A DNA stretch of 64,000 nt, from positions 1-64,000 of the forward strand of contig DASPVQ010000014.1 of assembly GCA_035622275.1 (NCBI GenBank). Reading direction: 5' to 3'. Shown here in pieces: positions 1-64,000 of this stretch. Both the position numbers and the translations under genes were made by a program. Below the pieces are notes generated by a model that was given only the letters and a program-made list of their open reading frames with translations, did not search any database and was not told where the DNA came from. Position 1 is the stretch's first letter. Every line of letters begins with the position of its first letter. Source of the DNA: Thermoplasmata archaeon. GTDB taxonomy: Archaea; Thermoplasmatota; Thermoplasmata; Lutacidiplasmatales; UBA184.

Positions 1-1558
1 CTACGGCGAAGCCCCGACGGACGCCTACCAGGCGTTCGTCACCGCGCTCTCTCCCGAGGCGAACGGGGAGATTCTGCTCGGACCCTCCGACGAGGACGTC
101 GTCCGTTTTCTCATCGTGCTGCGCCCGGGCCTCGCCGAACCTCTCTCGCGCCTCTCCCAGGCGCGCGGCGTGCGCCTCACGCCCGTCCCGCATCTCGATG
201 GGACGGTCGCGGAGTCGCTCGCGGCCCTGCGAGCGCGCACGGTCGAGATCGTGGGCCGTCGTACCGAGATCGCGGCCGCGCTCGCGAAGATCTCCGAGGC
301 CTGGTATCCTACGGTGAGCGCGATCGCGGAAGCGCTCGAGATCGAAAACCGGAAATCCGAGGTCGTGACGAAGCTCGGAGCGAGCCGCTCCGTCTTCGCC
401 CTCGAGGCGTGGGTCCCCGAGCGCGACCTCGCGCGGCTCGAATCCGTCGTCCGCGCCGCGAGCGGGGACCGAGTCTACTTCTACCGCGTCCCGACCCACG
501 AAGAGCCGCCCACGATGATGTCGAACCCCTCGGGGGTCCGTCGCTTCGAGTTCTTCATCCGGTTCTACTCGCTGCCGCAGGCGACCGAGTGGGACCCGAC
601 GCTCGTCTTCGCGATCGTCTTCCCCATCTTCTTCGGCTTCATGCTCGCCGACTGGGGCTACGGGCTCACGATCCTGTTGATCTGCCTGTGGATGATCGCC
701 GGCTTTCCCGGCGCTCGGCGCCTGCCGAAGTTCGGCCGCGACTTCGTCAAGCGGATCATGGGTCCGCAGGGGATGCGCCAGCTCGCCTACGCGCTCCTCC
801 CCGGCTGCGCGATCGCGATCGGGCTGGGCCTGTACTCGGACGCGTTCTTCGGCTTCCCGCTCTTCCACGCGCTGTTCGGCTACGATAGCCCGTTCGTGCC
901 GAGCCAGCACGTCCCGGCGCTCCTGCTCTTCGCCGGCTTCGTCGGGCTCGCGATGGTCAGCCTCGGATTCCTCTTCGGCCTCCTCAAGGAGTACTTCCAC
1001 CACCACCCGCGGGCCGCCGCGGGCAAGGCCGGCGGGATCGTGCTGGCCTGGGGGATCGCGTTCTTCGGCCTCTGCGTGATCCACGGCGCGGACCACGTTT
1101 CGAACCCGCTCTTCGACCTCTATGTCGCGATGCTCGCCGCGGGCCTCGGGCTCCTCGTGATCGGCGAGGGGATCCAGCTCGGCGTCATGGGCCTCATCGA
1201 GGTGCTCAGCCACATCCTGTCGTACACGCGGCTCGTGGGGATCCTGCTCGCGAGCATCATCCTCGCCCTCGTCATCAACTCCATCGGGGGCGGGCTCGTG
1301 GTCGGCGGGACCCTCGTCGGGATCGTCGCGGGCCTCGCGATCATCCTGGTCGGCCAGTCGTTCAACGTCATCCTCGGCGTCTTCGAGCCGGGGATCCAGG
1401 GCGCGCGGCTGATCTTCGTCGAGTACTTCTCCAAGTTCTACTCGGGCAACGGCCGGCCGTTCCGGCCGTTCGGCGCCCCCCGCACCCACACCGTCCCGAC
1501 GGTCGCACCGGACGGGCTCGCCGCGGGCCCGCTCGTCCAGGCGCCCCCGCCCGACTAG
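1..1558 (+). CDS. atpI: A/V-type ATP synthase subunit I (a subunit), 5' end missing
   Basis: Membrane stator subunit that forms the proton or sodium half-channels against the c-ring. The frame is open from base 2, so the true start lies left of the window; about 518 residues are visible. The first ~190 residues are the soluble arm, followed by about seven to eight membrane helices. Family signatures are the FFGFMLADWGYG segment in the first helices and LSHILSYTRL near 1200-1235, whose arginine is the conserved channel residue. It ends 4 nt inside the convergent subunit C gene, so unlike most archaeal ATPase operons it is on the opposite strand to C, E and K. Confidence 0.93.
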   Translation, partial: YGEAPTDAYQAFVTALSPEANGEILLGPSDEDVVRFLIVLRPGLAEPLSRLSQARGVRLTPVPHLDGTVAESLAALRARTVEIVGRRTEIAAALAKISEAWYPTVSAIAEALEIENRKSEVVTKLGASRSVFALEAWVPERDLARLESVVRAASGDRVYFYRVPTHEEPPTMMSNPSGVRRFEFFIRFYSLPQATEWDPTLVFAIVFPIFFGFMLADWGYGLTILLICLWMIAGFPGARRLPKFGRDFVKRIMGPQGMRQLAYALLPGCAIAIGLGLYSDAFFGFPLFHALFGYDSPFVPSQHVPALLLFAGFVGLAMVSLGFLFGLLKEYFHHHPRAAAGKAGGIVLAWGIAFFGLCVIHGADHVSNPLFDLYVAMLAAGLGLLVIGEGIQLGVMGLIEVLSHILSYTRLVGILLASIILALVINSIGGGLVVGGTLVGIVAGLAIILVGQSFNVILGVFEPGIQGARLIFVEYFSKFYSGNGRPFRPFGAPRTHTVPTVAPDGLAAGPLVQAPPPD

Positions 1559-2631
1559 AGGCGCGGGACGACCAGGAGCGGGCTCAGTCGCTCGGGCGCG
1601 ATCCCGTACATCCGGCCGAAGGCGATCCGCCGCAGGTCGGCCCGCTCGAGCTCAGCGAGCAACAGGTAGGTGAAGATCACGCTGAGCGAGAGCGGGTAGG
1701 TCCGCAGCCGGCGCAGCTCGCCGAGGGCCCGGTCGCGCGCGAGGGCCGACTCGAAGCCCCCGAGGCTTCCCCCGCGCTGGAACTCCTCGGTCCCCTCGGC
1801 GATCGACGGGTAGCGATCGGCGAGGCGCTCGGCGAGCTCGACCACGCCGCGGGCGCCGAAGAGGTCGGGCGCGAGGGACGCCGGTAGGCTGCCGCCCTCG
1901 AACCAGCGCTGGAGCACCTCGTCGAGCGCGAGGTCGCCCGCCTTGCCCTTGAGCAGCAGCAGCGCGTTGCGCAGGTCGATCTCGCTCGAGAGGAACTGGC
2001 GCACGACCCACTCGTCGCCCTGGAAGAACCGGGCGGCCTCGCGGACGGTGCGGAAGTAGTCCTGGTCGAGGGCGTGGACGACCGGGAAGATGTCGTGGGT
2101 GCGCTCGAACGTCTCCAACAGCGGCAGGATCGTCGCGCCGTAGCCGTACCTCACGAGGGCCTGGACGGTCGACTCGAGCGAGGGCTGGGCGAGCAGGGTC
2201 CGGTAGTCGTCGAGCGTGAGCACGCCGGCGTAGAGGCCGGCCGGGATGTCCCGGCTGGACACGAGGTGCTCGTCGGTCTCCGTCAGCGCCCGGCCCTGGG
2301 CCTTCGCGGCCAGGATCAGCTCGATGTTCTCGCGGTCCCACCGCGTGAGGTAGGCGCCGACGACCTGCCGGCCCGCGAACGGCGTCGCCTCGAGGGCGTG
2401 GCGGTTGCGCCGCACGAACGTGCGGTTCGTCCCGACCTCCACGAGCGTGATCCCCTGGTAGGCCGCGCGCGCCTGCTGCAGGTCCGGCCCGTAGGCCGTC
2501 CCCTCGAGGAGCTTGGCGATCTCCGCCGGGTCCCGGGCCTGGACGAGGGCCGGGTAGGCGTCCTTCGGAAGGAACGCGCTGAACTCCGGCCGCAGGCGGC
2601 CGAGCGCGCTCGCGTACGCCGACGAGGCCAC
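1555..2631 (-). CDS. atpC: A-type ATP synthase subunit C
   Basis: Central-stalk socket subunit (homologue of eukaryotic V-ATPase d) that couples the rotor axle to the c-ring. It has 358 residues, the usual length, is all-helical in character, and begins at a GTG (2631). It follows the subunit E gene by 10 nt and E follows K by 13 nt, giving an operon K-E-C transcribed leftward. In most archaea C is followed by F, A, B and D; here the next gene is convergent subunit I, so those subunits must be encoded elsewhere. Confidence 0.9.
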   Translation of the reverse strand: MASSAYASALGRLRPEFSAFLPKDAYPALVQARDPAEIAKLLEGTAYGPDLQQARAAYQGITLVEVGTNRTFVRRNRHALEATPFAGRQVVGAYLTRWDRENIELILAAKAQGRALTETDEHLVSSRDIPAGLYAGVLTLDDYRTLLAQPSLESTVQALVRYGYGATILPLLETFERTHDIFPVVHALDQDYFRTVREAARFFQGDEWVVRQFLSSEIDLRNALLLLKGKAGDLALDEVLQRWFEGGSLPASLAPDLFGARGVVELAERLADRYPSIAEGTEEFQRGGSLGGFESALARDRALGELRRLRTYPLSLSVIFTYLLLAELERADLRRIAFGRMYGIAPERLSPLLVVPRL

Positions 2632-2641
2632 GGTCCTCCCT

Positions 2642-3193
2642 TCAGGCGAGGAGCTCGCGGACCCGGTCCTCGCGCAGGCGCAATAGCTCGTCGAACGAGA
2701 GGTTCAGCCGGCGGTTCCCGTCGGGCGTCTCCGCGACCAGGCCGCCGACGATCGGCCGGGGCGTGGGGTCGAACGACTTGCCCGCGATCTTGCCGAGACG
2801 GGCCGCGTCCTCCGCGCGGCCCGAGACGCGGATCGGGCGGCCGAGCTCGTTCGTCGCGACCGCGACCATGCGCCGGAGCACCTCGGGGTACTCGGGGTCG
2901 TTCGTGAACTCCGCGAGCAGGACGCGGGTGGCCCGGAGCCCCTCCTCGAGCCGGCGCTCGCGCGCCTCGTACAGGCGCTGGCGCGCCGCGAGCTTGGCGG
3001 CCGCGATGCGCTGGGCCCGCTCGCGGGCGATCTCGGCGTCGGCGGAGCGCGCGCTCGCCGTGCCCGCGTCCGCGATCGCGCGATCGCGCTCGGAGGCGAG
3101 CCGACCCAGCTCGGTGCGCTGCGCCTCGAGCGTCGCGCGCAGCTCGGCCTCGCCGCGGGCGCGGATCTCCTCGATGAGGCTGTCGAGGCTCAT
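2642..3193 (-). CDS. atpE: A-type ATP synthase subunit E
   Basis: Peripheral-stalk subunit that holds the A3B3 head against subunit I. It has 183 residues. The N-terminal ~110 residues are rich in Glu, Arg and Ala and read as one long coiled coil; the C-terminal ~70 residues form the globular head-binding domain and contain the typical GGLVAETPDGNRRLNLSFDE segment. The start is an ATG at 3193, 13 nt after the subunit K stop. Confidence 0.9.
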   Translation of the reverse strand: MSLDSLIEEIRARGEAELRATLEAQRTELGRLASERDRAIADAGTASARSADAEIARERAQRIAAAKLAARQRLYEARERRLEEGLRATRVLLAEFTNDPEYPEVLRRMVAVATNELGRPIRVSGRAEDAARLGKIAGKSFDPTPRPIVGGLVAETPDGNRRLNLSFDELLRLREDRVRELLA

Positions 3194-3206
3194 GCGCCGG
3201 GCCCCG

Positions 3207-3425
3207 CTAGATCGCGCCGATCAGCAGGATGAACCCGAGCACGAAGCCGATGATCCAGAGCGTCTCGGGGATCACGAAGAAGAAGAGGACCTGCCCGAAC
3301 TTCTCGGGCTTCTCGGCGATGATGCCCATGCCGGCGGCGCCGATCCCGGACTGGGCCATCCCGGTCCCGATGAGCCCACCGGCGATCGCGATCCCGGCGG
3401 CGAGCGTAGCGTACGGGTCGGCCAT
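3207..3425 (-). CDS. atpK: A-type ATP synthase subunit K (c-ring proteolipid)
   Basis: Ion-carrying rotor proteolipid. The protein has 72 residues and a single hairpin of two membrane helices: a glycine-rich first helix (AAGIAIAGGLIGTG) and a second helix with the ion-binding glutamate in FFVIPETLWII. The ATG at 3425 is preferred over upstream codons because a TATA box sits about 33 nt in front and residues upstream of MADPYA do not look like proteolipid. It is the first gene of the K-E-C operon. Confidence 0.92.
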   Translation of the reverse strand: MADPYATLAAGIAIAGGLIGTGMAQSGIGAAGMGIIAEKPEKFGQVLFFFVIPETLWIIGFVLGFILLIGAI

Positions 3426-3455
3426 GGCGCAACCGCGCGGCCGAGAAAGGTCGGG

Positions 3456-3461
3456 TATATA
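3456..3461 (-). promoter_or_regulatory. TATA box of the atpKEC operon
   Basis: TATATA on the leftward strand, centred about 33 nt in front of the atpK ATG, in otherwise GC-rich DNA. Transcription should start a few nucleotides before the ATG. Confidence 0.6.
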
Positions 3462-3489
3462 GCCCCACCACCGCCGTCGCACGGCGGGG

Positions 3490-3978
3490 CTAGGCGTCGG
3501 CCTCGGGGGCCGGCTCGGGCGGCTCGGCCGCGGCCTTCGCCGCGGCCCGGGCCTGGCGTTGCACCAGCCCGATCGCCCCGGCCCAGGCGACCCCGCCGAG
3601 CACGTAGGCGGTCACGCAGACCGGACAGATCGCGTGAATCTGTGCGACCTCGACGTAGAGCAGGTACAGCGCGAGGGCGACCCCGGCGCTCGTCAGGCTG
3701 AGGAGCGCGTAGGCCCGGCCGCGATCGCGCGGCCGCTGTTCGGCGAGGCCGGCGGCGACGAGGATCGCGACGAACCCTCCGACGCCCCAGGCGAAGTCGG
3801 GGATCCCGAGCGTCGAGGTGAGGCCGCTCGTCAGCACGCGCGAGCAGGAGATCGAGGAGCTCACGGAGCAGACGCTGGCAAGGCCCGGATCCAGCACCTC
3901 CGCGGCCGCGAACAGCGCGGCGATGAGGCCCAGCCCGGCCGCGAGGTAGACGACGGTGCGCAGCGAGCGGGTTCGCAT
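3490..3978 (-). CDS. VKOR-family membrane thiol oxidoreductase
   Basis: Vitamin K epoxide reductase homologue, which reoxidises thioredoxin-like partners and passes electrons to quinones, so making disulfides outside the cytoplasm. The 162-residue protein has four or five membrane helices, an extracytoplasmic loop with cysteines (SVCSVSSSISCSRV) and the redox CPVC motif in the last loop (near residue 122). It starts 5 nt after the stop of the DUF929 gene, so the two are an operon and plausibly partners: VKOR as oxidase and DUF929 as thioredoxin-like protein. The quinone link is family knowledge. Confidence 0.82.
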   Translation of the reverse strand: MRTRSLRTVVYLAAGLGLIAALFAAAEVLDPGLASVCSVSSSISCSRVLTSGLTSTLGIPDFAWGVGGFVAILVAAGLAEQRPRDRGRAYALLSLTSAGVALALYLLYVEVAQIHAICPVCVTAYVLGGVAWAGAIGLVQRQARAAAKAAAEPPEPAPEADA

Positions 3979-3983
3979 CGTCC

Positions 3984-5186
3984 CTACGGGATCTCGGCGA
4001 AGTCCGCTTCGACGCCGCTCGTGGTCGCGCTCGACCAGTGCAGCGAGGCCGCGAGCTGTGAGACGGGGGCCCCGGTCGACTTGGCCATGAACGCCATGAT
4101 CCACCACGCCTGGAACTGGACGGCCGTCCACGGCCCGCCGGACTCGCCCTGCACGTCGGACAGGACCGTCGAGGCCCCGGTCCCGGCCCAGTCCTGGAGG
4201 TTCTGCGGGTAGATCAACTGGCTCTGGGCGTGGACGTACTGGCCGTTCACGACGAGGAACGGGATCGTCCCCCCGCTGTAGGCGGAGACGTACGCCGACT
4301 GGAAGCAGGTGGAGGTGCCCGGGAACGGGTGGCCGGAGTAGCTGCCGACGTACTCGCTGACCTGGAACGACACCCAGCTCGAGGTGTACCCGATGTTCGC
4401 GAGGACGATCTCGGGGGTGCTCGGATAGACATCGGACGGGTCGGAATAGGCCAGCGCGTTCCCCGCGCCCGAGACGTTGCCGAACTCGCTGAGCGCCTTG
4501 TAGATCGCCCAGCTGCCGGCCGAGCAGTACGGGCACCACTCGGCGCCGAAGAAGTAGACGACCGGCTTACCGCTGTCCTGCCAGGCGCTCATGCTGCCGT
4601 AGGCCCACGGGGACACCGCGGCGCTCCCCGAGCCCGTGCCGCTCGTCCCGATCGTGCCCAGCGTCGAGTACGGGGGCAGGTACGGGCATCCGAACGCGAG
4701 GTAGCCCGTCAGGCCGACCGTGCCCGCGAGCACGAGCCCGAGCGCCACGCCGCCCACGAGCGTCTTGCGGTACGTCGGGGTCCAGCGCTTCTCCTGGGTC
4801 CGCCACAGGCCGAAGCACAGGATGAACGCGGCGGCCGCCACGCCGAGCGCCAGCCACGGGATCGCGGGCAGCAGGAGACCGACCGGGGACGGGACGAGAT
4901 AGGCCAGCAGGCCCCACAGGCCGAAGACCGGCACCGCGAGGAAGCCGACGCGCGGCAGGGTCCAGCGGTGCTCCCGCAGCTCGAGGTCCTGCTTGCTCGG
5001 ACGGCTCGGGGCCTCGGGTTCCCGGCGACCCCCGCGTCGGCGGTGGCGATGGTACAGCGCCCGGAGCGCACGCCCGGGCTCCTGGACAGAGGCCTCCGGG
5101 TGGAACCCGACCTTCGGATCGTCGGCGATCCGGTCCCAGTCCCAGCCCCGGTCTCGGAGCTGCTCGACCCGGTCCCAGTCGACCAT
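3984..5186 (-). CDS. DUF929-type membrane-anchored thioredoxin-like protein
   Basis: The 400-residue protein has a ~75-residue cytoplasmic N-terminal segment (DWDRVEQLRDRGWDWDRI) and three membrane helices between about residues 80 and 170. A long extracytoplasmic domain follows, with a thioredoxin-like active site AEWCPYC near residue 217 and many Ser, Thr, Tyr and Gly residues typical of exported archaeal proteins. It probably exchanges disulfides on the cell surface and is recharged by the VKOR encoded 5 nt downstream. The start ATG at 5186 has an AT-containing box about 30 nt in front. Its physiological substrate is unknown. Confidence 0.75.
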   Translation of the reverse strand: MVDWDRVEQLRDRGWDWDRIADDPKVGFHPEASVQEPGRALRALYHRHRRRGGRREPEAPSRPSKQDLELREHRWTLPRVGFLAVPVFGLWGLLAYLVPSPVGLLLPAIPWLALGVAAAAFILCFGLWRTQEKRWTPTYRKTLVGGVALGLVLAGTVGLTGYLAFGCPYLPPYSTLGTIGTSGTGSGSAAVSPWAYGSMSAWQDSGKPVVYFFGAEWCPYCSAGSWAIYKALSEFGNVSGAGNALAYSDPSDVYPSTPEIVLANIGYTSSWVSFQVSEYVGSYSGHPFPGTSTCFQSAYVSAYSGGTIPFLVVNGQYVHAQSQLIYPQNLQDWAGTGASTVLSDVQGESGGPWTAVQFQAWWIMAFMAKSTGAPVSQLAASLHWSSATTSGVEADFAEIP

Positions 5187-5277
5187 CGCCCTTGCTACGG
5201 GCGGCCCCCTCTTCCTCTTTACCCTCGCCCCCGAGACGCGGGACCCTTCCCCGCACGGGCCCGGCGACCCCTCCCCC

Positions 5278-5285
5278 TTTTATCC
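5278..5285 (+). promoter_or_regulatory. TATA box of rnz-hutI
   Basis: TTTTATCC centred about 25 nt before the RNase Z ATG at 5306, spacing that implies a leaderless transcript. Confidence 0.5.
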
Positions 5286-5305
5286 GGTCCGGGGTGACCC
5301 CCGCG

Positions 5306-6208
5306 ATGCGTCTCACGTTCCTCGGGACCGCCGGTTCCTGGCCGACGAAGGAGCGCAGCGCCAGCGCGATCGCGCTCGACCTCGAGCGCGAGCTGATCCT
5401 CCTCGACTGCGGAGAGGGCACCCAGCGCCAGTTCTTCCAGTCGTCCGCTTCGTTCATGCGCGTGCGCCGGGTCTTCCTGACGCACTTTCACGGCGACCAT
5501 TTCCTCGGGCTTCCCGGCCTCGTCCAGAGCATGAACCTCAACAACCGGACCGAGCCCCTCGACATCTACGGGCCGCCGGACGCGCGCGAGCTCGTCGAGC
5601 GCGCGCTCGCGCTCGGCTACTTCACCCAGCGCTTCCCGATCGCCATCCACCCGCTGCAGCCGGGCGAATCGGTGGAGCTCGACGGCTACACGGTGCGCAG
5701 CGCCCGGGCCGAGCACCCGGTGCCCGCGCTCGCCTTCCGCATCGAGGAGGGGCCGAAGCGTGGCCGCTTCGATGGCGCGCTCGCGCGATCGCTGGGCATC
5801 GAGGGGCCGGACTTCCGCCGCCTCGAGGCCGGGGAGTCGATCCGGGTCGGCGCCCGGGTGATCCATCCCTCCGACGTGATGGGCGAGCCACGGCCCGGCC
5901 GCTCGATCGTGTACTCGGGGGACACTTCGCCGAGCGACGAGGTGCGACGGCTCGCGCACCGGGCGACGGTGCTGATCCACGAAGCGACCGCCTCGCGCGA
6001 GATCGAGGAAGAGGCGAACCAGTGGGGCCACTCCTCCGCGCGCCAGGCCGCGGAGATCGCGACGGCGGCCGAGGTGCGTGCGCTGTTCCTCACGCACTTC
6101 TCCTCGCGCTACAAGGAGCTCGAGGCCCTCGAGGCCGAGGCGAACCTCGCGTTCCCCGGGACGAAAGCCGCGCGCGACCTGCTCGATCACCTCGTCCACC
6201 AGCCATGA
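5306..6208 (+). CDS. rnz: Ribonuclease Z (tRNA 3'-endonuclease)
   Basis: Metallo-beta-lactamase-fold nuclease that cuts tRNA precursors at the discriminator base, needed here because the tRNA in this window does not encode CCA. The 300-residue protein opens with the typical MRLTFLGTAGSWPT strand and has the zinc motif THFHGDH at residues ~58-64, further ligands in SGDT and LTHFSSRY, and an exosite-type insertion in the middle. The ATG at 5306 is chosen from the start of the fold and the TATA box 25 nt upstream. Its TGA overlaps the ATG of hutI. Confidence 0.93.
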   Translation: MRLTFLGTAGSWPTKERSASAIALDLERELILLDCGEGTQRQFFQSSASFMRVRRVFLTHFHGDHFLGLPGLVQSMNLNNRTEPLDIYGPPDARELVERALALGYFTQRFPIAIHPLQPGESVELDGYTVRSARAEHPVPALAFRIEEGPKRGRFDGALARSLGIEGPDFRRLEAGESIRVGARVIHPSDVMGEPRPGRSIVYSGDTSPSDEVRRLAHRATVLIHEATASREIEEEANQWGHSSARQAAEIATAAEVRALFLTHFSSRYKELEALEAEANLAFPGTKAARDLLDHLVHQP

Positions 6209-7458
6209 TCCGCGTCGACCTCGTCGTCGACGAGATCGCGGAGCTCGCGACCCTCGCTCCGGGTCCGATCCCCCGCACCGGCCCGGCGATGCGGGAGCTC
6301 GGGATCGTCCGGGACGCCGCGATCGGGATCGCCGGCCGCCGCATCGCCTGGATCGGTCCGGCCCGCCGACGGCGCTCGGAGGTCCGTCTCGCCGCCGGGG
6401 CTCGCACGGTCTCGGCGAACGGCGGGATCGTCGTGCCGGGCCTCGTGGACGCGCACACGCACGCGCTGTTCGCTGGTGACCGGGCGTTCGAGCTGCCCCG
6501 CAAGGCCGCCGGCGAGAGCTACGCCGAGATCGCCCGCTCGGGGGGCGGCCTGTATGCGACCGTGGCCGCGACGCGAGCGGCCTCCGACGCGATCCTCACC
6601 GACGAGACCGTCGGCCGGCTCGAGCGGATGGTCCGCCACGGCGCGACCACGATCGAGGTGAAGAGTGGCTACGCGCTCGACGTGCCCGGCGAGCTGCGGC
6701 TGCTGCGCCTGCTGCCACGGATCGCGCGTCGCGCGGGGGTCCGGGTCGTGCCGACCTTCCTCGGCGCCCACGCGGTGCCCCCCGAGTTCGCGGGGCGCGC
6801 CGACGCCTACCTCGACCGGCTCATCGCGGACGCCCTGCCGACGATCGCGCGCGAGGGGCTCGCGCGCTTCTGCGACGTCTTCTGCGAGCCCGGCTTCTTC
6901 TCGCCGGCCCAGGCCGAGCGTCTGCTCCGCGCCGCTCTCGCCTTCGGACTCGGGGCGAAGATCCACGCCGAGGAGTTCGTCGCCTCCGGCGGGGCGGCCG
7001 TCGCCGCGCGAGTCCGCGCCACCTCCGCGGACCACTTGCTCCAGGCGACGCCGGACGACGCGCGGCGTCTCGCCGCGGCCGGGGTGACGGCAGTGCTGCT
7101 GCCGCTGACGGCGTTCGCCGCGACGCGCGCCCACCACGTTCCGGCTCGCGCGATGGTCGACGCGGGCGTCCCCGTCGCGCTCGGCACGGACTGTTCGCCC
7201 AACGCCTGGGTCGAGTCGATGCCGCTCGTCCTCGCGCACGCCGTGCACGGCGGAGGGCTCGCTCCCGCCGAAGCGCTCTGCGCCGCCACCGTCAACGCCG
7301 CGCACGCCTGCGGCCTCGAGGACGCCGGGCGGCTTGTCGTCGGCGGACCCGCCGACTTCGCGCAGTTCGCGCTCCGCTCGCTCGATCAGCTCGGCTACCG
7401 CTTCGACGCGCGTCCGGCGTCGATTTACCGTCAGGGAAAACCGGTTTTCTCGGCGTAA
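6205..7458 (+). CDS. hutI: Imidazolonepropionase
   Basis: Third step of histidine degradation: opens 4-imidazolone-5-propionate to N-formimino-glutamate. The 417-residue amidohydrolase has the metal motif DAHTHALF (~residue 80), a substrate segment KSGYALD, metal ligands in KIHAEEF and in the GTDCSPNAW segment near residue 330. The start ATG overlaps the RNase Z stop in an ATGA arrangement. Histidine ammonia-lyase (hutH) lies about 38 kb away in the same window; urocanase and the last enzyme were not found here. Confidence 0.92.
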   Translation: MIRVDLVVDEIAELATLAPGPIPRTGPAMRELGIVRDAAIGIAGRRIAWIGPARRRRSEVRLAAGARTVSANGGIVVPGLVDAHTHALFAGDRAFELPRKAAGESYAEIARSGGGLYATVAATRAASDAILTDETVGRLERMVRHGATTIEVKSGYALDVPGELRLLRLLPRIARRAGVRVVPTFLGAHAVPPEFAGRADAYLDRLIADALPTIAREGLARFCDVFCEPGFFSPAQAERLLRAALAFGLGAKIHAEEFVASGGAAVAARVRATSADHLLQATPDDARRLAAAGVTAVLLPLTAFAATRAHHVPARAMVDAGVPVALGTDCSPNAWVESMPLVLAHAVHGGGLAPAEALCAATVNAAHACGLEDAGRLVVGGPADFAQFALRSLDQLGYRFDARPASIYRQGKPVFSA

Positions 7459-7473
7459 CTCCGTCAGCACATT

Positions 7474-7480
7474 CAAATAG
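7474..7480 (+). promoter_or_regulatory. TATA-like box for the duplicated basic protein
   Basis: CAAATAG, identical to the box in front of the zinc-ribbon gene at 7821-7827. Centred about 39 nt before the ATG at 7516, which gives a leader of roughly 10 nt. Confidence 0.45.
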
Positions 7481-7515
7481 GACCCCTATCTTTGTCGCCG
7501 GTCGAGGTCGCCAGC

Positions 7516-7731
7516 ATGGCGGAGAAGGTCGGCAAGGAGCAGATCAAGCGCGAGAAGGGCTACCTGTACTACCTCGGGAAGGACGGGTATCTCTGGAAGA
7601 CGCCCACGAAGCTGAACAAGTCCGGCAGGAAGGCGCGCGTCGGCACCGAGAAGATCACCCGCCAAGACGGGTACATGTATTTTCTCGACAAGAAGGGCTA
7701 CGTCTCGCGCGCCCGAATGAAGAACGCCTGA
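7516..7731 (+). CDS. Small basic protein built of two tandem GYxYxL repeats
   Basis: The 71-residue, lysine-rich protein is an internal duplication. Unit 1 (residues ~4-31) reads VG-E-I-R--GYLYYLGKDGYLWKTP-K; unit 2 (residues ~41-68) repeats it as VGTEKITRQDGYMYFLDKKGYV----MK. The aromatic and basic make-up suggests a small beta-rich, possibly nucleic-acid-binding protein, but no function is known to me. A TTG at 7492 could add eight residues; the ATG at 7516 is preferred because the repeat begins right after it. The gene is monocistronic, bounded by its own TATA box and a strong hairpin terminator. Confidence 0.8.
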   Translation: MAEKVGKEQIKREKGYLYYLGKDGYLWKTPTKLNKSGRKARVGTEKITRQDGYMYFLDKKGYVSRARMKNA

Positions 7732-7746
7732 GCCCGACCCACCTTT

Positions 7747-7792
7747 CCCGGGGAACCTTCCTTCGGGAGGGTTCCCCGGGTGCCGTTTTTTT
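7747..7792 (+). terminator. Strong hairpin-plus-T-tract terminator with UUCG tetraloop
   Basis: An 11-bp perfect stem (CCCGGGGAACC with GGTTCCCCGGG) is extended by four more pairs and capped by a C(UUCG)G tetraloop at 7762-7765; TGCCG and seven T follow at 7786-7792. It begins 15 nt after the small basic gene. It looks like a bacterial intrinsic terminator; archaeal RNA polymerase terminates mainly on the T-tract, so the hairpin may also protect the 3' end. Confidence 0.8.
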
Positions 7793-7820
7793 CGCTGAGA
7801 GTCGCGTGCGTCCGAGCAGG

Positions 7821-7827
7821 CAAATAG
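7821..7827 (+). promoter_or_regulatory. TATA-like box for the small zinc ribbon
   Basis: CAAATAG centred 26 nt before the ATG at 7850, leaderless spacing. Confidence 0.45.
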
Positions 7828-7849
7828 TCCGAGCTCTCTGGTCCGCATC

Positions 7850-7999
7850 ATGACGTGCCGCAACGCGCCGGACGACCCGAGGAAGTGCGAGCGCTGCGGG
7901 GCGTTCCTGTGGGTCGCCGACGAGGGCCTCTACTGCGGCGAGTGCGGCGTCCTCATGCCGTGCACGATGCGCGTCGTTCCCCCGCCGCTCCCCCGGTGA
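7850..7999 (+). CDS. Very small zinc-ribbon protein (49 aa)
   Basis: An ATG-initiated frame of 49 codons ending in TGA at 7997-7999. It contains CERCG at residues 13-17 and CGECG at 29-33, a classical pair of knuckles for one zinc ion, plus a further cysteine after each end. A CAAATAG box lies 26 nt upstream. The two knuckles in a short frame and the promoter argue that it is real. Function is unknown; such proteins are often RNA- or protein-binding adaptors. No partner gene is adjacent. Confidence 0.65.
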   Translation: MTCRNAPDDPRKCERCGAFLWVADEGLYCGECGVLMPCTMRVVPPPLPR

Positions 8000-8349
8000 G
8001 CGCGCGGAACGCCCGGTCCGAGCGCGGACGCCGCGACCCGGAGGAGCGTCCGCGCCGCCGGACGATTCCGTTCTTCCGGAGGAACGCATTGTGCGCTTCG
8101 AGCGACGCGCCCCGGCGCGAGTTGCGCACTTCTGCGACCTACTCAGCTTATACCCGAACGCGCTTGGCGCCACCCGGAGGTTCTCGACGGGTGTTCTCCG
8201 CGGACCCGGTTGCGTCCCAACCTCCCGCCCGGCGGCGTGAAACGGCCTCTTCTCGGAGGCGTTCCGCGCGCTCGCGGTCGGCGAGATAGGGACCGCCGGC
8301 ATCCCAACGAACCCGGTGACCCCGTCCCGCCCTCCGGGAGCAAGCATCG
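8000..8349 (+). other. Intergenic region with inverted repeat and nrdJ promoter
   Basis: No convincing gene. A 9-bp perfect inverted repeat (GCGCGGACG at 8022-8030, CGTCCGCGC at 8047-8055) follows the zinc-ribbon gene without a T-tract. A near-palindrome TTCTTCCGGAGGAA sits at 8071-8084. A good TATA box, CTTATACC, at 8147-8154 would give the nrdJ transcript a leader of about 170 nt. No cobalamin-riboswitch B12 box is visible in that leader. Confidence 0.45.
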
Positions 8350-11148
8350 ATGGCCGTTGCACGCAAGCGCCCCGCCTCCGCCGCCGAGGAGCCGCCCGCA
8401 CGGGCGGCGCCGCGGATCGGCCGGGAACCGATTCCCGTCCCCCGTCTCGTCCCGCGCGGTAAGACCGCCTTCGACACCGTCGCCTGGCGGACCCACGACG
8501 CGCTCATCAAGAACGCCGAGGGGGCCGTCATCTTCGAGCAGAAGGGGATCCACGCCCCGGCGTCGTGGAGCGAGACGAGCGTGAACATCGCCGCGTCGAA
8601 GTACTTCCGCATCATCCAGGGCCGCCGCGAGACGTCGGTGGACGGGATGATCCGGCGCGTCTGCCACTGGATCGCCCAGAAGGGCGTCGAGCTCGGCTAC
8701 CTCGAGACGGCCGACGAGGCGACGACGTTCGAGGAGAGCCTCGCCTACCTCATGGTCCAGCAGATGGCGGCGTTCAACAGCCCCGTCTGGTTCAACGTCG
8801 GCGTCCGCGATCCACCGCAGTGCTCGGCCTGCTTCATCCAGTCGATCGCGGACGACATGGACTCGATCCTCGGGCTCGCGACGAGCGAGGGGCGTCTGTT
8901 CAAGGGCGGCAGCGGGACCGGGACGAACCTCTCCCCGCTGCGGGGCAGCCACGAGCGGCTCGCCGGCGGCGGGATCGCCTCGGGCCCGGTCTCGTTCATG
9001 CGCGCCTTCGACGCGCTCGCCGGCGTCATCAAGAGCGGCGGGACGACCCGCCGGGCAGCGAAGATGGTGATCCTCAACATGGACCACCCGGACATCGTCG
9101 ACTTCATCGACTGCAAGGTCCGCGAAGAGGACAAGGCGCTCGCGCTGATCCGCGAGGGCTATTCGTCCAACTTCGACGGCACCGATCCGGACTCGGCCTA
9201 CGCGTCGATCGCCTACCAGAACGCCAACCACTCCGTCCGCATCCCGGACGCGTTCATGGACGCCGTCGTGCGCGACGGCGAGTGGAGGACGTTCCACCGC
9301 ACCGACCACGCGGTCGCGGCGACGTATCCCGCCAGGGAGCTCTGGCGCAAGCTCGCCTACGCCGCCTGGCGCTGCGGCGACCCCGGCGTCCAGTTCGACG
9401 ACCTCACCAACGACTGGCACACCTGCCCGAACTCCGGCCGGATCAACGCGTCGAACCCGTGCAGCGAGTACCTGTTCCTCGACGACACCGCCTGCAACCT
9501 CGCCTCGATCAACCTGATGAAGTTCCTCGACGCGAAGGGCCTGTTCGACGTCGAGCTGTTCCGCCAGGCGGTCCGGGCGATGATCCTCGCGATGGAGATC
9601 ATCGTGGACGCCTCGAGCTACCCGACCGCGCCGATCGCGCAGAACTCCCACGACTTCCGCCCGCTCGGCCTCGGCTACGCGAACCTGGGCTCGCTGCTGA
9701 TGCACTACGGCCTCCCCTACGACTCGGAGGCGGGCCGCACGCTCGCCGGCGCGATCTCGGCGTTCCTCTCGGGCGAGGGCTACCACATGTCGAGCGAGAT
9801 CGCCAAGCGCACGGGGCCGTTCCCGGGGTTCGAGAAGAACCGGGCGCCGATGCTGCGCGTCATGGGTAAGCACGCCAAGGCGGCCGAGCAGATCGGGCTC
9901 AATGACCCGCGCCTCACGCCGCTCGTCCAGGCGGCGGTCGACCGCTGGCACGACACGGTGAAGGCCGGCGAGCTGTGGGGCTACCGCAACGCCCAGATCT
10001 CGGTGATCGCCCCGACCGGGACGATCGGGCTCCTGATGGGCTGCGACACCCTCGGCCTCGAGCCCGAGCTCTCCCTCGTCAAGACGAAGAACCTGGTCGG
10101 CGGCGGGGTACTGCGGATGGTCAACCGGACCGTGCCGGACGGGCTCGCGAGCCGCGGCTACGATCCCGAGGAGATCCGCGCCATCAGCGAGCACCTGGAG
10201 AAGACCGGGACGATCGAGGGCGCGCCGGGGCTCGACAGCGAGGACCTCGCCATCTTCGACTGCGCGCTCGCGCCGGCGGGCGGTTCGCGCACGATCGCCC
10301 CGATGGGGCACCTCAACATGCTCGCCGCGGTCCAGCCGTTCCTCTCGGGCGGGGCGTCGAAGACGATCAACCTGCCCAACGAGTCGACCGTCGAGGAGAT
10401 CGAGAAGATCTACCTCGAGGCCTGGCGCCACGGCATCAAGTCGGTCGCGCTGTACCGGGACGGCTGCAAGGCGAGCCAGCCGTTCGAGACGGGCAAGGGG
10501 CGCGCCGGCGCCCCGGGTGGGCCCCGCGGTCCCACGCGCGAGCGCCTCCCCGACGAGCGCGATGCCATCACGCACCACTTCAGCGTCGGGGGACACGACG
10601 GCTACGTGACCGTCGGCCTGTATCCCGACGGCCGCCCCGGCGAGATCTTCTTCCGGGTGACGAAGGAGGGCTCGACCGTCAACGGGCTGATGGATTCGCT
10701 CGGGATCTCGATGTCGATGGCGCTCCAGCACGGCGTGCCGCTCAAGGACCTCGTCCGGAAGCTCGCGCACCTTCGGTTCGAGCCGGCCGGTGCGACGAAC
10801 AATCCGAAGATCCGATTCGCGAAATCGATCCCCGACTACGTCGCCCGGTGGCTCGCGCTCGAGTTCCTGACCGAGGAGGAGCGCCGCTCGATCGGCCTCG
10901 AGGGGCCCGCGGCGGAGGGCAACGGCAACGGGAACGGCCACGCGCCCAGTGCGCCGGCCAAGACGGGCGCGCCGGGCCAGACCGTCAAGTTCGAGACGCG
11001 GCTCCTCGATGCCTTCGCCCAGGACAGTGGGGCGCCGGGCGGGGTCAGCGAGGACGCGCCGTCGTGCGCGATCTGCGGCGGCATCATGGTGCGCTCGGGC
11101 ACGTGCTACGCGTGCACGGTCTGCGGCTCCACGAGCGGCTGCTCGTAG
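8350..11148 (+). CDS. nrdJ: Class II (adenosylcobalamin-dependent) ribonucleotide reductase
   Basis: Makes deoxyribonucleotides with a cobalamin-generated thiyl radical, so works with or without oxygen. The 932-residue protein matches the monomeric B12-dependent family. It has the first redox cysteine region (PPQCSACFIQS), the finger-loop cysteine and glutamate in NPCSEYLFLDD with CNLASINL following, a glycyl-rich GTGTNLSPLRG nucleotide loop, and a C-terminal swinging cysteine tail with CAICG and CTVCGSTSGCS. A Gly/Asn/Gly/His-rich linker precedes the tail. No intein is present. The first ~40 residues are a basic, proline-rich extension. It stands alone behind a long leader. Confidence 0.95.
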   Translation: MAVARKRPASAAEEPPARAAPRIGREPIPVPRLVPRGKTAFDTVAWRTHDALIKNAEGAVIFEQKGIHAPASWSETSVNIAASKYFRIIQGRRETSVDGMIRRVCHWIAQKGVELGYLETADEATTFEESLAYLMVQQMAAFNSPVWFNVGVRDPPQCSACFIQSIADDMDSILGLATSEGRLFKGGSGTGTNLSPLRGSHERLAGGGIASGPVSFMRAFDALAGVIKSGGTTRRAAKMVILNMDHPDIVDFIDCKVREEDKALALIREGYSSNFDGTDPDSAYASIAYQNANHSVRIPDAFMDAVVRDGEWRTFHRTDHAVAATYPARELWRKLAYAAWRCGDPGVQFDDLTNDWHTCPNSGRINASNPCSEYLFLDDTACNLASINLMKFLDAKGLFDVELFRQAVRAMILAMEIIVDASSYPTAPIAQNSHDFRPLGLGYANLGSLLMHYGLPYDSEAGRTLAGAISAFLSGEGYHMSSEIAKRTGPFPGFEKNRAPMLRVMGKHAKAAEQIGLNDPRLTPLVQAAVDRWHDTVKAGELWGYRNAQISVIAPTGTIGLLMGCDTLGLEPELSLVKTKNLVGGGVLRMVNRTVPDGLASRGYDPEEIRAISEHLEKTGTIEGAPGLDSEDLAIFDCALAPAGGSRTIAPMGHLNMLAAVQPFLSGGASKTINLPNESTVEEIEKIYLEAWRHGIKSVALYRDGCKASQPFETGKGRAGAPGGPRGPTRERLPDERDAITHHFSVGGHDGYVTVGLYPDGRPGEIFFRVTKEGSTVNGLMDSLGISMSMALQHGVPLKDLVRKLAHLRFEPAGATNNPKIRFAKSIPDYVARWLALEFLTEEERRSIGLEGPAAEGNGNGNGHAPSAPAKTGAPGQTVKFETRLLDAFAQDSGAPGGVSEDAPSCAICGGIMVRSGTCYACTVCGSTSGCS

Positions 11149-11165
11149 GCGCGCGCCGGCCCCGT

Positions 11166-12770
11166 CTAGGGCGGGGGCGCGGCGGCGGTCTCCCCGATCG
11201 ACGCCGGCGCGGGCTCGGGGGTCGGCGCGGCCTCCGTCGTCCGGGTGCCGTCGGCGAGGAAGCGGAAGTTCCGCAGCGCGAGCGAGAGCAGGAGCCCGAC
11301 GAACGCGACCGCCGCGGTGATGCCGAAGACGAGCTCGAAGCCCGTGATGGCGTAGGTCGAGATCGGGACCGGCACGGGCACGCCGGGGACCGTGAGGTAC
11401 GTCGTCGTGAGGAAGCTCGCGGTCACGGTGGCGGCGACGACCGGCCCGACCGCGCTGCCCAGGTTGCGGAACGTCTGGTTCATGCCGGTCTGGATGCCGA
11501 GCTCGTCGACCCGTACCGACAGGACGATGATGTTCGACATCGCGATCAGGACCGCGACGTTGCCGACGAGCGCGGGGATCGCGAAGACCATCAGCTCGTA
11601 GACGTTGGAGTGGAACAGGACGAGCCCGAGGCCGCCGAGCGCCATCACGGCGAAGCCGGTGATCATGACGGGCTTGGGGCCCTTCGCGCCCACGAAACGG
11701 CCCCAGACCGGGGCGAACAGGAGCATCGAAAGGGACGACGGCACCGAGACGAGCCCCATCTGGAACTCGTTGAAGCCGAAGCCGGGCTTGAACGGGTACT
11801 CGACGAGGATCGTGAGGCCGATGAACACGAGGAACATCCCCATGCCGACGAAGACGCCGTTGACGTTCGAGATCCAGATGTTGCGCTTTTTCAGCGCGGC
11901 GAACGAGACGACCGGGTACTTCGCCCGCGGCTCCCACACGAGGAAGAAGACGAGGCCGGCGAGGGCGAGCAGGAAGAACTGCGGTACCCCCCAGCCGATC
12001 CCGGCGAAGTGGACCGCGGAGAAGTTCGCCCAGCCCCAGTACGTGCCCTCGGTGATCGCGAACAGCGCGGTCGCGAGCGCGAAGCCGAGGCTCGCGATGC
12101 CCGGGTAGTCGATCGGGGCGGGCGTGAGGTGCGGGGACTCCCGCAGGATGAAGTAGGCGAGGACCGCGACCGCGACGGCGACCGGGATCACCGTGTGGTA
12201 GGTCAGCTGCCAGCCCGAGGTGTAGGCGATGTAGCCGCCGCCGACGAGGCCGAGCGAGGCCCCGGCCGCGAACATCGCGGAGACGATCCCCTGCGCCCGG
12301 CCGACCCGGGCCGCCGGGAACACCTCGGGGAGCATCGCGAAGGCGAGCGGGAACATCCCCATCCCGAGGCCCTGGAAGGCGCGGATCGCGATCAGGACGT
12401 AGATCTGGTTCGCCCGGTCGATCCCGAGCGCGGTGCCGATGTTCGGCGAGAAACCGGCGATGCTGACCGCGACCGCGTACAGGCTCATCACGAGGACGAG
12501 CATCCGCTTCTTGCCGTACTTGTCCCCGAGCTTGCCGAAGATCGGCGTCGCGACGGTCCCGACGAGCAGGTACGCCGAGACGATCCAGACGACGGTCGTC
12601 GCCGGAGCATCGTCGAAGAAGCTGACGAACGAGGCGAACGCCGGGATCACCATCGTCTCGACGTAGGTGACCATCAGCGCCATCACCGCGATCACGATCA
12701 GCACGTTGCGCGCGGCGCGGGCGTCGTACGGCGTCCCGGCCGCGGTGAGCGCGCTCGCCGTCTCGCTCAC
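11166..12770 (-). CDS. DHA2-type MFS drug/proton antiporter
   Basis: The 534-residue protein has about 14 membrane helices, the layout of EmrB/QacA exporters. The loop after helix 2 has the MFS motif A form GKLGDKYGKKRM. The GTG start at 12770 overlaps the stop of the MarR-family gene (GTGA), so it is co-transcribed with its likely regulator. The C-terminal ~30 residues are Pro/Ala-rich and cytoplasmic. Substrate unknown: a toxic organic compound is the usual guess for such pairs. Confidence 0.85.
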   Translation of the reverse strand: MSETASALTAAGTPYDARAARNVLIVIAVMALMVTYVETMVIPAFASFVSFFDDAPATTVVWIVSAYLLVGTVATPIFGKLGDKYGKKRMLVLVMSLYAVAVSIAGFSPNIGTALGIDRANQIYVLIAIRAFQGLGMGMFPLAFAMLPEVFPAARVGRAQGIVSAMFAAGASLGLVGGGYIAYTSGWQLTYHTVIPVAVAVAVLAYFILRESPHLTPAPIDYPGIASLGFALATALFAITEGTYWGWANFSAVHFAGIGWGVPQFFLLALAGLVFFLVWEPRAKYPVVSFAALKKRNIWISNVNGVFVGMGMFLVFIGLTILVEYPFKPGFGFNEFQMGLVSVPSSLSMLLFAPVWGRFVGAKGPKPVMITGFAVMALGGLGLVLFHSNVYELMVFAIPALVGNVAVLIAMSNIIVLSVRVDELGIQTGMNQTFRNLGSAVGPVVAATVTASFLTTTYLTVPGVPVPVPISTYAITGFELVFGITAAVAFVGLLLSLALRNFRFLADGTRTTEAAPTPEPAPASIGETAAAPPP

Positions 12771-13261
12771 GCGCGTCGCCCCCGCCCGATCGTCTCGGGA
12801 CCGGTCCGGCCGAGACGGCCGGCGATCGTCGCGAGCGTCCGCGCGGTCGTGCTCAACTCCGCCGGCGCGATCCCCTCGGTCGCCTCGGCCAGCGCCCGCC
12901 CGATCTCTCGCCAGACCGCCGACTCGGCCCGGCGCCCCGCCGCCGTGGGGGCGAGCTCGACGATCCGACGGTCGGTCGCCGAGCGGCGTCGCCAGATCAG
13001 TCCCGCCGCTTCGAGCCCGTCCACCGTCGCGCACGCCGTGGGTCCGCTCACCGACAGGTGGCGCGCGACGCGCGTCAGCGACGGCGCCTCGAGGTTCGAG
13101 ATGAGATGGAGCGCCCAGAACCGGCCCATCGTGAGGCCCTGCTCCTCGAGCTTGGGCTGCAGGTCGTGGAGGACGCCTCGCATCAGCGCATGGATCGAGT
13201 CCGCGATCGCGGGCTCGGGGAGGGCGCGGACCGGCGGGGTGAGTCGGGCCATGGCAGCCAT
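12767..13261 (-). CDS. MarR-family transcriptional regulator
   Basis: Winged-helix repressor of 164 residues. The recognition helix lies in the SLTRVARHLSVSGPTACATV region (about 57-76), followed by the wing with RRSATDRRIVEL. It heads a two-gene operon with the exporter, the classic MarR arrangement in which the repressor senses the exporter's substrate. The start ATG at 13261 has an AGGAG ribosome-binding site about 6 nt upstream, and the leader contains overlapping inverted repeats that are probable operators, so autoregulation is likely. Confidence 0.88.
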   Translation of the reverse strand: MAAMARLTPPVRALPEPAIADSIHALMRGVLHDLQPKLEEQGLTMGRFWALHLISNLEAPSLTRVARHLSVSGPTACATVDGLEAAGLIWRRRSATDRRIVELAPTAAGRRAESAVWREIGRALAEATEGIAPAELSTTARTLATIAGRLGRTGPETIGRGRRA

Positions 13262-13306
13262 TCGGACTCCTATTGATTCGTAACTCTAATCATTCGATTA
13301 TATAAC
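13262..13306 (-). promoter_or_regulatory. Promoter and overlapping inverted-repeat operators of the marR-exporter operon
   Basis: An unusually AT-rich island in GC-rich DNA. Reading leftward: a TTATATAA box at about 13297-13304, then two overlapping inverted repeats. TAATC-N4-GATTA spans 13287-13300 and TGATT-N9-AATCA spans 13274-13292. AGGAG then lies just before the ATG. Repressor bound here would cover the TATA box and start site. Operator role is inferred from position and symmetry. Confidence 0.6.
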
Positions 13307-13316
13307 GACACGGGGC

Positions 13317-13736
13317 CTAGGCGAGCGCGTAGCGCGCGAGCTCGGCCAGGTCGCGGAGCGAGAGCGGGCCACCGCTGGGCCCCCCGGTCGCCCAGGTCGC
13401 CCGGATCGCCCCCCCGGGGAAGCCGGGGGCCGCGCTCGCCTCGATCGGCTCGAGCAAGCGCGGCGGTCCCCGTGCGTCGGATTCGAGGAGCAGCACGAGT
13501 GCCCCCACCGGCCCCGAGTCGACCGTGATCGCGACCGACCGGCCCCGGCCGCGCGTCTCGACGCGCGCCTCCTCGTCGTGGAGGTGGGCGATGCGGGCCC
13601 GCGGGCGCGAGGCCGGCCCCGGCGCCCGGCGGCGCGAGGCGCCGGGCGCCTCGCGCCAGGCGATCTTCGCGGCGGCCGCCCGGAACCGCGAGACGAGGGG
13701 GGCCTCGAGCCCATCGGGCCCCGCGGCTGGGCTCAT
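13317..13736 (-). CDS. Uncharacterised protein coupled to the DUF2400 gene
   Basis: The 139-residue frame begins with an ATG that overlaps the stop of the DUF2400 gene (ATGA), the operon signature used throughout this window. The composition is Arg/Ala/Gly-rich, with a beta-strand-like middle (SVAITVDSGPVGALVLLL) and a C-terminal helix LRDLAELARYALA. I recognise no family. The coupling suggests it works with the DUF2400 protein. The gene may be real on the evidence of overlap and absence of a better frame, but no independent support is visible. Confidence 0.55.
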   Translation of the reverse strand: MSPAAGPDGLEAPLVSRFRAAAAKIAWREAPGASRRRAPGPASRPRARIAHLHDEEARVETRGRGRSVAITVDSGPVGALVLLLESDARGPPRLLEPIEASAAPGFPGGAIRATWATGGPSGGPLSLRDLAELARYALA

Positions 13737-14614
13737 GCGGCGAAGTGCCCCCTCCAGAGTCGGCAGTCCGGCCGGACCGAGCACGGCCCGCAGACCGCGA
13801 GGTCGCGCTCCTTCGGGCAATCGCCCGAGATGCCCGTGTGGCACAGGACGAAGTCGTACCGGACCGGGTCGAGGGGGTCGATGCGGCGTAGCGCCTCCGT
13901 GACCTCCTCGACGGTGCGCCAGTTCCGCGTCCGGCGCGCGGTGAGGCCGAGGTGATAGGCGATCCAGTGGACGTGCTGGTCGAGCGGGATCCTCAGCTCG
14001 CCGGTCGGGACCCGTCGCCAGATCCCGAGGTCCGGGTAGCGCTCCCGCACCATCCAGCGCACGAACAACGTGAGGCGCTTGCAGGCGCTGGCGCTCGGGT
14101 CGAACGGGCTCGGGAAGAGGGCCCGGTAGCCGCGCGGCGCGGGCGACCGCCCGGCCGATCCGTCGCCCCGCAGGGTGCCGGCGAGACCGGCGAGGCCGCC
14201 GGAAAATCCGCCGGTCGCCCATCCGGCGAGGAACGCGTCCTCGAGCGACGCATGCTGCCGGTAGTAGTCCGTGAGCACCCGGAAGAGGTGGTCGAGCTGG
14301 TCGCCACGGATCCAGCGGTGACGGAACCCCTGCAGCCGTCGCGCGCGCTCCCGCGCCGTCGCCGGGTCCACCCAGGAGGCGAGGTCGCCCTCCGCGAGCG
14401 CCGCGATCCGCGTGATCGCCCCGCGGATCGCGGTGGTGTTCCCGATCGCGAGCGTGGCGCCCACGATCCCCGCGATCTCCGCTCGGCGCGGACCCCGGGC
14501 GAGCGGGCGGATCGCGGAGATCGGATCCTCCGCGAGCGAGCGGTCGAATGGGAAGCGCCCGTAGAGCTGCTCGAGGTGTTGCGGCAGCTCGGGCGACGGG
14601 CGATGGACCCGCAT
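13733..14614 (-). CDS. DUF2400 (TIGR02757) family protein with Cys cluster
   Basis: The 293-residue protein matches the TIGR02757 family along its length: EIAGIVGATLAIGN near residue 45, KRLTLFVRWMVR near 180, DLGIWRR, IPLDQHVHWIAYHLGL and VEEVTEALRRIDP toward the end. After these comes CPKERDLAVCGPCSVRPDC, a C-x8-C-x2-C-x5-C arrangement close to the 4Fe-4S loop of endonuclease III/MutY glycosylases. A nucleic-acid-related role is therefore plausible but unproven. The ATG at 14614 has an ATTTAC box about 27 nt upstream. Confidence 0.8.
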   Translation of the reverse strand: MRVHRPSPELPQHLEQLYGRFPFDRSLAEDPISAIRPLARGPRRAEIAGIVGATLAIGNTTAIRGAITRIAALAEGDLASWVDPATARERARRLQGFRHRWIRGDQLDHLFRVLTDYYRQHASLEDAFLAGWATGGFSGGLAGLAGTLRGDGSAGRSPAPRGYRALFPSPFDPSASACKRLTLFVRWMVRERYPDLGIWRRVPTGELRIPLDQHVHWIAYHLGLTARRTRNWRTVEEVTEALRRIDPLDPVRYDFVLCHTGISGDCPKERDLAVCGPCSVRPDCRLWRGHFAA

Positions 14615-14700
14615 CGGCGCGAGCGACCGCTGCCGCGGATTTACGCTTGCCCGACGGCCGTCCCGACCTCGGCTAACTAGCCCGGAGGCGTACCTCGGGC

Positions 14701-15498
14701 GTGCGCGAGGGCGAGATCGAGCTCCGGCCGACGGTCGACCGCTCGTGGCTCGAGCGCGCGGCGCGAGTCGACCCCATCGCCCACGCGCTCGCGCTGTGGG
14801 ACCTCGATCGGCATCCGGAGCGCGTGCGGTTCGTCTCCGCGATCGGTCCCGACGGCCCGGTCGGTTACCTGTTGATCTGGCTCGGGCATCCCGTCGCCCC
14901 GATCGTGCACTGGGTCGGCGCTCGCGGGGCGGCCGGTCCGCTCGCGGACGCCCTCCCCCCGCGGCCGCTGGTCGCCATCACGCCGGTCGATGTCGTCGGC
15001 GCGGTGGAGAGGGTGCGGGGTCCCGCGAGCGTCCGGCCGCTGCTCGTGCTCGCCGCGCCCCCCAGCGGGCCCGAAGATGCCGTGGAGGCTTCGAACGAGG
15101 TGCGCCGGCTGGGAACCGCGGACCGACTCCCGCTCGACGGGTTCGTCCGGGCCCACCGGGATCCCGAGACCGCGGAGTACCCCGGACTCGATCCCGAGCG
15201 CGAGACGATGTGGGGGTTCTTCGAAGGAGGCGAGCTGCTCGGGGTGGCGCGCGCCGCGGTCCGCGGCGAAACGGTCTGGCTGATCGGAGGGGTCTACGTC
15301 GCCCCGGCCGCCCGCGGTCGCGGCATCGCGAGCGCGCTCGTCCACGCCGCGGTCGCGGCCGGGCGGAAGGACGGAGCGACCCTGGCGCTGTACGTCCGGG
15401 AGGACCGGGCGGGAGCACGCCGCCTCTACGAGCGCGCGGGGTTCCGTCCGCACGGCCGCCGGCAGTGGATCGACGCTGGTGCCGGGCTCGATCCGTGA
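14701..15498 (+). CDS. GNAT-family N-acetyltransferase
   Basis: The 265-residue protein has a degenerate N-terminal half and a clear GNAT domain at about 165-255. That domain has the strand-4 segment LIGGVYVAPAARGRGIASAL, which includes the R-G-x-G-I acetyl-CoA pyrophosphate loop, and ends with ARRLYERAGFRPHGRR. The GTG start at 14701 has a weak CTAACTA box about 26 nt upstream. It overlaps the GTG of the PolX gene by 4 nt, so the two are co-transcribed. The substrate is unknown. Confidence 0.8.
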   Translation: MREGEIELRPTVDRSWLERAARVDPIAHALALWDLDRHPERVRFVSAIGPDGPVGYLLIWLGHPVAPIVHWVGARGAAGPLADALPPRPLVAITPVDVVGAVERVRGPASVRPLLVLAAPPSGPEDAVEASNEVRRLGTADRLPLDGFVRAHRDPETAEYPGLDPERETMWGFFEGGELLGVARAAVRGETVWLIGGVYVAPAARGRGIASALVHAAVAAGRKDGATLALYVREDRAGARRLYERAGFRPHGRRQWIDAGAGLDP

Positions 15499-17186
15499 GC
15501 CCGAACACCTCAACCGACCTCGCCGCGTTCCCGCGGGCGATGCCGACGAACGCCGAGGTCGCGGAGGCGTTCCGGGAGATCGCGGACCTCCTCGACGTCC
15601 TCGGCGAGCGGTTCAAGCCCGAGGCGTACCGGCGGGCGTCGCGGTCGCTCGAGAGCCTGACCGAGGACCTCTCCGCGATCGCCCGGCGCGACGAGCTGCG
15701 GACGATCCCCGGCGTGGGCGAGGCGATCGAGGAGAAGATCCGCGAGCTGCTCAAGACCGGCCGAATCGCCTACCGCGATCGGCTTCGCCAGGAGGTGCCC
15801 CCCGGAGTGCTCGAGCTACTGCGGCTCCCGGGCCTCGGTCCGAAGACCGCGCGACGCTTCTGGACCGAGCTCGGGGTCGAAGGACCCGCCGAGCTCGCGG
15901 CCGCGATCGACGCGGGGAAGCTCGAGGGGATGAAAGGGTTCGGGCCGACGAAGATCGGCCAGATCCGCGCGGCGCTCGCGGCCGCTGGCGGGGGGACCGC
16001 TTCGGCCCGGATGCCGATCGAGGAGGCCTATCCCATCGCGGCGGGCCTGCTCGCCGGTCTCCGGGCGTCGCGGACCGCGACCGCGGTCGAGATCGCGGGA
16101 AGCTTCCGCCGCTCTCGCGAGACGGTCGGCGACCTCGACGTGCTCGCCACGAGCGCGGCGCCGGAGCGTGTGTTCGACGCGTTCTCGGGCCTTCCGGAGG
16201 TCCGAACCGTGCGCCTGCGCGGTGGGACGAAGGAGACCGTGGAGCTCACGAACGGTCTCCAGGTCGACCTGCGCGTCGTCGAGCCCGCGGCGTTCGGGGC
16301 CGCGCTCCTCTACTTCACCGGCTCCAAGGACCACAACGTCCACCTCCGCTCGATCGCCCGGGATCGGGGGCTCAAGATCAACGAGTACGGGATCTTCCGC
16401 GGGGACGAGCGGATCGGCGGCCGGACGGAGGCGGAGATGTACGCCGCCCTGCGGCTCACGTGGATCCCGCCCGAGCTGCGGGAGGATCGGGGCGAGATCG
16501 AGGCGGCGGCCAAGGGCCCGCTCCCCGAGCTCGTCGCCCCCGGCGACCTCGCCGGCGAGCTCCACGCGCATCTTCCCGCCGACGCCGGCGGCCGGGAGGT
16601 GGAGGCGCTCGTGGCCGCCGCTCGCCGATCGCATCTCGCGTACCTCGGCGTCGTGGTCGGGTCGGCGGACGCCGACGGTTCCGTGACCACCGTCGCCCCG
16701 CCCGCGCTGGCCCGGCTCGCCTCCGCCGGAGGCCGGGGGCTGACGGTCGGCCGTGCGCTCGAGGTCGGGCCGGGGGGCGTCCCCGCCGCCGGCTCCGGGC
16801 TCCGCTACGACTACCTCATCGTGCGGCCGCTCGCCAGCGCCCTCGGGCCGCCGAGCGCGGACCTCGCCGCGCCGGCGCCGGCGCTGGTCGCGCACGTGGA
16901 GGTCGGGCCCTCGGCCTCCGGCTGGATCGACTGGGCGCGGCGCCACGCGGCCGCGATCGAGGTCGGGCCGGGGCCCGAGCGGCTCGACTCCTCGGGTGCC
17001 CGCGCGGCGCGCGAGGCGGGGGTCGCGCTCCACGTCCCGACCGGGATCGACCGCGGGAAGGACGACCCGAGCGGCCCGGTCGCGATCGGTTTCGCCCGCC
17101 GGGCCGGCGCCGGAAAGGCGGACGTGCGCAACGCGCAGGCCCGGTCGAACGTCACGCGGTCTTGGGCGGCGTCACGACCGGCGTGA
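15495..17186 (+). CDS. polX: Family X DNA polymerase (PolX) with degenerate PHP domain
   Basis: Repair polymerase of about 563 residues. Order: N-terminal 8-kDa domain (AEAFREIADLLDVLGE), two helix-hairpin-helix motifs (IPGVGEAIEEKI, LPGLGPKTARR), the nucleotidyltransferase site GSFRRSRETVGDLDVL with its two catalytic aspartates, then the FTGSKDHNVHLR and NEYGIF segments. The C-terminal PHP exonuclease domain keeps HAH but lacks the TDH motif and several other metal ligands, so its 3'-5' exonuclease should be lost. GTG 15495 overlaps the GNAT stop; ATG 15540 is an equally reasonable start. Confidence 0.9.
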   Translation: MSPNTSTDLAAFPRAMPTNAEVAEAFREIADLLDVLGERFKPEAYRRASRSLESLTEDLSAIARRDELRTIPGVGEAIEEKIRELLKTGRIAYRDRLRQEVPPGVLELLRLPGLGPKTARRFWTELGVEGPAELAAAIDAGKLEGMKGFGPTKIGQIRAALAAAGGGTASARMPIEEAYPIAAGLLAGLRASRTATAVEIAGSFRRSRETVGDLDVLATSAAPERVFDAFSGLPEVRTVRLRGGTKETVELTNGLQVDLRVVEPAAFGAALLYFTGSKDHNVHLRSIARDRGLKINEYGIFRGDERIGGRTEAEMYAALRLTWIPPELREDRGEIEAAAKGPLPELVAPGDLAGELHAHLPADAGGREVEALVAAARRSHLAYLGVVVGSADADGSVTTVAPPALARLASAGGRGLTVGRALEVGPGGVPAAGSGLRYDYLIVRPLASALGPPSADLAAPAPALVAHVEVGPSASGWIDWARRHAAAIEVGPGPERLDSSGARAAREAGVALHVPTGIDRGKDDPSGPVAIGFARRAGAGKADVRNAQARSNVTRSWAASRPA

Positions 17187-17547
17187 ATCCGGTGCGGGTG
17201 GGCGTCGCACGGCCCCCCGACGTCGCCGCCGCGCTGGTGGCGCTCGCCAGGCAGCTGGCGCAGCGGTGGGCCGACGGCTCGAGTCCGTGGCGCCAGTAGC
17301 AGTCCGCGCAGAGCGGACGGCCGCACCCCCAGCATCGGGGGACCGCCCCCGAGGCTCGGATCGGAGCCGCGCAGCTCCCGCAGGCCCGGGCGGCGTTCAG
17401 GGCGTCCCCCCGGAACGCCGGGGGCTCGGGAAGGCGCTGGCGACCCTCCCCGACGGGTCCGGGACGGCGCCCGGGACCCGGCACGTGGGCCGGGGACCCC
17501 CGAGCGGGTGGGTCTTGGCCGAGGGGGCGTCGCGGGCCGTCGGGCAC
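17152..17547 (-). CDS. Proline-rich protein with C-terminal zinc finger
   Basis: The 131-residue protein has a disordered Pro/Gly/Arg-rich N-terminal half and a cysteine cluster at about 55-95: CGSC, CWGCG, CADC, a histidine and CASC. That is enough for two zinc ions in a cross-brace-like arrangement. The GTG start at 17547 is favoured because TCTTAAGA is centred 27 nt upstream. Its 3' end overlaps the convergent PolX gene by 35 nt. Function unknown; the finger resembles protein-binding zinc modules rather than a DNA reader. Confidence 0.55.
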   Translation of the reverse strand: MPDGPRRPLGQDPPARGSPAHVPGPGRRPGPVGEGRQRLPEPPAFRGDALNAARACGSCAAPIRASGAVPRCWGCGRPLCADCYWRHGLEPSAHRCASCLASATSAAATSGGRATPTRTGFTPVVTPPKTA

Positions 17548-17570
17548 GGGGAGCGAGACGGAGAGGGGGT

Positions 17571-17578
17571 TCTTAAGA
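17571..17578 (-). promoter_or_regulatory. Symmetric TATA box TCTTAAGA
   Basis: A palindromic TATA-like box centred 27 nt before the GTG at 17547. The same element is about 56 nt from the ATG of the rightward membrane-protein gene at 17631, so it might serve both directions. Confidence 0.45.
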
Positions 17579-17630
17579 CCCTGTCTCGACGGCGCGGGCT
17601 GCCGGTGGACGCCCGGCTTCTTGTAGGGTG

Positions 17631-17990
17631 ATGGCGGACGGCACGGGCGTGTCGGTGGCCCGCCCGACCCGCACGGTGCGCGCCCGCCCGGTGGAGCTCG
17701 AGCACGCCCGCTCGAACGCGGCGATCCCGGTCGCGGTCGCGTTGGTGGTGATCGGCCTCTACCTCGCCTCCTATTCGCTCCTCGTGACCGCGTTCCTGGG
17801 TTTCGCCCTGCTGGTCTCGGCCGGCTCGCTGCTCTCGACCCGCCTCAACCCGCTCAGCGCGACCTTCTACCTGAGCCGCAAGCCCTCGTTCCTCGCGATC
17901 GGAGTGGTCTTCCTCGGCGCCGTCATCCTCTTCGGCGGCGCCTACCGGCTCTGGACGGAGCACGGCGGGCCGCTCTGGCCGCACCTGTAG
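17631..17990 (+). CDS. Small membrane protein
   Basis: The 119-residue protein has about 30 basic cytoplasmic N-terminal residues and three predicted membrane helices at roughly 31-47, 50-70 and 86-106. I recognise no family motif. The ATG at 17631 immediately follows an in-frame GTG at 17628, either of which could start translation. It stands alone between a leftward zinc-finger gene and a convergent barrel protein whose stop lies 4 nt away. Function unknown. Confidence 0.6.
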   Translation: MADGTGVSVARPTRTVRARPVELEHARSNAAIPVAVALVVIGLYLASYSLLVTAFLGFALLVSAGSLLSTRLNPLSATFYLSRKPSFLAIGVVFLGAVILFGGAYRLWTEHGGPLWPHL

Positions 17991-17994
17991 GCGC

Positions 17995-18942
17995 TCAGCC
18001 CCCGACGCGCCTTAGCACCCCGAGCGCGGTCAGGGTCAGCAGCTTGCTCGGGCGGCCCACGGGCTCGAGGGCAAGCGGCGTCGGCCGCTGCTTCGGGTGG
18101 TCCCGGTACCATCGGGCGGCGCTTCCCTGGACGTCCGGATGGATCGCGTCCAGGTTCCACCGGCCATCCGCGCGTCGCTTGGAGCGGAGCAACCCCAGAC
18201 CGAAGCGGAGGCGCGGGTCCGCGCCGAAGCCGAGCGCGGTGAGCATGTCGAGGCCGACGAGCACGTCGTAGTAGTAGTGGACCGGAGAGTGGAAACGGTA
18301 CCAGGGAGGGTAGCGCGCGCCCTGGCGGTGAAGCTCGCGCTCCAGGAAGAACTCCGCACCGGCGTCGGCCGCCCGCTGCATCGCGGCCGAGCGCCTCGCC
18401 TTGGGGTAGGCGGCGAGCGCGCTCAGGCCCTCCCACGAGTCGAGGTTGCGCCCCTTCCCGAAGCACGACCAGCCTCCCCTCGGATCCGCGCTCTCGGTGA
18501 TCCACTCGAGCATCCGCCGGACCCGGTCGTCGTCGACGTAGCCGAGTCGGAGGAGGGCACGGGCCATGTTCCCGACCACGCAGTGGTGCGGCGCCCCCGT
18601 CCCCGCGCCGCCGAAGCGGGTCTTGGCGAACGACACCCAGCGCTCCACCGCGCGATCCACCCCCGGCATCTCCCGCGTCACGCCGAGCTCCGAGAGCAGG
18701 AGGAGCTGCCAGTTGGACGCGGTGTACTTCGGCCAGTAGAAACCGTCGGAGCTCGTCCACCATCCCTCCGGCGAGGCACGGGCCAGGATCTCCGCGGCCC
18801 AGCCGTGGCTCGGGATCCGCGCGCGGGCGGCGCGGACCTCGGGATCGTCCGGGGCCCGTGCTTGGAGCTCGGTGAGGGCGCGATAGCGCACGGAGGGTTG
18901 TGCGTCCTCGAGGAGCCAGTCCAAGACCCGGCGGGCCGTCAC
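17995..18942 (-). CDS. Terpene-cyclase/prenyltransferase-like alpha-barrel protein
   Basis: The 315-residue protein looks like an alpha/alpha toroid of the squalene-cyclase/prenyltransferase-beta superfamily. Repeated helix pairs are punctuated by WTSSDGFYWPKYTASNW, DPRGGWSCFGKG and RRADGRWNLD, the QW-like repeats of that fold. The catalytic DxDD motif of class II cyclases and the zinc ligands of prenyltransferases are not evident, so enzymatic function is doubtful. The N-terminus resembles proteins annotated as prenyltransferase in many bacteria and archaea without proof. Start is a GTG at 18942. Confidence 0.65.
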   Translation of the reverse strand: MTARRVLDWLLEDAQPSVRYRALTELQARAPDDPEVRAARARIPSHGWAAEILARASPEGWWTSSDGFYWPKYTASNWQLLLLSELGVTREMPGVDRAVERWVSFAKTRFGGAGTGAPHHCVVGNMARALLRLGYVDDDRVRRMLEWITESADPRGGWSCFGKGRNLDSWEGLSALAAYPKARRSAAMQRAADAGAEFFLERELHRQGARYPPWYRFHSPVHYYYDVLVGLDMLTALGFGADPRLRFGLGLLRSKRRADGRWNLDAIHPDVQGSAARWYRDHPKQRPTPLALEPVGRPSKLLTLTALGVLRRVGG

Positions 18943-19198
18943 CGCGGCCCGGGCAGGGGCCCGGCCTCTTCACGCTGCCACCCCCCACCAGCGAAGCCAT
19001 CCGGAGCCCGCGCGTTCGTGCTCGTGGGAGGACGACGCTCCCAGCGGAGGCGCGCCGGCCCGCCTCGCACGCGAACGTCGTGGAGGCGATCCCATCGGTC
19101 GCCCGGTCGGTGAACCCATCGGCTACCGGCAGGTCGAGGAACACCGGGAGCGGGTCACGCCGGCAGCGCCACGGCCCGGAGCGGGGCGACCGACGCCG

Positions 19199-20104
19199 CT
19201 ACGCGGCGACCATCCGCTCGAGGACCCCGCGGGCCCGCCCGGCGGTAGGCTCGGGGACCGTGATCTCGAACTGGTTCAGCGCGAGCGAGTCGCGGACATC
19301 CGCGAGGTCGATCTCCTTCATGAACGGGCAGACGGTGCCGGCGTCGAGCGGCGTGAACTTCGTCGTCGGGTTGAGCCGGCGCATCCGGTGGAGGATCCCG
19401 ACCTCGGTCGCGACCAGGACCTCGGGCGCCCGCGTCTCCTCGGCGAAGCGCACCATCCCGTCCGTCGACAGCACGCGGTCGACGTGCGGCAGCGCCTCCG
19501 AGGCGCAACCGCACTCCGGGTGAGCCAGGATCGACGCGCCGGGATGCTCGCGCCGGGCCCGCGCCAGGTCCTCCGGTCGCAGGCGCGCGTGGACGGGGCA
19601 ATCCCCGACCCACAGGTGCATCGAGCGGCCGGTCCGGCGGCGGACGTAGTCGCCGAGGAACATGTCGGGCAGGAACAGGATCTCCCGGTCGCGCGGGATC
19701 CGCTCGACGACCTGGACCGCGTTCGAGCTCGTGCAGCAGAAGTCGGCCTCCGCCTTCACCTCGGCCGAGGTGTTGATGTAGGCGACGACGACCGCGCCGG
19801 GGTGCTCGGACTTCCAGGCGCGCAGCTGCTCGGCCGTGATCGCGTCCGCGAGCCCGCAGCCGGCCCGGAGGTCGGGCAGCAGCACGGTCCGGCTCGGGTT
19901 CAGGATCTTCGCGGTCTCGGCCATGAACCGCACGCCCGCGAAGACGATGACCGGCCGGTCCGCCTGGCGCGCCTGACGCGAGAGGTACAGGGAGTCGCCC
20001 ACGAAGTCGGCGACGTCCTGGACCTCGGGCCGCTGGTAGTTGTGGGCGAGGAGGACGGCGTTCCGCTCCTCCTTCAAGCGGAGCACCTCGGCCTCGAGCG
20101 ACAT
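19199..20104 (-). CDS. nadA: Quinolinate synthase A
   Basis: Second step of NAD synthesis from aspartate: condenses iminoaspartate with dihydroxyacetone phosphate on a 4Fe-4S cluster. The 301-residue protein has the AHNYQRPEVQDVADFVGDSL start, a cluster cysteine in AGCGLAD (~87), YINTSAEVKAE and CCTSSNA (~173), HPECGC and the third cysteine near CPFMK. It follows nadC by 16 nt on the same strand, forming a nadC-nadA pair. A CTTAAG box at 20137-20142 could also give nadA its own transcript. Confidence 0.95.
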   Translation of the reverse strand: MSLEAEVLRLKEERNAVLLAHNYQRPEVQDVADFVGDSLYLSRQARQADRPVIVFAGVRFMAETAKILNPSRTVLLPDLRAGCGLADAITAEQLRAWKSEHPGAVVVAYINTSAEVKAEADFCCTSSNAVQVVERIPRDREILFLPDMFLGDYVRRRTGRSMHLWVGDCPVHARLRPEDLARARREHPGASILAHPECGCASEALPHVDRVLSTDGMVRFAEETRAPEVLVATEVGILHRMRRLNPTTKFTPLDAGTVCPFMKEIDLADVRDSLALNQFEITVPEPTAGRARGVLERMVAA

Positions 20105-20120
20105 GGCGACCCCGGCCGTT

Positions 20121-21005
20121 CTAGGGAGGCGGCCGTCTTAAGCGGGCGGGGCGCAGCACGAGGTGGAACGGGAGTGCCGGCGCCGAATGCGTGAGCGCGC
20201 CCAGGCTCACCGCGTCGGCCCCCGTGCCCCGGTACGCCCCGACGCGCGAGGGGACGATCCCGCCCGAGAGCTCGACCCACCGTCCCCGGCGCAGTCGGGC
20301 GGTCTCGAGCGCGCGGACGATCCGGCGGGCCCGCGCGGGCGAGGCGTTGTCGACGAGGAGCGCGCCCGCCCCGGCCCGCGCCGCCCGCACGGCCTCGCGC
20401 GCCGAGCGGACCTCGACCTGCACCCGCTCGCCCCGTCGGGCCGAGCCCGAGGCCCGTCGGACCGCGGACTCCAGCGGCACGAGCGCGAGGTGGTTCGACT
20501 TGACGAGGATCGCCGCGGAGAGGTCCCGGCGATGCGGTCGCCCGCCGCCGTGCGCGACCGCGGCCTTCTCCAGGTCCCGCAGGCCCGGCAGCGTCTTTCG
20601 GGTCGCATAGACCTCGAGGCGGCCCCGACCCGCGCGGACGGCCCGCGCGGTGGCGCTGGCGACGCCGCTCGCATGCATCAGGACGTTGAGGATCGTCCGC
20701 TCGGCCCCCAGGAGGCGCCGGGCGTTCCCCCGCAGCACGAGCACCTCGAGACCGGGCCGCACTCGAGCACCGTCGGCGCGACGAGCGAGGGCCCGCAGCC
20801 CGGCGGCCCGGGCGATCGCGCGGGCGAAGCGGATCCCCGAGAGGACGCCGGAGGCCTGGGCGACCACCCGGCCCTCGGCGGTCGCCCGGTCCGGCACGAC
20901 CGCTCGGCTCGTCCGATCGCGCCCGAAGCCGTCCTCCCGCAGCGCGCGACGGGCGAGCGCCGCCGCGCCGCGGGGGGCGGCGCGAGGGCTAGCTCGCCGC
21001 GCCAC
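20121..21005 (-). CDS. nadC: Quinolinate phosphoribosyltransferase
   Basis: Third step of NAD synthesis: quinolinate plus PRPP to nicotinate mononucleotide. Motifs: ALREDGFGRDRTSRAVVP at the N-terminus, NVLMHASGVASAT, ATRKTLPGLRDLEK, AVAHGGGRPHRRDLS, ILVKSNH, QVEVRSA and LLVDN. The GTG at 21005 is chosen because AAGGAG lies about 10 nt in front of it; TTG 21029 would add eight residues. The start overlaps the end of the large ATPase gene by 17 nt. NadB (or aspartate dehydrogenase) is not in the window. Confidence 0.93.
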   Translation of the reverse strand: MARRASPRAAPRGAAALARRALREDGFGRDRTSRAVVPDRATAEGRVVAQASGVLSGIRFARAIARAAGLRALARRADGARVRPGLEVLVLRGNARRLLGAERTILNVLMHASGVASATARAVRAGRGRLEVYATRKTLPGLRDLEKAAVAHGGGRPHRRDLSAAILVKSNHLALVPLESAVRRASGSARRGERVQVEVRSAREAVRAARAGAGALLVDNASPARARRIVRALETARLRRGRWVELSGGIVPSRVGAYRGTGADAVSLGALTHSAPALPFHLVLRPARLRRPPP

Positions 21006-23409
21006 GATCCTGGGGCTCCTTCTTCGCAAGGGCGCCCTTGAGCCGCTCGAAATCGGCGGCGATGTCCGGACGCAGCACCGGCAGGTTCTGCCGCTCGAGC
21101 TCGGCGACCCGTCGCTGCGCGCTCGCGCGGTCGCCCCGAGCGTAGGAGAGCTGGGCGAGACGCAGCACGACGTCGACCTCGTCCGCGGGGGCCTTGAGCT
21201 CGCGCACGATCCGATAGGCGTCGAGCAGGTCGGCCTCGGCCCGGTCGTACTCGCCGCGGTCGAGGCCGATCTTCCCCTGGACGATCAGCGACTGGACGAG
21301 GCCGAACCGGTCCCCGATCCGCTCCAGGATCTCGCGCGAGCGCTGGTTGCGCTCCGTCGCCTCATCGAGGCGCCCGGCCTCGCGCAGGATGTCGGCCACG
21401 TTGAACAGCGACCAGCCGACGCGCCGCACGTCGTGCGCCTTCTCGGCCAGCCGGATCGCCTCCTGGAACTCGGCGATCGATTCGGAGTAGCGGGGCGTGA
21501 TCGAGCCCGAGCTCGCGATCAGGACGCCGAGGAACAGGTGCGCGTGCGCCGCTTCCCGCGCGTCCCCGAGCCGCTCCAGGGTCCCCGCCGCCTCGCGCGC
21601 CTCGGCGAACGCCCCCTCGCTGCGACCCATCATCGCGAGCACGTTCGCCCGCCACAGGAGCGCCGCGGCGATCGACCGCTCGTCGCCGGACTGCTTGGCG
21701 ATCGCGAGCAGCTGGTCGTGCTCGCGGAGCGCCTCATCGTAGCGGCCCATGTAGTACAGCGCCTCGCCGAGCAGCCGGCGGCCGACCATCTGGGCGCGCG
21801 GATGGCCGGCGAGATCGACCGAGTCGAGGACGGTCCGCGAGGTCCGTTCGGCGTCGCGCCACTCCCCCTGGTCGGTCAGGATGCGGGCGAGGTACAGGTC
21901 GAGGAGGGCGAGCACGTGCGGGCTCAGTCGGCGGCGCAGCCCCCGGCGCGCGCGGTGCTCGCGCAGGAGCGCTTCGGCCTGCTTCAGCTCGCCCTGATGG
22001 TCGATCTGGCGGGCGAGCTCGATGACGATCTCCGTCTCGGCATCCCAGTCGTCGGGGCGCAGGCGCCGGTGGCTCTCGAGCGCCCGCTCCAGGTGCTCGC
22101 GCGCCACCTCGGGGGAGAACGAGCGGATCGCCACGTCGGCCGCCTCCCGGTTGTAGGCGATCGACTTGTCGTCGACCCGGGCGAGGTAGTAGTGGCGCGC
22201 GAGCGCGTAGATCGTGGAGAGGTCCTGGTTCCCGCCCGCCTCGATCGCCTCGGCGGCGTGGCGATGGAGCAGGCGCCGGCGGCTCTCGCTCAGGCGGTCG
22301 TACACCTCGGCGCGCCGGCGATCGTCGGGGAAGGCGAGGACCTCGCCCGGGCGCTCGACGAGCCAGCCGGCCGCCACGAGCCGGTCGAGGGTCTCGGTCA
22401 GGCGTTCCTCCTCCTCGTGGCTCGCCCGCAACAGCACCGGGAACGCGAACTCGGCGCCGAGGACCGCCGCGACCGTGACCGCCCGCTGCTCGTCCTCCGA
22501 GAGCGAGCCGACCGCCGGGACCCCGGAGCCGGTCGCGGGGCGAGGGCCATCGCCGCCCACGCCCTCGCGGGGTCCGATGAGGCGACGCGCGAGCTGCTCG
22601 AGGAGGAGGGGGTTGCCGCCGGTCTCGGAGTGGCGACGCGCCACCTCCTCCGTCGAGAAGGTGCGCCCCGGCTCCTCGCGCTGGAGGAACTCGGCGACCT
22701 CGCTCGAGGAGAGGGGACGCAGCACGATGCGGCCGGCATGGGTCGTCGCCTCGAGCGCCTCGAGGCGAGCGCGTCGGCCTTCCGAGAGGCTGCCGTAGGG
22801 CCGGACGGTGGCGAGGATCCACAAGGGCCGCTCCTGGAGCTGGCGCGCGAGCTGCTCCACCGCCTCGAGCGACGGCTCGTCGGCCCGGTGCAGGTCCTCG
22901 AGGACGAGGACGGTCGGACCGCGCCGGGTGAAGGCGAGGAACTGCTCGGCGATCCCGCTCCAGAGCGGGTCGCGGATCGCGTCGCCGCGCTCGTCGGCTT
23001 CCCCGAGCGCGTCGAGCAGGCGCTCCTCGATGCGCACGGGCGCGGTGAGCGCCGCGTCGTTCAGGCGGGGCGCGAAGCCGATGAGGAAGCCGTCGGTGCC
23101 CGCGGCCTCGGGGATCAGCGGGGCGCTGGGGTCGGCGAGCGCCCGACCGCTCTCGAGCGCCGAGCGGATCAGCACGAACGGCGGGGGCGCGTCGAGCGGC
23201 GGAGCCCGGCCCTCGAGCACCCGGGTGCCACGTCCGTGCATGTCGCGCACGAGCTCGCGGACGAGGAACGACTTGCCGACGCCCGTCTCTCCGACGAGGA
23301 GCGTGACCCCTCCGTGGCCCGCCCGGGCGTCCTCGAACCGCCGTCGCAGGGCCTCGACTGCCTCGAGCCGCCCGACGAACGGGCGGCCGTTCCCGGCCTC
23401 GGCCGCCAT
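20989..23409 (-). CDS. ATPase with tetratricopeptide repeats (AAA/STAND-like)
   Basis: The 806-residue protein starts with a P-loop ATPase: Walker A GETGVGKS (~residue 43), Walker B VLVLEDLHRAD (~150), then arginine-rich and winged-helix-like segments. From about 330 to the end it consists of helical TPR-type repeats (for example RLLGEALYYMGRYDEALREH). This layout is that of signal-transducing STAND ATPases such as MalT/AfsR, but no C-terminal DNA-binding domain is evident. It overlaps nadC by 17 nt, so it is likely in the same transcript; whether it senses NAD status is speculation. Confidence 0.78.
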   Translation of the reverse strand: MAAEAGNGRPFVGRLEAVEALRRRFEDARAGHGGVTLLVGETGVGKSFLVRELVRDMHGRGTRVLEGRAPPLDAPPPFVLIRSALESGRALADPSAPLIPEAAGTDGFLIGFAPRLNDAALTAPVRIEERLLDALGEADERGDAIRDPLWSGIAEQFLAFTRRGPTVLVLEDLHRADEPSLEAVEQLARQLQERPLWILATVRPYGSLSEGRRARLEALEATTHAGRIVLRPLSSSEVAEFLQREEPGRTFSTEEVARRHSETGGNPLLLEQLARRLIGPREGVGGDGPRPATGSGVPAVGSLSEDEQRAVTVAAVLGAEFAFPVLLRASHEEEERLTETLDRLVAAGWLVERPGEVLAFPDDRRRAEVYDRLSESRRRLLHRHAAEAIEAGGNQDLSTIYALARHYYLARVDDKSIAYNREAADVAIRSFSPEVAREHLERALESHRRLRPDDWDAETEIVIELARQIDHQGELKQAEALLREHRARRGLRRRLSPHVLALLDLYLARILTDQGEWRDAERTSRTVLDSVDLAGHPRAQMVGRRLLGEALYYMGRYDEALREHDQLLAIAKQSGDERSIAAALLWRANVLAMMGRSEGAFAEAREAAGTLERLGDAREAAHAHLFLGVLIASSGSITPRYSESIAEFQEAIRLAEKAHDVRRVGWSLFNVADILREAGRLDEATERNQRSREILERIGDRFGLVQSLIVQGKIGLDRGEYDRAEADLLDAYRIVRELKAPADEVDVVLRLAQLSYARGDRASAQRRVAELERQNLPVLRPDIAADFERLKGALAKKEPQDRGAAS

Positions 23410-23444
23410 GCCCCCCGTTCGTATGGGGTCCCGCGACTATGAAG

Positions 23445-24638
23445 CTACGGTCGCGCCGGGGGAGCGCGGACGAACGGAAGGGCGGTCACCCGGGCCGGCA
23501 CCTCACGCCCCCGGATCTCCAGCTGCACGCTCGTCCCCGGGGCCGCGAGCGCGCTGGGCAGGTAGGCGAGACCGATCCCGTGGCCGAGGTTCGGGGAGAG
23601 CCCGCCGCTCGTGAGCTCCGCCACGACCTTGCCGTCGGCGCGGACGGGGGTGCCGTGACGCGGGATCGCACCGGGCGTCTCCACGACGAGGCCGACGAGG
23701 CGCTGGGCCGGACCCTCGGCGCGCTCCTTCTCGAGCGCGCTGCGACCCACGAACGGGTGGTCGAGCTCGACGAACCGCTGCTGCCCCGCCTCGAGCGGCG
23801 TCCGGTCCCGATGGAACTCCTGGCCCGAGAGCAGGTAGCCCTTCTCCAGACGCAGCGTGTCGCGCGCCCCGAGGCCGCACGGGACCGCCCCCGCGGCGAC
23901 GAGGCGATCGGCCAGCGCCGGCGCGGTCTCCGAGCGAACGAGCAGCTCGAAGCCGAGCTCGCCGGTGTAGCCGGTCCGGCTGACGAGGATCGAGCGCTCG
24001 AGGTCGGATGGGATCCGGGTGCCGATCGTTCCGGCGCGCGCGTCGCCCGAGTCGTCCGTCGGGAAGCGACGGGCGTGGTAGAAGGCGAGCGCACCGAGGT
24101 CCCAGTCGAGCACGGCTTCGAGGAGCGCGCGCGCGCCGGGTCCCTGGACCGCGAGGAGCGAGAGCGTCGGGTTCCAGCGCTGGAGCGTCGTGTCGGGCCC
24201 GCGGTGGTGGCGCAGGATCTCCTCGATCTCGTCCGCGCGCCCGGCGTTCGGGACGGCGAGGAAGGAGCGGGTGAGCTCGTCGCCCCGGTCGAGCCGGGTG
24301 ACGAGCAGGTCGTCGACGATGCGCCCGGTCGATTCCAAGAAGAAGGTGTAGCGCACCTGCGAGGGGGCCTCGCGGGCGATGTTCGCGGTCGTCCGTCGGG
24401 AGAGCAGATCGGCCGCGTGGCCGCCCTCGACCGTCACGAGCCCCATGTGGGAGACGTCGAAGAGGCCGACCCCCGAGCGGACGGCGCGATGCTCGGCGAG
24501 GATGCTGGAATAGTAGAGCGGCATCTCCCAGCCGGCGAACGGGACGAGATGGGCGCCGTGCCGGACGTGGAAGTCGAAGAGCGCCGTGCGCCGCAGCGCC
24601 GCCGGCGCCGTGGGGGCGGCGGTCGCCGTCACGCTCAC
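23445..24638 (-). CDS. gcvT: Aminomethyltransferase (glycine cleavage T-protein) family
   Basis: T-protein transfers the aminomethyl carbon of glycine to tetrahydrofolate, giving methylene-THF and ammonia. The 397-residue protein has LVPFAGWEMPLYYSS, VGLFDVSHMG, the catalytic aspartate in GRIVDDLLVTR, SRTGYTGELGFEL and GLGARDTLRLEKGY. It is the last gene of an operon that starts with molybdenum-hydroxylase genes: its GTG start overlaps the purP stop (GTGA). GcvP and GcvH are not in the window, so it may act in glycine cleavage or as a related THF-dependent enzyme. Confidence 0.88.
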   Translation of the reverse strand: MSVTATAAPTAPAALRRTALFDFHVRHGAHLVPFAGWEMPLYYSSILAEHRAVRSGVGLFDVSHMGLVTVEGGHAADLLSRRTTANIAREAPSQVRYTFFLESTGRIVDDLLVTRLDRGDELTRSFLAVPNAGRADEIEEILRHHRGPDTTLQRWNPTLSLLAVQGPGARALLEAVLDWDLGALAFYHARRFPTDDSGDARAGTIGTRIPSDLERSILVSRTGYTGELGFELLVRSETAPALADRLVAAGAVPCGLGARDTLRLEKGYLLSGQEFHRDRTPLEAGQQRFVELDHPFVGRSALEKERAEGPAQRLVGLVVETPGAIPRHGTPVRADGKVVAELTSGGLSPNLGHGIGLAYLPSALAAPGTSVQLEIRGREVPARVTALPFVRAPPARP

Positions 24639-25804
24639 GTCACGATCTCCGCCAAGCGGCCGTCCGCGAGGGCGTGCCGGATCTCGCGCGCGATGCGGCG
24701 CCCCGAGCTCATCGGCTCGCGGTAGAGCGCGTTCCCGTACGGGTGGCCGACCGCGAGGTGGATGTTCGTCCCGCCTCCGATGCGCGCGGCGACGTCGAAG
24801 ACCGTCGGCCGCCCGTCCCGGTCGAGGCAGGTCTGCAGGCAGAACGGCCCGAGGATCCCGGGCGGGTAGCGCGCCCGGCTCGCGTCGACGAACCGCTCGC
24901 CGAGCCGGAACACCTCCTCGAGGATCGACTCGCGGACCGTGAGCGATCCGTGCCCGACGACGAGGTAGTCGGGGATCCGCTCGCGCTCGGAGAGGGCGAG
25001 CTGCTGCTGAGCGGGCAGGCGGACGAGGCCGTCGAGGTTGCTCTCCCGCCGCTCGTCGACCCCGAGCAGCTCGAGGCCGTCCGGGCGCGGGACGAGCGGG
25101 GAGAAGAAGAAGTTGAAGTTGAACACGGGACCGAGCACGTACTCCTCGATGCGCGCGCGCGCGAGGTCGTCGGCGGCGATCGTCCCGTGCTCGAGGAGCG
25201 CCCGGCTCTTGGCGCGGAACTCCTCGGGGCTGGCGGCGGTGAAGAACCCGCGCTCGAGCCGCCGGGCGGCATGCGGGAGCTTGACGATCGCGAGGCGGTC
25301 GATCGCCTCCGGACCCGGGAGGGCCCGGGGGATCGGGATGCCGGCGCCCTGGAGCAGGGTGTAGTAGTTGTCGCGCTCGGTGCGTTCCTCGATGCGCAGC
25401 ATCGCCCGCGCGCCGACGATCGGCACGCGCAGATCATCCTCGACCGTCGCGAGCGGCACGTAGGAGCTCAGCGCCCGGTTCGGGACGAGCAGGACCCCGC
25501 GCCGGCGCAGTCGCTCCTGGGACGCCGCGCTCGCGATGTCGGCGAAGGCGCCGTATTCCCAGACCTCGTCGACGCAGCCGCGCCGGCGCAGCCCGTCGGG
25601 CCCGTGGACGGTCCGAAAGTAGCGCGCGTACGTCGCCTCACGGCCCCGCTGGGTCAGTACGACGCTGCCGAATCCCTCGGCGATCGCGCCGTCCGCGATG
25701 TCGATCGCCGAGTGCGAGCCCACGCACCCGATCGCGGGGGGGTTCGGATATCCCGCGACGAGCCGCCCGATCTCCCCCTCGGGAAGCGGCATGCCGCAGG
25801 GCAC
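24635..25804 (-). CDS. purP: PurP-family formate-dependent AICAR ligase (possible PurP2-type paralogue)
   Basis: The family converts AICAR, formate and ATP to FAICAR in archaeal purine synthesis. The ~390-residue ATP-grasp protein aligns along its length: VGSHSAIDIADGA, the ATP-binding AIVKLPHAARRLERGFF, IEEYVLGPVFNFNFFFSP, LLGVDERRESNLDGLVRLPA, PPGILGPFCLQT, ARIGGGTNIH and RIAREIRHAL. The LERGFF form differs from the biochemically tested methanogen enzyme. It sits 2 nt behind the Mo-hydroxylase large subunit and overlaps gcvT; PurH, which makes the same product, is also in this window. GTG 25804 or ATG 25792 could be the start. Confidence 0.85.
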   Translation of the reverse strand: MPCGMPLPEGEIGRLVAGYPNPPAIGCVGSHSAIDIADGAIAEGFGSVVLTQRGREATYARYFRTVHGPDGLRRRGCVDEVWEYGAFADIASAASQERLRRRGVLLVPNRALSSYVPLATVEDDLRVPIVGARAMLRIEERTERDNYYTLLQGAGIPIPRALPGPEAIDRLAIVKLPHAARRLERGFFTAASPEEFRAKSRALLEHGTIAADDLARARIEEYVLGPVFNFNFFFSPLVPRPDGLELLGVDERRESNLDGLVRLPAQQQLALSERERIPDYLVVGHGSLTVRESILEEVFRLGERFVDASRARYPPGILGPFCLQTCLDRDGRPTVFDVAARIGGGTNIHLAVGHPYGNALYREPMSSGRRIAREIRHALADGRLAEIVT

Positions 25805-25806
25805 CG

Positions 25807-28008
25807 TCAGAGGAGCTTAAGCGCTCGTGCCACGCGCTCGGCGGTGAGCGGCAGCTCGGTGACGTGCGCACCGGTCGCATCGCGTACGGCAGCGGCGACC
25901 GCCGCCGGAACCGGGACGATCGGCGGCTCGCCGAGCCCCTTCGCCCCGAACGGTCCGGCGCCGGCGAATCCCTCGATGAGCTCGATCTCGGGGACCGGCA
26001 CCTCGGCCATCGTCGGGATCCGGTAGTCGAGCAGACGCGGGTTCACGAGCCGGCCGTCCTCGGACCAGATCGCCTCCTCCGTGAGCGCGGTGCCGAGTCC
26101 CATCGCGATCCCGCCTTCGATCTGGGCGCGCGCCATCGCCGAGTCCACGACCACGCCGGCGTCGTGGAACGCGGCGTAGCGCACGACCCGCACCGCCCCG
26201 GTCTCCCGGTCGACCGCCACGTGCGCGACGTGGGCCGCCCCCGTGAAGTCGGTGTACGGGTAGAACGAGCCATCGACGACCCGCGTCTCGTCGATCTCGC
26301 TCGCGTGCCCGTAGTGCCGGCCGACCGCCACGATCCCGCGCGCCGCCTCTTCCGGGCGAAGGAGCGCGCGGATCGCGCGCCGCGTACCGCCGGCCACCGC
26401 GACGATCTCGCCGTCATCGACTCCGAGCTCGACCGGCCCGGAGCACGCGAGACGCTCGGCGAGCGTGCGCCGCAGTCCGGCCGCCGCGTCGACGATCGCC
26501 CGCCCGAGCGCGCCGACCGTGCGGCTGCCATAGACACCCGAGTCGAACGGCGCCGTGGCCGTGCTCTCGTAATCCACCCGCACCCGCTCGAGCGGCAGGT
26601 CGAGCGCCCGCGCACCGACCACGGCCAGCCCTCGGAGCACGCTGCCGCTGCCGATCTCGCGCTCCCCCTGAACGATCACGAGACGCTCGGGAGCGAGCTC
26701 GAGGCGCACCTCGCCCCCGGCGCGGGTGCTCGTCGACCAGAAGCCGACCCCGACCCCGACGCCCTCGCCCGGTCCGGTCGTGGCCCGCCAGCGACGGGCC
26801 AGCGCGCCGGCTCCTTCGAGCGCGGTCGCGAGGCCGAACGGACCGACCGGCTGGCCGAGGGGCGTCGTGTCGCCCTCGCGCCAGACATGGGCCGATCGGA
26901 ACGCGATCGGATCGGCGCCGATCGACCGTGCCACCTCCTCCAAGTGCGATTCGAGCGCGAACGCGCACTGCGGCGCGAACGGGGCGCGGTGGGGTCCGAA
27001 CGGTGGCTTGTGCGTGCGGATCCCGTAGCCTTCCACCTCGAAGGCCGGCGTGCGGTACGGACCCAGGAGGAATCCGATCGAGTAGCCGACGGCGAAATCC
27101 CTTCCCGGGAGCGACGAGCCGCCGTCCAAGAGGAGGCGGACGCGCCGCCCGACGATCCGGCCGTCCTTCACCCCGGTCGCGAGGCGGACCACCGCCGGTA
27201 GGGTGCTGCGACCGAGCTCGAATTCCTCCCGGTAGCTGAGCGCGAGCCGGACGGGTCGCCCGGCGGCCCGGGCGAGGAGGAGGGCGTACGGTTCGAGGAG
27301 CGCGGCGCCCTTCCCCCCGAACCCACCGCCGACCCAGGTCCCCTCGACGACGACCGCGCGTTCGGGAAGGCCGAATCGGGCCGCGAGGTCCTCCCGGACC
27401 CCGAACGGGCTCTGCGTCGAGGTGCGGACCCGCCAGATCCCCTCGTCCACGCACGCCACGCAGGCGTGGGCCTCGAGCGCGACCTGGTGGATCCCGGCGG
27501 TGCGGTACGTCTCCTCGACGACCCGGTCCGCGCTGGCGAGGGCGCGCTCGAGGTCGCCGTGTCGGGCGAGCACGTGCGCCACGATCGAGGGGGAGCGGGT
27601 GGCGGCGCCGTGCGGCCACTGGGGGAACTCGTCCTCGATGTCGATCCGGGGTGGCGCCGGCTGTACCTCGAGCCGCACGCGCGCCGCGGCCCGCCGCGCC
27701 TCCTCCAGCGTCGGCGCGGCGACGAGGGCGAGCGGCTGCCCGTGGTAGGCGATCTCCTCCCGGGGCAGGATCGGTTCCGAGGTACTCTCCGCCCGATCGG
27801 GCAACAGCTCGGCGAGGTCCGCCGGGCCCACGGCCACGACGCCGGCCAGCGCGCGGGCCGGTCCCAGATCGAGCACGCGCACCCGGCCGCTCGCGACCGG
27901 CGCGCGCACGAGTGCCCCCCACAGCATCCCCGGCAGCTCGACGTCCACGCCGAAGTCGGCGGCGCCGCGCAGCTTGACGTCGAGATCGGGACGGATCGTC
28001 GCGCTCAC
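25807..28008 (-). CDS. Molybdenum hydroxylase large (Mo-cofactor) subunit
   Basis: Xanthine-dehydrogenase family catalytic subunit of 733 residues. It has GGGFGGKGAALLEPYA (~285) at the cofactor, a substrate-pocket segment GPHRAPFAPQCAFALES in place of the usual GAFRGFG, and the catalytic glutamate in GAKGLGEPPIVPVPAAVAAAV near the end. It lacks AYRCSFR, so it is not a form I CO dehydrogenase. Substrate unknown: purine, nicotinate or another N-heterocycle or aldehyde. The GTG start at 28008 overlaps the 2Fe-2S subunit stop by 4 nt. Confidence 0.9.
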   Translation of the reverse strand: MSATIRPDLDVKLRGAADFGVDVELPGMLWGALVRAPVASGRVRVLDLGPARALAGVVAVGPADLAELLPDRAESTSEPILPREEIAYHGQPLALVAAPTLEEARRAAARVRLEVQPAPPRIDIEDEFPQWPHGAATRSPSIVAHVLARHGDLERALASADRVVEETYRTAGIHQVALEAHACVACVDEGIWRVRTSTQSPFGVREDLAARFGLPERAVVVEGTWVGGGFGGKGAALLEPYALLLARAAGRPVRLALSYREEFELGRSTLPAVVRLATGVKDGRIVGRRVRLLLDGGSSLPGRDFAVGYSIGFLLGPYRTPAFEVEGYGIRTHKPPFGPHRAPFAPQCAFALESHLEEVARSIGADPIAFRSAHVWREGDTTPLGQPVGPFGLATALEGAGALARRWRATTGPGEGVGVGVGFWSTSTRAGGEVRLELAPERLVIVQGEREIGSGSVLRGLAVVGARALDLPLERVRVDYESTATAPFDSGVYGSRTVGALGRAIVDAAAGLRRTLAERLACSGPVELGVDDGEIVAVAGGTRRAIRALLRPEEAARGIVAVGRHYGHASEIDETRVVDGSFYPYTDFTGAAHVAHVAVDRETGAVRVVRYAAFHDAGVVVDSAMARAQIEGGIAMGLGTALTEEAIWSEDGRLVNPRLLDYRIPTMAEVPVPEIELIEGFAGAGPFGAKGLGEPPIVPVPAAVAAAVRDATGAHVTELPLTAERVARALKLL

Positions 28009-28475
28009 GGGTCGAGCTCGGCGAGGAGCGTCACGGCCCGCGCGATCGACGCGTAGCCGGTGCACCGGCACAGGTTGCCCTGGAGGCCGTCCAAGAGCTC
28101 GGGAGGGCCGGCGCGGCGACCGAGCTCCTTGCGGAGGCCGGCGAGCGCCATCACGAAGCCCGGCGTGCAGTACCCGCACTGGAGCGCACCGGCGCGGGCG
28201 AACGCCGTCCGGACCGCCGCGACGTCCGGGTCGGACTCCGCCGCGTCGATCGTCGCGATCGCGCTCCCGGCGAGCTCGCGGGTCAGCGCGAGGCAGGACA
28301 GCGTGCTGTGACCGTCGACCAGCACCGTGCAGGCACCGCAGTCGCCCGTGCGGCAGCCCTCTTTCGTTCCCTTGAGGCCGAGGCGCCAGCGCAGCGTGTC
28401 GAGAAGGCGCTCGTCGTCGGGCACCGACCCGAGCGGCAGCACCCGGGCGTTCACCGTCAGCGAATCGTCGTTCAT
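28005..28475 (-). CDS. Molybdenum hydroxylase 2Fe-2S subunit
   Basis: Small electron-transfer subunit of 156 residues. A plant-ferredoxin-type cluster is at GCRTGDCGACTV (~40-51) with a further cysteine at LSCLAL. The second, helical domain holds QCGYCTPG and CRCTGY. The ATG at 28475 overlaps the FAD-subunit stop and its own stop overlaps the Mo-subunit start, giving order FAD, 2Fe-2S, Mo as in CoxMSL-type operons. Confidence 0.94.
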   Translation of the reverse strand: MNDDSLTVNARVLPLGSVPDDERLLDTLRWRLGLKGTKEGCRTGDCGACTVLVDGHSTLSCLALTRELAGSAIATIDAAESDPDVAAVRTAFARAGALQCGYCTPGFVMALAGLRKELGRRAGPPELLDGLQGNLCRCTGYASIARAVTLLAELDP

Positions 28476-29323
28476 CCCGGCCCCCCCGGTGCGTCCCGAA
28501 CCGGGTCGATCGCGCGGCGCAGCAGCGTCCCCACGAGATGGCGTCGATACTCCTCCGAGGCCCGCCGGTCCGCGACGATCGCGACCGCGCGCCGAGCGAA
28601 CTCCTCGGCCCGAGCGAGCGCGGCGTCGCTTGGCCGACCGTCGCCGAGCGCGGTCTCGACTTCGGGAAGGCGGACCGATCGGGGCGGGATGCCACCGACC
28701 GAGACCCGCCAGCGACGGGCGGTGGGGACCCAGGCGACCGCGACCGCGAGCTGGCTGATGTCGTGGGAGGGGCGCACGCGCTGCCATCGGTAGGCCGACG
28801 GACGCGGACCGGGGATGCGGACGGACCGGATCAGCTCGGCCGGTCCGAGCGCCGTCCGGCGCGAGGCGTGGACGAACCCTTCGACGGGGACGCGGCGCGC
28901 CCCGGCCGCACCGACGATCTCGACCTCCGCGTCGAGCGCGAGCAGCATCGGGATCAGGTCGGAGGCCGGGGCGGCACGCCCGAGGTTGCCGCCGAGCGTC
29001 GCGCGGTGGCGGAGGGCGACCGACCCGACCGCCGCGACCGCCTGGGCGAGCCCGGGCAACGTGCGACGCACCTCGGGATCCTGCTCGAGAGCGCGGAGCG
29101 GCAGCGTGCTGCCCACCGTGAGCGCGCCGTCGGTCCAGTCGAGCGTGCGCCACGGCAGCCGTCGCAGCGAGACGACGCGCGCGGACGTCGTCCGGCCCTC
29201 GTCGAGGTCGATCAATAGATCCGTGCCGCCGGCGAGGACGCTCGCCCCGGCGGCGCCGGCGCTCCGGAGCGCGGCGAGCGCCTCGTCGACGCCCGAAGGG
29301 GCCAGGAGCTCGAACGACGGCAC
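28472..29323 (-). CDS. Molybdenum hydroxylase FAD subunit
   Basis: FAD-binding subunit of the hydroxylase, 283 residues. The N-terminal FAD loop is ASVLAGGTDLLID (~30-42) and the second is ATLGGNLGRAAPASDLIPML (~105-124), both standard for CoxM/XdhB-type proteins; the CO-dehydrogenase C-terminal domain follows. The GTG at 29323 is chosen because the fold begins at PSFELLAP and a GATATG box is centred 27 nt upstream. First gene of the five-gene operon ending with gcvT. Confidence 0.9.
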   Translation of the reverse strand: MPSFELLAPSGVDEALAALRSAGAAGASVLAGGTDLLIDLDEGRTTSARVVSLRRLPWRTLDWTDGALTVGSTLPLRALEQDPEVRRTLPGLAQAVAAVGSVALRHRATLGGNLGRAAPASDLIPMLLALDAEVEIVGAAGARRVPVEGFVHASRRTALGPAELIRSVRIPGPRPSAYRWQRVRPSHDISQLAVAVAWVPTARRWRVSVGGIPPRSVRLPEVETALGDGRPSDAALARAEEFARRAVAIVADRRASEEYRRHLVGTLLRRAIDPVRDAPGGPG

Positions 29324-29346
29324 GGCGGCGGAGCGTCGCGCTCGCG

Positions 29347-29397
29347 CATATCCCTTCGCGCCGCGCGCGCGGCGTCCGCAACCCTGCCGGTTTATCT
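29347..29397. promoter_or_regulatory. Divergent TATA boxes for the Mo-hydroxylase operon and the wHTH regulator
   Basis: Leftward box GGATATG (29347-29353) is 27 nt before the FAD-subunit GTG. Rightward box TTTATCT (29391-29397) is about 32 nt before the regulator ATG at 29426. The 102-nt divergent region makes the regulator a candidate controller of the hydroxylase operon. Confidence 0.5.
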
Positions 29398-29425
29398 CTT
29401 GGTACGGATTTGGCACCGCATCGGC

Positions 29426-29947
29426 ATGCCGTTCGAACTTGCGTTGCGTTACAGCACGCCGCTCACGCCGATCGCCGACGTCGAGGAAGTGCTGCGAGAG
29501 TTCCTGCGGCTCATCGGCTACCTGCCCGAGGGCGAGGACGGCCGGGGGTCCGAGGGACCGATCGCACAGAGCCTCGCCTACCGCCTCGTGCGCGATTGCT
29601 TCCTGCGCGATCCGAGCCGCGCCTGGTACGTCGACGAGCTCACCGCGGTCCTGCGGACGACCAAGCCGACGATCTACCGGCACATCAACAAACTCAAGTC
29701 CCTCGACCTGCTCGAGGAGGTCGGAGGGGTCGCCGACGGGAAGGGCCGCAAGGGCTACCGTCTCCGCTACGGGAACCTCGCGCGCGCCTGGGACTTCACC
29801 GAGGCGAACGCGCAGAACGCGCTACGTCGCTACCGGGAGACCGTGAATCATCTGCAAGGGCTCGTCGACAAGATGGCGCTCGTGCCCCCGCCCGCCCGCG
29901 CTCCGCCGACCGTGCGCGCGATCGGCCGCGAGCGAGGAGGCCGGTGA
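29426..29947 (+). CDS. Winged-helix transcriptional regulator
   Basis: The 173-residue protein has an ArsR/PadR-like winged helix at about 50-115: YVDELTAVLRTTKPTIYRHI is the HTH and RKGYRLRYGN the wing. A C-terminal helix (YRETVNHLQGLVDKM) probably dimerises it. It is divergent from the molybdenum-hydroxylase operon and is followed by a 4-nt-overlapping SH3/Sm-like protein. The ATG at 29426 is preferred over TTG 29399 because the TATA box lies 32 nt before it. Effector and targets are unknown. Confidence 0.78.
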   Translation: MPFELALRYSTPLTPIADVEEVLREFLRLIGYLPEGEDGRGSEGPIAQSLAYRLVRDCFLRDPSRAWYVDELTAVLRTTKPTIYRHINKLKSLDLLEEVGGVADGKGRKGYRLRYGNLARAWDFTEANAQNALRRYRETVNHLQGLVDKMALVPPPARAPPTVRAIGRERGGR

Positions 29948-30246
29948 GCGATCCGGCGGCCGCCACCAAGCGCCCCCCGATCACGCTCACCCTGGGCTCT
30001 CGGGTCCGGGTGCGCTCGGCGGGCGCCGACGACACGGCGATCGAATCGACCGGCCTCTTCCGCGGCCTCGTCTCGATCGGCGGCGACAACATCCTCGCCA
30101 TCGAGCTCGAGGGCGGAGGCGAGGAGAAGGGCCGGATCCGGCTCGTGCCGATCCCCGCGCTGCTCGCGATCGACATCCTCGAGATCGCCAAGCCCGAAGA
30201 GGAGAAGCGGAGCGAGCCGAACCCGTCGCCGGGCTACTTCCGCTAG
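29944..30246 (+). CDS. Small beta-barrel (Sm/SH3-like) protein of unknown function
   Basis: The 100-residue protein begins at a GTG that overlaps the regulator's stop (GTGA). Its strands are LTLGSRVRVRS, TGLFRGLVSIGGDNILAIEL and GRIRLVPIPALLAIDILE, an order and spacing that resemble an Sm-like barrel, especially the G-D-N-I-L and R-I-R-L-V-P segments. The C-terminal tail is charged. It may bind RNA or a small ligand, or work with the winged-helix protein. The fold is inferred from pattern only. Confidence 0.6.
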   Translation: MSDPAAATKRPPITLTLGSRVRVRSAGADDTAIESTGLFRGLVSIGGDNILAIELEGGGEEKGRIRLVPIPALLAIDILEIAKPEEEKRSEPNPSPGYFR

Positions 30247-30257
30247 GCGCGGGCGAA

Positions 30258-30355
30258 CGGGCTTGCTGGGAGTTCCGTCGCGGGCGACCGCGATTTCGAA
30301 CCCAGGTCGTCGGCTTCGAAGGCCGACAGGATAGTCCAGACTACCCCACAAGCCC
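30258..30355 (-). tRNA. tRNA-Arg (anticodon UCG) with a 23-nt intron in the T loop
   Basis: Leftward gene. Acceptor stem GGGCTTG (30349-30355) pairs with CAAGCCC (30259-30265); the discriminator is G and CCA is not encoded. The D arm is GGGTAGTCTGGACTATCC. The anticodon stem is TCGGC/GCCGA with loop CTTCGAA, anticodon TCG at 30317-30319 (reads CGA, Arg; C35 and A20 fit arginine identity). The T stem CTGGG/CCCAG is interrupted by an insert within its loop. Removing 30272-30294 leaves a perfect seven-base loop TTCGAAT. A TATA box lies 28 nt upstream. Confidence 0.92.
30272..30294 (-). other. tRNA intron with canonical bulge-helix-bulge at position 59/60
   Basis: Reading the tRNA strand: T stem CTGGG, central 4-bp helix TTCG/CGGA, 3-nt bulge AAA on the 5' side, inner stem TCGCG/CGCGA closed by loop GTCGCC, and 3-nt bulge ACT on the 3' side before CCCAG. 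That is the full bulge-helix-bulge structure recognised by archaeal splicing endonuclease. Cutting after the second base of each bulge removes 23 nt and restores TTCGAAT. Confidence 0.88.
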
Positions 30356-30378
30356 GCCGACCTCGAACGGGACGCGGG

Positions 30379-30387
30379 CTATTTTTA
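30379..30387 (-). promoter_or_regulatory. TATA box of tRNA-Arg
   Basis: TAAAAATAG on the leftward strand, centred 28 nt before the tRNA 5' end and overlapping the stop codon of the upstream acetyltransferase gene. Confidence 0.65.
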
Positions 30388-30909
30388 CGTTGTGCGCGCG
30401 GCCGGGAGCGCGAAGAAGCGGGCGTCCTCGACCGGGTTCGGCCAGTACGCCCGGACCTCGTGAAAGCCGAGCGAGGCGTAGAGCGCGATCGCCCCCGCCA
30501 TCTCGGGCAGCGTGTCGAGCACGAGCTCGGCGTAGCCGGCGCGCGCGGCGAACTCCACGGCGGCGAGCACGAGCGCGCGCCCCAGACCCCGGGCGCGGGC
30601 CGGCGCGCGAACGTAGAGGTGCTTGAGCTCGCCCCGGCCGTCCCGCAACGGGCGGACCCCGACCGCGCCCACGGCGGTCGCGCCGTCCCAGGCGAGGAGC
30701 AGGGTGCCGGCGGGCGGCCGGTAGGCACCGGGCAGGCCGGCGATCTCCTCGACCACGTGGGCCGGCGGGCTCGCGAAGCGGGCCGGGCGGATCGACGCGA
30801 CGTACTCGGTGAACAGCTCGCGCGCGCGCTCGAGCTCCTCGGGACCCGCGACCGGCCGGATCTCCGCGGTGGGGGAACGCGCCGGCGGCCGGGGGCGCCG
30901 CGGGGTCAT
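30385..30909 (-). CDS. GNAT-family N-acetyltransferase
   Basis: The 174-residue protein has the GNAT core: ELFTEYVASI near the N-terminus, GAVGVRPL, ELKHLYVRAPARARGLGRAL with the acetyl-CoA loop, and a C-terminal LYASLGFHEVRAYWPNP. The ATG at 30909 is 7 nt after the DP2 stop, so it is co-transcribed with the replicative polymerase subunit. This is probably genome compaction rather than a shared function. Its stop codon overlaps the tRNA-Arg TATA box. Confidence 0.82.
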   Translation of the reverse strand: MTPRRPRPPARSPTAEIRPVAGPEELERARELFTEYVASIRPARFASPPAHVVEEIAGLPGAYRPPAGTLLLAWDGATAVGAVGVRPLRDGRGELKHLYVRAPARARGLGRALVLAAVEFAARAGYAELVLDTLPEMAGAIALYASLGFHEVRAYWPNPVEDARFFALPAARTT

Positions 30910-30916
30910 CGCCGGC

Positions 30917-33900
30917 CTACGGCGAGGACGCCGGGCCCGATCGGAAGCGGTCGAGCGTCGTCTGGGCGGTCGGGTTCGGGAACAGCGTCGCGATCGACGC
31001 ACCGAGCAGCTGGATGCGCTGGCGCACGTACGGCGTGATGCCGTCGATCTCGCTCAGGCGCTGCGAGAGCGGCAGGTACTTGCGCACCGAGGCCTCGAAG
31101 ACCGTGGCGGCGAGCTCGCCGTCGCACCGGCCGCCGCCGGGTCGCTCCGCGACGCACCGGCCCTCGAGCGGCGCGCGGCGGTACGACACGCCACAGCTCT
31201 TGCAGCGGAACTTCTGCGTCGCGTAGCTCTTGAGGTTCCCCATGACGTCGCGCAGGAAGTGCCCGTTCAGCACTAGGGTCACCGCCTCGGCCACGTCGAC
31301 CGCGCGGATCTGGCTCGTGAGGACGATCGAGCGCTCGACCGTGTCCTGCATGCCGCGCTGGCCGCGGTAGGCCGAGCGGACCGGCCCGCCGGCGATGTCG
31401 CGCGTGTCGTGCGTGAAGCCGTAATCGCGGAGCGCGCGCTCCGTGCCGAGCCGGTGGCCGATCGTGTCGACCAGGCCCTCGACCTCCTTCGGCGGCCGCC
31501 GCTCGGCCGCCGCCCGATACAGCGCGAGCGGGTAGCGGCCCGCGACGTCGACGTTGTGCGCCTCCTTGTCGACCTCGGTCGGATCGAGCCGCGTCGTCAG
31601 GACGAGCGGCTTGTCCATCAGCGCGCCGCGGCTCGCCGGCAGGTAGGCGCGCGAGAAGTTCACGAGCGCGTCGAGGAGGAGCGTTACCGAGTCCTCGTCG
31701 CCGTCGCAGTTCCGCCGCTTCGCGGCGTGGAGGACCGGGTGCGCGAAGCACGCCTCCGCGTCCGTGAACCCGACGATCCGGGCGGCGACCCCGCCCGAGG
31801 TGTGCGGGGCCAGGGCGACCACGATCTGACCGACGAGGTCGGCGGGTCGCTCCGCACGGTAGAACGGAGGGAGCCCGTAGAGTCGGACGAGCGCGTCGTC
31901 GAGGAACTGGGCGAGCCGCACGAGGTAGGCACCGCACGAGCGGGACACGACCACATCCTGCGGCCGCAGCTCGACGAGCGCGTCCGGGTTGTCGAGCGAG
32001 CGGCCGCTCCAGTCGGTGGCGTAACCGAGCGCGCGGAGTCGATCGACCGGCGTGCCGACCTCGCGCGGGCGGAAGTGGGTCAGCGGCAGATCGGTGAGGT
32101 CGAATCGGGCGGTCCCGTCCTGGTAGACGGAGATGCCGTGCGAGGCCCGGAGGATCCCCTTCTCCAGCGGCTCGGGGCACTTTCCCGGCGAGGCGAGGCC
32201 TTTGACGCCCTTCACGGGGGGGACGCGCGCGAGCTGCAGCCTCGCGATCGCATCGTTCCAGATCCGCGCGACCGGCAGCGGCTCGGTCACGATCCGTTGG
32301 GTGGGCGCGGTGTGGGCGCCGCAGGTGCACCGGGCCCAGACGGTCGCACGTCCGCAGCCCGGGCAGGTGCGCAGCCCGAGCTCGACCGGGGTGCCGCCAG
32401 CGAGCGTGCGACGCGCGGCCTCGGTGACCGAACGGGTCGTCCCACCGGCCGCGCCGACGGGAAAGAGCGCGTGGACGTTCGGCTGCATGACCCGCTGGTA
32501 CGCCTTCTCCGGGCGGCCGACGCGCGCGCCGATCCGGGACGGGGCGCGCGGCCGCAGCGTGACCCCCGCGAGCCGGCTCGCGTAGGCGAGCGGCTCGAGC
32601 TCGAGCGGCTCGAGCGGCGCGCGCCGCACGAGCAGGCCGTCCGCGGGCTCGAGCCCCAGGCCTCCGACCAGCGCCGCGCTCGGGTCGGGCTCGCCGCGGC
32701 GGGCCTCGCCACGGAGAGGCGCCGACAGGAACCCGAGCCGGGCGAGCGGCTCGCGCCAGGACGGGTCGTCGGGGATCTCCAGCGACGAATCCGTCCAGCG
32801 GCCGGTCCGCTCGACGAACTCCGAGAGCGCCCGGATCTCGGCCGGGGCGAGGTCGTGCCAGAAGAGCCCCCAGCGCGGATGGAGCGGGACGCCGTGCGCC
32901 CGCGCGAGGCGGACGGCGTCGGCGTAGTCCGTCACGTTGAGACCCACCGACTCGGCGACGCCGGCGCCGGCGAGCTCCTCGGCGTGCCAGTCGAGGCTGT
33001 AGGCCCCCGGCACCAGCGGCCGGTTGTTCTCGAGGAACTCGCCGAAGCCGACCAGCATCTCCCCGAGGTCGAGGATCCGACGGATCTCGGGAGCGAGCGC
33101 GCGGGCCCGCGCGACGTCGTGCACGGCGGTGACGGTCCCATCCGCGAGCTCGACGATAGGCCCGTCGATCGTGTCGCAGACCCCGATCGCGCTCGCCTTG
33201 CCCGGATACTCGAGCTTCACCTGGGTCCCAATCGCGACGAACTCCTGCAGGACGACCATGGTCGCCGGGTTCACCGCGCAGCCAGCGAGTCCGCTCGTGC
33301 GCGCCCGTCCGTAGACGAGGCGGAAGCCTCCGGGCCGGTTCGGATGCGCCAGCACCGGCCGCCCGCCGACCGCGTCCTGCAGATACTTCGGCGTCCGGGC
33401 GTCATCCTCCTCCTCCGCGTGGTGGCCCAGCCGGTCGAGGAACTCCCATCCGTCGATCCCGAGAATCTCGACGACCTTGCGGACCTTGGCAGCCTTCTGG
33501 CAGAGTCCCTCGGCGAGGACGAGGCAGGCGCCGCCCCGGATCCCGTTCGTCGGTACCCGCTCGAGGTCGCGGAAGGCGCTGACCTCGGCGTCGCCCTCGG
33601 TCGCCTCGCCCGAGATCGCGACCGGCAGCCCGCGGACCACGAGCTCGATCTCCTCGGCGGTCGGGCTGTACTGGAGATGCTGGTAGTGCTTGTAGAGCGG
33701 GATCTCCTCCTGGAACCGGCCGATCTCCTCGGGTCCGGCCCGATAGGCTGAAAGCCCGAGGTCTCGTCGCACGATGTCGGCGAGGAGAACGCTGAGCGCC
33801 TGGGCGGTCCCGCCGGCGGCTCGGATCGGTCCGGCGTAGTACAGCTCGATGTAGCCGCCGTCGGGCCCGGCGCGCACATGGACCTCCGCGAGGCCCTCGA

Positions 33901-34243
33901 GCGGCGCGACGAGGATCCCTTCGGTCAGGATCGCGAGCCCGACGCGAAGCGCGGTGTCGACCCGGTCGGCGATCGTGCCGGAGCGCGCGGGGTCGCGGGC
34001 GAGCCGGCGGGCGATCTCGACGGCGACCTCCTCGCGTGGCAGGCGGGTGGCCAGCGCCCGGATCTCGTCCGCGATGCCCTCGATGTCGAGATGGGCGAGC
34101 AACTTCTCGACCCGGGAGGCCATGTCCTGCGCCCGCGGGATCTCCGGCGCGACCTCGGGGTCGTAGCCCTCGGCCCGGGCCGCTCGCGCGACCGCGTACG
34201 CGCGATCGACCTCGGCCTCGATCGCGCGAAAGTAGGCCTCCAC
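30917..34243 (-). CDS. polC: DNA polymerase II (PolD) large subunit DP2
   Basis: Catalytic subunit of the euryarchaeal replicative polymerase PolD, 1108 residues. It starts EAYFRAIEAEVDRAYAVA as the family does. Central segments include RAGPDGGYIELYYAGPIRAAGGTAQA and the catalytic NCDGDED motif near residue 848. There are zinc clusters CPGCG-CTCG (~645) and CKSCG...C...C toward the C-terminus. No intein sits at NCDGDED, a known insertion site. The GTG start has CTTATC 27 nt upstream. The small subunit DP1 is not in the window. Confidence 0.96.
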   Translation of the reverse strand: MEAYFRAIEAEVDRAYAVARAARAEGYDPEVAPEIPRAQDMASRVEKLLAHLDIEGIADEIRALATRLPREEVAVEIARRLARDPARSGTIADRVDTALRVGLAILTEGILVAPLEGLAEVHVRAGPDGGYIELYYAGPIRAAGGTAQALSVLLADIVRRDLGLSAYRAGPEEIGRFQEEIPLYKHYQHLQYSPTAEEIELVVRGLPVAISGEATEGDAEVSAFRDLERVPTNGIRGGACLVLAEGLCQKAAKVRKVVEILGIDGWEFLDRLGHHAEEEDDARTPKYLQDAVGGRPVLAHPNRPGGFRLVYGRARTSGLAGCAVNPATMVVLQEFVAIGTQVKLEYPGKASAIGVCDTIDGPIVELADGTVTAVHDVARARALAPEIRRILDLGEMLVGFGEFLENNRPLVPGAYSLDWHAEELAGAGVAESVGLNVTDYADAVRLARAHGVPLHPRWGLFWHDLAPAEIRALSEFVERTGRWTDSSLEIPDDPSWREPLARLGFLSAPLRGEARRGEPDPSAALVGGLGLEPADGLLVRRAPLEPLELEPLAYASRLAGVTLRPRAPSRIGARVGRPEKAYQRVMQPNVHALFPVGAAGGTTRSVTEAARRTLAGGTPVELGLRTCPGCGRATVWARCTCGAHTAPTQRIVTEPLPVARIWNDAIARLQLARVPPVKGVKGLASPGKCPEPLEKGILRASHGISVYQDGTARFDLTDLPLTHFRPREVGTPVDRLRALGYATDWSGRSLDNPDALVELRPQDVVVSRSCGAYLVRLAQFLDDALVRLYGLPPFYRAERPADLVGQIVVALAPHTSGGVAARIVGFTDAEACFAHPVLHAAKRRNCDGDEDSVTLLLDALVNFSRAYLPASRGALMDKPLVLTTRLDPTEVDKEAHNVDVAGRYPLALYRAAAERRPPKEVEGLVDTIGHRLGTERALRDYGFTHDTRDIAGGPVRSAYRGQRGMQDTVERSIVLTSQIRAVDVAEAVTLVLNGHFLRDVMGNLKSYATQKFRCKSCGVSYRRAPLEGRCVAERPGGGRCDGELAATVFEASVRKYLPLSQRLSEIDGITPYVRQRIQLLGASIATLFPNPTAQTTLDRFRSGPASSP

Positions 34244-34295
34244 GCCCGGCCCACGAGGTCCCCCAAGATAAGCGCGCGCCGGACGCGCGGACGCT

Positions 34296-35234
34296 TCAGC
34301 GCGCGGACGAAGTTCGGACCGCGCCCCGGGTCGGTGCCCAGATCACGAGGCTGACGCCCGTGATGACGATCAGCGAGCCCACGATCTCCCAGACCGAGAT
34401 CGGCTCGGCGAAGAATCCGGACCCGATCCCGACCCCGACGATCGGCACCAGGTACGCCACGAGGTTCGCTCCGACCGGCCCCGCGCGATGCAGCAGCAGG
34501 AAGTAGACGAAGTAGCCGAGGACCGAGGAGAAGACGACGAGCGAGAGCAGCGAGCCCAGCACCCCGACGCTCAGGGGAACCGCCCGCGGGTACGGGAGGA
34601 CGAGCGCGGCAGTCCCGATGAGGAGCGCGCCGACGGCGAACTGCGTGCCGATCTGCCAGAGGCCCTGACGGCCACCGCCGAAACGCCGGAGCAGGACCGA
34701 TCCGATCGCCGCGGCGACGAACGCCCCGATCACGAACGCCGGTCCCGGCCAGGTGCCGACCGAGCTGCCGGAGAGCTCGGGTACCACGAGGACGACCACG
34801 CCGGCGAAGCCGATCGCGATGCCGCCGAGTGCGAGCGGCCCAAGACGCTCGGAGGGTAGGAGGACCCAGGCGAACAGCAGGGTGAGGATCGGCGCCGTCG
34901 AGGCGAGCACGGAGGCGTACCCGCCCGTCGTGTACTGCTCGCCCCAATAGAGGAAGCCGCCGTACACGCCGATGAGGAGGGTCCCGCCGACCGCCGCCGA
35001 GACCAGGAGCGCGCGCCGCGGGGGGAATGCCTCGCGCCGCCCCGCGGCCAGCAGGAAGAAGGCGACGGCCGAGAGGGCGTAGCGTATCGCGGCGAACGGC
35101 AGCGCGGCCGCGCCGAACACGATTCCCTCCCGGATGAACACGTACGCCGAGCCCCAGACGAGCGCCAGGGCGGCGAGGAGCGCCACGTCCTGCCGGGAGA
35201 ACCGGGAATCGCCCGCCGGAGCCCGAGCGCTCAT
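34296..35234 (-). CDS. EamA/DMT-family transporter
   Basis: The 312-residue protein has ten membrane helices in two homologous five-helix halves. The first half opens ALAALALVWGSAYVFIREG, the EamA hallmark, and the second ends VGIGSGFFAEPISVWEIVGSLIVITGVSL. Family members export amino acids or metabolites. The ATG at 35234 lies about 100 nt from the divergent tyrA gene, with a GCTAAG box about 24 nt upstream. The neighbour raises the possibility of aromatic amino-acid export, which is speculation. Confidence 0.85.
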   Translation of the reverse strand: MSARAPAGDSRFSRQDVALLAALALVWGSAYVFIREGIVFGAAALPFAAIRYALSAVAFFLLAAGRREAFPPRRALLVSAAVGGTLLIGVYGGFLYWGEQYTTGGYASVLASTAPILTLLFAWVLLPSERLGPLALGGIAIGFAGVVVLVVPELSGSSVGTWPGPAFVIGAFVAAAIGSVLLRRFGGGRQGLWQIGTQFAVGALLIGTAALVLPYPRAVPLSVGVLGSLLSLVVFSSVLGYFVYFLLLHRAGPVGANLVAYLVPIVGVGIGSGFFAEPISVWEIVGSLIVITGVSLVIWAPTRGAVRTSSAR

Positions 35235-35308
35235 GCCGGGCCGAGCGACGCGCCGCTTAGCTGCCTTTCGGGCGGGTCGTGAAACACCCGTTCCGATTTT
35301 CGGCGACC

Positions 35309-35316
35309 CTTATACC
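35309..35316 (+). promoter_or_regulatory. TATA box of tyrA
   Basis: CTTATACC, the same octamer found upstream of nrdJ, centred 25 nt before the GTG at 35337. Confidence 0.55.
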
Positions 35317-35336
35317 GAGAGGCGGATGGTGACCGC

Positions 35337-36446
35337 GTGACGCGCGAGCTGGCCGAACTCCGCCGGGCGATCCGGGAGGTCGATCGCGAACTCCAGCGCG
35401 CGGTGACACGTCGGCTCGAGCTGGCCCGCGCGATCGGACGGGCCAAGCAGGCCGCGGGCCAACCCGTCCGCGACTACGAGATCGAGCGCGAGGTCCTCGA
35501 GCGTTGGCGCGCGGAGCTCGTCGCGCGCGGGGTCGCCGCCGGACGTTCCGAGGAACTCGCCCGCTGGATGATCGAGGAGGCCGTCCGGGTCCAGGACGAG
35601 CTCGGCGAGGGACGGCCCACGACGAGCGATCCGACCGACATTCTCATCGTCGGCGGCGCCGGCCAGATGGGGGCGTGGATGGCCGGTTTCCTAGAATCGA
35701 TGGGCCACCGCGTCGGGGTCGTCGACCCGCGCGCTTCTGCTACGAGCGCGGGGCCGTTCCGGGTGCACTCCGACCTGCTCCGCGCCGCGCAGGACGCCGA
35801 CGTCATCGTCGTGGCGACGCCGATGCGCGTCGCCCGGTCGATCTACCGCGAACTCGAGAAATCCGAGAGCGAGGCCGTGGTGTTCGACATCCTTTCGATC
35901 AAGGCTCCGATCGTGCGCGCGATCCACCGGCGGCGCGAGCGACACCGGCCGGTCGGAAGCGTGCATCCGCTCTTCGGGCCCGGCGCGCGGAGCCTCTCGG
36001 GTCGCAACCTGCTCGTCCTCGACTGTGGGGATCCCGCGTCCCTCGAGCGCATCGTCGCCCTCTTCGCTCCGAGCTCGCTCGCGATCACGACCGTCCCGCT
36101 CGACGCCCACGACCGGATCATGGCGGACGTGCTCGCCCTCCCCCACGCCGTCAGCCTGCTCTTCGGCACCGCGCTCGGCGGCGGTGGCCGGGCACCAGCG
36201 CCACTCGGGCGGCTCGCGCCGACCTCGTTCCTGCGCCAGGCGCAGGCCGCGCGCGTCGTGGCGGCCGAGAATCCGGAGCTCTCCTTTGACATCCAGACCC
36301 TGAACCCGGAGATGGGCCGTCTCTATCGACGGATCGAGGCCGCGGTGCGCGAGCTGCGCGAGGCCGTCGAAGCCGGCGACGCGAACCGCTACGGTCGGCT
36401 GGTATCGACCGCGCGCGATCACCTGGAGGCGGTGGGCCCGGGCTAG
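35337..36446 (+). CDS. tyrA: Chorismate mutase / prephenate dehydrogenase fusion
   Basis: Bifunctional enzyme of tyrosine synthesis, 369 residues. Residues ~1-90 are an AroQ-type chorismate mutase (LRRAIREVDRELQRAVTRRLELA, RAIGRAKQ, VRDYEIEREVLERW). From ~100 comes the NAD(P)-binding dehydrogenase: ILIVGGAGQMGAWMAGFLES, VIVVATPM, DILSIKAPI and GSVHPLFGPGARSLSGR with the catalytic histidine. The order is that of enterobacterial TyrA. The GTG start is fixed by the TATA box 25 nt upstream. A C-terminal helical domain completes the dimer. Confidence 0.92.
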   Translation: MTRELAELRRAIREVDRELQRAVTRRLELARAIGRAKQAAGQPVRDYEIEREVLERWRAELVARGVAAGRSEELARWMIEEAVRVQDELGEGRPTTSDPTDILIVGGAGQMGAWMAGFLESMGHRVGVVDPRASATSAGPFRVHSDLLRAAQDADVIVVATPMRVARSIYRELEKSESEAVVFDILSIKAPIVRAIHRRRERHRPVGSVHPLFGPGARSLSGRNLLVLDCGDPASLERIVALFAPSSLAITTVPLDAHDRIMADVLALPHAVSLLFGTALGGGGRAPAPLGRLAPTSFLRQAQAARVVAAENPELSFDIQTLNPEMGRLYRRIEAAVRELREAVEAGDANRYGRLVSTARDHLEAVGPG

Positions 36447-36530
36447 GGGCCCGAGCGCCGGGTGCTCGCCGCCGCGGCCTACCCGCGCGAAACGGCATCC
36501 GGAGGACGACGCCATTCCGTTCTACGCAAA

Positions 36531-36607
36531 TGTTTATGTAGCAACCTCCAAAGTCTCCGTGCAGAGCGTATGACGCTCGTCTGACAAACAGGGATGGGAG
36601 AACTCCG
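36531..36607 (+). promoter_or_regulatory. ftsZ promoter and leader with Shine-Dalgarno and a four-codon ORF
   Basis: The TATA box TTTATGTA (36533-36540) should start transcripts near 36563, giving ftsZ a ~45-nt leader instead of a leaderless start. The leader holds ATG ACG CTC GTC TGA (36570-36584) and a GGGAG Shine-Dalgarno (36596-36600) 7 nt before the ATG. The mini-ORF could be chance. Confidence 0.5.
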
Positions 36608-37744
36608 ATGAAGTCCATCATCCAGGAAGCGATCGCGAAACACCAAGAGAACCAGTCCTTGGTCGAGGAGAAGGCGGCGCCCGCGGCCCCGGCCTACGGG
36701 AGCGCGGACGACGCGGAGCTCGCGAAGCTGGCGGAGACGCTCAAGGTCAACATCCGAATCGTCGGGTGCGGCGGCGGCGGCTCGAACACGATCAACCGGT
36801 GCGTCGAGGAAGGCATCCAGGGCGCCGAGATGTGCGCCATCAACACGGACGCCAAGCACCTGCTCACGATCCATGCCCCCAGGAAGATCCTCATCGGACG
36901 GCGGGCCACCAAGGGCCTGGGCGCCGGCGCCCGGCCCGAGGTCGGCGAGGAGGCCGCGCGCGAGAACGAGGAGGAGCTGCGACAGTTCCTCAACGGCGCG
37001 CACATCGTCTTCGTCACCGCGGGGATGGGCGGCGGGACCGGCACCGGCTCCGCGCACCTCGTGGCCCGGATCGCGAAAGAGGTGGGCGCGCTGACGATGG
37101 GCGTCGTCACGCTGCCGTTCGCCGGCGAGGGCGCGGCCCGCATGGAGCAGGCCCGCGACGGCCTCGAGCGCCTGCGCCGAGTCTGCGACACGACGATCGT
37201 CATCCAGAACGACAAGCTCCTCGAGCTCGTCCCGCGGATGCCGCTCGACTCCGCCTTCAAGCTCGCGGACGCGGTCCTCATGACCGCGATCAAGGGGATC
37301 ACCGAGATCGTCACGAAGCCCGGCCTCGTCAACCTCGACTACGCCGACATCCTGACGGTCATGAAGGACGGCGGAGTCGCGCTGATCGGGCTCGGGGAGA
37401 GCGAGAGCGCGACCGACCGCGTCACCGAGGCGGTCACCGAGGCGCTCACCTCGCCCCTGCTCGGAGCGGTCGAGCTCAAGGACGCCACCGGCGCGCTCGT
37501 GCGCGTCATCGGCGGCCCGACGATGACGGTCAGCGAGGCGGAGAAGGCGGCTGCCCTGGTGGGCGGCAAGATCTCCAAGCGCGCCCGCATCATCTGGGGC
37601 TGCTCGGTCGAGAACTCCCAGGACATGGAGAACACGATCAAGGTGCTCCTGATCATCACGGGCGTGCGCGCGACGAGCCTCCTCGGCCAGAAGGGAGGCT
37701 ATGCCGCCGGCGAGTCCGAGGAAGTCATCGACCTCGTCCGGTAG
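36608..37744 (+). CDS. ftsZ: Cell division GTPase FtsZ
   Basis: Tubulin-like GTPase that forms the division ring. The 378-residue protein has the nucleotide loop CGGGGSNTINR (~52-62), NTDAKHL, the tubulin signature GMGGGTGTGSAH (~140-151), PFAGEGAARMEQA and a T7-loop region around residues 235-245 (LVNLDYADI). It ends with residues IDLVR and has no long linker or bacterial-type tail peptide. It has a ribosome-binding site and leader, unlike most genes here. Its 3' end overlaps the next gene by 44 nt. Confidence 0.96.
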   Translation: MKSIIQEAIAKHQENQSLVEEKAAPAAPAYGSADDAELAKLAETLKVNIRIVGCGGGGSNTINRCVEEGIQGAEMCAINTDAKHLLTIHAPRKILIGRRATKGLGAGARPEVGEEAARENEEELRQFLNGAHIVFVTAGMGGGTGTGSAHLVARIAKEVGALTMGVVTLPFAGEGAARMEQARDGLERLRRVCDTTIVIQNDKLLELVPRMPLDSAFKLADAVLMTAIKGITEIVTKPGLVNLDYADILTVMKDGGVALIGLGESESATDRVTEAVTEALTSPLLGAVELKDATGALVRVIGGPTMTVSEAEKAAALVGGKISKRARIIWGCSVENSQDMENTIKVLLIITGVRATSLLGQKGGYAAGESEEVIDLVR

Positions 37745-38066
37745 GCCTGCGTCCCGGCGCCCCCGCTACCTCGGCATCGAGGCGGCGGGGGAACATCTTC
37801 CCCCGCCACTCCCTCGGTGGTGGGAGGCGACGCTGCGCGACCGGCTGGACCGCGCCGGCGTCCGCGGACGCTTCCGACTGGTGCGCGCCGAGGCCCATCG
37901 GGCGATCGCCGAGGTGGATCACCGCGACGCTCCCGCGGCCCGCGCGGCCTGGACGGTGGACGTGGGGAACGGGCCCGGTACGGTCCGGCTCGCGACCCGG
38001 CGGACCTGGGGAACGCTGCGCGGCGCCAAGGCCTGGCTGCGCGCGGGCGCCGCTACAGGAAGCTGA
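37701..38066 (+). CDS. rnp2: Probable RNase P protein component 2 (Pop5/Rpp14 family)
   Basis: Likely protein subunit of archaeal RNase P, which trims tRNA 5' ends. The 121-residue frame fits the Pop5 pattern: RPRYLGIEAAGE as first strand, a helix of ~20 residues, VRAEAHRAIAEVDHRDAPAARAA in the place of the conserved middle, TVRLATRRTWGTLRGAKAWL at the end, where family members have R-T-x-x-x-S-G-T-L. The only start in frame is ATG 37701, inside ftsZ by 44 nt, so a translational coupling is implied. Identification is by pattern alone. Confidence 0.55.
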   Translation: MPPASPRKSSTSSGRPASRRPRYLGIEAAGEHLPPPLPRWWEATLRDRLDRAGVRGRFRLVRAEAHRAIAEVDHRDAPAARAAWTVDVGNGPGTVRLATRRTWGTLRGAKAWLRAGAATGS

Positions 38067-39705
38067 CCCCGAAGGTCGCGATCTCGATCGAGAAGGTGTT
38101 GAGCGCGATCCCGGTCGGGATCGTGAGCGTCACGGTCCCGAGCGGGCCCCCGATCTGGAAGGGCCCGTAGCAGGCGGCGTAGGTCCCGCTGCAGCTGAAG
38201 TAGTTCTCGAACGGCGCCGTGGTGTTGAAGTAGCTGACCCAGCCGGCGGCGAACGTGCTCGTGACGGAGAAGACGATGTTCGTGTTGTTCTCGACTGTGA
38301 ACGGCGAGCTCGGCGAGAGCTGGATCGAGTCCACCGACAACAGGCGCGCGCTGAGCTCGGTCGTCTGGATGCCGGACTCGGTCGCCCACTGGCCGATGAA
38401 GATCGGGAACCAGAGCGTGGCCGCGGTCACGCTGCCGGCGACGCTCGTCAAGGAGATCGCCGGCGGGTCGATCATCAGCGGCACCCCGCCGTCCTGGGCG
38501 TAGACCACCGCACCCGAGTCGAAGGCCACGTAGCCCGGCGGAATGTAGGTGTTCGCGAGCATGACGTTGAGCCCGGTGGCGCTCACCTGGGCGTACGGCA
38601 CCGTGGCGGAGGCGTAGAACGGGCAGTACAGGCTCGCCGTCGAGGTGGAGACCGTCCAGAGCGACGTGGCGGTGCCCTTCGCGCCGGTGGTCGTGTTGAA
38701 CGTCACCCCGTAGGTCGCGGTCCCGGATACCCCGCCCTCGGCCTTGTCGGTGGTCGCGATGGCGTTGACCGGGCAGTTCATCGCGGCCGTCGTCGGATTG
38801 TAGCCGGTGAAGTAGACGCTGAAGTGATTACCGGTCGTCGTCGAGGCGTTGGCCGCCGAGAACAGGTCGAGGAACCCGAAGAAGCTCGCGACCACGTTCA
38901 GCGTCGCCCCGCTGCCCACCGTGCCGAACGTGACGACGTCGTGCACGCCGACGACGTAGACGACGATCGTGGACGTGTAGCTCACCGACGCGACGCTGAG
39001 CGTGTCGTTGTTGCCGACGATCTCGATGAAATCCACGTTCGGTCCGGCGCTCATCTGGAGGTTGACCGTCGTGGTGTTGCCGACCACGAGCAGGTCGAGC
39101 GGGTTGGCGCCCTTGGTCGTGACCGTGATCGTCGCGCCGGCCGCCCCGGTGTAGTTGACGAGGTAGGAGCCGGTCGCGGTCGTCACGGAGTAGCCGGTGG
39201 ACCCGACCTTCGAATAGTTCCAGTAGACGTGGTAGGGCCCCGGGCTCGGGCAGCTGATCGAGGTGGACGCCTGCGTGCAGGCGGACGGCACGTAGCCGGT
39301 GCCCGCGGTCCCGCCCGTCGGCGGGTCGTTGTTGACCGGCCCCGAGAGCGAGTAGCCGAGCGAATAGCCCGAGCCGTTCGCCGGCCGCGCGATCGTGCCA
39401 GAGTCGGGGCCGGCGAACGGGGGCGCCGCCGACGAGCCGAGCGTGACCGGCTGGGTCACCTGCGCCCCGATGGCGTCCGCCTGGCTCACGGCCTCGAGGA
39501 GCGCCTGGAACCGCCCCAGTTGGTTCTCGACCTCGATCACGTGGTCGAGGTCGTTGACGCTCATCTGGTTCGGCAGCGTCGTCGTGAGATAGTTCGCGAT
39601 GAAGGTGACAACGAGCAGGAGGCCCAGGATCGTCGCAATCGGCGCGACCTGCGCCCGTTGCCCGCGCCGCCGCCACTTGCGGGTCGAGCGACGTCGCCGG
39701 TTCAC
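38053..39705 (-). CDS. Secreted or surface protein with N-terminal membrane anchor
   Basis: The 550-residue protein has a strongly basic start (RRRR, RKWRRR), then a single hydrophobic segment VAPIATILGLLLVVTFIANYL (about 20-40) like a pilin-type or uncleaved signal anchor. A short heptad-like helix (VIEVENQLGRFQALLEAV) follows. The rest is a long Ser/Thr/Gly/Asn-rich, low-charge, beta-strand region typical of archaeal surface proteins. I recognise no catalytic motif. The GTG start at 39705 has a TAATTTAC box about 22 nt upstream. Its 3' end overlaps rnp2 by 14 nt. Confidence 0.7.
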   Translation of the reverse strand: MNRRRRSTRKWRRRGQRAQVAPIATILGLLLVVTFIANYLTTTLPNQMSVNDLDHVIEVENQLGRFQALLEAVSQADAIGAQVTQPVTLGSSAAPPFAGPDSGTIARPANGSGYSLGYSLSGPVNNDPPTGGTAGTGYVPSACTQASTSISCPSPGPYHVYWNYSKVGSTGYSVTTATGSYLVNYTGAAGATITVTTKGANPLDLLVVGNTTTVNLQMSAGPNVDFIEIVGNNDTLSVASVSYTSTIVVYVVGVHDVVTFGTVGSGATLNVVASFFGFLDLFSAANASTTTGNHFSVYFTGYNPTTAAMNCPVNAIATTDKAEGGVSGTATYGVTFNTTTGAKGTATSLWTVSTSTASLYCPFYASATVPYAQVSATGLNVMLANTYIPPGYVAFDSGAVVYAQDGGVPLMIDPPAISLTSVAGSVTAATLWFPIFIGQWATESGIQTTELSARLLSVDSIQLSPSSPFTVENNTNIVFSVTSTFAAGWVSYFNTTAPFENYFSCSGTYAACYGPFQIGGPLGTVTLTIPTGIALNTFSIEIATFGVSFL

Positions 39706-39865
39706 GAGCTCCTCGGGGAGAGTAAATTACCCGTGCGCGCCGTATTTATTCTTGCTGGCACGCGAGGCGGCGGGCCCGCCGGCGGGCGGCGGTTCGCTCG
39801 AGGTGGCGACGCTCCGCGCCGCGACCCTTATCTCTCTCCTTCCCTCCCCGTTCCGGGTAAGGAGC

Positions 39866-41431
39866 GTGGCACCGGAGGCCGAGCCCACCGTCCGCGTGGC
39901 GCGGGCGCTCCTGTCGGTCGACGACAAGCAGGGCCTGGCCGACTTGGCGCGAGGACTGCTCGAGCTCGGCGTCGAGCTGTGGGCCACCGCGGGGACCCGC
40001 CGCGCGCTCGCGGAGGCCGACGTGAGCGTCGGCGCGGCCGAGGAGCTCACGGGGATCGCCGCCTGGTTCGGCGGGCGCATCAAGACCCTGCATCCCGCGC
40101 TGCTCGGCGGGATCCTCGCGCCCCGCACGGACGCCGGGCAGCGGGAGCTCGCCGAGCGGGGCCTCCGCCCGTTCGACCTGGTCGTCACCAACCTCTACCC
40201 GTTCGAGCGCCACCTCGCCGAGCCGGCGGCGGACCGGGAGGAGTTCATCGACATCGGCGGCGTGACGCTCGCCCGGGCCGCCGCGAAGAACCACGCTTGG
40301 GTGTCGGTGGTGATGGATCCGGCGGACTACCCGGGGCTGCTCGCCGAGATGCGCGCCCACGGCGGCGTAACGGCGACCACTCGGGCGCGGCTCGCGAGCG
40401 CCGCGTTCCGGCGCACGAGCGACTACGACCGCGCGATCGCCGGCGCGCTGGGGAGCGGCCCCCCCGTTCCCGACGACGGCCCGTTCCCGGAGGAGCTCGT
40501 GCTCCGCCGCGAGCCGCTGCGCCTGCGCTACGGAGAGAACCCGCATCAGCGCGCCGCGGCGTACCGGGGGGCGGGCCCGGTAGGGGCGGGCTTCCAGCCT
40601 CGGCCCTTCGCGGTCGTGAAGGGCGACGCGCTCTCCTTCACCAACCTCCTCGACGTCGACACGGCGCTCGCGATCGTCGCGGAGTTCCCGGGCCCGAGCG
40701 CGGCCGTGGTGAAGCACGCGACCCCGTGCGGCGTGGCCTCGGGCACGACGGTCCGTGAGGCCCTCGAGCGCGCGATCGAAACGGACCCGGTCGCCCGGTA
40801 CGGCTGCGCGATCGCGGTCAACCGCCCCCTCGGGCCGGACGATCCGGTCGCGCTGAAGGGGATCTTCGTCGACCTGTTCGCCGCGCCGGCGTTCGACGTC
40901 GCCGCCCTCGCCTCCCTCGGCCATCGGACGAAGCTGAAGGTCGTGCGGGCCGAACCCCCGATCGCGGGGGCGGCGGCCTGGGAAGCGAAGAGCGCGCTCG
41001 ACCGACTCCTGCTGCAGGAGGTCGACCAGCGGGAGCTCGCCCCGTCGGACTTCCGCCAGGTCACCGGGGCGCCGGTACGCCCGGAGGCCGCATGCGCCCT
41101 CGACTTCGCCTGGCGCGTGGTCCGGCACGCGAAGTCGAACGCGATCGTGCTCGCGCAGGGCGCTCGGACCGTCGGGATCGGCTCCGGCCAGCCGACGCGC
41201 GTCAAGGCGGTCGAGCTCGCCTGCGAGGTCGCCGGCGAGCGGGCGCGCGGTGCCGTGCTCGCGTCGGATGCGTTCTTCCCGTTCCCGGACGGGGTCGAGG
41301 CCGCCGGACGGGCGGGCGTGAGCGCGATCATCCAGCCCGGCGGCAGCGTCCGCGACCCCGAGGTGATCGCGGCGGCCGAGCGCTATGGGATCGCGATGTA
41401 CTTCACCGGCTGGCGGGTCTTTCGACACTAG
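39866..41431 (+). CDS. purH: Bifunctional AICAR transformylase / IMP cyclohydrolase
   Basis: Last two steps of IMP synthesis using 10-formyl-tetrahydrofolate. The ~521-residue protein has RALLSVDDKQGL and GRIKTLHPALLGGIL in the cyclohydrolase domain, VVTNLYPFE, then LRYGENPHQRAA, VVKHATPCGVASG with the catalytic histidine, and FFPFPDGVE in the transformylase. This bacterial-type fusion needs folate, whereas PurP in this window uses formate. Start GTG 39866 follows AAGGAG closely; GTG 39896 is an alternative. CTTATCTC at 39827-39834 is the probable TATA box. Confidence 0.93.
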   Translation: MAPEAEPTVRVARALLSVDDKQGLADLARGLLELGVELWATAGTRRALAEADVSVGAAEELTGIAAWFGGRIKTLHPALLGGILAPRTDAGQRELAERGLRPFDLVVTNLYPFERHLAEPAADREEFIDIGGVTLARAAAKNHAWVSVVMDPADYPGLLAEMRAHGGVTATTRARLASAAFRRTSDYDRAIAGALGSGPPVPDDGPFPEELVLRREPLRLRYGENPHQRAAAYRGAGPVGAGFQPRPFAVVKGDALSFTNLLDVDTALAIVAEFPGPSAAVVKHATPCGVASGTTVREALERAIETDPVARYGCAIAVNRPLGPDDPVALKGIFVDLFAAPAFDVAALASLGHRTKLKVVRAEPPIAGAAAWEAKSALDRLLLQEVDQRELAPSDFRQVTGAPVRPEAACALDFAWRVVRHAKSNAIVLAQGARTVGIGSGQPTRVKAVELACEVAGERARGAVLASDAFFPFPDGVEAAGRAGVSAIIQPGGSVRDPEVIAAAERYGIAMYFTGWRVFRH

Positions 41432-41777
41432 CCCCGTCGTCGGCCGCGAACAGGCGCCGCAGGATCGCGCGGAAGGCGACCGGGTCGACCGGACCGACCT
41501 CGCGGCCGCGCTCGTGCCCCTCGCTCACGAACACGTAGGTGGGGATCGAGTGGATCCCGTACGACCGGGTGACGATCGCCGCCTCGTCGACGTCCACCAT
41601 CGCGAACTTGACCCGGCCGGCGAGGCGTTCGGAGAGGTCCCGGACGATCGGCACGGTGACCCGGCACGGGACGCACCAGTCGGCGTAGAAGTCGACGACG
41701 ACCGGGAACGGCGAGCGGAGGACCTCGGCCTCGAACGTCTCGTCGTTCACCCGTACCGGGCCCGGACGCTCGGTCAC
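41403..41777 (-). CDS. trxA: Thioredoxin
   Basis: Cytoplasmic disulfide reductase of 124 residues. The active site is DFYADWCVPCRVTVP (~residues 29-43), with a CVPC rather than CGPC pair, followed by VDVDEAAIVTRSYGIHSIPTYVF containing the cis-proline. GTG start at 41777. Its 3' end overlaps purH by 29 nt. The short divergent region with mutY holds TTTAAA at about 41812-41817, which could serve both genes. A thioredoxin reductase is not in the window. Confidence 0.92.
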   Translation of the reverse strand: MTERPGPVRVNDETFEAEVLRSPFPVVVDFYADWCVPCRVTVPIVRDLSERLAGRVKFAMVDVDEAAIVTRSYGIHSIPTYVFVSEGHERGREVGPVDPVAFRAILRRLFAADDGASVERPASR

Positions 41778-41819
41778 GCCGCCTTCCTCCGCGCTTCGAG
41801 CGGGAAGGGCCCTTTAAAC

Positions 41820-42959
41820 ATGCGGTTCGTGAGGTGGCCGATCCCCGTGAGGCGCCCTGCGGCCCCGCCGCGCGCGCCGGGCCGATCCGCGGCGCTCGGC
41901 CCGGCGCTCCTCGACTGGTTCCGCACCCACCGGCGCGCGCTTCCGTGGCGGGCCGGTCGCGATCCGTACCGCATCTGGGTCGCCGAGGCGCTGCTGCAGC
42001 AGACGCGGGTGGCGCAGGCGACGCGCTATTTCGAGCGGTTCGTCGCACGGTTCCCGAACGTGCGCGCGCTCGCGCGCGCGCCGCTCGCGGACGTGCTGAA
42101 GGCCTGGCAGGGCGCGGGCTACTATGCGCGGGCACGTCACCTCCATGCGGCGGCCCAGCAGCTTGCCGTCGAGGCGGGAGGACGCCTCCCCCACGACGTC
42201 GCGTCGCTCGAGCGCTTGCCCGGGATCGGGCCGTACATGGCCCGTGCGATCGCGAGCCTCGCCTTCGATGCGCCGGTCCTCGCCGTCGAGGCCAACGGGC
42301 TGCGCGTCGCCGCCCGCTGGACCCGCGAGGCCGGAGACCCGAGGACCCCCAGGGTCCGGGCGCGGCTGGAGCGCGCCCTGGAGGCGGCCCGGCCGCCGGG
42401 TCCCGCCGGAACGTTCAACGAGGCGCTCATGGAACTCGGCGAGACGGTCTGCCTTCCGATCGCTCCGGGCTGCGACGCCTGCCCCGTCTCCTTCGGGTGC
42501 CGGGCCTTTCGGGAGACCGATGCGCCGGCGCGCTACCCGCGCCGCCGGCGGGCGGCGAGGCGCCCGCATGTCCGCGCGGCGGTCGTCGTCCTGCGCGACC
42601 GGGGACGCTGGCTGGTGCAGCGGCGGCCCGAGGCGGGTCTTCTCGGCGGGCTGTGGGAGTTTCCCGGCGGGAAGATCGCTCCCGGCGAGGCCCCGGGTGC
42701 GGCGGCGCGGCGCGAGCTGCGCGAGGAGACCGGACTGGCGGTCCGCGAGCTGCGGCGGGCCGGGGTCGTGCGCCACGCCTACAGCCACTTCACGGTCGAG
42801 CTCCACGTTTTCGAGGGACGACGTGCCGGGGGCCGCGGCCGGAGGATGGGCGAGGACCGCCGCTGGGTGTCCCCGAGCGAGCTGTTCGCCCTCCCGATCC
42901 CGAAGGCGACCGAGAAGATCGCGCGGCGGCTCGCGCCGGGTACAGCTTCCCGGGGTTGA
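41820..42959 (+). CDS. mutY: A/G-specific adenine glycosylase MutY with C-terminal Nudix domain
   Basis: Removes adenine mispaired with 8-oxoguanine. The 379-residue protein has PWRAGRDPYRIWVAEALLQQTRV with the catalytic glutamate, WQGAGYYARARHLH, LPGIGPYMARAIAS (HhH) and the 4Fe-4S motif C-x6-C-x2-C-x5-C near residue 215-231. The usual catalytic aspartate of LDGNV is a glutamate here (VEANG). From ~245 a Nudix-type domain recognises 8-oxoG (LWEFPGGKIAPGE, RRELREETGL). ATG 41820 is the first start; GTG 41847 would suit a shared TATA box better. Confidence 0.9.
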   Translation: MRFVRWPIPVRRPAAPPRAPGRSAALGPALLDWFRTHRRALPWRAGRDPYRIWVAEALLQQTRVAQATRYFERFVARFPNVRALARAPLADVLKAWQGAGYYARARHLHAAAQQLAVEAGGRLPHDVASLERLPGIGPYMARAIASLAFDAPVLAVEANGLRVAARWTREAGDPRTPRVRARLERALEAARPPGPAGTFNEALMELGETVCLPIAPGCDACPVSFGCRAFRETDAPARYPRRRRAARRPHVRAAVVVLRDRGRWLVQRRPEAGLLGGLWEFPGGKIAPGEAPGAAARRELREETGLAVRELRRAGVVRHAYSHFTVELHVFEGRRAGGRGRRMGEDRRWVSPSELFALPIPKATEKIARRLAPGTASRG

Positions 42960-44295
42960 GGATCCCCGCCGGGTCGCACGCCCGCTTGATCGCTCGCAGC
43001 ACGGCGAGTCCCGGCGCCCCGACCTCCTCCGTCAGGAACGGCGCCTTCAGCACCCCGATCCCGTGCTCGGCGCTGATCGTGCCGCCGAGCGCGAGCGACG
43101 CGCGCAGCAAGTCGGCCCGGATCCGGCGAGCGGCCGCGGAGCGCGGATCGACCACGAAATTCGGATGGAGGCTCCCTTCGCCGAGGTGGCCGAACAGGTA
43201 GACCGGCACCGCTTCCCGCCTCGCGATCCTTCGGATCGTCGCGCAGAGCCGGTCGATCGCTCGGAGCGGCACCGCCACGTCCTCGCGGAGGCGCTCCCCC
43301 ACCCGGCGATCGAGCGCCACGCTTGCGCGGCCCCGCAGGTCCCACAGGCGGTCGGAGTCCGCGTAGCGGACCGGGGGTCCGACGACGCCCGCCCCCCGAG
43401 CGACGCGCAGCACTCGATCCTCGCGAACGGTCGCCTCCTCGGGATCGCCCGCCTCGATCTCGAGCAAGAGGCCAGCGGAGCCGCAGCCCAGGGACGTCGG
43501 TAACAGGCCGAGCGACGCGCAGCAATCGGGATCGAGGTACTCGATCGCGCTGAGCCCCGTGCCCGGCGCGGACGCGAGCGCGATCGCCACGCGGCCGAGC
43601 GACGCCGACTCGGTCATCGGCACCGCGAACCCGCGCCGCACGGGAGGTCGCGCGGCGAGCCGCACCGTGATCTCGGTCGCGATCCCCAGGGTGCCCTCGC
43701 TACCGACGAACACCGAGAGCAGGTCGGGGCCGACCGACCGTTTGGCGGCGAGCGAGCCCCAGCGGGTGCGGGTCCCCGTCCCGAGCACGAGATCGACCGC
43801 ACGGATCCAGGTCCGGGTGGGGCCGTAGCGGAATGATCGGGGTCCCGAGGCGTTCGTCGCGACGTTCCCGCCGAGGGTGGAGGCGGCCCAGGAACCCGGG
43901 TTGGGCGGGAAGAACAGATGGTGGGACGCGAGCGCACGCTGCAGCGTTCGGTTGGGGGTACCGGGACCCGCGCGCGCCCATCGCCCGATGGGATCGATCT
44001 CCCGGATCTCATTCCAGGCCGCGAGGTCGACGACGATCCCGCCCCGAACGGGGACGGACTCGCCATCCAGCGAGGTCCCGGCCCCGCGGGCGACGACCGG
44101 AATGCGGCGGACCGCCGCCCAGCGGACGGCGACGGCGAGATCGTCGGCGTCGCGCGGCCGGAAGACCACGGAGGGCCGGCCGACGACGTGAGAGCCGTCC
44201 CGCCCGCATCGCTCTAGGTCCGCGGGGTCCGCGGAGACCTCGCCGCGGACGACCCGGGCGAGCGAAGCCGTTCGGGGGTCCACGGGGGCGCACAC
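42790..44295 (-). CDS. FAD-linked 2-hydroxyacid oxidase (GlcD/D-lactate dehydrogenase type)
   Basis: Oxidises glycolate, D-lactate or a similar 2-hydroxyacid. The 501-residue protein has the FAD (PCMH) loops VARGAGTSLDGESVP and STLGGNVATNASG, SVFVGSEGTLGIATEI, YLFGHLGEGSLHPNFV, ISAEHGIGVLKAPF and the closing ACDPAGILNPGKLYP. Homologues end there, but this frame runs on for about 47 Arg/Ser/Gly-rich residues antisense to the Nudix domain of mutY, a 170-nt tail-to-tail overlap. GTG 44295 is the first possible start after an in-frame TAA. Partner subunits GlcE and GlcF are absent. Confidence 0.87.
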   Translation of the reverse strand: MCAPVDPRTASLARVVRGEVSADPADLERCGRDGSHVVGRPSVVFRPRDADDLAVAVRWAAVRRIPVVARGAGTSLDGESVPVRGGIVVDLAAWNEIREIDPIGRWARAGPGTPNRTLQRALASHHLFFPPNPGSWAASTLGGNVATNASGPRSFRYGPTRTWIRAVDLVLGTGTRTRWGSLAAKRSVGPDLLSVFVGSEGTLGIATEITVRLAARPPVRRGFAVPMTESASLGRVAIALASAPGTGLSAIEYLDPDCCASLGLLPTSLGCGSAGLLLEIEAGDPEEATVREDRVLRVARGAGVVGPPVRYADSDRLWDLRGRASVALDRRVGERLREDVAVPLRAIDRLCATIRRIARREAVPVYLFGHLGEGSLHPNFVVDPRSAAARRIRADLLRASLALGGTISAEHGIGVLKAPFLTEEVGAPGLAVLRAIKRACDPAGILNPGKLYPARAAARSSRSPSGSGGRTARSGTPSGGPRPSSGRGPRHVVPRKRGARP

Positions 44296-44393
44296 CGCCG
44301 CAGGGGCTTACGCCTGGCGCCGGCCCCACCACGACCGGGACCCCCCCCTCGGAGGCTCCGGGCGCCCCCACCCTCCATCGTCCGGGGGACTGG

Positions 44394-44405
44394 ATAACTA
44401 TATAG
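44394..44405. promoter_or_regulatory. Strong symmetric TATA element in a 265-nt gap
   Basis: TAACTATATAGT is the best TATA-like sequence in the region. It is 105 nt from the GlcD start and 160 nt from the zinc-ribbon start, too far for a leaderless transcript of either. A weaker TCTTTTG box 27 nt before 44561 better explains the latter. It may give glcD a ~75-nt leader or drive a small RNA. Confidence 0.45.
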
Positions 44406-44560
44406 TCGGCCGCTGTTTTCCGTTCGTTGGCCTCGGGCATCGGTGGCGGCGGGCTCTTGGTGGCACCGTCCAAGAGACCTGGAGACGCCCCACCGGTGCC
44501 TTCCCTGTCGCTTCCTTTCGGACGATAGGTTCTTTTGACGAACGCGGCAGGTCCGCGACG

Positions 44561-45286
44561 ATGGCGGGTCTGTTCGGTCCCTCGGACGAGGATCTCGAGC
44601 GCCTGCGCTCCGCCGTCCAGTCGCTCGGCACCACCAGCGTGCCCGGGCTCGCGGCCGCGCTGTCCTGGAGGGAGCACAAGACCCAGCGCGTCCTCGCCCA
44701 CGAGCTCGCCCGTCCGGGCACCCTGGTCGCCTACGACCCCGGCCGCCGCGCCGTCCGCTGGGCGAGGCCGCTGTTCGTCCCGCCCGTGCCGGCGCCCGCG
44801 ACCTCCGAGCCCCGGCCCGCCGAGCGCGCGCCCCGGCTTCCCGGCGCCCCCGGCCCGGTGCTGACCCCCGCGGGCCTCAAGAGCCTGTGTCCCAGCTGCC
44901 ACGTGCCACTCCAGTCCACCGGGACCGCGAGCCTCGCGGTCTGTCCGAGCTGCGGCCGGCTCTCCTCCGCGCGGATCGCGGCGGCCGGCGAGACCGCCAC
45001 CGCGCCGTACCGCGCCCCGACCCCGGAACCGCGCGCGACCGCGCCGCCGGCGTCGGCGATCGACGGCGCGGCGCCGGCCGCGGCCCTCGGTGACCGTCGG
45101 GCCCAGGAGATGTTCGCGGCCTGGGTGACCGCCCAGCCGATCCCGTGTCCGAAGTGCCGCACGCCGCTGCGGCACCGGGGCGTGAGCGAGTACACCTGCC
45201 CGTCGTGCGGGCAGATGGTGCGCTTCCCGACCGCGGCCGCCGTCGCGGGTGCCGCGAGCGCGCCGCCCCCGAGCCCGGCCGCCTAG
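44561..45286 (+). CDS. Winged-helix protein with two zinc ribbons
   Basis: The 241-residue protein has an N-terminal helix-turn-helix-like domain (DEDLERLRSAVQSL, SVPGLAAALSWREHKTQRVL), a Pro/Ala linker, then zinc ribbon 1 (LCPSCHVPL ... VCPSCGRL, ~107-133), a second linker, and zinc ribbon 2 (PCPKCRTPL ... TCPSCGQM, ~195-221). It is probably a nucleic-acid-binding regulator. The ATG at 44561 has a TCTTTTG box 27 nt upstream. Its end overlaps convergent hutH by 4 nt. No described family is recognised. Confidence 0.72.
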   Translation: MAGLFGPSDEDLERLRSAVQSLGTTSVPGLAAALSWREHKTQRVLAHELARPGTLVAYDPGRRAVRWARPLFVPPVPAPATSEPRPAERAPRLPGAPGPVLTPAGLKSLCPSCHVPLQSTGTASLAVCPSCGRLSSARIAAAGETATAPYRAPTPEPRATAPPASAIDGAAPAAALGDRRAQEMFAAWVTAQPIPCPKCRTPLRHRGVSEYTCPSCGQMVRFPTAAAVAGAASAPPPSPAA

Positions 45287-46809
45287 AACGGCACGGCCGC
45301 GCGCACCGCGCCCACGAGCTCCCCGCTCGCGATCCCCCCGGCCACCCGTTCGATATCGTCGGAGAGGCTGCGATCCGCGGCGAGCGCCGCGACCCGGGCG
45401 CGGAGGGCGCGGAGCGCGGCTTCGCTACCGACGCCGCCGCTCTTCGGCCGACGATGCTCGAGCGCCTCGCCGGCCACCAGCCACTCCACCGCGACCACCC
45501 GGTGGCTGTTCGCCAGTATCCGCCGCAGCTTGGCACCGGCCCAGGGCCCCATGCTGACGAAGTCCTCCTGGTCGGCGGACGTCGGCAGGCTGCCGACGCT
45601 GGCGGGGTGCGCGAGCGTCGCGTTCTCGTTGACGAGCGCCGCGGCGAGGTACTGCGGGATCATGAAGCCGGAGCTGGCGCCGGGCTCCGGCGCGAGGAAC
45701 GCCGTGAGACCGCGGTTCAGCGCGGGATGGAGGAGCCGTGCGATCCGCCGCTCGGAGAACGCGGCGAGGTAGGCGGTGCCGACGCCGAGGGTGTCGAGCG
45801 CGAGCGCGAGCGGCTGGCCGTGGAAGTTCCCGCCGTTGATGAACTCCTCCCCGAAGACCACGGGATTGTCGGTGACCGCGTTCAGCTCCGGCCCCACGAT
45901 CCGTTCGGCGAAATCGATCGCGAGGCGCACCGCCGCGAGCACCTGCGGAACGCAGCGGAGGGTGTAGGCGTCCTGGCCGGCCCAGGTACGCCGCGCGACG
46001 GCGAGCGACGAGCCCGCGAGCAGCTGCCGCAGGGCCCCGGCGACCCAGCGCTGCTCCGGCGAGTTCCGCACCTCCCCGAGACGGTCGTCGAGCGGGCCGG
46101 GTTCGGCTTCGAGGGCGTCGAACGAGAGCGCGACCGCGACCAGCGCCGCATCGAGGAGCCGCCGGGCGTCCTCCACCGCGAGGGCCAGGTAGGCCGCCAT
46201 CAGCGAGGTGCCGTTGAGCAGGGCGACCCCTTCCTTGGCGGCGAGCTCGAGCGGAGCGATCCCCTCGGCGGCGAGGACATCTCGGGCCGGTCGCCGGGCG
46301 CCCGTGCCGGGGTCCACGAACGATCCCTCGCCGGTGAGCGCCAGCGCAAGGTGGGCGAGCGGGGCGAGGTCCCCGGAGGCGCCGACGCTCCCCTGCTCGG
46401 GCACCCACGGGACCAGACCGCGGTTCAGCACCGCGACCAGGCGGTCGAGGAGCTCCGGCCGCACGCCGGAGTGCCCGCGCGCGAGCGAGTTGAGGCGCAG
46501 GAGGACCAGGCCCCGCACGAGATCGGAGGGCAGGGCGGGCCCGGTGCCGCTCGCGTGGCTGCGGACCAGGGAGGCCTGGATCTCGCGCGACTTCTCCACC
46601 GGCACGGCCTGGTGCGAGAGCCCGCCGAAGCCGGTGGTCACGCCGTAGACCGCCCGCGATTGGGCGATCGCGCGTTCGACCGCCGCGCGGCTCGCGTCGC
46701 AGGCGGCCCGCGCCGAGGGCGCGACCGCGACCGGCACCGCGCCGCGGACGATCGCGACGAACTGCTCCCGGCCCAGGCTCCGTCCGTCGAGCGCGACGGT
46801 CCCGGTCAC
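45283..46809 (-). CDS. hutH: Histidine ammonia-lyase
   Basis: First step of histidine degradation: histidine to urocanate plus ammonia with the MIO prosthetic group. The 508-residue protein has YGVTTGFGGLSHQAVP, LLRLNSLARGHSGV, and the MIO-forming Ala-Ser-Gly in GSVGASGDLAPLAHLAL (~residue 145); ALNGTSLMAAYLAL and GGNFHGQPLALALD follow. The GTG start at 46809 has GGGAGGT about 8 nt upstream. It lies 46 nt behind sodN on the same strand, so it could be read from the sodN promoter. Confidence 0.94.
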   Translation of the reverse strand: MTGTVALDGRSLGREQFVAIVRGAVPVAVAPSARAACDASRAAVERAIAQSRAVYGVTTGFGGLSHQAVPVEKSREIQASLVRSHASGTGPALPSDLVRGLVLLRLNSLARGHSGVRPELLDRLVAVLNRGLVPWVPEQGSVGASGDLAPLAHLALALTGEGSFVDPGTGARRPARDVLAAEGIAPLELAAKEGVALLNGTSLMAAYLALAVEDARRLLDAALVAVALSFDALEAEPGPLDDRLGEVRNSPEQRWVAGALRQLLAGSSLAVARRTWAGQDAYTLRCVPQVLAAVRLAIDFAERIVGPELNAVTDNPVVFGEEFINGGNFHGQPLALALDTLGVGTAYLAAFSERRIARLLHPALNRGLTAFLAPEPGASSGFMIPQYLAAALVNENATLAHPASVGSLPTSADQEDFVSMGPWAGAKLRRILANSHRVVAVEWLVAGEALEHRRPKSGGVGSEAALRALRARVAALAADRSLSDDIERVAGGIASGELVGAVRAAVPF

Positions 46810-46855
46810 GGCCAGGACCTCCCGGCCGACGGCCGATGCGGCACCCGAGCGGACC

Positions 46856-47383
46856 CTAGGCCGGAACGACGAGCTCGCCGCCGGCCTTCTGCATCGACGG
46901 CACCCGACGGGTCTTCGAGCCCTTCGTTTGCCAGAAGACCTCCGCGAACTCCTGGACGAGCTTGAGCAGGTCCTGGGCGTCCGCGAGGTTCGTGCCCTGG
47001 CGCGCCTTCGACGCGCCCTTCATGATCCGCCAGACGAGGTCGTGAACCTGCGGGAACTGCTTGGCATGGTCCGGCGTGAAGTAGTCGCCCCAGATCACGC
47101 GGATCTCGCCCTTCACGCGCTCGGCATGCGTCTCCTTGACCGAGGTGTACCGGGCGAGCTTCGACATGAACTCCTTGCGGTCCTCGGGCTTCGCGTCCAT
47201 CGCGGGGGGCGTCGATTCCGCGATCAGCTGATCCATCCGAACGACGGTGAGCGCCGCGATCTGCGCCTCGTGCGGGTCGTAAATACCGCACGGAATGTCG
47301 CAGTGGGCGTAGACCGTGCGCGGCGGATGCACGAGGTCCCAGAGGCGTTCGACCAGAGCGAGCGAGGGAGCGCGGGCGGACAT
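46856..47383 (-). CDS. sodN: Nickel-containing superoxide dismutase (precursor)
   Basis: Removes superoxide with a Ni centre held by the N-terminal hook. The 175-residue precursor has a leader of about 26 residues, then HCDIPCGIYDPHEAQ: His1, Cys2 and Cys6 (mature numbering) are the nickel ligands. The rest is the helical body (MDQLIAES, FTPDHAKQFPQVHDLVW). The leader must be cleaved to expose His1, and the matching protease SodX is encoded divergently 76 nt away. CTTTAT is centred 27 nt before the ATG. A C-terminal extension of ~25 residues is present. Confidence 0.93.
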   Translation of the reverse strand: MSARAPSLALVERLWDLVHPPRTVYAHCDIPCGIYDPHEAQIAALTVVRMDQLIAESTPPAMDAKPEDRKEFMSKLARYTSVKETHAERVKGEIRVIWGDYFTPDHAKQFPQVHDLVWRIMKGASKARQGTNLADAQDLLKLVQEFAEVFWQTKGSKTRRVPSMQKAGGELVVPA

Positions 47384-47406
47384 GGCGGGGCAGGCTCGGG
47401 GAGGCC

Positions 47407-47413
47407 GATAAAG
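47407..47413 (-). promoter_or_regulatory. TATA box between sodN and sodX
   Basis: CTTTATC on the leftward strand, 27 nt before the sodN ATG. The opposite strand reads GATAAAG and could start a sodX transcript near 47437. Confidence 0.5.
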
Positions 47414-47458
47414 GTGCCGGCGCGGACCTCGCCACTCCGCCGTTGGAGGAGCCGGCGG

Positions 47459-47770
47459 GTGGTCGTCGCGGACGAGAGCATGCGCCCCACGCTCCGGCCC
47501 GGAGACCGACTGCTGCTCGATCCCCGCGCCTACCGGTCCGCGCCCCCGCGGGTCGGGGACGTCGTCGTGCTCGTCGACCCAGCGGCACGCGAGCGCTGGT
47601 TGATCAAGCGCGTCGCGGCGTACGATCCCGCGACCGAGCTCGTGGACGTGCGCGGCGACGCGGGCGAGCGGGCCCGGGACAGCCGGCGGTTCGGCCCGGT
47701 ACCCCGCCGCGCGCTCGTCGGTCGCGCCTACCGCCTCTACTTCCCGCCGGACCGCCGCCGGGAGCTGTAA
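47459..47770 (+). CDS. sodX: Nickel-type superoxide dismutase maturation protease
   Basis: S24/S26-type peptidase that trims the sodN leader to free His1. The 103-residue protein has the serine in DESMRPTLRPGDRLLLDP (catalytic Ser at about residue 7) and the lysine in WLIKRVAAYDP, the Ser/Lys dyad. GTG 47459 has GGAGGAG about 7 nt upstream; an in-frame GTG at 47414 would add 15 basic residues. Divergent from sodN with 75 nt between starts, the usual sodN-sodX partnership. Confidence 0.88.
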   Translation: MVVADESMRPTLRPGDRLLLDPRAYRSAPPRVGDVVVLVDPAARERWLIKRVAAYDPATELVDVRGDAGERARDSRRFGPVPRRALVGRAYRLYFPPDRRREL

Positions 47771-47831
47771 GGCCCCGTCGCTCGGGGTCTCGTCGCGCAA
47801 CCATTATCCGATGGGGGGAACTGCCACATCG

Positions 47832-48977
47832 ATGGCCTCTTCCGTCCCCCCTCCGACGGCCGCGCCCCCTCCCGCACGAACGATGGCCGCGACGACCCCG
47901 GTCTGGATCGTCGTCGTGATCGTGGTCGCCGCCGCCGTCGGAGGGATCGGCTTCTACGCGGGCTACGAGTACCGCGGCTCGCCGGCCGCGACCGGCACCG
48001 TCGCCAACAACACCCTGTCGATCGGCGCCGCCGGGACTCTGACCATCACCTTCCCGGAGCTCGCGAGCGCTCTCGTCAACGAGACGCCCGGCATCTCGGC
48101 GCCGCTCGCGGCCCAGGATTACGAGGGCTCGCTGGACGTGACCTCCGGCATCACGTCGCAATCGCTGCGAGTCGATGTCGCAGCGCTCGCGGACTTCCGC
48201 CTCGCGCCCCAGCTCCTCTACCCCACCTACGCGAACTACGAGGTCGTCTTCGCGCAGACCCAGGAGGTCCTGATCTACAACGCGAGCCTCCCCGCCTACG
48301 CGGGGATCGACTCGGCGAACTGGGCAGAGAAGCTCGCGACCGAGACCGCGAACGGCGGCTCCGCCCGGCTGGGCATCTGGAACGCGTCGACCGACCCGAA
48401 CGGCTACAACGAGATCTTCAGCCTGATGCTGCAGGGCCAGTACTACGGCTCGGGGATCTCCGACTACTACAGCGACTTCTACAGCGGCGCGCCGGGCAGC
48501 TACGCCACCCCGAACCCGAGCACCACCATCCTCGAGCACGAGTCGCACGCGGCCAGCCTGATCGAGACCGGCGTCGTCTCGGCGGTGATCACCTACAAGG
48601 CGGTCGCGATCCAGAACCACCTGCCGTACGTCCTGCTCGACCCGATCGTAGGGCTCGGATCGAACAACTCGACGGCGCTCACGGCCTACGCCGGGCTGCC
48701 GGGAACGCAGATCCTCTCCTCCTCGGGCGCGCTGGCGACCGTGCATCCCGCGCCGATCCTCTTCGCGGCCACGGTGCCGCTGAACGCCCAGAACGCGGCG
48801 CTCGGCCTGTTGTTCCTCCACCTGCTGCTGTCCCCGCAAGGGAGCGCGATCCTCGCCCAGGGCGGGGCCTGGACCCCGATCTTCCCCGGGTGGACCGACC
48901 AGCCCAGCAAAGTGCCGGGACTCCTTGCCCCTGACGTCACGGGGCTACCGGCGTGGGCGACACCGTTCCTCACCTGA
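47832..48977 (+). CDS. wtpA: Tungstate/molybdate ABC transporter, binding protein
   Basis: Membrane-anchored oxyanion-binding protein of 381 residues. A Pro/Ala-rich start is followed by one membrane helix (PVWIVVVIVVAAAVGG, ~28-43). The binding domain has GAAGTLTITFPELASAL and LGIWNASTDPNGY, matching the LGRxDPNxDPCGY region of WtpA, and TYKAVAI. Start ATG 47832 is preferred over ATG 47811 because CATTATCC lies 29 nt upstream. The permease gene begins inside its last 25 nt. First gene of a five-gene operon. Confidence 0.85.
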   Translation: MASSVPPPTAAPPPARTMAATTPVWIVVVIVVAAAVGGIGFYAGYEYRGSPAATGTVANNTLSIGAAGTLTITFPELASALVNETPGISAPLAAQDYEGSLDVTSGITSQSLRVDVAALADFRLAPQLLYPTYANYEVVFAQTQEVLIYNASLPAYAGIDSANWAEKLATETANGGSARLGIWNASTDPNGYNEIFSLMLQGQYYGSGISDYYSDFYSGAPGSYATPNPSTTILEHESHAASLIETGVVSAVITYKAVAIQNHLPYVLLDPIVGLGSNNSTALTAYAGLPGTQILSSSGALATVHPAPILFAATVPLNAQNAALGLLFLHLLLSPQGSAILAQGGAWTPIFPGWTDQPSKVPGLLAPDVTGLPAWATPFLT

Positions 48978-49852
48978 GTCCGGGGCGCGCGAGCGCCCCC
49001 GTGCGATCTCCGCTGCGCGCGGGCCGCCCGTGGCTCGCGCTGCAGATCGTTCTCGGCGGCTCGCTGCTCCTGCTCTTTCTACTCCCCATCTACGCCCTGT
49101 TCGCCTGGGCGGGGCCGACCCGCATCCTGGCCGCTGCGACGAACCCGGCGGTCGGGGCCGCGATCTGGCTCACGCTCTTCGCCTCGGGGATCGCCGTTCT
49201 CGCAGCGGTGGTGTTCGCCGTCCCGCTCGGCTACCTGCTCGCGCGACGCCGCTTCCGAGGCCGCAGCGTCGTCGAGTCCGTCGTCGCGCTGCCCGTCGTC
49301 GTGCCCCACCTGCTGGTCGGGCTCGGGCTGTTCTTCCTCGTGATCCCGGGCTCGCCGCTGTTCCGCTTCACGAACGCGATCGGCTTTCCCATCTACGACA
49401 CGATCTGGGGCGTCGTGCTGGTGATGGTGTTCGTCAGCGCGCCGTACACGGTGCTCGCCGCGGATCTGGCGTTCCGCGCGATCGATCCGCGCGTCCTCGA
49501 GGCGGCCCGCTCTCTCGGCGCCGGACCGGCGAACGCGTTCCTGACCGTCTCCTTCCCGCTCGCGCTGCGCGGGATCGTCGCGGGTCTCCTGCTCACCTGG
49601 GCCCGGGCGGTCAGCGAGATCGGCGGTATCCTGATCCTCGCCTACACCGTCTACCCCGGCGGCCCGTACACGGGCCCCGTGACGAGCACGCTCAGCGTGC
49701 TCGTCTACAATCTCTTCCAGTCCGGCGACCTCGGGGACGCGGCCGCGACGAGCTCGCTGTTCCTCCTCATCGCCTTCGCCATCTTCCTCGTGATCCGCAT
49801 CGGCGAGCGCTCGGGCTGGGTCCCGTGGCGGCGCGGGGAGCTGTTGCCGTGA
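48953..49852 (+). CDS. wtpB: Tungstate/molybdate ABC transporter, permease
   Basis: Membrane component of 299 residues with six helices. It has the ModB/WtpB pattern LGYLLARRRFRGRSVVESVVALPVVVPH and the ABC-permease EAA loop EAARSLGAGPANAFLTVSFPLALRGI, which docks the ATPase. It overlaps wtpA by 25 nt and wtpC by 4 nt. Confidence 0.9.
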   Translation: MGDTVPHLSPGRASAPVRSPLRAGRPWLALQIVLGGSLLLLFLLPIYALFAWAGPTRILAAATNPAVGAAIWLTLFASGIAVLAAVVFAVPLGYLLARRRFRGRSVVESVVALPVVVPHLLVGLGLFFLVIPGSPLFRFTNAIGFPIYDTIWGVVLVMVFVSAPYTVLAADLAFRAIDPRVLEAARSLGAGPANAFLTVSFPLALRGIVAGLLLTWARAVSEIGGILILAYTVYPGGPYTGPVTSTLSVLVYNLFQSGDLGDAAATSSLFLLIAFAIFLVIRIGERSGWVPWRRGELLP

Positions 49853-50898
49853 CGGCCTGGGAGGTCGCGGGGCTCGCGGCCCGTCTCGAGTCGTTCGCGC
49901 TCGGACCGGTCGACCTCACGCTGCGTCCCGGCCGTGCGGTGGCCCTGCTGGGGACCTCCGGCGCCGGCAAGACGACGCTCCTGCGGACCCTCGCGGGCTT
50001 CGTGCCGCCCAGCGCCGGCCGCATCCGGCGGGACGGCGCGGACATCACGGGCTCCCCTCCCGAGGCCCGCCGGCTCGGCTACGTCCCGCAGGGGCTCGGG
50101 CTGCTGCCGCACCGCACCGTCGAGCGGAACGTCAGCTACCCGCTCGAGCTGCGCGGGGACGTCGAGGCGGTGCGCCATGTCCGACCGCTCCTCGAGCGCT
50201 TCGGCATCGCCCCGCTCGCGCGCCGGCGGCCGGCGCAGCTCAGCGGCGGAGAGGCCGAGCGCGTCGCGCTCGCGCGCGCGCTGGCCGCGGATCCCGAGCT
50301 CGTGCTCTGGGACGAGCCGTGGCAGGGCCTCGACGTCGCGGCCCAGCACGATCTCGGTCTCGTCTTCACGGAGCTGCGCGAGGCGGCCCAGGTCCCGGTC
50401 GTCGTCGTCACCCACGACCCGGCGCTCGCCTTTTCCGTCGCCGACCAGTTCCTCGTGCTGCACCAGGGCCGGGTCCGGTTCTGGGGAGCGCCGGCCAAGC
50501 TCCTCGCGGCCCCGTTCGACGGGTTCACGGCCCGCTTCGTCGGCTACGAGAACGTCCTCGAGCCCGCCGCGCTCGCCGGCGGCGCACCCGGCTCGTTGAC
50601 GGCGTGGCTGCGCGAGCGCGCGGGACCGGACGGAGTCGCCTTCGGCCGACCGCTCCTGACCCCGGGCGAGGGGGCCGCGGGGGGCTGGGAGGCGGTCGTG
50701 CGCGCCGCCCGCCCGACACCGGAAGGGATCGCGATCTCGGCCCGCGTCGATACCCTCACGCTCGCCCTTCGGATCCCGGCGCCGGTGACGGCTTCCATCC
50801 CCGCCGCCGGCCACCGGGTGCGCTTCGATCTGGACGCGGCGGACCTCCGCCCGCTGGGCCTTGCCGCTCGCGGCGGGTCGCCGGAGACCGGTGCATGA
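49849..50898 (+). CDS. wtpC: Tungstate/molybdate ABC transporter, ATPase
   Basis: ATPase subunit of 349 residues. Walker A is GTSGAGKTTLL (~35-45), the Q loop YVPQGLGLLPH, signature LSGGEAERVALARAL, Walker B LVLWDEPWQGLD and switch histidine VVTHD. The C-terminal ~110 residues form a TOBE-like regulatory domain. GTG 49849 overlaps the permease stop by 4 nt and its own end overlaps the ModE-like gene. Confidence 0.93.
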   Translation: MTAWEVAGLAARLESFALGPVDLTLRPGRAVALLGTSGAGKTTLLRTLAGFVPPSAGRIRRDGADITGSPPEARRLGYVPQGLGLLPHRTVERNVSYPLELRGDVEAVRHVRPLLERFGIAPLARRRPAQLSGGEAERVALARALAADPELVLWDEPWQGLDVAAQHDLGLVFTELREAAQVPVVVVTHDPALAFSVADQFLVLHQGRVRFWGAPAKLLAAPFDGFTARFVGYENVLEPAALAGGAPGSLTAWLRERAGPDGVAFGRPLLTPGEGAAGGWEAVVRAARPTPEGIAISARVDTLTLALRIPAPVTASIPAAGHRVRFDLDAADLRPLGLAARGGSPETGA

Positions 50899-51584
50899 GC
50901 CGCCCGAGCCGGGTCAGCAGCACGGACATCGCGCTCCTGCGCTCGATCGGCGAGGAGCGCTCGGTGGTCGCCGCGAGCCATCGCGTCGGCGTCTCACGCG
51001 ATCTCGCGGTCTATCGCCTCGAGCGCCTCGCCCGCGCCTTCGGGGGTCCCGTCGCGCGCGGCCGGCGCGGGGGTCCGGAGCACGGCCGCACGACCCTCAC
51101 TCCGCTCGGCGAGCGCATCGCGCGGGGTGGGTTCGAGGTGGTCGAGCTCCTCGACGCACGACCGACCGGCTCGCTCGCCCGGCCCAACCTGCTCGCGGGG
51201 ACCTACCGCGCCGGCCCGCCGCCCGAGGTGACCATCGGCCCGGCACTGACCCTGAAGGTCGCCTTCCGGGCCGCGGAGGGCGAGCGTATCCGGGTCGCGC
51301 TCGACCCGGAAGCGATCGTCGTCGCCCGACGTCGCTTCCCGTCGAGCGCGCGCAACGTGGTGGCAGCGCGGATCGTGTCGATCGGCCCCGCGGCCGGTGC
51401 TTCCGGCCGGACGCTCGCCGTGCGCCTCGGCGGAACCCGGGTCCGGGTCGCCCTCACGGGCGAGACGGTCCGAGAGCTCGCGCTCTCGGCGGGCGTCCGG
51501 GTCTACCTGTACATCAAGGCGACCGCGCTGCGGCGGGTCGGCCCGCCGGAGACCGGGCGGCGCGCGCCCGCTCGTCGACCATGA
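50895..51584 (+). CDS. ModE-like molybdate/tungstate-responsive regulator
   Basis: The 229-residue protein has an N-terminal LysR/ModE-type helix-turn-helix (DIALLRSIGEERSVVAASHR, then GVSRDLAVYRLERL) and a C-terminal TOBE/MOP oxyanion-binding domain (~155-215: ARIVSIGP, LAVRLGGTRVRVAL, LYIKATALRRV). It overlaps the transporter ATPase by 4 nt, so it probably senses W or Mo oxyanion and controls the transporter and perhaps the Mo hydroxylase at 25.8-29.3 kb. Classic ModE also binds DNA as a dimer. Confidence 0.82.
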   Translation: MSRPSRVSSTDIALLRSIGEERSVVAASHRVGVSRDLAVYRLERLARAFGGPVARGRRGGPEHGRTTLTPLGERIARGGFEVVELLDARPTGSLARPNLLAGTYRAGPPPEVTIGPALTLKVAFRAAEGERIRVALDPEAIVVARRRFPSSARNVVAARIVSIGPAAGASGRTLAVRLGGTRVRVALTGETVRELALSAGVRVYLYIKATALRRVGPPETGRRAPARRP

Positions 51585-52090
51585 TCCGGCTGCAGCCGAT
51601 GACGTCCGAGGAGCTCGAGCGCTACCTGGCGCGTTCGATCCCCGCCTACGCGGCGGACCACGTCCGGGATGGTCAATGGAGCGAGGGGGAGGCGCTCGAG
51701 CGCTCGCGCGAGGAGCACCGGCGCCGGTTGCCGATCGGCATCGCCACGCCGAACCACTTCCTCTACACGATCCACGACGCGCACGGCGGGCGCGTCGGGG
51801 AGCTGTGGTACCATCTGAGGACCGAGACCGGGCGGCCGCAGGTGTTCGTCTTCTGGATCGGGATCGACGCGGCCCACCGGCGCCGCGGCTACGGCTCCGA
51901 GGCGCTCGGGCTCGTCGAGGCGGCGGTGCGGCAGCGGGGCGCCGACCGCATCGCGCTCCACGTCTTCGGCGTCAACGTCGCCGCGCAGGCGCTCTACGCC
52001 CGGCTCGGCTACGCGCCGACGAACGTGCTCTTGGCCAAGCGGCTCGACGCGCCGGGCGTCGCCGCTACTCGCGGATCCCCTCGCCCGTGA
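51581..52090 (+). CDS. GNAT-family N-acetyltransferase
   Basis: The 169-residue protein has the GNAT fold: [37 protein letters not shown] with the acetyl-CoA loop, and [20 protein letters not shown]. It overlaps the ModE-like gene by 4 nt, so is the last gene of the W/Mo operon, and overlaps radA tail-to-tail by 26 nt. A link to metal uptake is not evident. Confidence 0.82.
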
Positions 52091-53057
52091 GCGAGAAGAC
52101 CGCCTCGCCCTCGGGCAGGTTCGGGGAGTCGATCAGGCGCGCGATCCGCCGCGGCGGCTTCGACTTGCGCAGGTAGACCCGGTAGGTCGCCGCGTGGGCG
52201 ACGATGTTCCCGCCGATCGGGCGGGTCGGGTCGCCGAACAGGATGTCGGGGCGGGCCGAGACCTGGTTCGTGACGACGATCGACGCGTTGTAGGTATCCG
52301 CGAAGCGCAGGAGCTCGTGGAGATGGCGGTTCAGCAGCTGCTGGCGGGGCGCGAGCTCCGCGCGACCGACGTACTCGCTGCGGAAGTGCGCCGTCAACGA
52401 GTCGACGACCAGCAGCCGTATCGGCCGCTCGCGCGCGAGCTCCTGCGCCTTCTGCACCAGGAGCATCTGGTGGTTCGAGTTGAACGCCCGGGCGACGTGG
52501 ATGCGCTCGAGCGCGGCACCGGGGTCGACGCCGCTGCCTTTGGCCATATCGACGATGCGCTCGGGGCGGAAGGTGCTCTCCGTGTCGATGTAGACCGCCT
52601 CGCCGCCCAGGCCGCCCTGGTCGGCGGGCAGCTGGACGTTGACCGCGATCTGGTGCGCGAGCTGGGTCTTCCCGCTGCCGAACTCGCCGGAGAACTCGGT
52701 GATCGCCTGTGTCTCGACACCGCCGCCGAGCAGCTCGTCGAGCGCCTTCGCGCCGGTCGTGACCCGGCCGAGCTTCTTGCGGCGCTCGAGCAGGGTCGTC
52801 CCGCTCTCGAACTGGCCGACGTCCGCCTTGCGGCGGGCCTCGCCGATGATCTTCTGCGCGATCGCCGTGCCGATCTCGGCCGCTTCGGCGACGTCGCCCG
52901 GCGAGGCGACCGCGAGCTCCATCAGGTCCGTGTAGCCGGCCTCGCGCAGCTTCTCGGCGGTCGTCGTTCCGATGCCCGGAAGGTCTTCGAGCGCGACCTC
53001 CGCCCTCGGCTCGGGCAGGGCCTCGGCGCTCACCGCGCGTCCGCTCTTCGATGGCAC
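52065..53057 (-). CDS. radA: DNA repair and recombination protein RadA
   Basis: Archaeal recombinase that forms filaments on single-stranded DNA. The 330-residue protein has the helix-hairpin-helix ([20 protein letters not shown], ~23-42), the polymerisation FESGTT segment, Walker [24 protein letters not shown], and Walker B LLVVDSL. No intein. ATG 53057 has GCTTATCC about 26 nt upstream. Confidence 0.96.
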
Positions 53058-53120
53058 GCCCGGACGACCGGACCCGGGGGGATAAGCGTGCGGGAGGGGT
53101 CCCGAAACGGTGAAAGGTGC

Positions 53121-54074
53121 CTACCGCGCGCCCGCGCTGAACGGCTCCCCGGTGAGGCGCTGGAAGACGGTCGTGTACAGGCGGCTGACCTCGTCGACGA
53201 GCAGCGGCGGGAGCGGGGGGATCGGCGGCTCGGCGGCGTGGGCCGCGCGGGCCTTCGAGAGGGCGTCGTAGTAGCCCGTGCTGCGGTAGTGCTGGCGGAC
53301 GAACTCCTTGGAGAAGTCGACCTGCCGGCCCCGATCGTAGGCGTCCTTGTCCCAGAAGCGGTCCTCGTCGGCGGTGCCGAACGTGTCGACGACCATCAAC
53401 GCGCCCGACTCGTCGATCCCGAACTCCTTCTTCCCGTCGACGTGCAGGAGACCCCGGGGCCCGATCTCCCGCTGCATCGCCGCGTCGATCTTGAGGATCG
53501 TCTCCCGGATCTCGTCGAGCTGGCGGCGGTCGATCGCCGCGAGCGCCAGCGCCTCGGGGATCGGAAGCAATCGGTCGATCGGCTCGAGCTTGGTCGTGAC
53601 CTCGAAGTGCGGCTCGGGGAGACGGACCCCGTACTCGAGGCTCGCGTCGCTCGCGAAGCCGAGGTCCTTCGGGCTCACGGCACCGGACTTGACCCGGTCC
53701 CACATCGAACCGGCGAGGTAGTAGCGGACGATCAGCTCGAGCGGCACCAGGTAGCGGGTCGGGCGCGGGCCGAGGGTCGCCGGCTCCGGCACTACCCGGA
53801 CCCGCCGCACCCGCATGGCGGTGGGCCCGGCGAGGCCCAGGAAGTGGTGGCGCACGCCGAGGCGGTCGCAGAGGCCGAACCAGTGGGCCGCGGTGCGCGC
53901 GAGGGTCTCGCCCTTGTGCGGGATCTCGCTCGGGACGTGCTTATCGAACACCGAGATGTCGTTCGTGAACCGGAACTCGAGCTCGGTCGGCGAGATCTCG
54001 TAGACCTCCTTCACCTTGCCGCGACGCAGGAACTTCGGCGCGGCGAGCGTCGCGGCCGCCGGGGATTTGGGCAT
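53121..54074 (-). CDS. purC: Phosphoribosylaminoimidazole-succinocarboxamide synthase
   Basis: Purine synthesis step 7: CAIR plus aspartate plus ATP to SAICAR. The 317-residue protein starts with RRGKVKEVYEISPTELEFRF, then DISVFDKHVPSEIPHKGETL, PLELIVRYYLAGSMWDRV, LLHVDGKKEFGI and VDTFGTADEDRFW, followed by the DAYDRG region. ATG 54074 is 27 nt from a CGTTAAAAG box. PurH, in the next steps, is encoded 12 kb away. Confidence 0.94.
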   Translation of the reverse strand: MPKSPAAATLAAPKFLRRGKVKEVYEISPTELEFRFTNDISVFDKHVPSEIPHKGETLARTAAHWFGLCDRLGVRHHFLGLAGPTAMRVRRVRVVPEPATLGPRPTRYLVPLELIVRYYLAGSMWDRVKSGAVSPKDLGFASDASLEYGVRLPEPHFEVTTKLEPIDRLLPIPEALALAAIDRRQLDEIRETILKIDAAMQREIGPRGLLHVDGKKEFGIDESGALMVVDTFGTADEDRFWDKDAYDRGRQVDFSKEFVRQHYRSTGYYDALSKARAAHAAEPPIPPLPPLLVDEVSRLYTTVFQRLTGEPFSAGAR

Positions 54075-54131
54075 GCGGCGCCGAGGCGGCCGGCCGCTTT
54101 TAACGTTCGCGGCGCCGCACCGGCGGATCGG

Positions 54132-54989
54132 CTAGCTCGGGGGCGACGCCGGGGCGGAGCGCGGGAGCGCGAGGCGGTTGAGCTCGTCGAACGAGATCGC
54201 GCCCTCGAGGAGCGAGTCGAAGCTCGCGCGCTCGAGCACGTCGGCGCTCACTCGCTTGAGCAGACCCAGGGCCGCGTAGGAGGCGCTCGGGCCGAAGCTC
54301 ACCCGCTTCACCCCGAGGCGCTCGAGCTCGGCGAGGCTCGGGAGCCCCCGGCGGACCATCACGTTCACCGGCCCGCCGACCGCGCCCACGAACGTCTCGA
54401 TCGACGCGGCATCCGTGAGCCCCATGGGGTAGACGCAGTCCGCGCCCGCGTCCCGATACGCGCTCGCGCGCCGGATCGCCTCCCGCAGCTGGGCCGCCGG
54501 TTCGCCCGGCGCATGACGGAGCGCGTCGGTGCGCGCGTTGATCACGATCGGCACCCCGATCTCGCCGGCGAGCTCCCGGATCGCCCGGATCTTGCGGACC
54601 TGGGCCGGGACGCGCAGGAGGCCGTCGTGCGTCGGGGTTAGGTCCTCGAGGTTGATCCCGATCGCACCGGAGGTGACGGCCTGACGGACCGTCCGCGCGA
54701 CCGCGCGCGGGCCCCGACCGTAGCCCGAGACCAGGTCGGCGCTCAGCGGGACTCGGAGGGCGCGCGCGATCCGCCCGACCACGTCGAGCAGCTCGCGCCT
54801 GGGCATCCGCTCGCCGTCGGGGTACCCCCGCGAGACCATGACGCCGGCGCTCGAGGTCGCGACCGCCGGAAATCCCGCGTCCTCGAAGATCCGGGCGCTC
54901 GGGACGTCCCAGGCGTTCGGCAGCACGAACGGTCGGCTCCCGAGGTGGAGCCGCCGGAACGCCTCGGCCTTCTCCGCGAGGTCGGTCAT
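54132..54989 (-). CDS. Isocitrate lyase / PEP mutase superfamily enzyme
   Basis: The 285-residue TIM-barrel protein has PNAWDVPSARIFEDAGFPAVATSSAG at the start, SADLVSGYG where the metal-binding D-x-D-x-G-Y-G of the family lies, INLEDLTP, INARTDALRHAP, AGADCVYPMGL and NVMVRRGLPSL. It lacks the KKCGH cysteine loop of isocitrate lyase, so a PEP phosphonomutase, oxaloacetate hydrolase or methylisocitrate-lyase-like activity is more likely. ATG 54989 has a GATAAGG box about 23 nt upstream. Confidence 0.82.
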   Translation of the reverse strand: MTDLAEKAEAFRRLHLGSRPFVLPNAWDVPSARIFEDAGFPAVATSSAGVMVSRGYPDGERMPRRELLDVVGRIARALRVPLSADLVSGYGRGPRAVARTVRQAVTSGAIGINLEDLTPTHDGLLRVPAQVRKIRAIRELAGEIGVPIVINARTDALRHAPGEPAAQLREAIRRASAYRDAGADCVYPMGLTDAASIETFVGAVGGPVNVMVRRGLPSLAELERLGVKRVSFGPSASYAALGLLKRVSADVLERASFDSLLEGAISFDELNRLALPRSAPASPPS

Positions 54990-55040
54990 CGCGCGAGCAG
55001 CGGCGGGCCCCTTATCGTCCTTGCCGGCGCCCGGGCTCGC

Positions 55041-55562
55041 TCAGAGCTGGCGCGCGTGCAGCAGCTGGATCGGCCGGAAGCCGCGCTTGGCGTAGAAGCG
55101 GATCGCGATCTCGTTCTGGGCGGGGAACTCGGCGACCACCACACCGGCGCCCTTCGCCTTGAGCGCGCTCGAGATCTCGCGCAGGAGGTACTCGCCGACC
55201 CCGCGGCGGCGGTAGAGCGGCAACAGGTAGATGTCGGTGATGACGCCCTCGTGCTCCGGCGTGTAGAACGGCCGCTCCCGGACCTGGGCCCGCACGAAGC
55301 CGACGACCTTGTCCTTGTCCGCCCCGACGCCCTCGGCCGCGAGCAGGATCGACCGGGGATCGTCCAGCTGCGAGAGCAGGAGCTGGCTCGCCTGCGCCTC
55401 CGCGTCCTCCCGCACCTTGAGGAGCGGGTCGAACTCCTCGTTCAGGCGTTTGAGCCGCAGGAGCAGCGGGACGATCGCCGGGATGTCGGCGGCCCGCGCC
55501 GGACGCAGGTGGATCGGGATCGCGGGGGTCTCCGACGGACCGGCGTCGGCGCTCGCGCTCAC
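55041..55562 (-). CDS. GNAT-family N-acetyltransferase
   Basis: The 173-residue protein has IHLRPARAADIPAIVPLLLRLKRLNEEFDP, VVGFVRAQVRERP, ITDIYLLPLYRRRGVGEYLLREI with the acetyl-CoA loop, and IRFYAKRGFRPIQLLHAR. GTG 55562 overlaps the malic enzyme stop by 4 nt, so the two are co-transcribed. Substrate unknown. Confidence 0.83.
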   Translation of the reverse strand: MSASADAGPSETPAIPIHLRPARAADIPAIVPLLLRLKRLNEEFDPLLKVREDAEAQASQLLLSQLDDPRSILLAAEGVGADKDKVVGFVRAQVRERPFYTPEHEGVITDIYLLPLYRRRGVGEYLLREISSALKAKGAGVVVAEFPAQNEIAIRFYAKRGFRPIQLLHARQL

Positions 55563-56989
55563 CGCCGGCCTCCACCGAGCGCGCCGACGCTCGGCATCGC
55601 GGGCGTCAGGCGGGCGCGCGCGAGCGCGCGCACGAGACGGCTCGACCGCCCCATGATCGCATGGGCCCGCTCGAGGAACTCCTCGTGCGAGCGCCGGCGG
55701 CCCGCGATCCCGAGGGCGACGGCCGCGTCGCCGACCGCGGCCGCGACGTGCGGGAAGACGTCCGTCTCCTCCATCGTGGGCAAGAGGTGCGAGGCGGAGA
55801 GCCCGCGCTCTCGGGCCCGCCGCGCGAGCTCCTTCGCGGCCGCGAGAACGATCTCGTCGGGGATCGCGCGCGCCCGCGCGTCGAGGACCCCGCGGAACAC
55901 CGCCGGGAAGATCAGCGAGTTGTTGACCTGGTTCGGGAAGTCGCTGCGGCCGGTCGCCACGATCGCGGCGCCGGCGGCGGTCGCGGTCTCGGGCCAGATC
56001 TCCGGGACCGGGTTCGCCAGCGCGAAGACGATCGGCTCGCGCGCCATTCGCCGCAGGTGCTCGGGCCGGACCGTGTTCGGATCGGGCGTCGACGCGGCGA
56101 GGAGCACGTCCGCCTCGGCGAGGGCGTCGGAGAGGTCTCCGGTCCGGCCGCCGCCGTTCGTGCGGAGGGCGAGCCGGTACTTCCAGGGGTTGCGCACCAT
56201 CAGCTCGTCGACGTCCTCCCGCTCGGCGTAGAGGACCCCCTTGTGGTCGACGAGCGTGAGACGGTGCGGGTCGTGCCCCAGCGCGAGCAGGAGCCGGGCG
56301 GTGGCGAGGTTCGCCGCCCCGGCGCCGAGGAGCACCGTGCGGACGGAGCGGATCGAGCGGTGCGTGAGCTCGAGCGCGTTGAGGAGCCCGGCGATCGTGG
56401 CGGCCGCGGTCCCGAGCTGGTCGTCGTGCCAGACCGGGATCGGCAGGCGCTCTTGGAGCGCCTCGAGGATGCCGAAGCACTTCGGCGAGGCGATGTCCTC
56501 CAGGTTGATCCCGCCGAACGCGGGGGCGATCCGCTCGACGGTCGCGACGAACTCCTCGGGCGCGCCCGCCCGAATCGGCAGCGGGACCGCGTCGACCCCG
56601 CCGAGCCACTTGAACAGGAGCGCCTTGCCCTCCATGACCGGCAGGGCAGCGGCCGGACCGATGTCGCCGAGGCCGAGCACCCGCGAGCCGTCCGTGACGA
56701 TCGCGATCGTGTTCCAGCGGCCTGTGAGCTCGAACGACTGGTCCGGATCGTCGCGGATCGTCCGAGAGACCTCCGCGACCCCGGGCGTGTACCACAGGGC
56801 AAAGTCGTGGAGCGAGCGCACCGGCACCTTCGGAACGGTCTCCACTTTGCCCTGGTAGAATCGGCTGAGGGCGACCGCGCGCCGACCGAGCGCGTCGGTC
56901 TTGCCCTCCGCGTCCGCGGTCCGTCGCGGCCTCGCGCTCCGCCGGCCGGCCCGGCCGTCGTCGACCGGGGCCGCGGTGCTCTCGGCCAT
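55559..56989 (-). CDS. NAD(P)-dependent malic enzyme
   Basis: Oxidative decarboxylation of malate to pyruvate. The 476-residue protein has the bacterial-type core: KVPVRSLHDFALWYTPGVAEV, TDGSRVLGLGDIGPAAALPVMEGKALLFKWLG, NLEDIASPKCFGILE with metal ligands, PVWHDDQLGTA, VLLGAGAANLATARLLL (NAD(P) site) and NGGGRTGDLSDAL. An ATG at 56989 is chosen because CCTTAAG lies about 34 nt upstream; an in-frame ATG at 57019 would extend it by 10. An alternative use is gluconeogenesis. Confidence 0.92.
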   Translation of the reverse strand: MAESTAAPVDDGRAGRRSARPRRTADAEGKTDALGRRAVALSRFYQGKVETVPKVPVRSLHDFALWYTPGVAEVSRTIRDDPDQSFELTGRWNTIAIVTDGSRVLGLGDIGPAAALPVMEGKALLFKWLGGVDAVPLPIRAGAPEEFVATVERIAPAFGGINLEDIASPKCFGILEALQERLPIPVWHDDQLGTAAATIAGLLNALELTHRSIRSVRTVLLGAGAANLATARLLLALGHDPHRLTLVDHKGVLYAEREDVDELMVRNPWKYRLALRTNGGGRTGDLSDALAEADVLLAASTPDPNTVRPEHLRRMAREPIVFALANPVPEIWPETATAAGAAIVATGRSDFPNQVNNSLIFPAVFRGVLDARARAIPDEIVLAAAKELARRARERGLSASHLLPTMEETDVFPHVAAAVGDAAVALGIAGRRRSHEEFLERAHAIMGRSSRLVRALARARLTPAMPSVGALGGGRR

Positions 56990-57113
56990 CTGGATGAGCG
57001 CGCACCGAGCGCCCCGCACTTAAGGATTTGCGGGGAGACGATGGCCGGGTTCGGCGATTGTCGGCCGCCTTCGAGGCCGCCCGGCGGTCCCGTAAACCGC
57101 GGGCAAGCCCGAG

Positions 57114-57121
57114 TATAAATA
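57114..57121 (+). promoter_or_regulatory. TATA box of the MBL-rhodanese gene
   Basis: TATAAATA, one of the best TATA boxes in the window. The ATG at 57149 is about 31 nt after its centre; ATG 57134 is only 16 nt after it and probably lies upstream of the transcript start. Confidence 0.6.
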
Positions 57122-57148
57122 CGCCGGGCCGCGATGACGGCTCGGTCG

Positions 57149-58234
57149 ATGGCCGCCGGCACGAGCCCGTTGCCGCATCCGTTCTTCCGCCCGCCCCGGG
57201 CGGGCGCGGCCCCGCTCGTGGCGCCGTGCGAACTGCGCCGGTTGCTCGAGGGCCCCTCGCCGCCCTACCTGCTCGACGTGCGCCCGGCCGCCGAGCGAGC
57301 GATCGCCCATCTCTCCGGCGACCGCTCCGTCCCGCTCGAAGCCCTGCCCGCCGCGCTCGCCTCGCTGCCCCGGGACCGCGCCATCGTCGCGTACGATCAG
57401 TTCGGTGCCCGCGCGCGCCAGGCGACCGAGTTCCTCCAGGCCCGCGGGTTCCCGCTCGCGGTCGCGCTCGAGGGAGGTCTCGACGAGTACGCGCGGGTCG
57501 CCGATCCGGCGATCGCGCGCTACGACCTCGATGCGGGCGGCCTCGATCTGGTCGTTCGCCAGATACCGCGACCCGACTCGGGCTGCCTCGCGTACCTTCT
57601 CGCGGACCCCGTGGAGCGCGCGGCGGTCATCGTCGACCCCGGCCGGGAGGTCGGGCCGTACCTCGAGCTCCTGCACGAGGAGGACTGGCAGCTGCGCGCG
57701 ATCCTCGAGACCCACACGCACGCTGACCATCTGGCGGGGCACGCCGCACTGCACGCGGCGACCTCGGCCCCGATCTACGTCAGCCACCGCTCGCCCGCCG
57801 AGTACCCGCACCACGCGCTGAGCGAGGACGCCGCGCTCGCGTTCGGGCGCGAGGAGATCCGGGTGCTGGAGACCCCGGGCCATACGCGCGACCACCTCAC
57901 GCTCGGCGTGCGGGACAAGATCTTCACCGGCGACACGCTCTTGCTGGGATCCTGCGGCCGCACCGACCTCGGGGATGGCTCGGCCGACCGGCTCTGGGAG
58001 AGCCTCACGGACAAGCTGCTGCGTCTGCCGGCCGAGACCGAGGTGTACCCCGCGCACTACGGACCCCGGCACGCCCTGAGCGAGCGCTACGTCTCGACCC
58101 TCGGCTTCGAGCGCGCGGTCAACGAGGCGCTCGCTCAGCCGACCCGCGAGGCGTTCGTCGCGTACATGACCGAGGGATGGCCCCCGAAGCCCGCCGACTT
58201 CGACCGGATCGTCCGGACGAACCTCGCCGAGTGA
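57149..58234 (+). CDS. MBL-fold persulfide-dioxygenase-like protein with N-terminal rhodanese domain
   Basis: The 361-residue protein has an N-terminal rhodanese fold (YLLDVRPAAERAIAHLSG, AYDQFGARARQATEFL) whose catalytic cysteine position is aspartate or glutamine, so sulfur transfer by it is unlikely. From ~130 comes the metallo-beta-lactamase domain: SGCLAYLLAD, VIVDPGREV, THTHADHLAGH, LETPGHTRDH, FTGDTLLLGSCGRTD. This is the ETHE1/persulfide dioxygenase family, which oxidises glutathione or low-molecular-weight persulfides to sulfite. A detoxifying sulfide-oxidising role is expected. TATA box ~32 nt upstream. Confidence 0.85.
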   Translation: MAAGTSPLPHPFFRPPRAGAAPLVAPCELRRLLEGPSPPYLLDVRPAAERAIAHLSGDRSVPLEALPAALASLPRDRAIVAYDQFGARARQATEFLQARGFPLAVALEGGLDEYARVADPAIARYDLDAGGLDLVVRQIPRPDSGCLAYLLADPVERAAVIVDPGREVGPYLELLHEEDWQLRAILETHTHADHLAGHAALHAATSAPIYVSHRSPAEYPHHALSEDAALAFGREEIRVLETPGHTRDHLTLGVRDKIFTGDTLLLGSCGRTDLGDGSADRLWESLTDKLLRLPAETEVYPAHYGPRHALSERYVSTLGFERAVNEALAQPTREAFVAYMTEGWPPKPADFDRIVRTNLAE

Positions 58235-58314
58235 GCACCGGTTTCCCCCGACGCAAGGCTGTTTCTCCGCTCGCACCGCGGTACCGTTAAGCCCGTGGCG
58301 CGGTCGTCCCGCCG

Positions 58315-59292
58315 ATGATCGTTCGGACCGGGCTCACCGGGCCGTTCCCGCGGCCCGAGGCGCTCGTCGCGGCGACCCGCGACCTGGACCGCGGCCGTGC
58401 CAGCCCCGACGCGGTCGAGGAGGTGTTCGCCCGCACCGAAGCGGAGGTCGTGGCGCTCGAGGACCGGCTCGGGCTCGACACGCGGACGGGCGGCTACCTG
58501 CGCTGGATGGACCTGTTCCGTCCGTTCGCCGAGACCTGGGAAGGCTTCAGCGTGGGTCCGCTCACCCGCTGGTTCCAGACGAACACCTTCTACCGCCAGC
58601 CGATCCTCCACGCGCCGCCGGGCCGGGTCCCCGGGGCGATCGCCGCCCGCCTGCCGCTCCCCGCCCGCGCGGACCCGGCCCGTGGCGGGGTGATCCTCCC
58701 GGGGCCGTACACGTTCGCCGGCCTGCTCGACAACCGCTCGGGGGAGGCCGACGAGGCGCTCGTGCATCGGCTCGGGCGCCTGCTCTCGGAGGAAGGCCGC
58801 GAGCTCGCCGGCCTCGGCTTCGGTGCGTTCCAGTTCACCGAACCGCTGCTCGTCGACCGGCCCCCGGAGGGCGCGCTCGCGGAAGCGGTCGTCGCCGCGT
58901 ACCGGTCGATCGCGGGCGCGATCGGGCCCGGTACGGCCCTCGTCTGGACCTACGGCGCGGACGCCACCCCCGTCCTGCCGCTCCTCGACCGGCTCCCCGT
59001 GGGCGGGGTCGGCGTGGACCTGGCCGAGACCGATTGGGAGTCGCTTCCGGCCGGCGGCGAGCGACGGGGCCTCGGACTCGGGGTGATCGACCCACGGACC
59101 ACGCTCGTCGAGGACCCCGCCGAGGTCGCGCGCATCGTGCGGGAGCTCGCCGAGCGCCGTCGACCGAGCGCGATCTGGCTGGGACCGGGCGCGCCGCTCG
59201 ATCTGCTTCCGTGGGAGCCGGCGACCCGAAAGCTCCACCTGCTCGCGGCCGCGCGCCAGGCGCTTGGCGACGCCGACGGAGGCCCCCGATGA
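58315..59292 (+). CDS. MetE N-terminal-domain homologue (first gene of a split MetE-like pair)
   Basis: The 325-residue TIM-barrel protein resembles the N-terminal half of cobalamin-independent methionine synthase or its stand-alone archaeal partner: TGPFPRPEALV, GYLRWMDLFRPF, ILPGPYTFAGLLDN, FGAFQFTEPLLVDRP and GVGVDLAETD. The zinc-binding His-x-Cys and the later Cys are absent, as expected for this half. CGTTAAGC is centred 26 nt before the ATG. Its ATGA overlap with the next gene ties the two together. Confidence 0.78.
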   Translation: MIVRTGLTGPFPRPEALVAATRDLDRGRASPDAVEEVFARTEAEVVALEDRLGLDTRTGGYLRWMDLFRPFAETWEGFSVGPLTRWFQTNTFYRQPILHAPPGRVPGAIAARLPLPARADPARGGVILPGPYTFAGLLDNRSGEADEALVHRLGRLLSEEGRELAGLGFGAFQFTEPLLVDRPPEGALAEAVVAAYRSIAGAIGPGTALVWTYGADATPVLPLLDRLPVGGVGVDLAETDWESLPAGGERRGLGLGVIDPRTTLVEDPAEVARIVRELAERRRPSAIWLGPGAPLDLLPWEPATRKLHLLAAARQALGDADGGPR

Positions 59293-60431
59293 GCCGCCCG
59301 CTCTTCCCGGCGCAGGAGATCGGGAGCCTGATGAAGCCGCGCTGGCAGATCCTCGGCCAGCACGCCGAGCCGCTCGACGAGTCGGCACGATCGGAATTCG
59401 TTCGCGAGAACGAGCGCACCCACTTCGCCTCCGAGCTCCCCGGGGCCGCCGATGCGCTCCTCGCTGGTCACGCGCGCGAGCTCGGGGGCGAGGCCGTCCG
59501 CGACCTGGGCGCGCTGTTCGCCCTGCGCCTGCTCGAGCGGGCCGGCCTCGCCCGCGTCTACGACGGCGAGGCCCGTCGTATCGAGATGTACGAGTACCCG
59601 ATCCGCCAGATGCGCGGCTTCCAGTTCCAGGGCCACGTCCGCTCCTTCGACAACAAGTACTACCTCAAGGCCGCCGTCACCGACGAGGTCCGCCTCGAGC
59701 ATCCGTACCATCTGGAGGAGTTCGACTTCGTGCGGCGGCACGCGCACGGCGAGCCGAAGCTCCCGATCACGGGGCCCTACACCCTCGCCGACTGGTCGTA
59801 CAACGAGTTCTATCTCGCCCGGCAGCGCGGCTGGAAGGGGCGCGCGGTGCGGCGGGCCGCGCAACGTGACTTCGTGGTCGACCTCGCCCGCCGGGCGATC
59901 CGGCCGACCCTCGCCGCGCTGATCGAGCACGGCTGTCGGGTCATCCAGATCGACGAACCGGCCGCGGGCACGCACCCGGACGAGGCGGACCTCGTGGTCG
60001 AGGGATTCAATGCGGCGACCGACGGGCTCGATGCGGAGTTCTCGATGCACATCTGCTACTCGGACTACCGCGCGCTCCTGCCCGAGCTGCTCGAGGCGAA
60101 GCGGTGCCGGCAGTGGGCCTGGGAGTTCGCGAACCGAGACCGCGACGGTCGGGACGGCTACGAGGTGCTGCGCGCGCTCGCGGACTACGGCGACACCCGT
60201 GAGGTCGGCCTCGGGGTCGTGGACGTGCACCGCGACGAGGTCGAACGCCCGGCCACGGTCGCCGATCGGATCCGCCGCGCGGTCGGCTACCTCGGCGACC
60301 CCGCCCGCATCTGGGTGAACCCGGACTGCGGGTTGCGCACCCGCGGCCTCGACGTCGCTCGGCGCAAGCTCGAGGCGACGGTCGCCGGCGCCGCGCTCGC
60401 GCGCGAGGACTTCGAGTCCGGACGGCGCTAG
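59289..60431 (+). CDS. metE: Core MetE methionine synthase (Zn-dependent, C-terminal-domain type)
   Basis: Transfers a methyl group to homocysteine. The 380-residue protein corresponds to the C-terminal half of E. coli MetE: ITGPYTLADWSYNEFY, IQIDEPAAGT, zinc ligands His and Cys in FSMHICYSDY, the LGVVDVHRDEVERP strand, and the last zinc cysteine in IWVNPDCGLRTR. In archaea such core enzymes take the methyl from a methyl-corrinoid rather than methyl-tetrahydrofolate triglutamate. It overlaps its partner gene by 4 nt. Confidence 0.88.
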   Translation: MSRPLFPAQEIGSLMKPRWQILGQHAEPLDESARSEFVRENERTHFASELPGAADALLAGHARELGGEAVRDLGALFALRLLERAGLARVYDGEARRIEMYEYPIRQMRGFQFQGHVRSFDNKYYLKAAVTDEVRLEHPYHLEEFDFVRRHAHGEPKLPITGPYTLADWSYNEFYLARQRGWKGRAVRRAAQRDFVVDLARRAIRPTLAALIEHGCRVIQIDEPAAGTHPDEADLVVEGFNAATDGLDAEFSMHICYSDYRALLPELLEAKRCRQWAWEFANRDRDGRDGYEVLRALADYGDTREVGLGVVDVHRDEVERPATVADRIRRAVGYLGDPARIWVNPDCGLRTRGLDVARRKLEATVAGAALAREDFESGRR

Positions 60432-60450
60432 CCGCCGGACGGCACCACGG

Positions 60451-61335
60451 TCACTCGGAGAGCGGGGCGGACAGGACCTCGGCCCCGCCGGCCGCGACGA
60501 GCACCGTGTGCTCGGCCTGGGCGACCCGCCCGTGCCCGCGCTCGACGAACACGGGGTAGGACTGCAGCGAGCGTCGGGCGCGCTGGATCGCCGCGCGCTC
60601 CTCGGGGCCCTCCGCCCAGCGGACCGCGAATGGGAGCGTGCGGAAGCGCGCGAACAGTCGGGCGAGCACCGGATCCGCCGGCCCGGGGTCGGAGCGGAAC
60701 CTCAGGATGTTGCCGAACGGTCCGTTCTCGATCGAGCCGCGGCCGTTGGTGGCGAACGGTTCGATCGCGACGATCTCCCCCTCGACGAACCTCCCGCCGT
60801 CGTGACCGGGCACGTTCGGCACCGACTTGCCCGCGTGCAGCAGGTAGCGCTCGATCGAGTGGCCGGTGAGCTCGACGATCGGCTTGAGGCCCCGGGCCCG
60901 GATCGCGGCCGCGACCGCCCGCCCGACCGCCTCGACCTCGGCGCCGGCGCGCACCTCCGCGATCCCAGCGCGGACCCCCTCGCGGGCCGCGCGCACCAGG
61001 TTGTCGAAGCGGTGCGTCCCGCCGACCTCGACGGTCTCCGCCGTGTCGGCGATCGCGCCGTCGAGGTGCGCGCCGACGTCGACCTTCACGACGTCGCCGG
61101 GCTCGAACGCGAGCTCGTCGTCGGGCCCCGGCGTGAAATGCGCGGCCTCGTCGTTCCTCGAGAGGTTGACGGGGAACGCCGGCGCCGCGCCGGCCTGGCG
61201 GATGAACGCCTCGACCGTCTCGGCGACGTCGCGCCGGCGCGCGCCGGGCACCGTCAGCCGAACTCCCAGGTCCCGGGCCCGGGAGGCGATCCGCCCGGCC
61301 GCTCGCCAGCGGTCCAGCTCGTCGCGGGGCGGCAG
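60451..61335 (-). CDS. map: Methionine aminopeptidase type II; start codon unclear (CTG or frameshift)
   Basis: Removes initiator methionine. The frame has AFPVNLSRNDEAAHFTP (~residue 70), VDVGAHLDGAIADTAETV with metal aspartates, TGHSIERYLLH, IVAIEPFATNGRGSIENG and AEHTVLVAAG. Homology (RDELDRWRAAGRIASRARDLG) extends upstream of the first normal start, GTG 61251, to an in-frame TGA at 61342-61344, with no ATG, GTG or TTG between. Either CTG 61335 is used, or translation begins at GTG 61345, which overlaps the tsaC stop, and a one-base indel in the CCCC run near 61327 breaks the frame. Confidence 0.85.
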   Translation of the reverse strand: MPPRDELDRWRAAGRIASRARDLGVRLTVPGARRRDVAETVEAFIRQAGAAPAFPVNLSRNDEAAHFTPGPDDELAFEPGDVVKVDVGAHLDGAIADTAETVEVGGTHRFDNLVRAAREGVRAGIAEVRAGAEVEAVGRAVAAAIRARGLKPIVELTGHSIERYLLHAGKSVPNVPGHDGGRFVEGEIVAIEPFATNGRGSIENGPFGNILRFRSDPGPADPVLARLFARFRTLPFAVRWAEGPEERAAIQRARRSLQSYPVFVERGHGRVAQAEHTVLVAAGGAEVLSAPLSE

Positions 61336-61341
61336 CGAATC

Positions 61342-61908
61342 TCACCTCCTCGCGAGCGGGCGCGGTTCGGTCCCGGTGAGGTCGACCAGCGCGGAGGGGC
61401 GACCGGAGGGGCGTGGCCCGCCGGCGACGTAGACCGCGACGGCCGGGCCGAAGGTGCGGCGGACCGCGGCGATCGAGGGGCACGGAGAGGTCCCGTGCCG
61501 GTTCGCCGACGTGGCGATCACGGGGCCGGCGCGGCGGGCGAGTTCGCGCGCGATCGGATGGTCGGGCACCCTTAGGCCGATCGTCCGCCGCGCGCCGGCG
61601 ATCTCGTCGGCGAAGGCGCGCCGGGCCGACGCGCTCGGCCGGGCGAGGACGGTGAACGGGCCGGGGAGGTGCGTGCGGACGAACCGCCGCGCCTTCGGCG
61701 AGAGCTCCGCGAGCGGCTCGATCTCCTCGATCGAGCTCACCGCGATCGAGATCGGCATGCCGCGGGGTCGGCCCTTGGCCGCGACGAGCCGGGCGACGGC
61801 CGTCCGGTCGCGAGCGGACGCCCCGAGAGCGTAGAGGGTATCGGTCGGATACACTACGAGGCCCCCCGTAGCGAGCGCGCGCACCGCCGCCGCGAGCGCG
61901 GCCCCCAT
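61342..61908 (-). CDS. tsaC: L-threonylcarbamoyladenylate synthase (TsaC/Sua5)
   Basis: First step of t6A tRNA modification: threonine, bicarbonate and ATP to TC-AMP. The 188-residue protein has VVYPTDTLYALGA, KGRPRGMPISIAV with the KR..PMPI-type nucleotide loop, GPFTVLARP, GLRVPDHPIA and TSANRHGTSP. It has only the catalytic domain and lacks the C-terminal Sua5 domain. It follows ndk by 4 nt and its TGA overlaps the likely map start, so ndk-tsaC-map is an operon. Confidence 0.93.
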   Translation of the reverse strand: MGAALAAAVRALATGGLVVYPTDTLYALGASARDRTAVARLVAAKGRPRGMPISIAVSSIEEIEPLAELSPKARRFVRTHLPGPFTVLARPSASARRAFADEIAGARRTIGLRVPDHPIARELARRAGPVIATSANRHGTSPCPSIAAVRRTFGPAVAVYVAGGPRPSGRPSALVDLTGTEPRPLARR

Positions 61909-61912
61909 CGGG

Positions 61913-62371
61913 CTAGAAGTACTCCTCGCCGATGCGCGAGTAGCCGAGGAACTCCTCGGGCGAGAAGTACAGCGCGAGCTCGCGGGCGGCGGACTCCAGC
62001 GAGTCGGAGGCGTGGACCAGGTTGGGCGTCAGCCCGAGGGCGAGGTCGCCCCGCACGGTCCCGGGCGCAGCGGTCTGGGGGTTCGTCGCTCCGGTCAGGA
62101 GCCGGACGACGGGTATCGCCGAGCGGCCCTCGAGGGCGATCGCGAAGACCGGCCCGGACGTGATGTGCTGGATCAGGGCCGGGTAGAACGGCTTGCCCTG
62201 GTGTTCGGCGTAGTGGCGCTGGGCCAGCTCCGGGGCGACGCGGAGGGTCTTGGCCGCGAGGATCTTGAGGCCCTTGCGCTCAAAACGGGTCAGGATCTCC
62301 CCGACGATACCGCGCTTCACGCCGTCGGGCTTGACCAGGACGAGGGTCCGCTCGAGGTTGCCTTCCGCCAT
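61913..62371 (-). CDS. ndk: Nucleoside diphosphate kinase
   Basis: Makes NTPs and dNTPs from diphosphates. The 152-residue protein has RTLVLVKPDGVKRG, LEGRSAIPVVRLLTGATNP, TVRGDLAL and the active-site histidine in NLVHASDS. ATG 62371 is about 28 nt after GGTAAGC-type TATA (leftward GCTTACC at 62397-62403). First gene of ndk-tsaC-map. Confidence 0.96.
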   Translation of the reverse strand: MAEGNLERTLVLVKPDGVKRGIVGEILTRFERKGLKILAAKTLRVAPELAQRHYAEHQGKPFYPALIQHITSGPVFAIALEGRSAIPVVRLLTGATNPQTAAPGTVRGDLALGLTPNLVHASDSLESAARELALYFSPEEFLGYSRIGEEYF

Positions 62372-62535
62372 CCCTCGGGCCGAATGCCGCCGGGGGGTAA
62401 GCCTTTCTGGCGACCGGCGCGCGGAGCCCGCGCTGGCCCTCGGCCGGGTCCGGCCCTCCCGCGACGCGCGGGAGCTCCTCGCGCCGGCCCGCCCCGCGAC
62501 CCCAGGGATTTTCTCCCGCTCGGGCTCGGGCGATC

Positions 62536-63312
62536 ATGTCCCGTTCCCGGGTCCCATCCGAGGTCCGCGGATTCGACACCGGCGCGGAGGCCTACGAGCG
62601 CGGCCGGCCTGACTACCCGGCACCGGCGGTGCGCCACCTGGGCCGCGTACTCGACCTCGGGCGCGGGCGGACGATCGTCGAGCTCGGGAGCGGCACGGGA
62701 AAGTTCACCCGAGCGCTCGCCCCTCTCGACGCGGCACGAATCGCCGTCGAGCCGATGGCCGGCATGCGTCGGGTATTCCGCCGGGCCGTGCCCGAGGTCC
62801 CGGTGCTCGACGGGACCGCGGAGGAGATCCCGCTGCCGAGCGGGTTGGCCGACGCGGTGGTCTGCGCGCAATCGTTCCACTGGTTCCGCACCCGGCCCGC
62901 CCTCCGCGAGATCGCCCGGGTGCTGCGCCCGAGCGGCGGGCTCGCCCTGATCTGGAACACGCGCGACGAGCGGCCCGCCTTCTCGCGCGGGATCTCGCAG
63001 ATCGTCGCACGCTTCGGCTGGATGAGCCCGACCGAGCGGGAGGCCCGATGGAAGCCGGCGTTCCTCGCCGGCGGGCACCGGTTCGGGCGCCTGCACCGGC
63101 GCCGCTTCCCCCACATCCAATCGGGCTCGCGCGAGACGTTCGTCGCCCGAACGCTCTCGGTGAGCGCGATCGCTCGTCGACCACCGGCCCAGCGTCGGGC
63201 CGTGGCGCGGGCCGTCCGGCGGCTGCTGCGCCAGGACCCGACCCTCGCCGGCCACGAGACGGTCGAGCTACCGTACACCACCGAGGTCTACTGGGCGTTC
63301 CGGCGCGGTTGA
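62536..63312 (+). CDS. SAM-dependent class I methyltransferase
   Basis: The 258-residue protein has the UbiE/type-11 methyltransferase pattern: GAEAYERGRPDYP at the start, IVELGSGTGKFTRALAP (SAM motif I), AVEPMAGMRRVF, DGTAEEIPLPSGLADAVVCAQSFHWF and a beta-strand GLALIWNTRDE. The first motif FDTGAEAYERGRPDYP is common to bacterial and archaeal trans-aconitate-like and biosynthetic methyltransferases; the substrate is unknown. ATG 62536 is about 26 nt after GATTTTC. Confidence 0.85.
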   Translation: MSRSRVPSEVRGFDTGAEAYERGRPDYPAPAVRHLGRVLDLGRGRTIVELGSGTGKFTRALAPLDAARIAVEPMAGMRRVFRRAVPEVPVLDGTAEEIPLPSGLADAVVCAQSFHWFRTRPALREIARVLRPSGGLALIWNTRDERPAFSRGISQIVARFGWMSPTEREARWKPAFLAGGHRFGRLHRRRFPHIQSGSRETFVARTLSVSAIARRPPAQRRAVARAVRRLLRQDPTLAGHETVELPYTTEVYWAFRRG

Positions 63313-63319
63313 GTCCGGC

Positions 63320-63847
63320 CTAGGACCCCGGGGCCCTCGCATCGCACACCTCGCGCCAGCCGCAGCGCGCGCACTTCGCCGGCGAGGGCGTCGCCCGCCC
63401 GTCGTACGGCTCCGCGAGCGCGGCGCGCAGCCGCACGACCTCCGCGCGGGCGATGGGTGTCCACGGCAGCCGGAACTCCTGGCCGTCGCCGTAGCGGAGC
63501 AGTCCGTACGGAGGCGGACGGCCGGTCGTCTCCTCGATCAGGAGCAGGTAGGCCTCCAGCTGGACCCGGTGCGACGGCGGGGGTCCTCGGGCCGGGGCGT
63601 CGCGCGTCTTGAGCTCGATGGGGACGAGGCGCCCGTCCGGCAGCCGCCGGATCTCGTCGGGCCGGCCGGCGAGTCGGTACCGGGGCGAGCGCAGGGTGAG
63701 CGCCGCGCCCGCGTCGATCGCCACGAGGGCGCCGACGGCTGCCTCCCGTCGGCGGGCGGCGAGCGCTCGGGCGGCGGTGATCGCCAGCGCGAGGCCGGCG
63801 AGCGCGACCCCGATCGCGGCGAGGGTGTCTACGGATGGAAGATCCAT
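63320..63847 (-). CDS. Cas4/RecB-like PD-(D/E)XK nuclease with N-terminal membrane helix
   Basis: The 175-residue protein begins with one hydrophobic helix (~8-30), followed by a nuclease core: GRPDEIRRLPDG, the VPIELKTR strand giving D...ExK, and HRVQLEAYLLL. It ends with CARCGWREVC, three of the cysteines expected for the Cas4 4Fe-4S cluster. The fourth, N-terminal cysteine of Cas4 is not evident. Such stand-alone Cas4-like proteins occur outside CRISPR loci; no repeats or cas genes are nearby. ATG 63847 overlaps the upstream partial gene by 19 nt. Confidence 0.78.
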   Translation of the reverse strand: MDLPSVDTLAAIGVALAGLALAITAARALAARRREAAVGALVAIDAGAALTLRSPRYRLAGRPDEIRRLPDGRLVPIELKTRDAPARGPPPSHRVQLEAYLLLIEETTGRPPPYGLLRYGDGQEFRLPWTPIARAEVVRLRAALAEPYDGRATPSPAKCARCGWREVCDARAPGS

Positions 63848-64000
63848 GCCAGCGCCCCGACGACGAGCAGGACCCCCAGGACGAGGGCGCCCCAGTAGGC
63901 GACCCCGTGTTCCGCCCGCCGCCGCTCCGCGGCGAGCGTGCGGGCGTGGTAGCGCGCGCCGGACCGGGCGCGCCGGCCCGAGCCGCGCGCCGGTCCCTCG
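63829..64000 (-). CDS. End of a small membrane protein gene, start beyond window
   Basis: Leftward frame open to the right edge and ending in TAG at 63829-63831. The visible ~56 residues are an Arg/Ala-rich part followed by a hydrophobic helix (WGALVLGVLLVVGALAWIF) and the C-terminus HP. The Cas4-like ATG lies inside its last 19 nt, suggesting one transcript. Family unknown. Confidence 0.45.
   Translation of the reverse strand, partial: EGPARGSGRRARSGARYHARTLAAERRRAEHGVAYWGALVLGVLLVVGALAWIFHP

Follow-up and report, generated by a model that had tools for sequence, protein, structure and literature searches.

A predicted bulge-helix-bulge intron in the T loop of an archaeal tRNA-Arg(UCG) gene, and further introns at position 59/60 in Lutacidiplasmatales genomes

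A tRNA-Arg(UCG) gene located on the minus strand of a Thermoplasmata contig (30258..30355, 98 nt) is interrupted in its T loop by an insert of 23 nt. On the basis of its predicted fold and of its conservation, we assign a probability of about 0.93 to the reading that this insert is an archaeal bulge-helix-bulge (BHB) intron at position 59/60, in a tRNA that is functional and probably essential and that would be spliced by the endonuclease EndA and by RtcB. The same position is occupied by introns in other tRNA genes of this genome and, less frequently, of other families of the class.

Results

The tRNA-Arg(UCG) gene and its splice motif

The window (the whole stretch of 64,000 nucleotides that was analysed) is part of contig C14 of a draft genome of 1.73 Mb (G000), which is 97% complete. 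All the genomes compared here are metagenome-assembled drafts. The gene adjoining tRNA-Arg(UCG) encodes the DNA polymerase DP2, whose closest relatives are found in soil Thermoplasmata with 66-85% identity. These matches include Candidatus Lutacidiplasma silvani AcS3-62, and the host was therefore placed in the Lutacidiplasmatales (GTDB UBA184) group.

The gene displays a tRNA cloverleaf with an acceptor stem of 7 bp, the anticodon loop CTTCGAA (anticodon UCG) and the T stem CTGGG/CCCAG. The T loop comprises 30 nt instead of the normal 7, and the removal of positions 30294-30272 restores the sequence TTCGAAT. The 5' exon (30295..30355, minus strand, 61 nt) ends with TTCGAA, the last A being tRNA position 59; this limit is based on the fold and on the exon/intron conservation in 64 sequences. 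It is followed by the putative intron ATCGCGGTCGCCCGCGACGGAAC (30272..30294, minus strand, 23 nt), delimited from the fold, the conservation and an empty site in the sister genus g36, and by the 3' exon (30258..30271, minus strand, 14 nt), which contains T60, the 3' strands of the T stem and of the acceptor stem, and the discriminator. The mature tRNA would thus be of 75 nt. The splice motif of type hBHBh' extends over 30266..30305 (minus strand) and was delineated by folding and covariation. It is composed of the T stem (30305-30301/30270-30266), a central helix formed by TTCG (30300-30297) and CGGA (30277-30274), two bulges of 3 nt (AAA, 30296-30294; ACT, 30273-30271) and an inner stem (30293-30288/30283-30278).

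The unconstrained fold of the 98-nt transcript has a minimum free energy of -49.8 kcal/mol (z -3.5; none of 200 shuffled sequences is equal to it). This fold consists exactly of the cloverleaf, the TTCG/CGGA central helix with the AAA and ACT bulges, and an inner stem of 6 bp (TCGCGG/CCGCGA). Among shuffled 23-mers, only 0.02% reach a complete central helix (4/4) together with an inner stem of 5 bp or more. Folding of the spliced form gives a standard cloverleaf with the consensus loop restored. The initial annotation had proposed a T-loop BHB intron at 59/60, and both the free folding and the conservation in 64 sequences bear this out; its central helix, bulges and T stem are retained here, while the inner stem is of 6 bp and not of 5 bp as it had given.

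Standard tools do not recognize this gene. ARAGORN misfolds and misplaces it (30279-30357), and the Rfam tRNA model attributes to it 20.8 bits for a cut-off of 29 bits. A search of the whole window with Rfam at the gathering threshold gave no match, the tRNA model being disrupted by the insert in the T loop. A TATA-like box A, TAAAAATA (30380..30387, minus strand), is located at -32 to -25 of the gene and overlaps the stop codon of the upstream gene for a GNAT acetyltransferase (31002-30385, minus strand). The A/T residues at -29 to -25 are conserved in 61 relatives, where the usual form is CAAATA behind GGAAC. The CGA codon is in use in the window, with 20 occurrences across six genes.

Conservation of the intron and empty sites

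The gene was searched in 121 relatives and the loci were then inspected. A tRNA-Arg(UCG) with a T-loop intron is present in 62 of the 73 genomes of the same genus (own genome counted). The 11 remaining genomes are drafts that are 56-80% complete and display at most short or weak matches to the gene. No intron-less copy was detected among the same-genus genomes searched. An alignment was made of 64 T arms, 62 from the same genus and two from other genera. All 64 introns are different, with lengths of 23-38 nt, and excision restores TTCGAAT in 64/64 cases. In the central helix, the C-G and G-C pairs are invariant and the two U pairs alternate between U-A and U-G. T60 is fixed, and the third nucleotide of the 5' bulge, which is the first nucleotide of the intron, is free. 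This pattern marks the probable cut sites, after A59 and before T60.

Within the same family, the genus g36 (G123, G126 and G133) has an orthologous tRNA without the insert, with the T loop TTCGAAT. The insert is present in the tRNA-Arg(UCG) of the genera g37, g38, g39, g40 and g41 of this family, and outgroups of the class have a tRNA-Arg(UCG) without T-loop insert. The distribution points to a gain or a loss of this intron within the family. In a genome from another family of the same order (G075; L194, G075:C20:5591-6600), the T loop of tRNA-Arg(UCG) is intact, and a repeat-filled sequence of roughly 250 nt interrupts the gene at or near 37/38.

Other tRNA introns in the genome

The tRNA genes of G000 were recorded by reading the low-scoring tRNA candidates individually, which gave 44 genes. 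Nineteen of these contain a total of 21 introns, 17 of which are at non-canonical positions. The initial annotation had noted a single T-loop intron; this intron is real, and the genome holds 59/60 introns in at least 13 tRNA genes, the window gene included (Arg-UCG, Arg-UCU, Asn, Glu-CUC, Ala-GGC, Ser-GCU, Ser-GGA, Ser-CGA, Gln-CUG, Gly-UCC, Lys-UUU, Asp and Leu-UAG). The twelve further genes correspond to the loci L028-L030, L184, L186-L189, L191-L193 and L289. Introns in the D loop, each with a canonical central helix of 4 bp, are found in L183 (initiator Met), L185 (Arg-GCG), L192 (Lys-UUU) and L289 (Leu-UAG), so that the genes for Lys-UUU and Leu-UAG contain two introns each, one in the D loop and one in the T loop. 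The four introns at 37/38 belong to Met, Tyr, Leu-UAA and Trp. The last one, in tRNA-Trp(CCA) (L199, G000:C27:94700-95167), is long; in other archaea, the 37/38 intron of tRNA-Trp holds a box C/D RNA. No gene for tRNA-His, Glu-UUC or Pro-UGG was detected among the tRNA genes of G000; gaps in the assembly, or the interruption of these genes by several introns, may account for this. Two matches of the model R1 (C24:64280 and C19:75566) were rejected on inspection as not being tRNAs. Of the 13 genes with a 59/60 intron, 10 score under the Rfam tRNA threshold. The comparison of the introns of G000 gave no clear signal of highly similar introns shared between tRNAs (5 of 66 pairs at p<=0.05, for 3.3 expected).

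In 17 T-arm introns, mostly belonging to different tRNAs, 93.3% of cells are paired under the proposed structure, versus 66% after shuffling, and pairing falls to 52-61% when the partners are slid by one column. The tRNAs with G57 have a full central helix of 4 bp, except Asn, which contains a C.C mismatch. In G000, all seven tRNAs with A57 have a G, and not a U, opposite this residue, which gives three standard pairs and an A57.G pair; elsewhere, G is found opposite A57 in four of five cases and the remaining example, from family f23, has a U. The motifs are overall canonical or near-canonical, those with A57.G or C.C not being strictly canonical BHB.

These data bear on two readings in which the window gene is not spliced. 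The insert could be retained, and a tRNA with an expanded T loop charged and used as such. Stable hairpins inside tRNA arms can be tolerated in some organelles, but contact with the D loop is required of the T loop, the bulges and the central helix are conserved while the body of the intron varies, the sister genus has a tRNA-Arg(UCG) without insert, and 13 tRNAs share the same splice anatomy. Retention is thus very improbable. A pseudogene or an assembly artefact could be suspected from a draft genome and from a gene that standard tools miss; this is hardly credible given an intact cloverleaf and promoter in 62 separately assembled genomes. Moreover, another intact tRNA-Arg(UCG), whose existence the initial annotation had named as an argument against its own proposal, was looked for and not found among the 44 tRNA genes of this 97% complete genome.

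Distribution in Thermoplasmata

A pattern search with GGTTCRAAN{15,45}TCCC gave a strong excess over the reversed control, yet it mixes ordinary tRNA ends with introns. It was replaced by a covariance model (R2) built from intron-bearing T arms and run with permissive filters on 34 genomes. R2 recovers 12 of the 13 known 59/60 introns of G000. At E<=1, this model has 4-12 matches per genome in the Lutacidiplasmatales family, about 1-5 per genome in most other families of the class, and none in the families f19 and f15 (three genomes). Several of the matches outside the family proved on inspection to be complete tRNAs with a full canonical BHB, Arg-UCU and Lys-UUU being frequent among them. The AT-rich genome G074 has eight matches, most of them doubtful; Lys-UUU alone was verified as a tRNA, and several weak matches are probably due to chance. 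Larger surveys were made with strict filters and with an upper limit on the number of candidates scored, so that their counts are lower bounds, and the permissive run on 34 genomes is the fair comparison; outside the class, they gave sparse candidate matches.

The splicing endonuclease

G000 contains an RtcB gene and a single EndA gene, encoding one fused protein of about 364 aa in which the N-domain (PF02778) and the C-domain (PF01974) each occur twice. From this fused architecture, EndA is classified as alpha'2-like. The nearest solved structures by sequence are the Methanopyrus kandleri enzyme (5X89, best) and the Archaeoglobus fulgidus alpha'2 enzyme. The conserved segments GFKYG.HFR, HARYL and GV[RK]K hold the expected Tyr, His and Lys, which we take to be the catalytic residues. 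The crenarchaeal specificity loop (CSL) would presumably be located in the N-terminal part of the catalytic half. There, EndA aligns to the alpha subunit of Methanocaldococcus jannaschii almost without gaps, and no insertion of CSL/ASL type was seen in this sequence alignment. All the sampled genomes with T-loop introns have a long EndA (about 350-364 aa), and the three sampled genomes without T-loop introns (f19 and f15) have a short one (about 290 aa), like the 288-aa Ferroplasma enzyme.

The initial annotation had concluded that an ectopic intron in a genome of this type implies a broad-specificity endonuclease, and had proposed to classify EndA by its loop. This classification gave no broad-specificity loop by alignment to the M. 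jannaschii alpha subunit, and the conclusion finds no support in a fused enzyme in which no CSL/ASL was seen. The canonical BHB is reportedly cut by every archaeal form of EndA, with or without the mature domain of the tRNA (PMC8707768), and for this reason a broad enzyme is not required for an intron at an ectopic position. An EndA of broad specificity, in which a counterpart of the crenarchaeal or ARMAN loop escaped recognition, would be suggested by its best solved relative, the M. kandleri enzyme (5X89), which is listed as "constrained broad" (PMC6379350), by the motifs that deviate (A57.G and C.C) and by the division between long and short EndA. That division is suggestive; it includes few phylogenetic events and represents a single contrast. 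Most of the motifs are, on the contrary, full canonical BHB that any EndA reportedly cuts, and the alignment displays no insertion at the expected loop site. We consider such an enzyme doubtful here.

According to the splicing model that we favour, the T-loop nucleotides 54-57 of the pre-tRNA would pair with the intron's 3' end and form a helix of 4 bp between two bulges of 3 nt. The single fused EndA, probably acting as a dimer, would cut the transcript 3' of A59 and 5' of U60, and ligation of the exons by RtcB would then restore a normal TTCGAAT T loop and leave a free intron. The T loop differs very little from one tRNA to the next, so that a single intron design suits all of them; in this lineage it occupies at least 13 different tRNA genes.

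Discussion

Non-canonical tRNA introns are described as almost exclusively crenarchaeal (PMC3218864), and the euryarchaea with alpha4 or alpha'2 enzymes as having few introns, at 37/38 only (PMC4090602). The standard account ties ectopic tRNA introns to heterotetrameric or loop-bearing endonucleases (PMC4090602, PMC3218864). Position 59/60 is a listed intron position, and the BHB introns of Thermoproteales are found in the D loop, in the T loop and at other sites (PMC4090602). Like G000, the Thermoproteales (Pyrobaculum and relatives) have several non-canonical BHB introns per genome, sometimes two per gene. The 17 non-canonical introns in 44 tRNA genes of G000 are close to the 21 in 46 of Pyrobaculum aerophilum (PMC3218864). 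However, the Thermoproteales have an (alpha beta)2 EndA with a CSL, whereas the enzyme of G000 is fused and alpha'2-like with no CSL seen; moreover, similar introns move between tRNAs in Thermoproteales, whereas 59/60 dominates in G000 with no convincing similarity between introns.

The Asgard archaea are a second intron-rich group (PMC11291895). Atabeyarchaeia and Freyarchaeia resemble G000 in that numerous tRNA genes are interrupted at non-canonical positions, often by more than one intron, but they belong to a different phylum and 92-95% of their tRNA genes are affected, versus 19 of 44 in G000 (PMC11291895). Among euryarchaea, M. kandleri is listed with multiple-intron tRNAs (PMC4033280); its EndA has separate alpha and beta subunits (PMC6379350), unlike the one fused protein of G000. 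The alpha'2 enzymes of Archaeoglobus and Thermoplasma are, as in G000, single fused proteins expected to form a dimer and to require the canonical BHB. The G000 enzyme is longer (364 versus 289-313 aa) and both its N-domains are recognizable.

The 59/60 position and BHB introns are already known, and it is their abundance with an alpha'2-like enzyme that appears unreported. The paper on the Lutacidiplasmatales genomes is silent on introns, and no report of T-loop introns in Thermoplasmata, Methanomassiliicoccales or UBA184 was found in the open-access literature, closed journals or GtRNAdb being places where one is possible. Because 10 of the 13 genes with a 59/60 intron fall under the Rfam tRNA threshold, annotations of Lutacidiplasmatales genomes may report absent or truncated tRNAs in error.

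On balance, we favour the view that the Thermoplasmata have a standing set of 59/60 introns, which grew to about 13 per genome in the Lutacidiplasmatales alongside a fused, alpha'2-like EndA without the known specificity loop. Ectopic introns could then proliferate by keeping the canonical BHB, the enzyme not being relaxed, with a modified central helix and its A57.G pair in the A57-type tRNAs. The presence of many T-loop introns together with such an enzyme in a large lineage makes the enzyme-type rule directly testable, with the empty sites of the sister genus and the intron-poor families as available controls.
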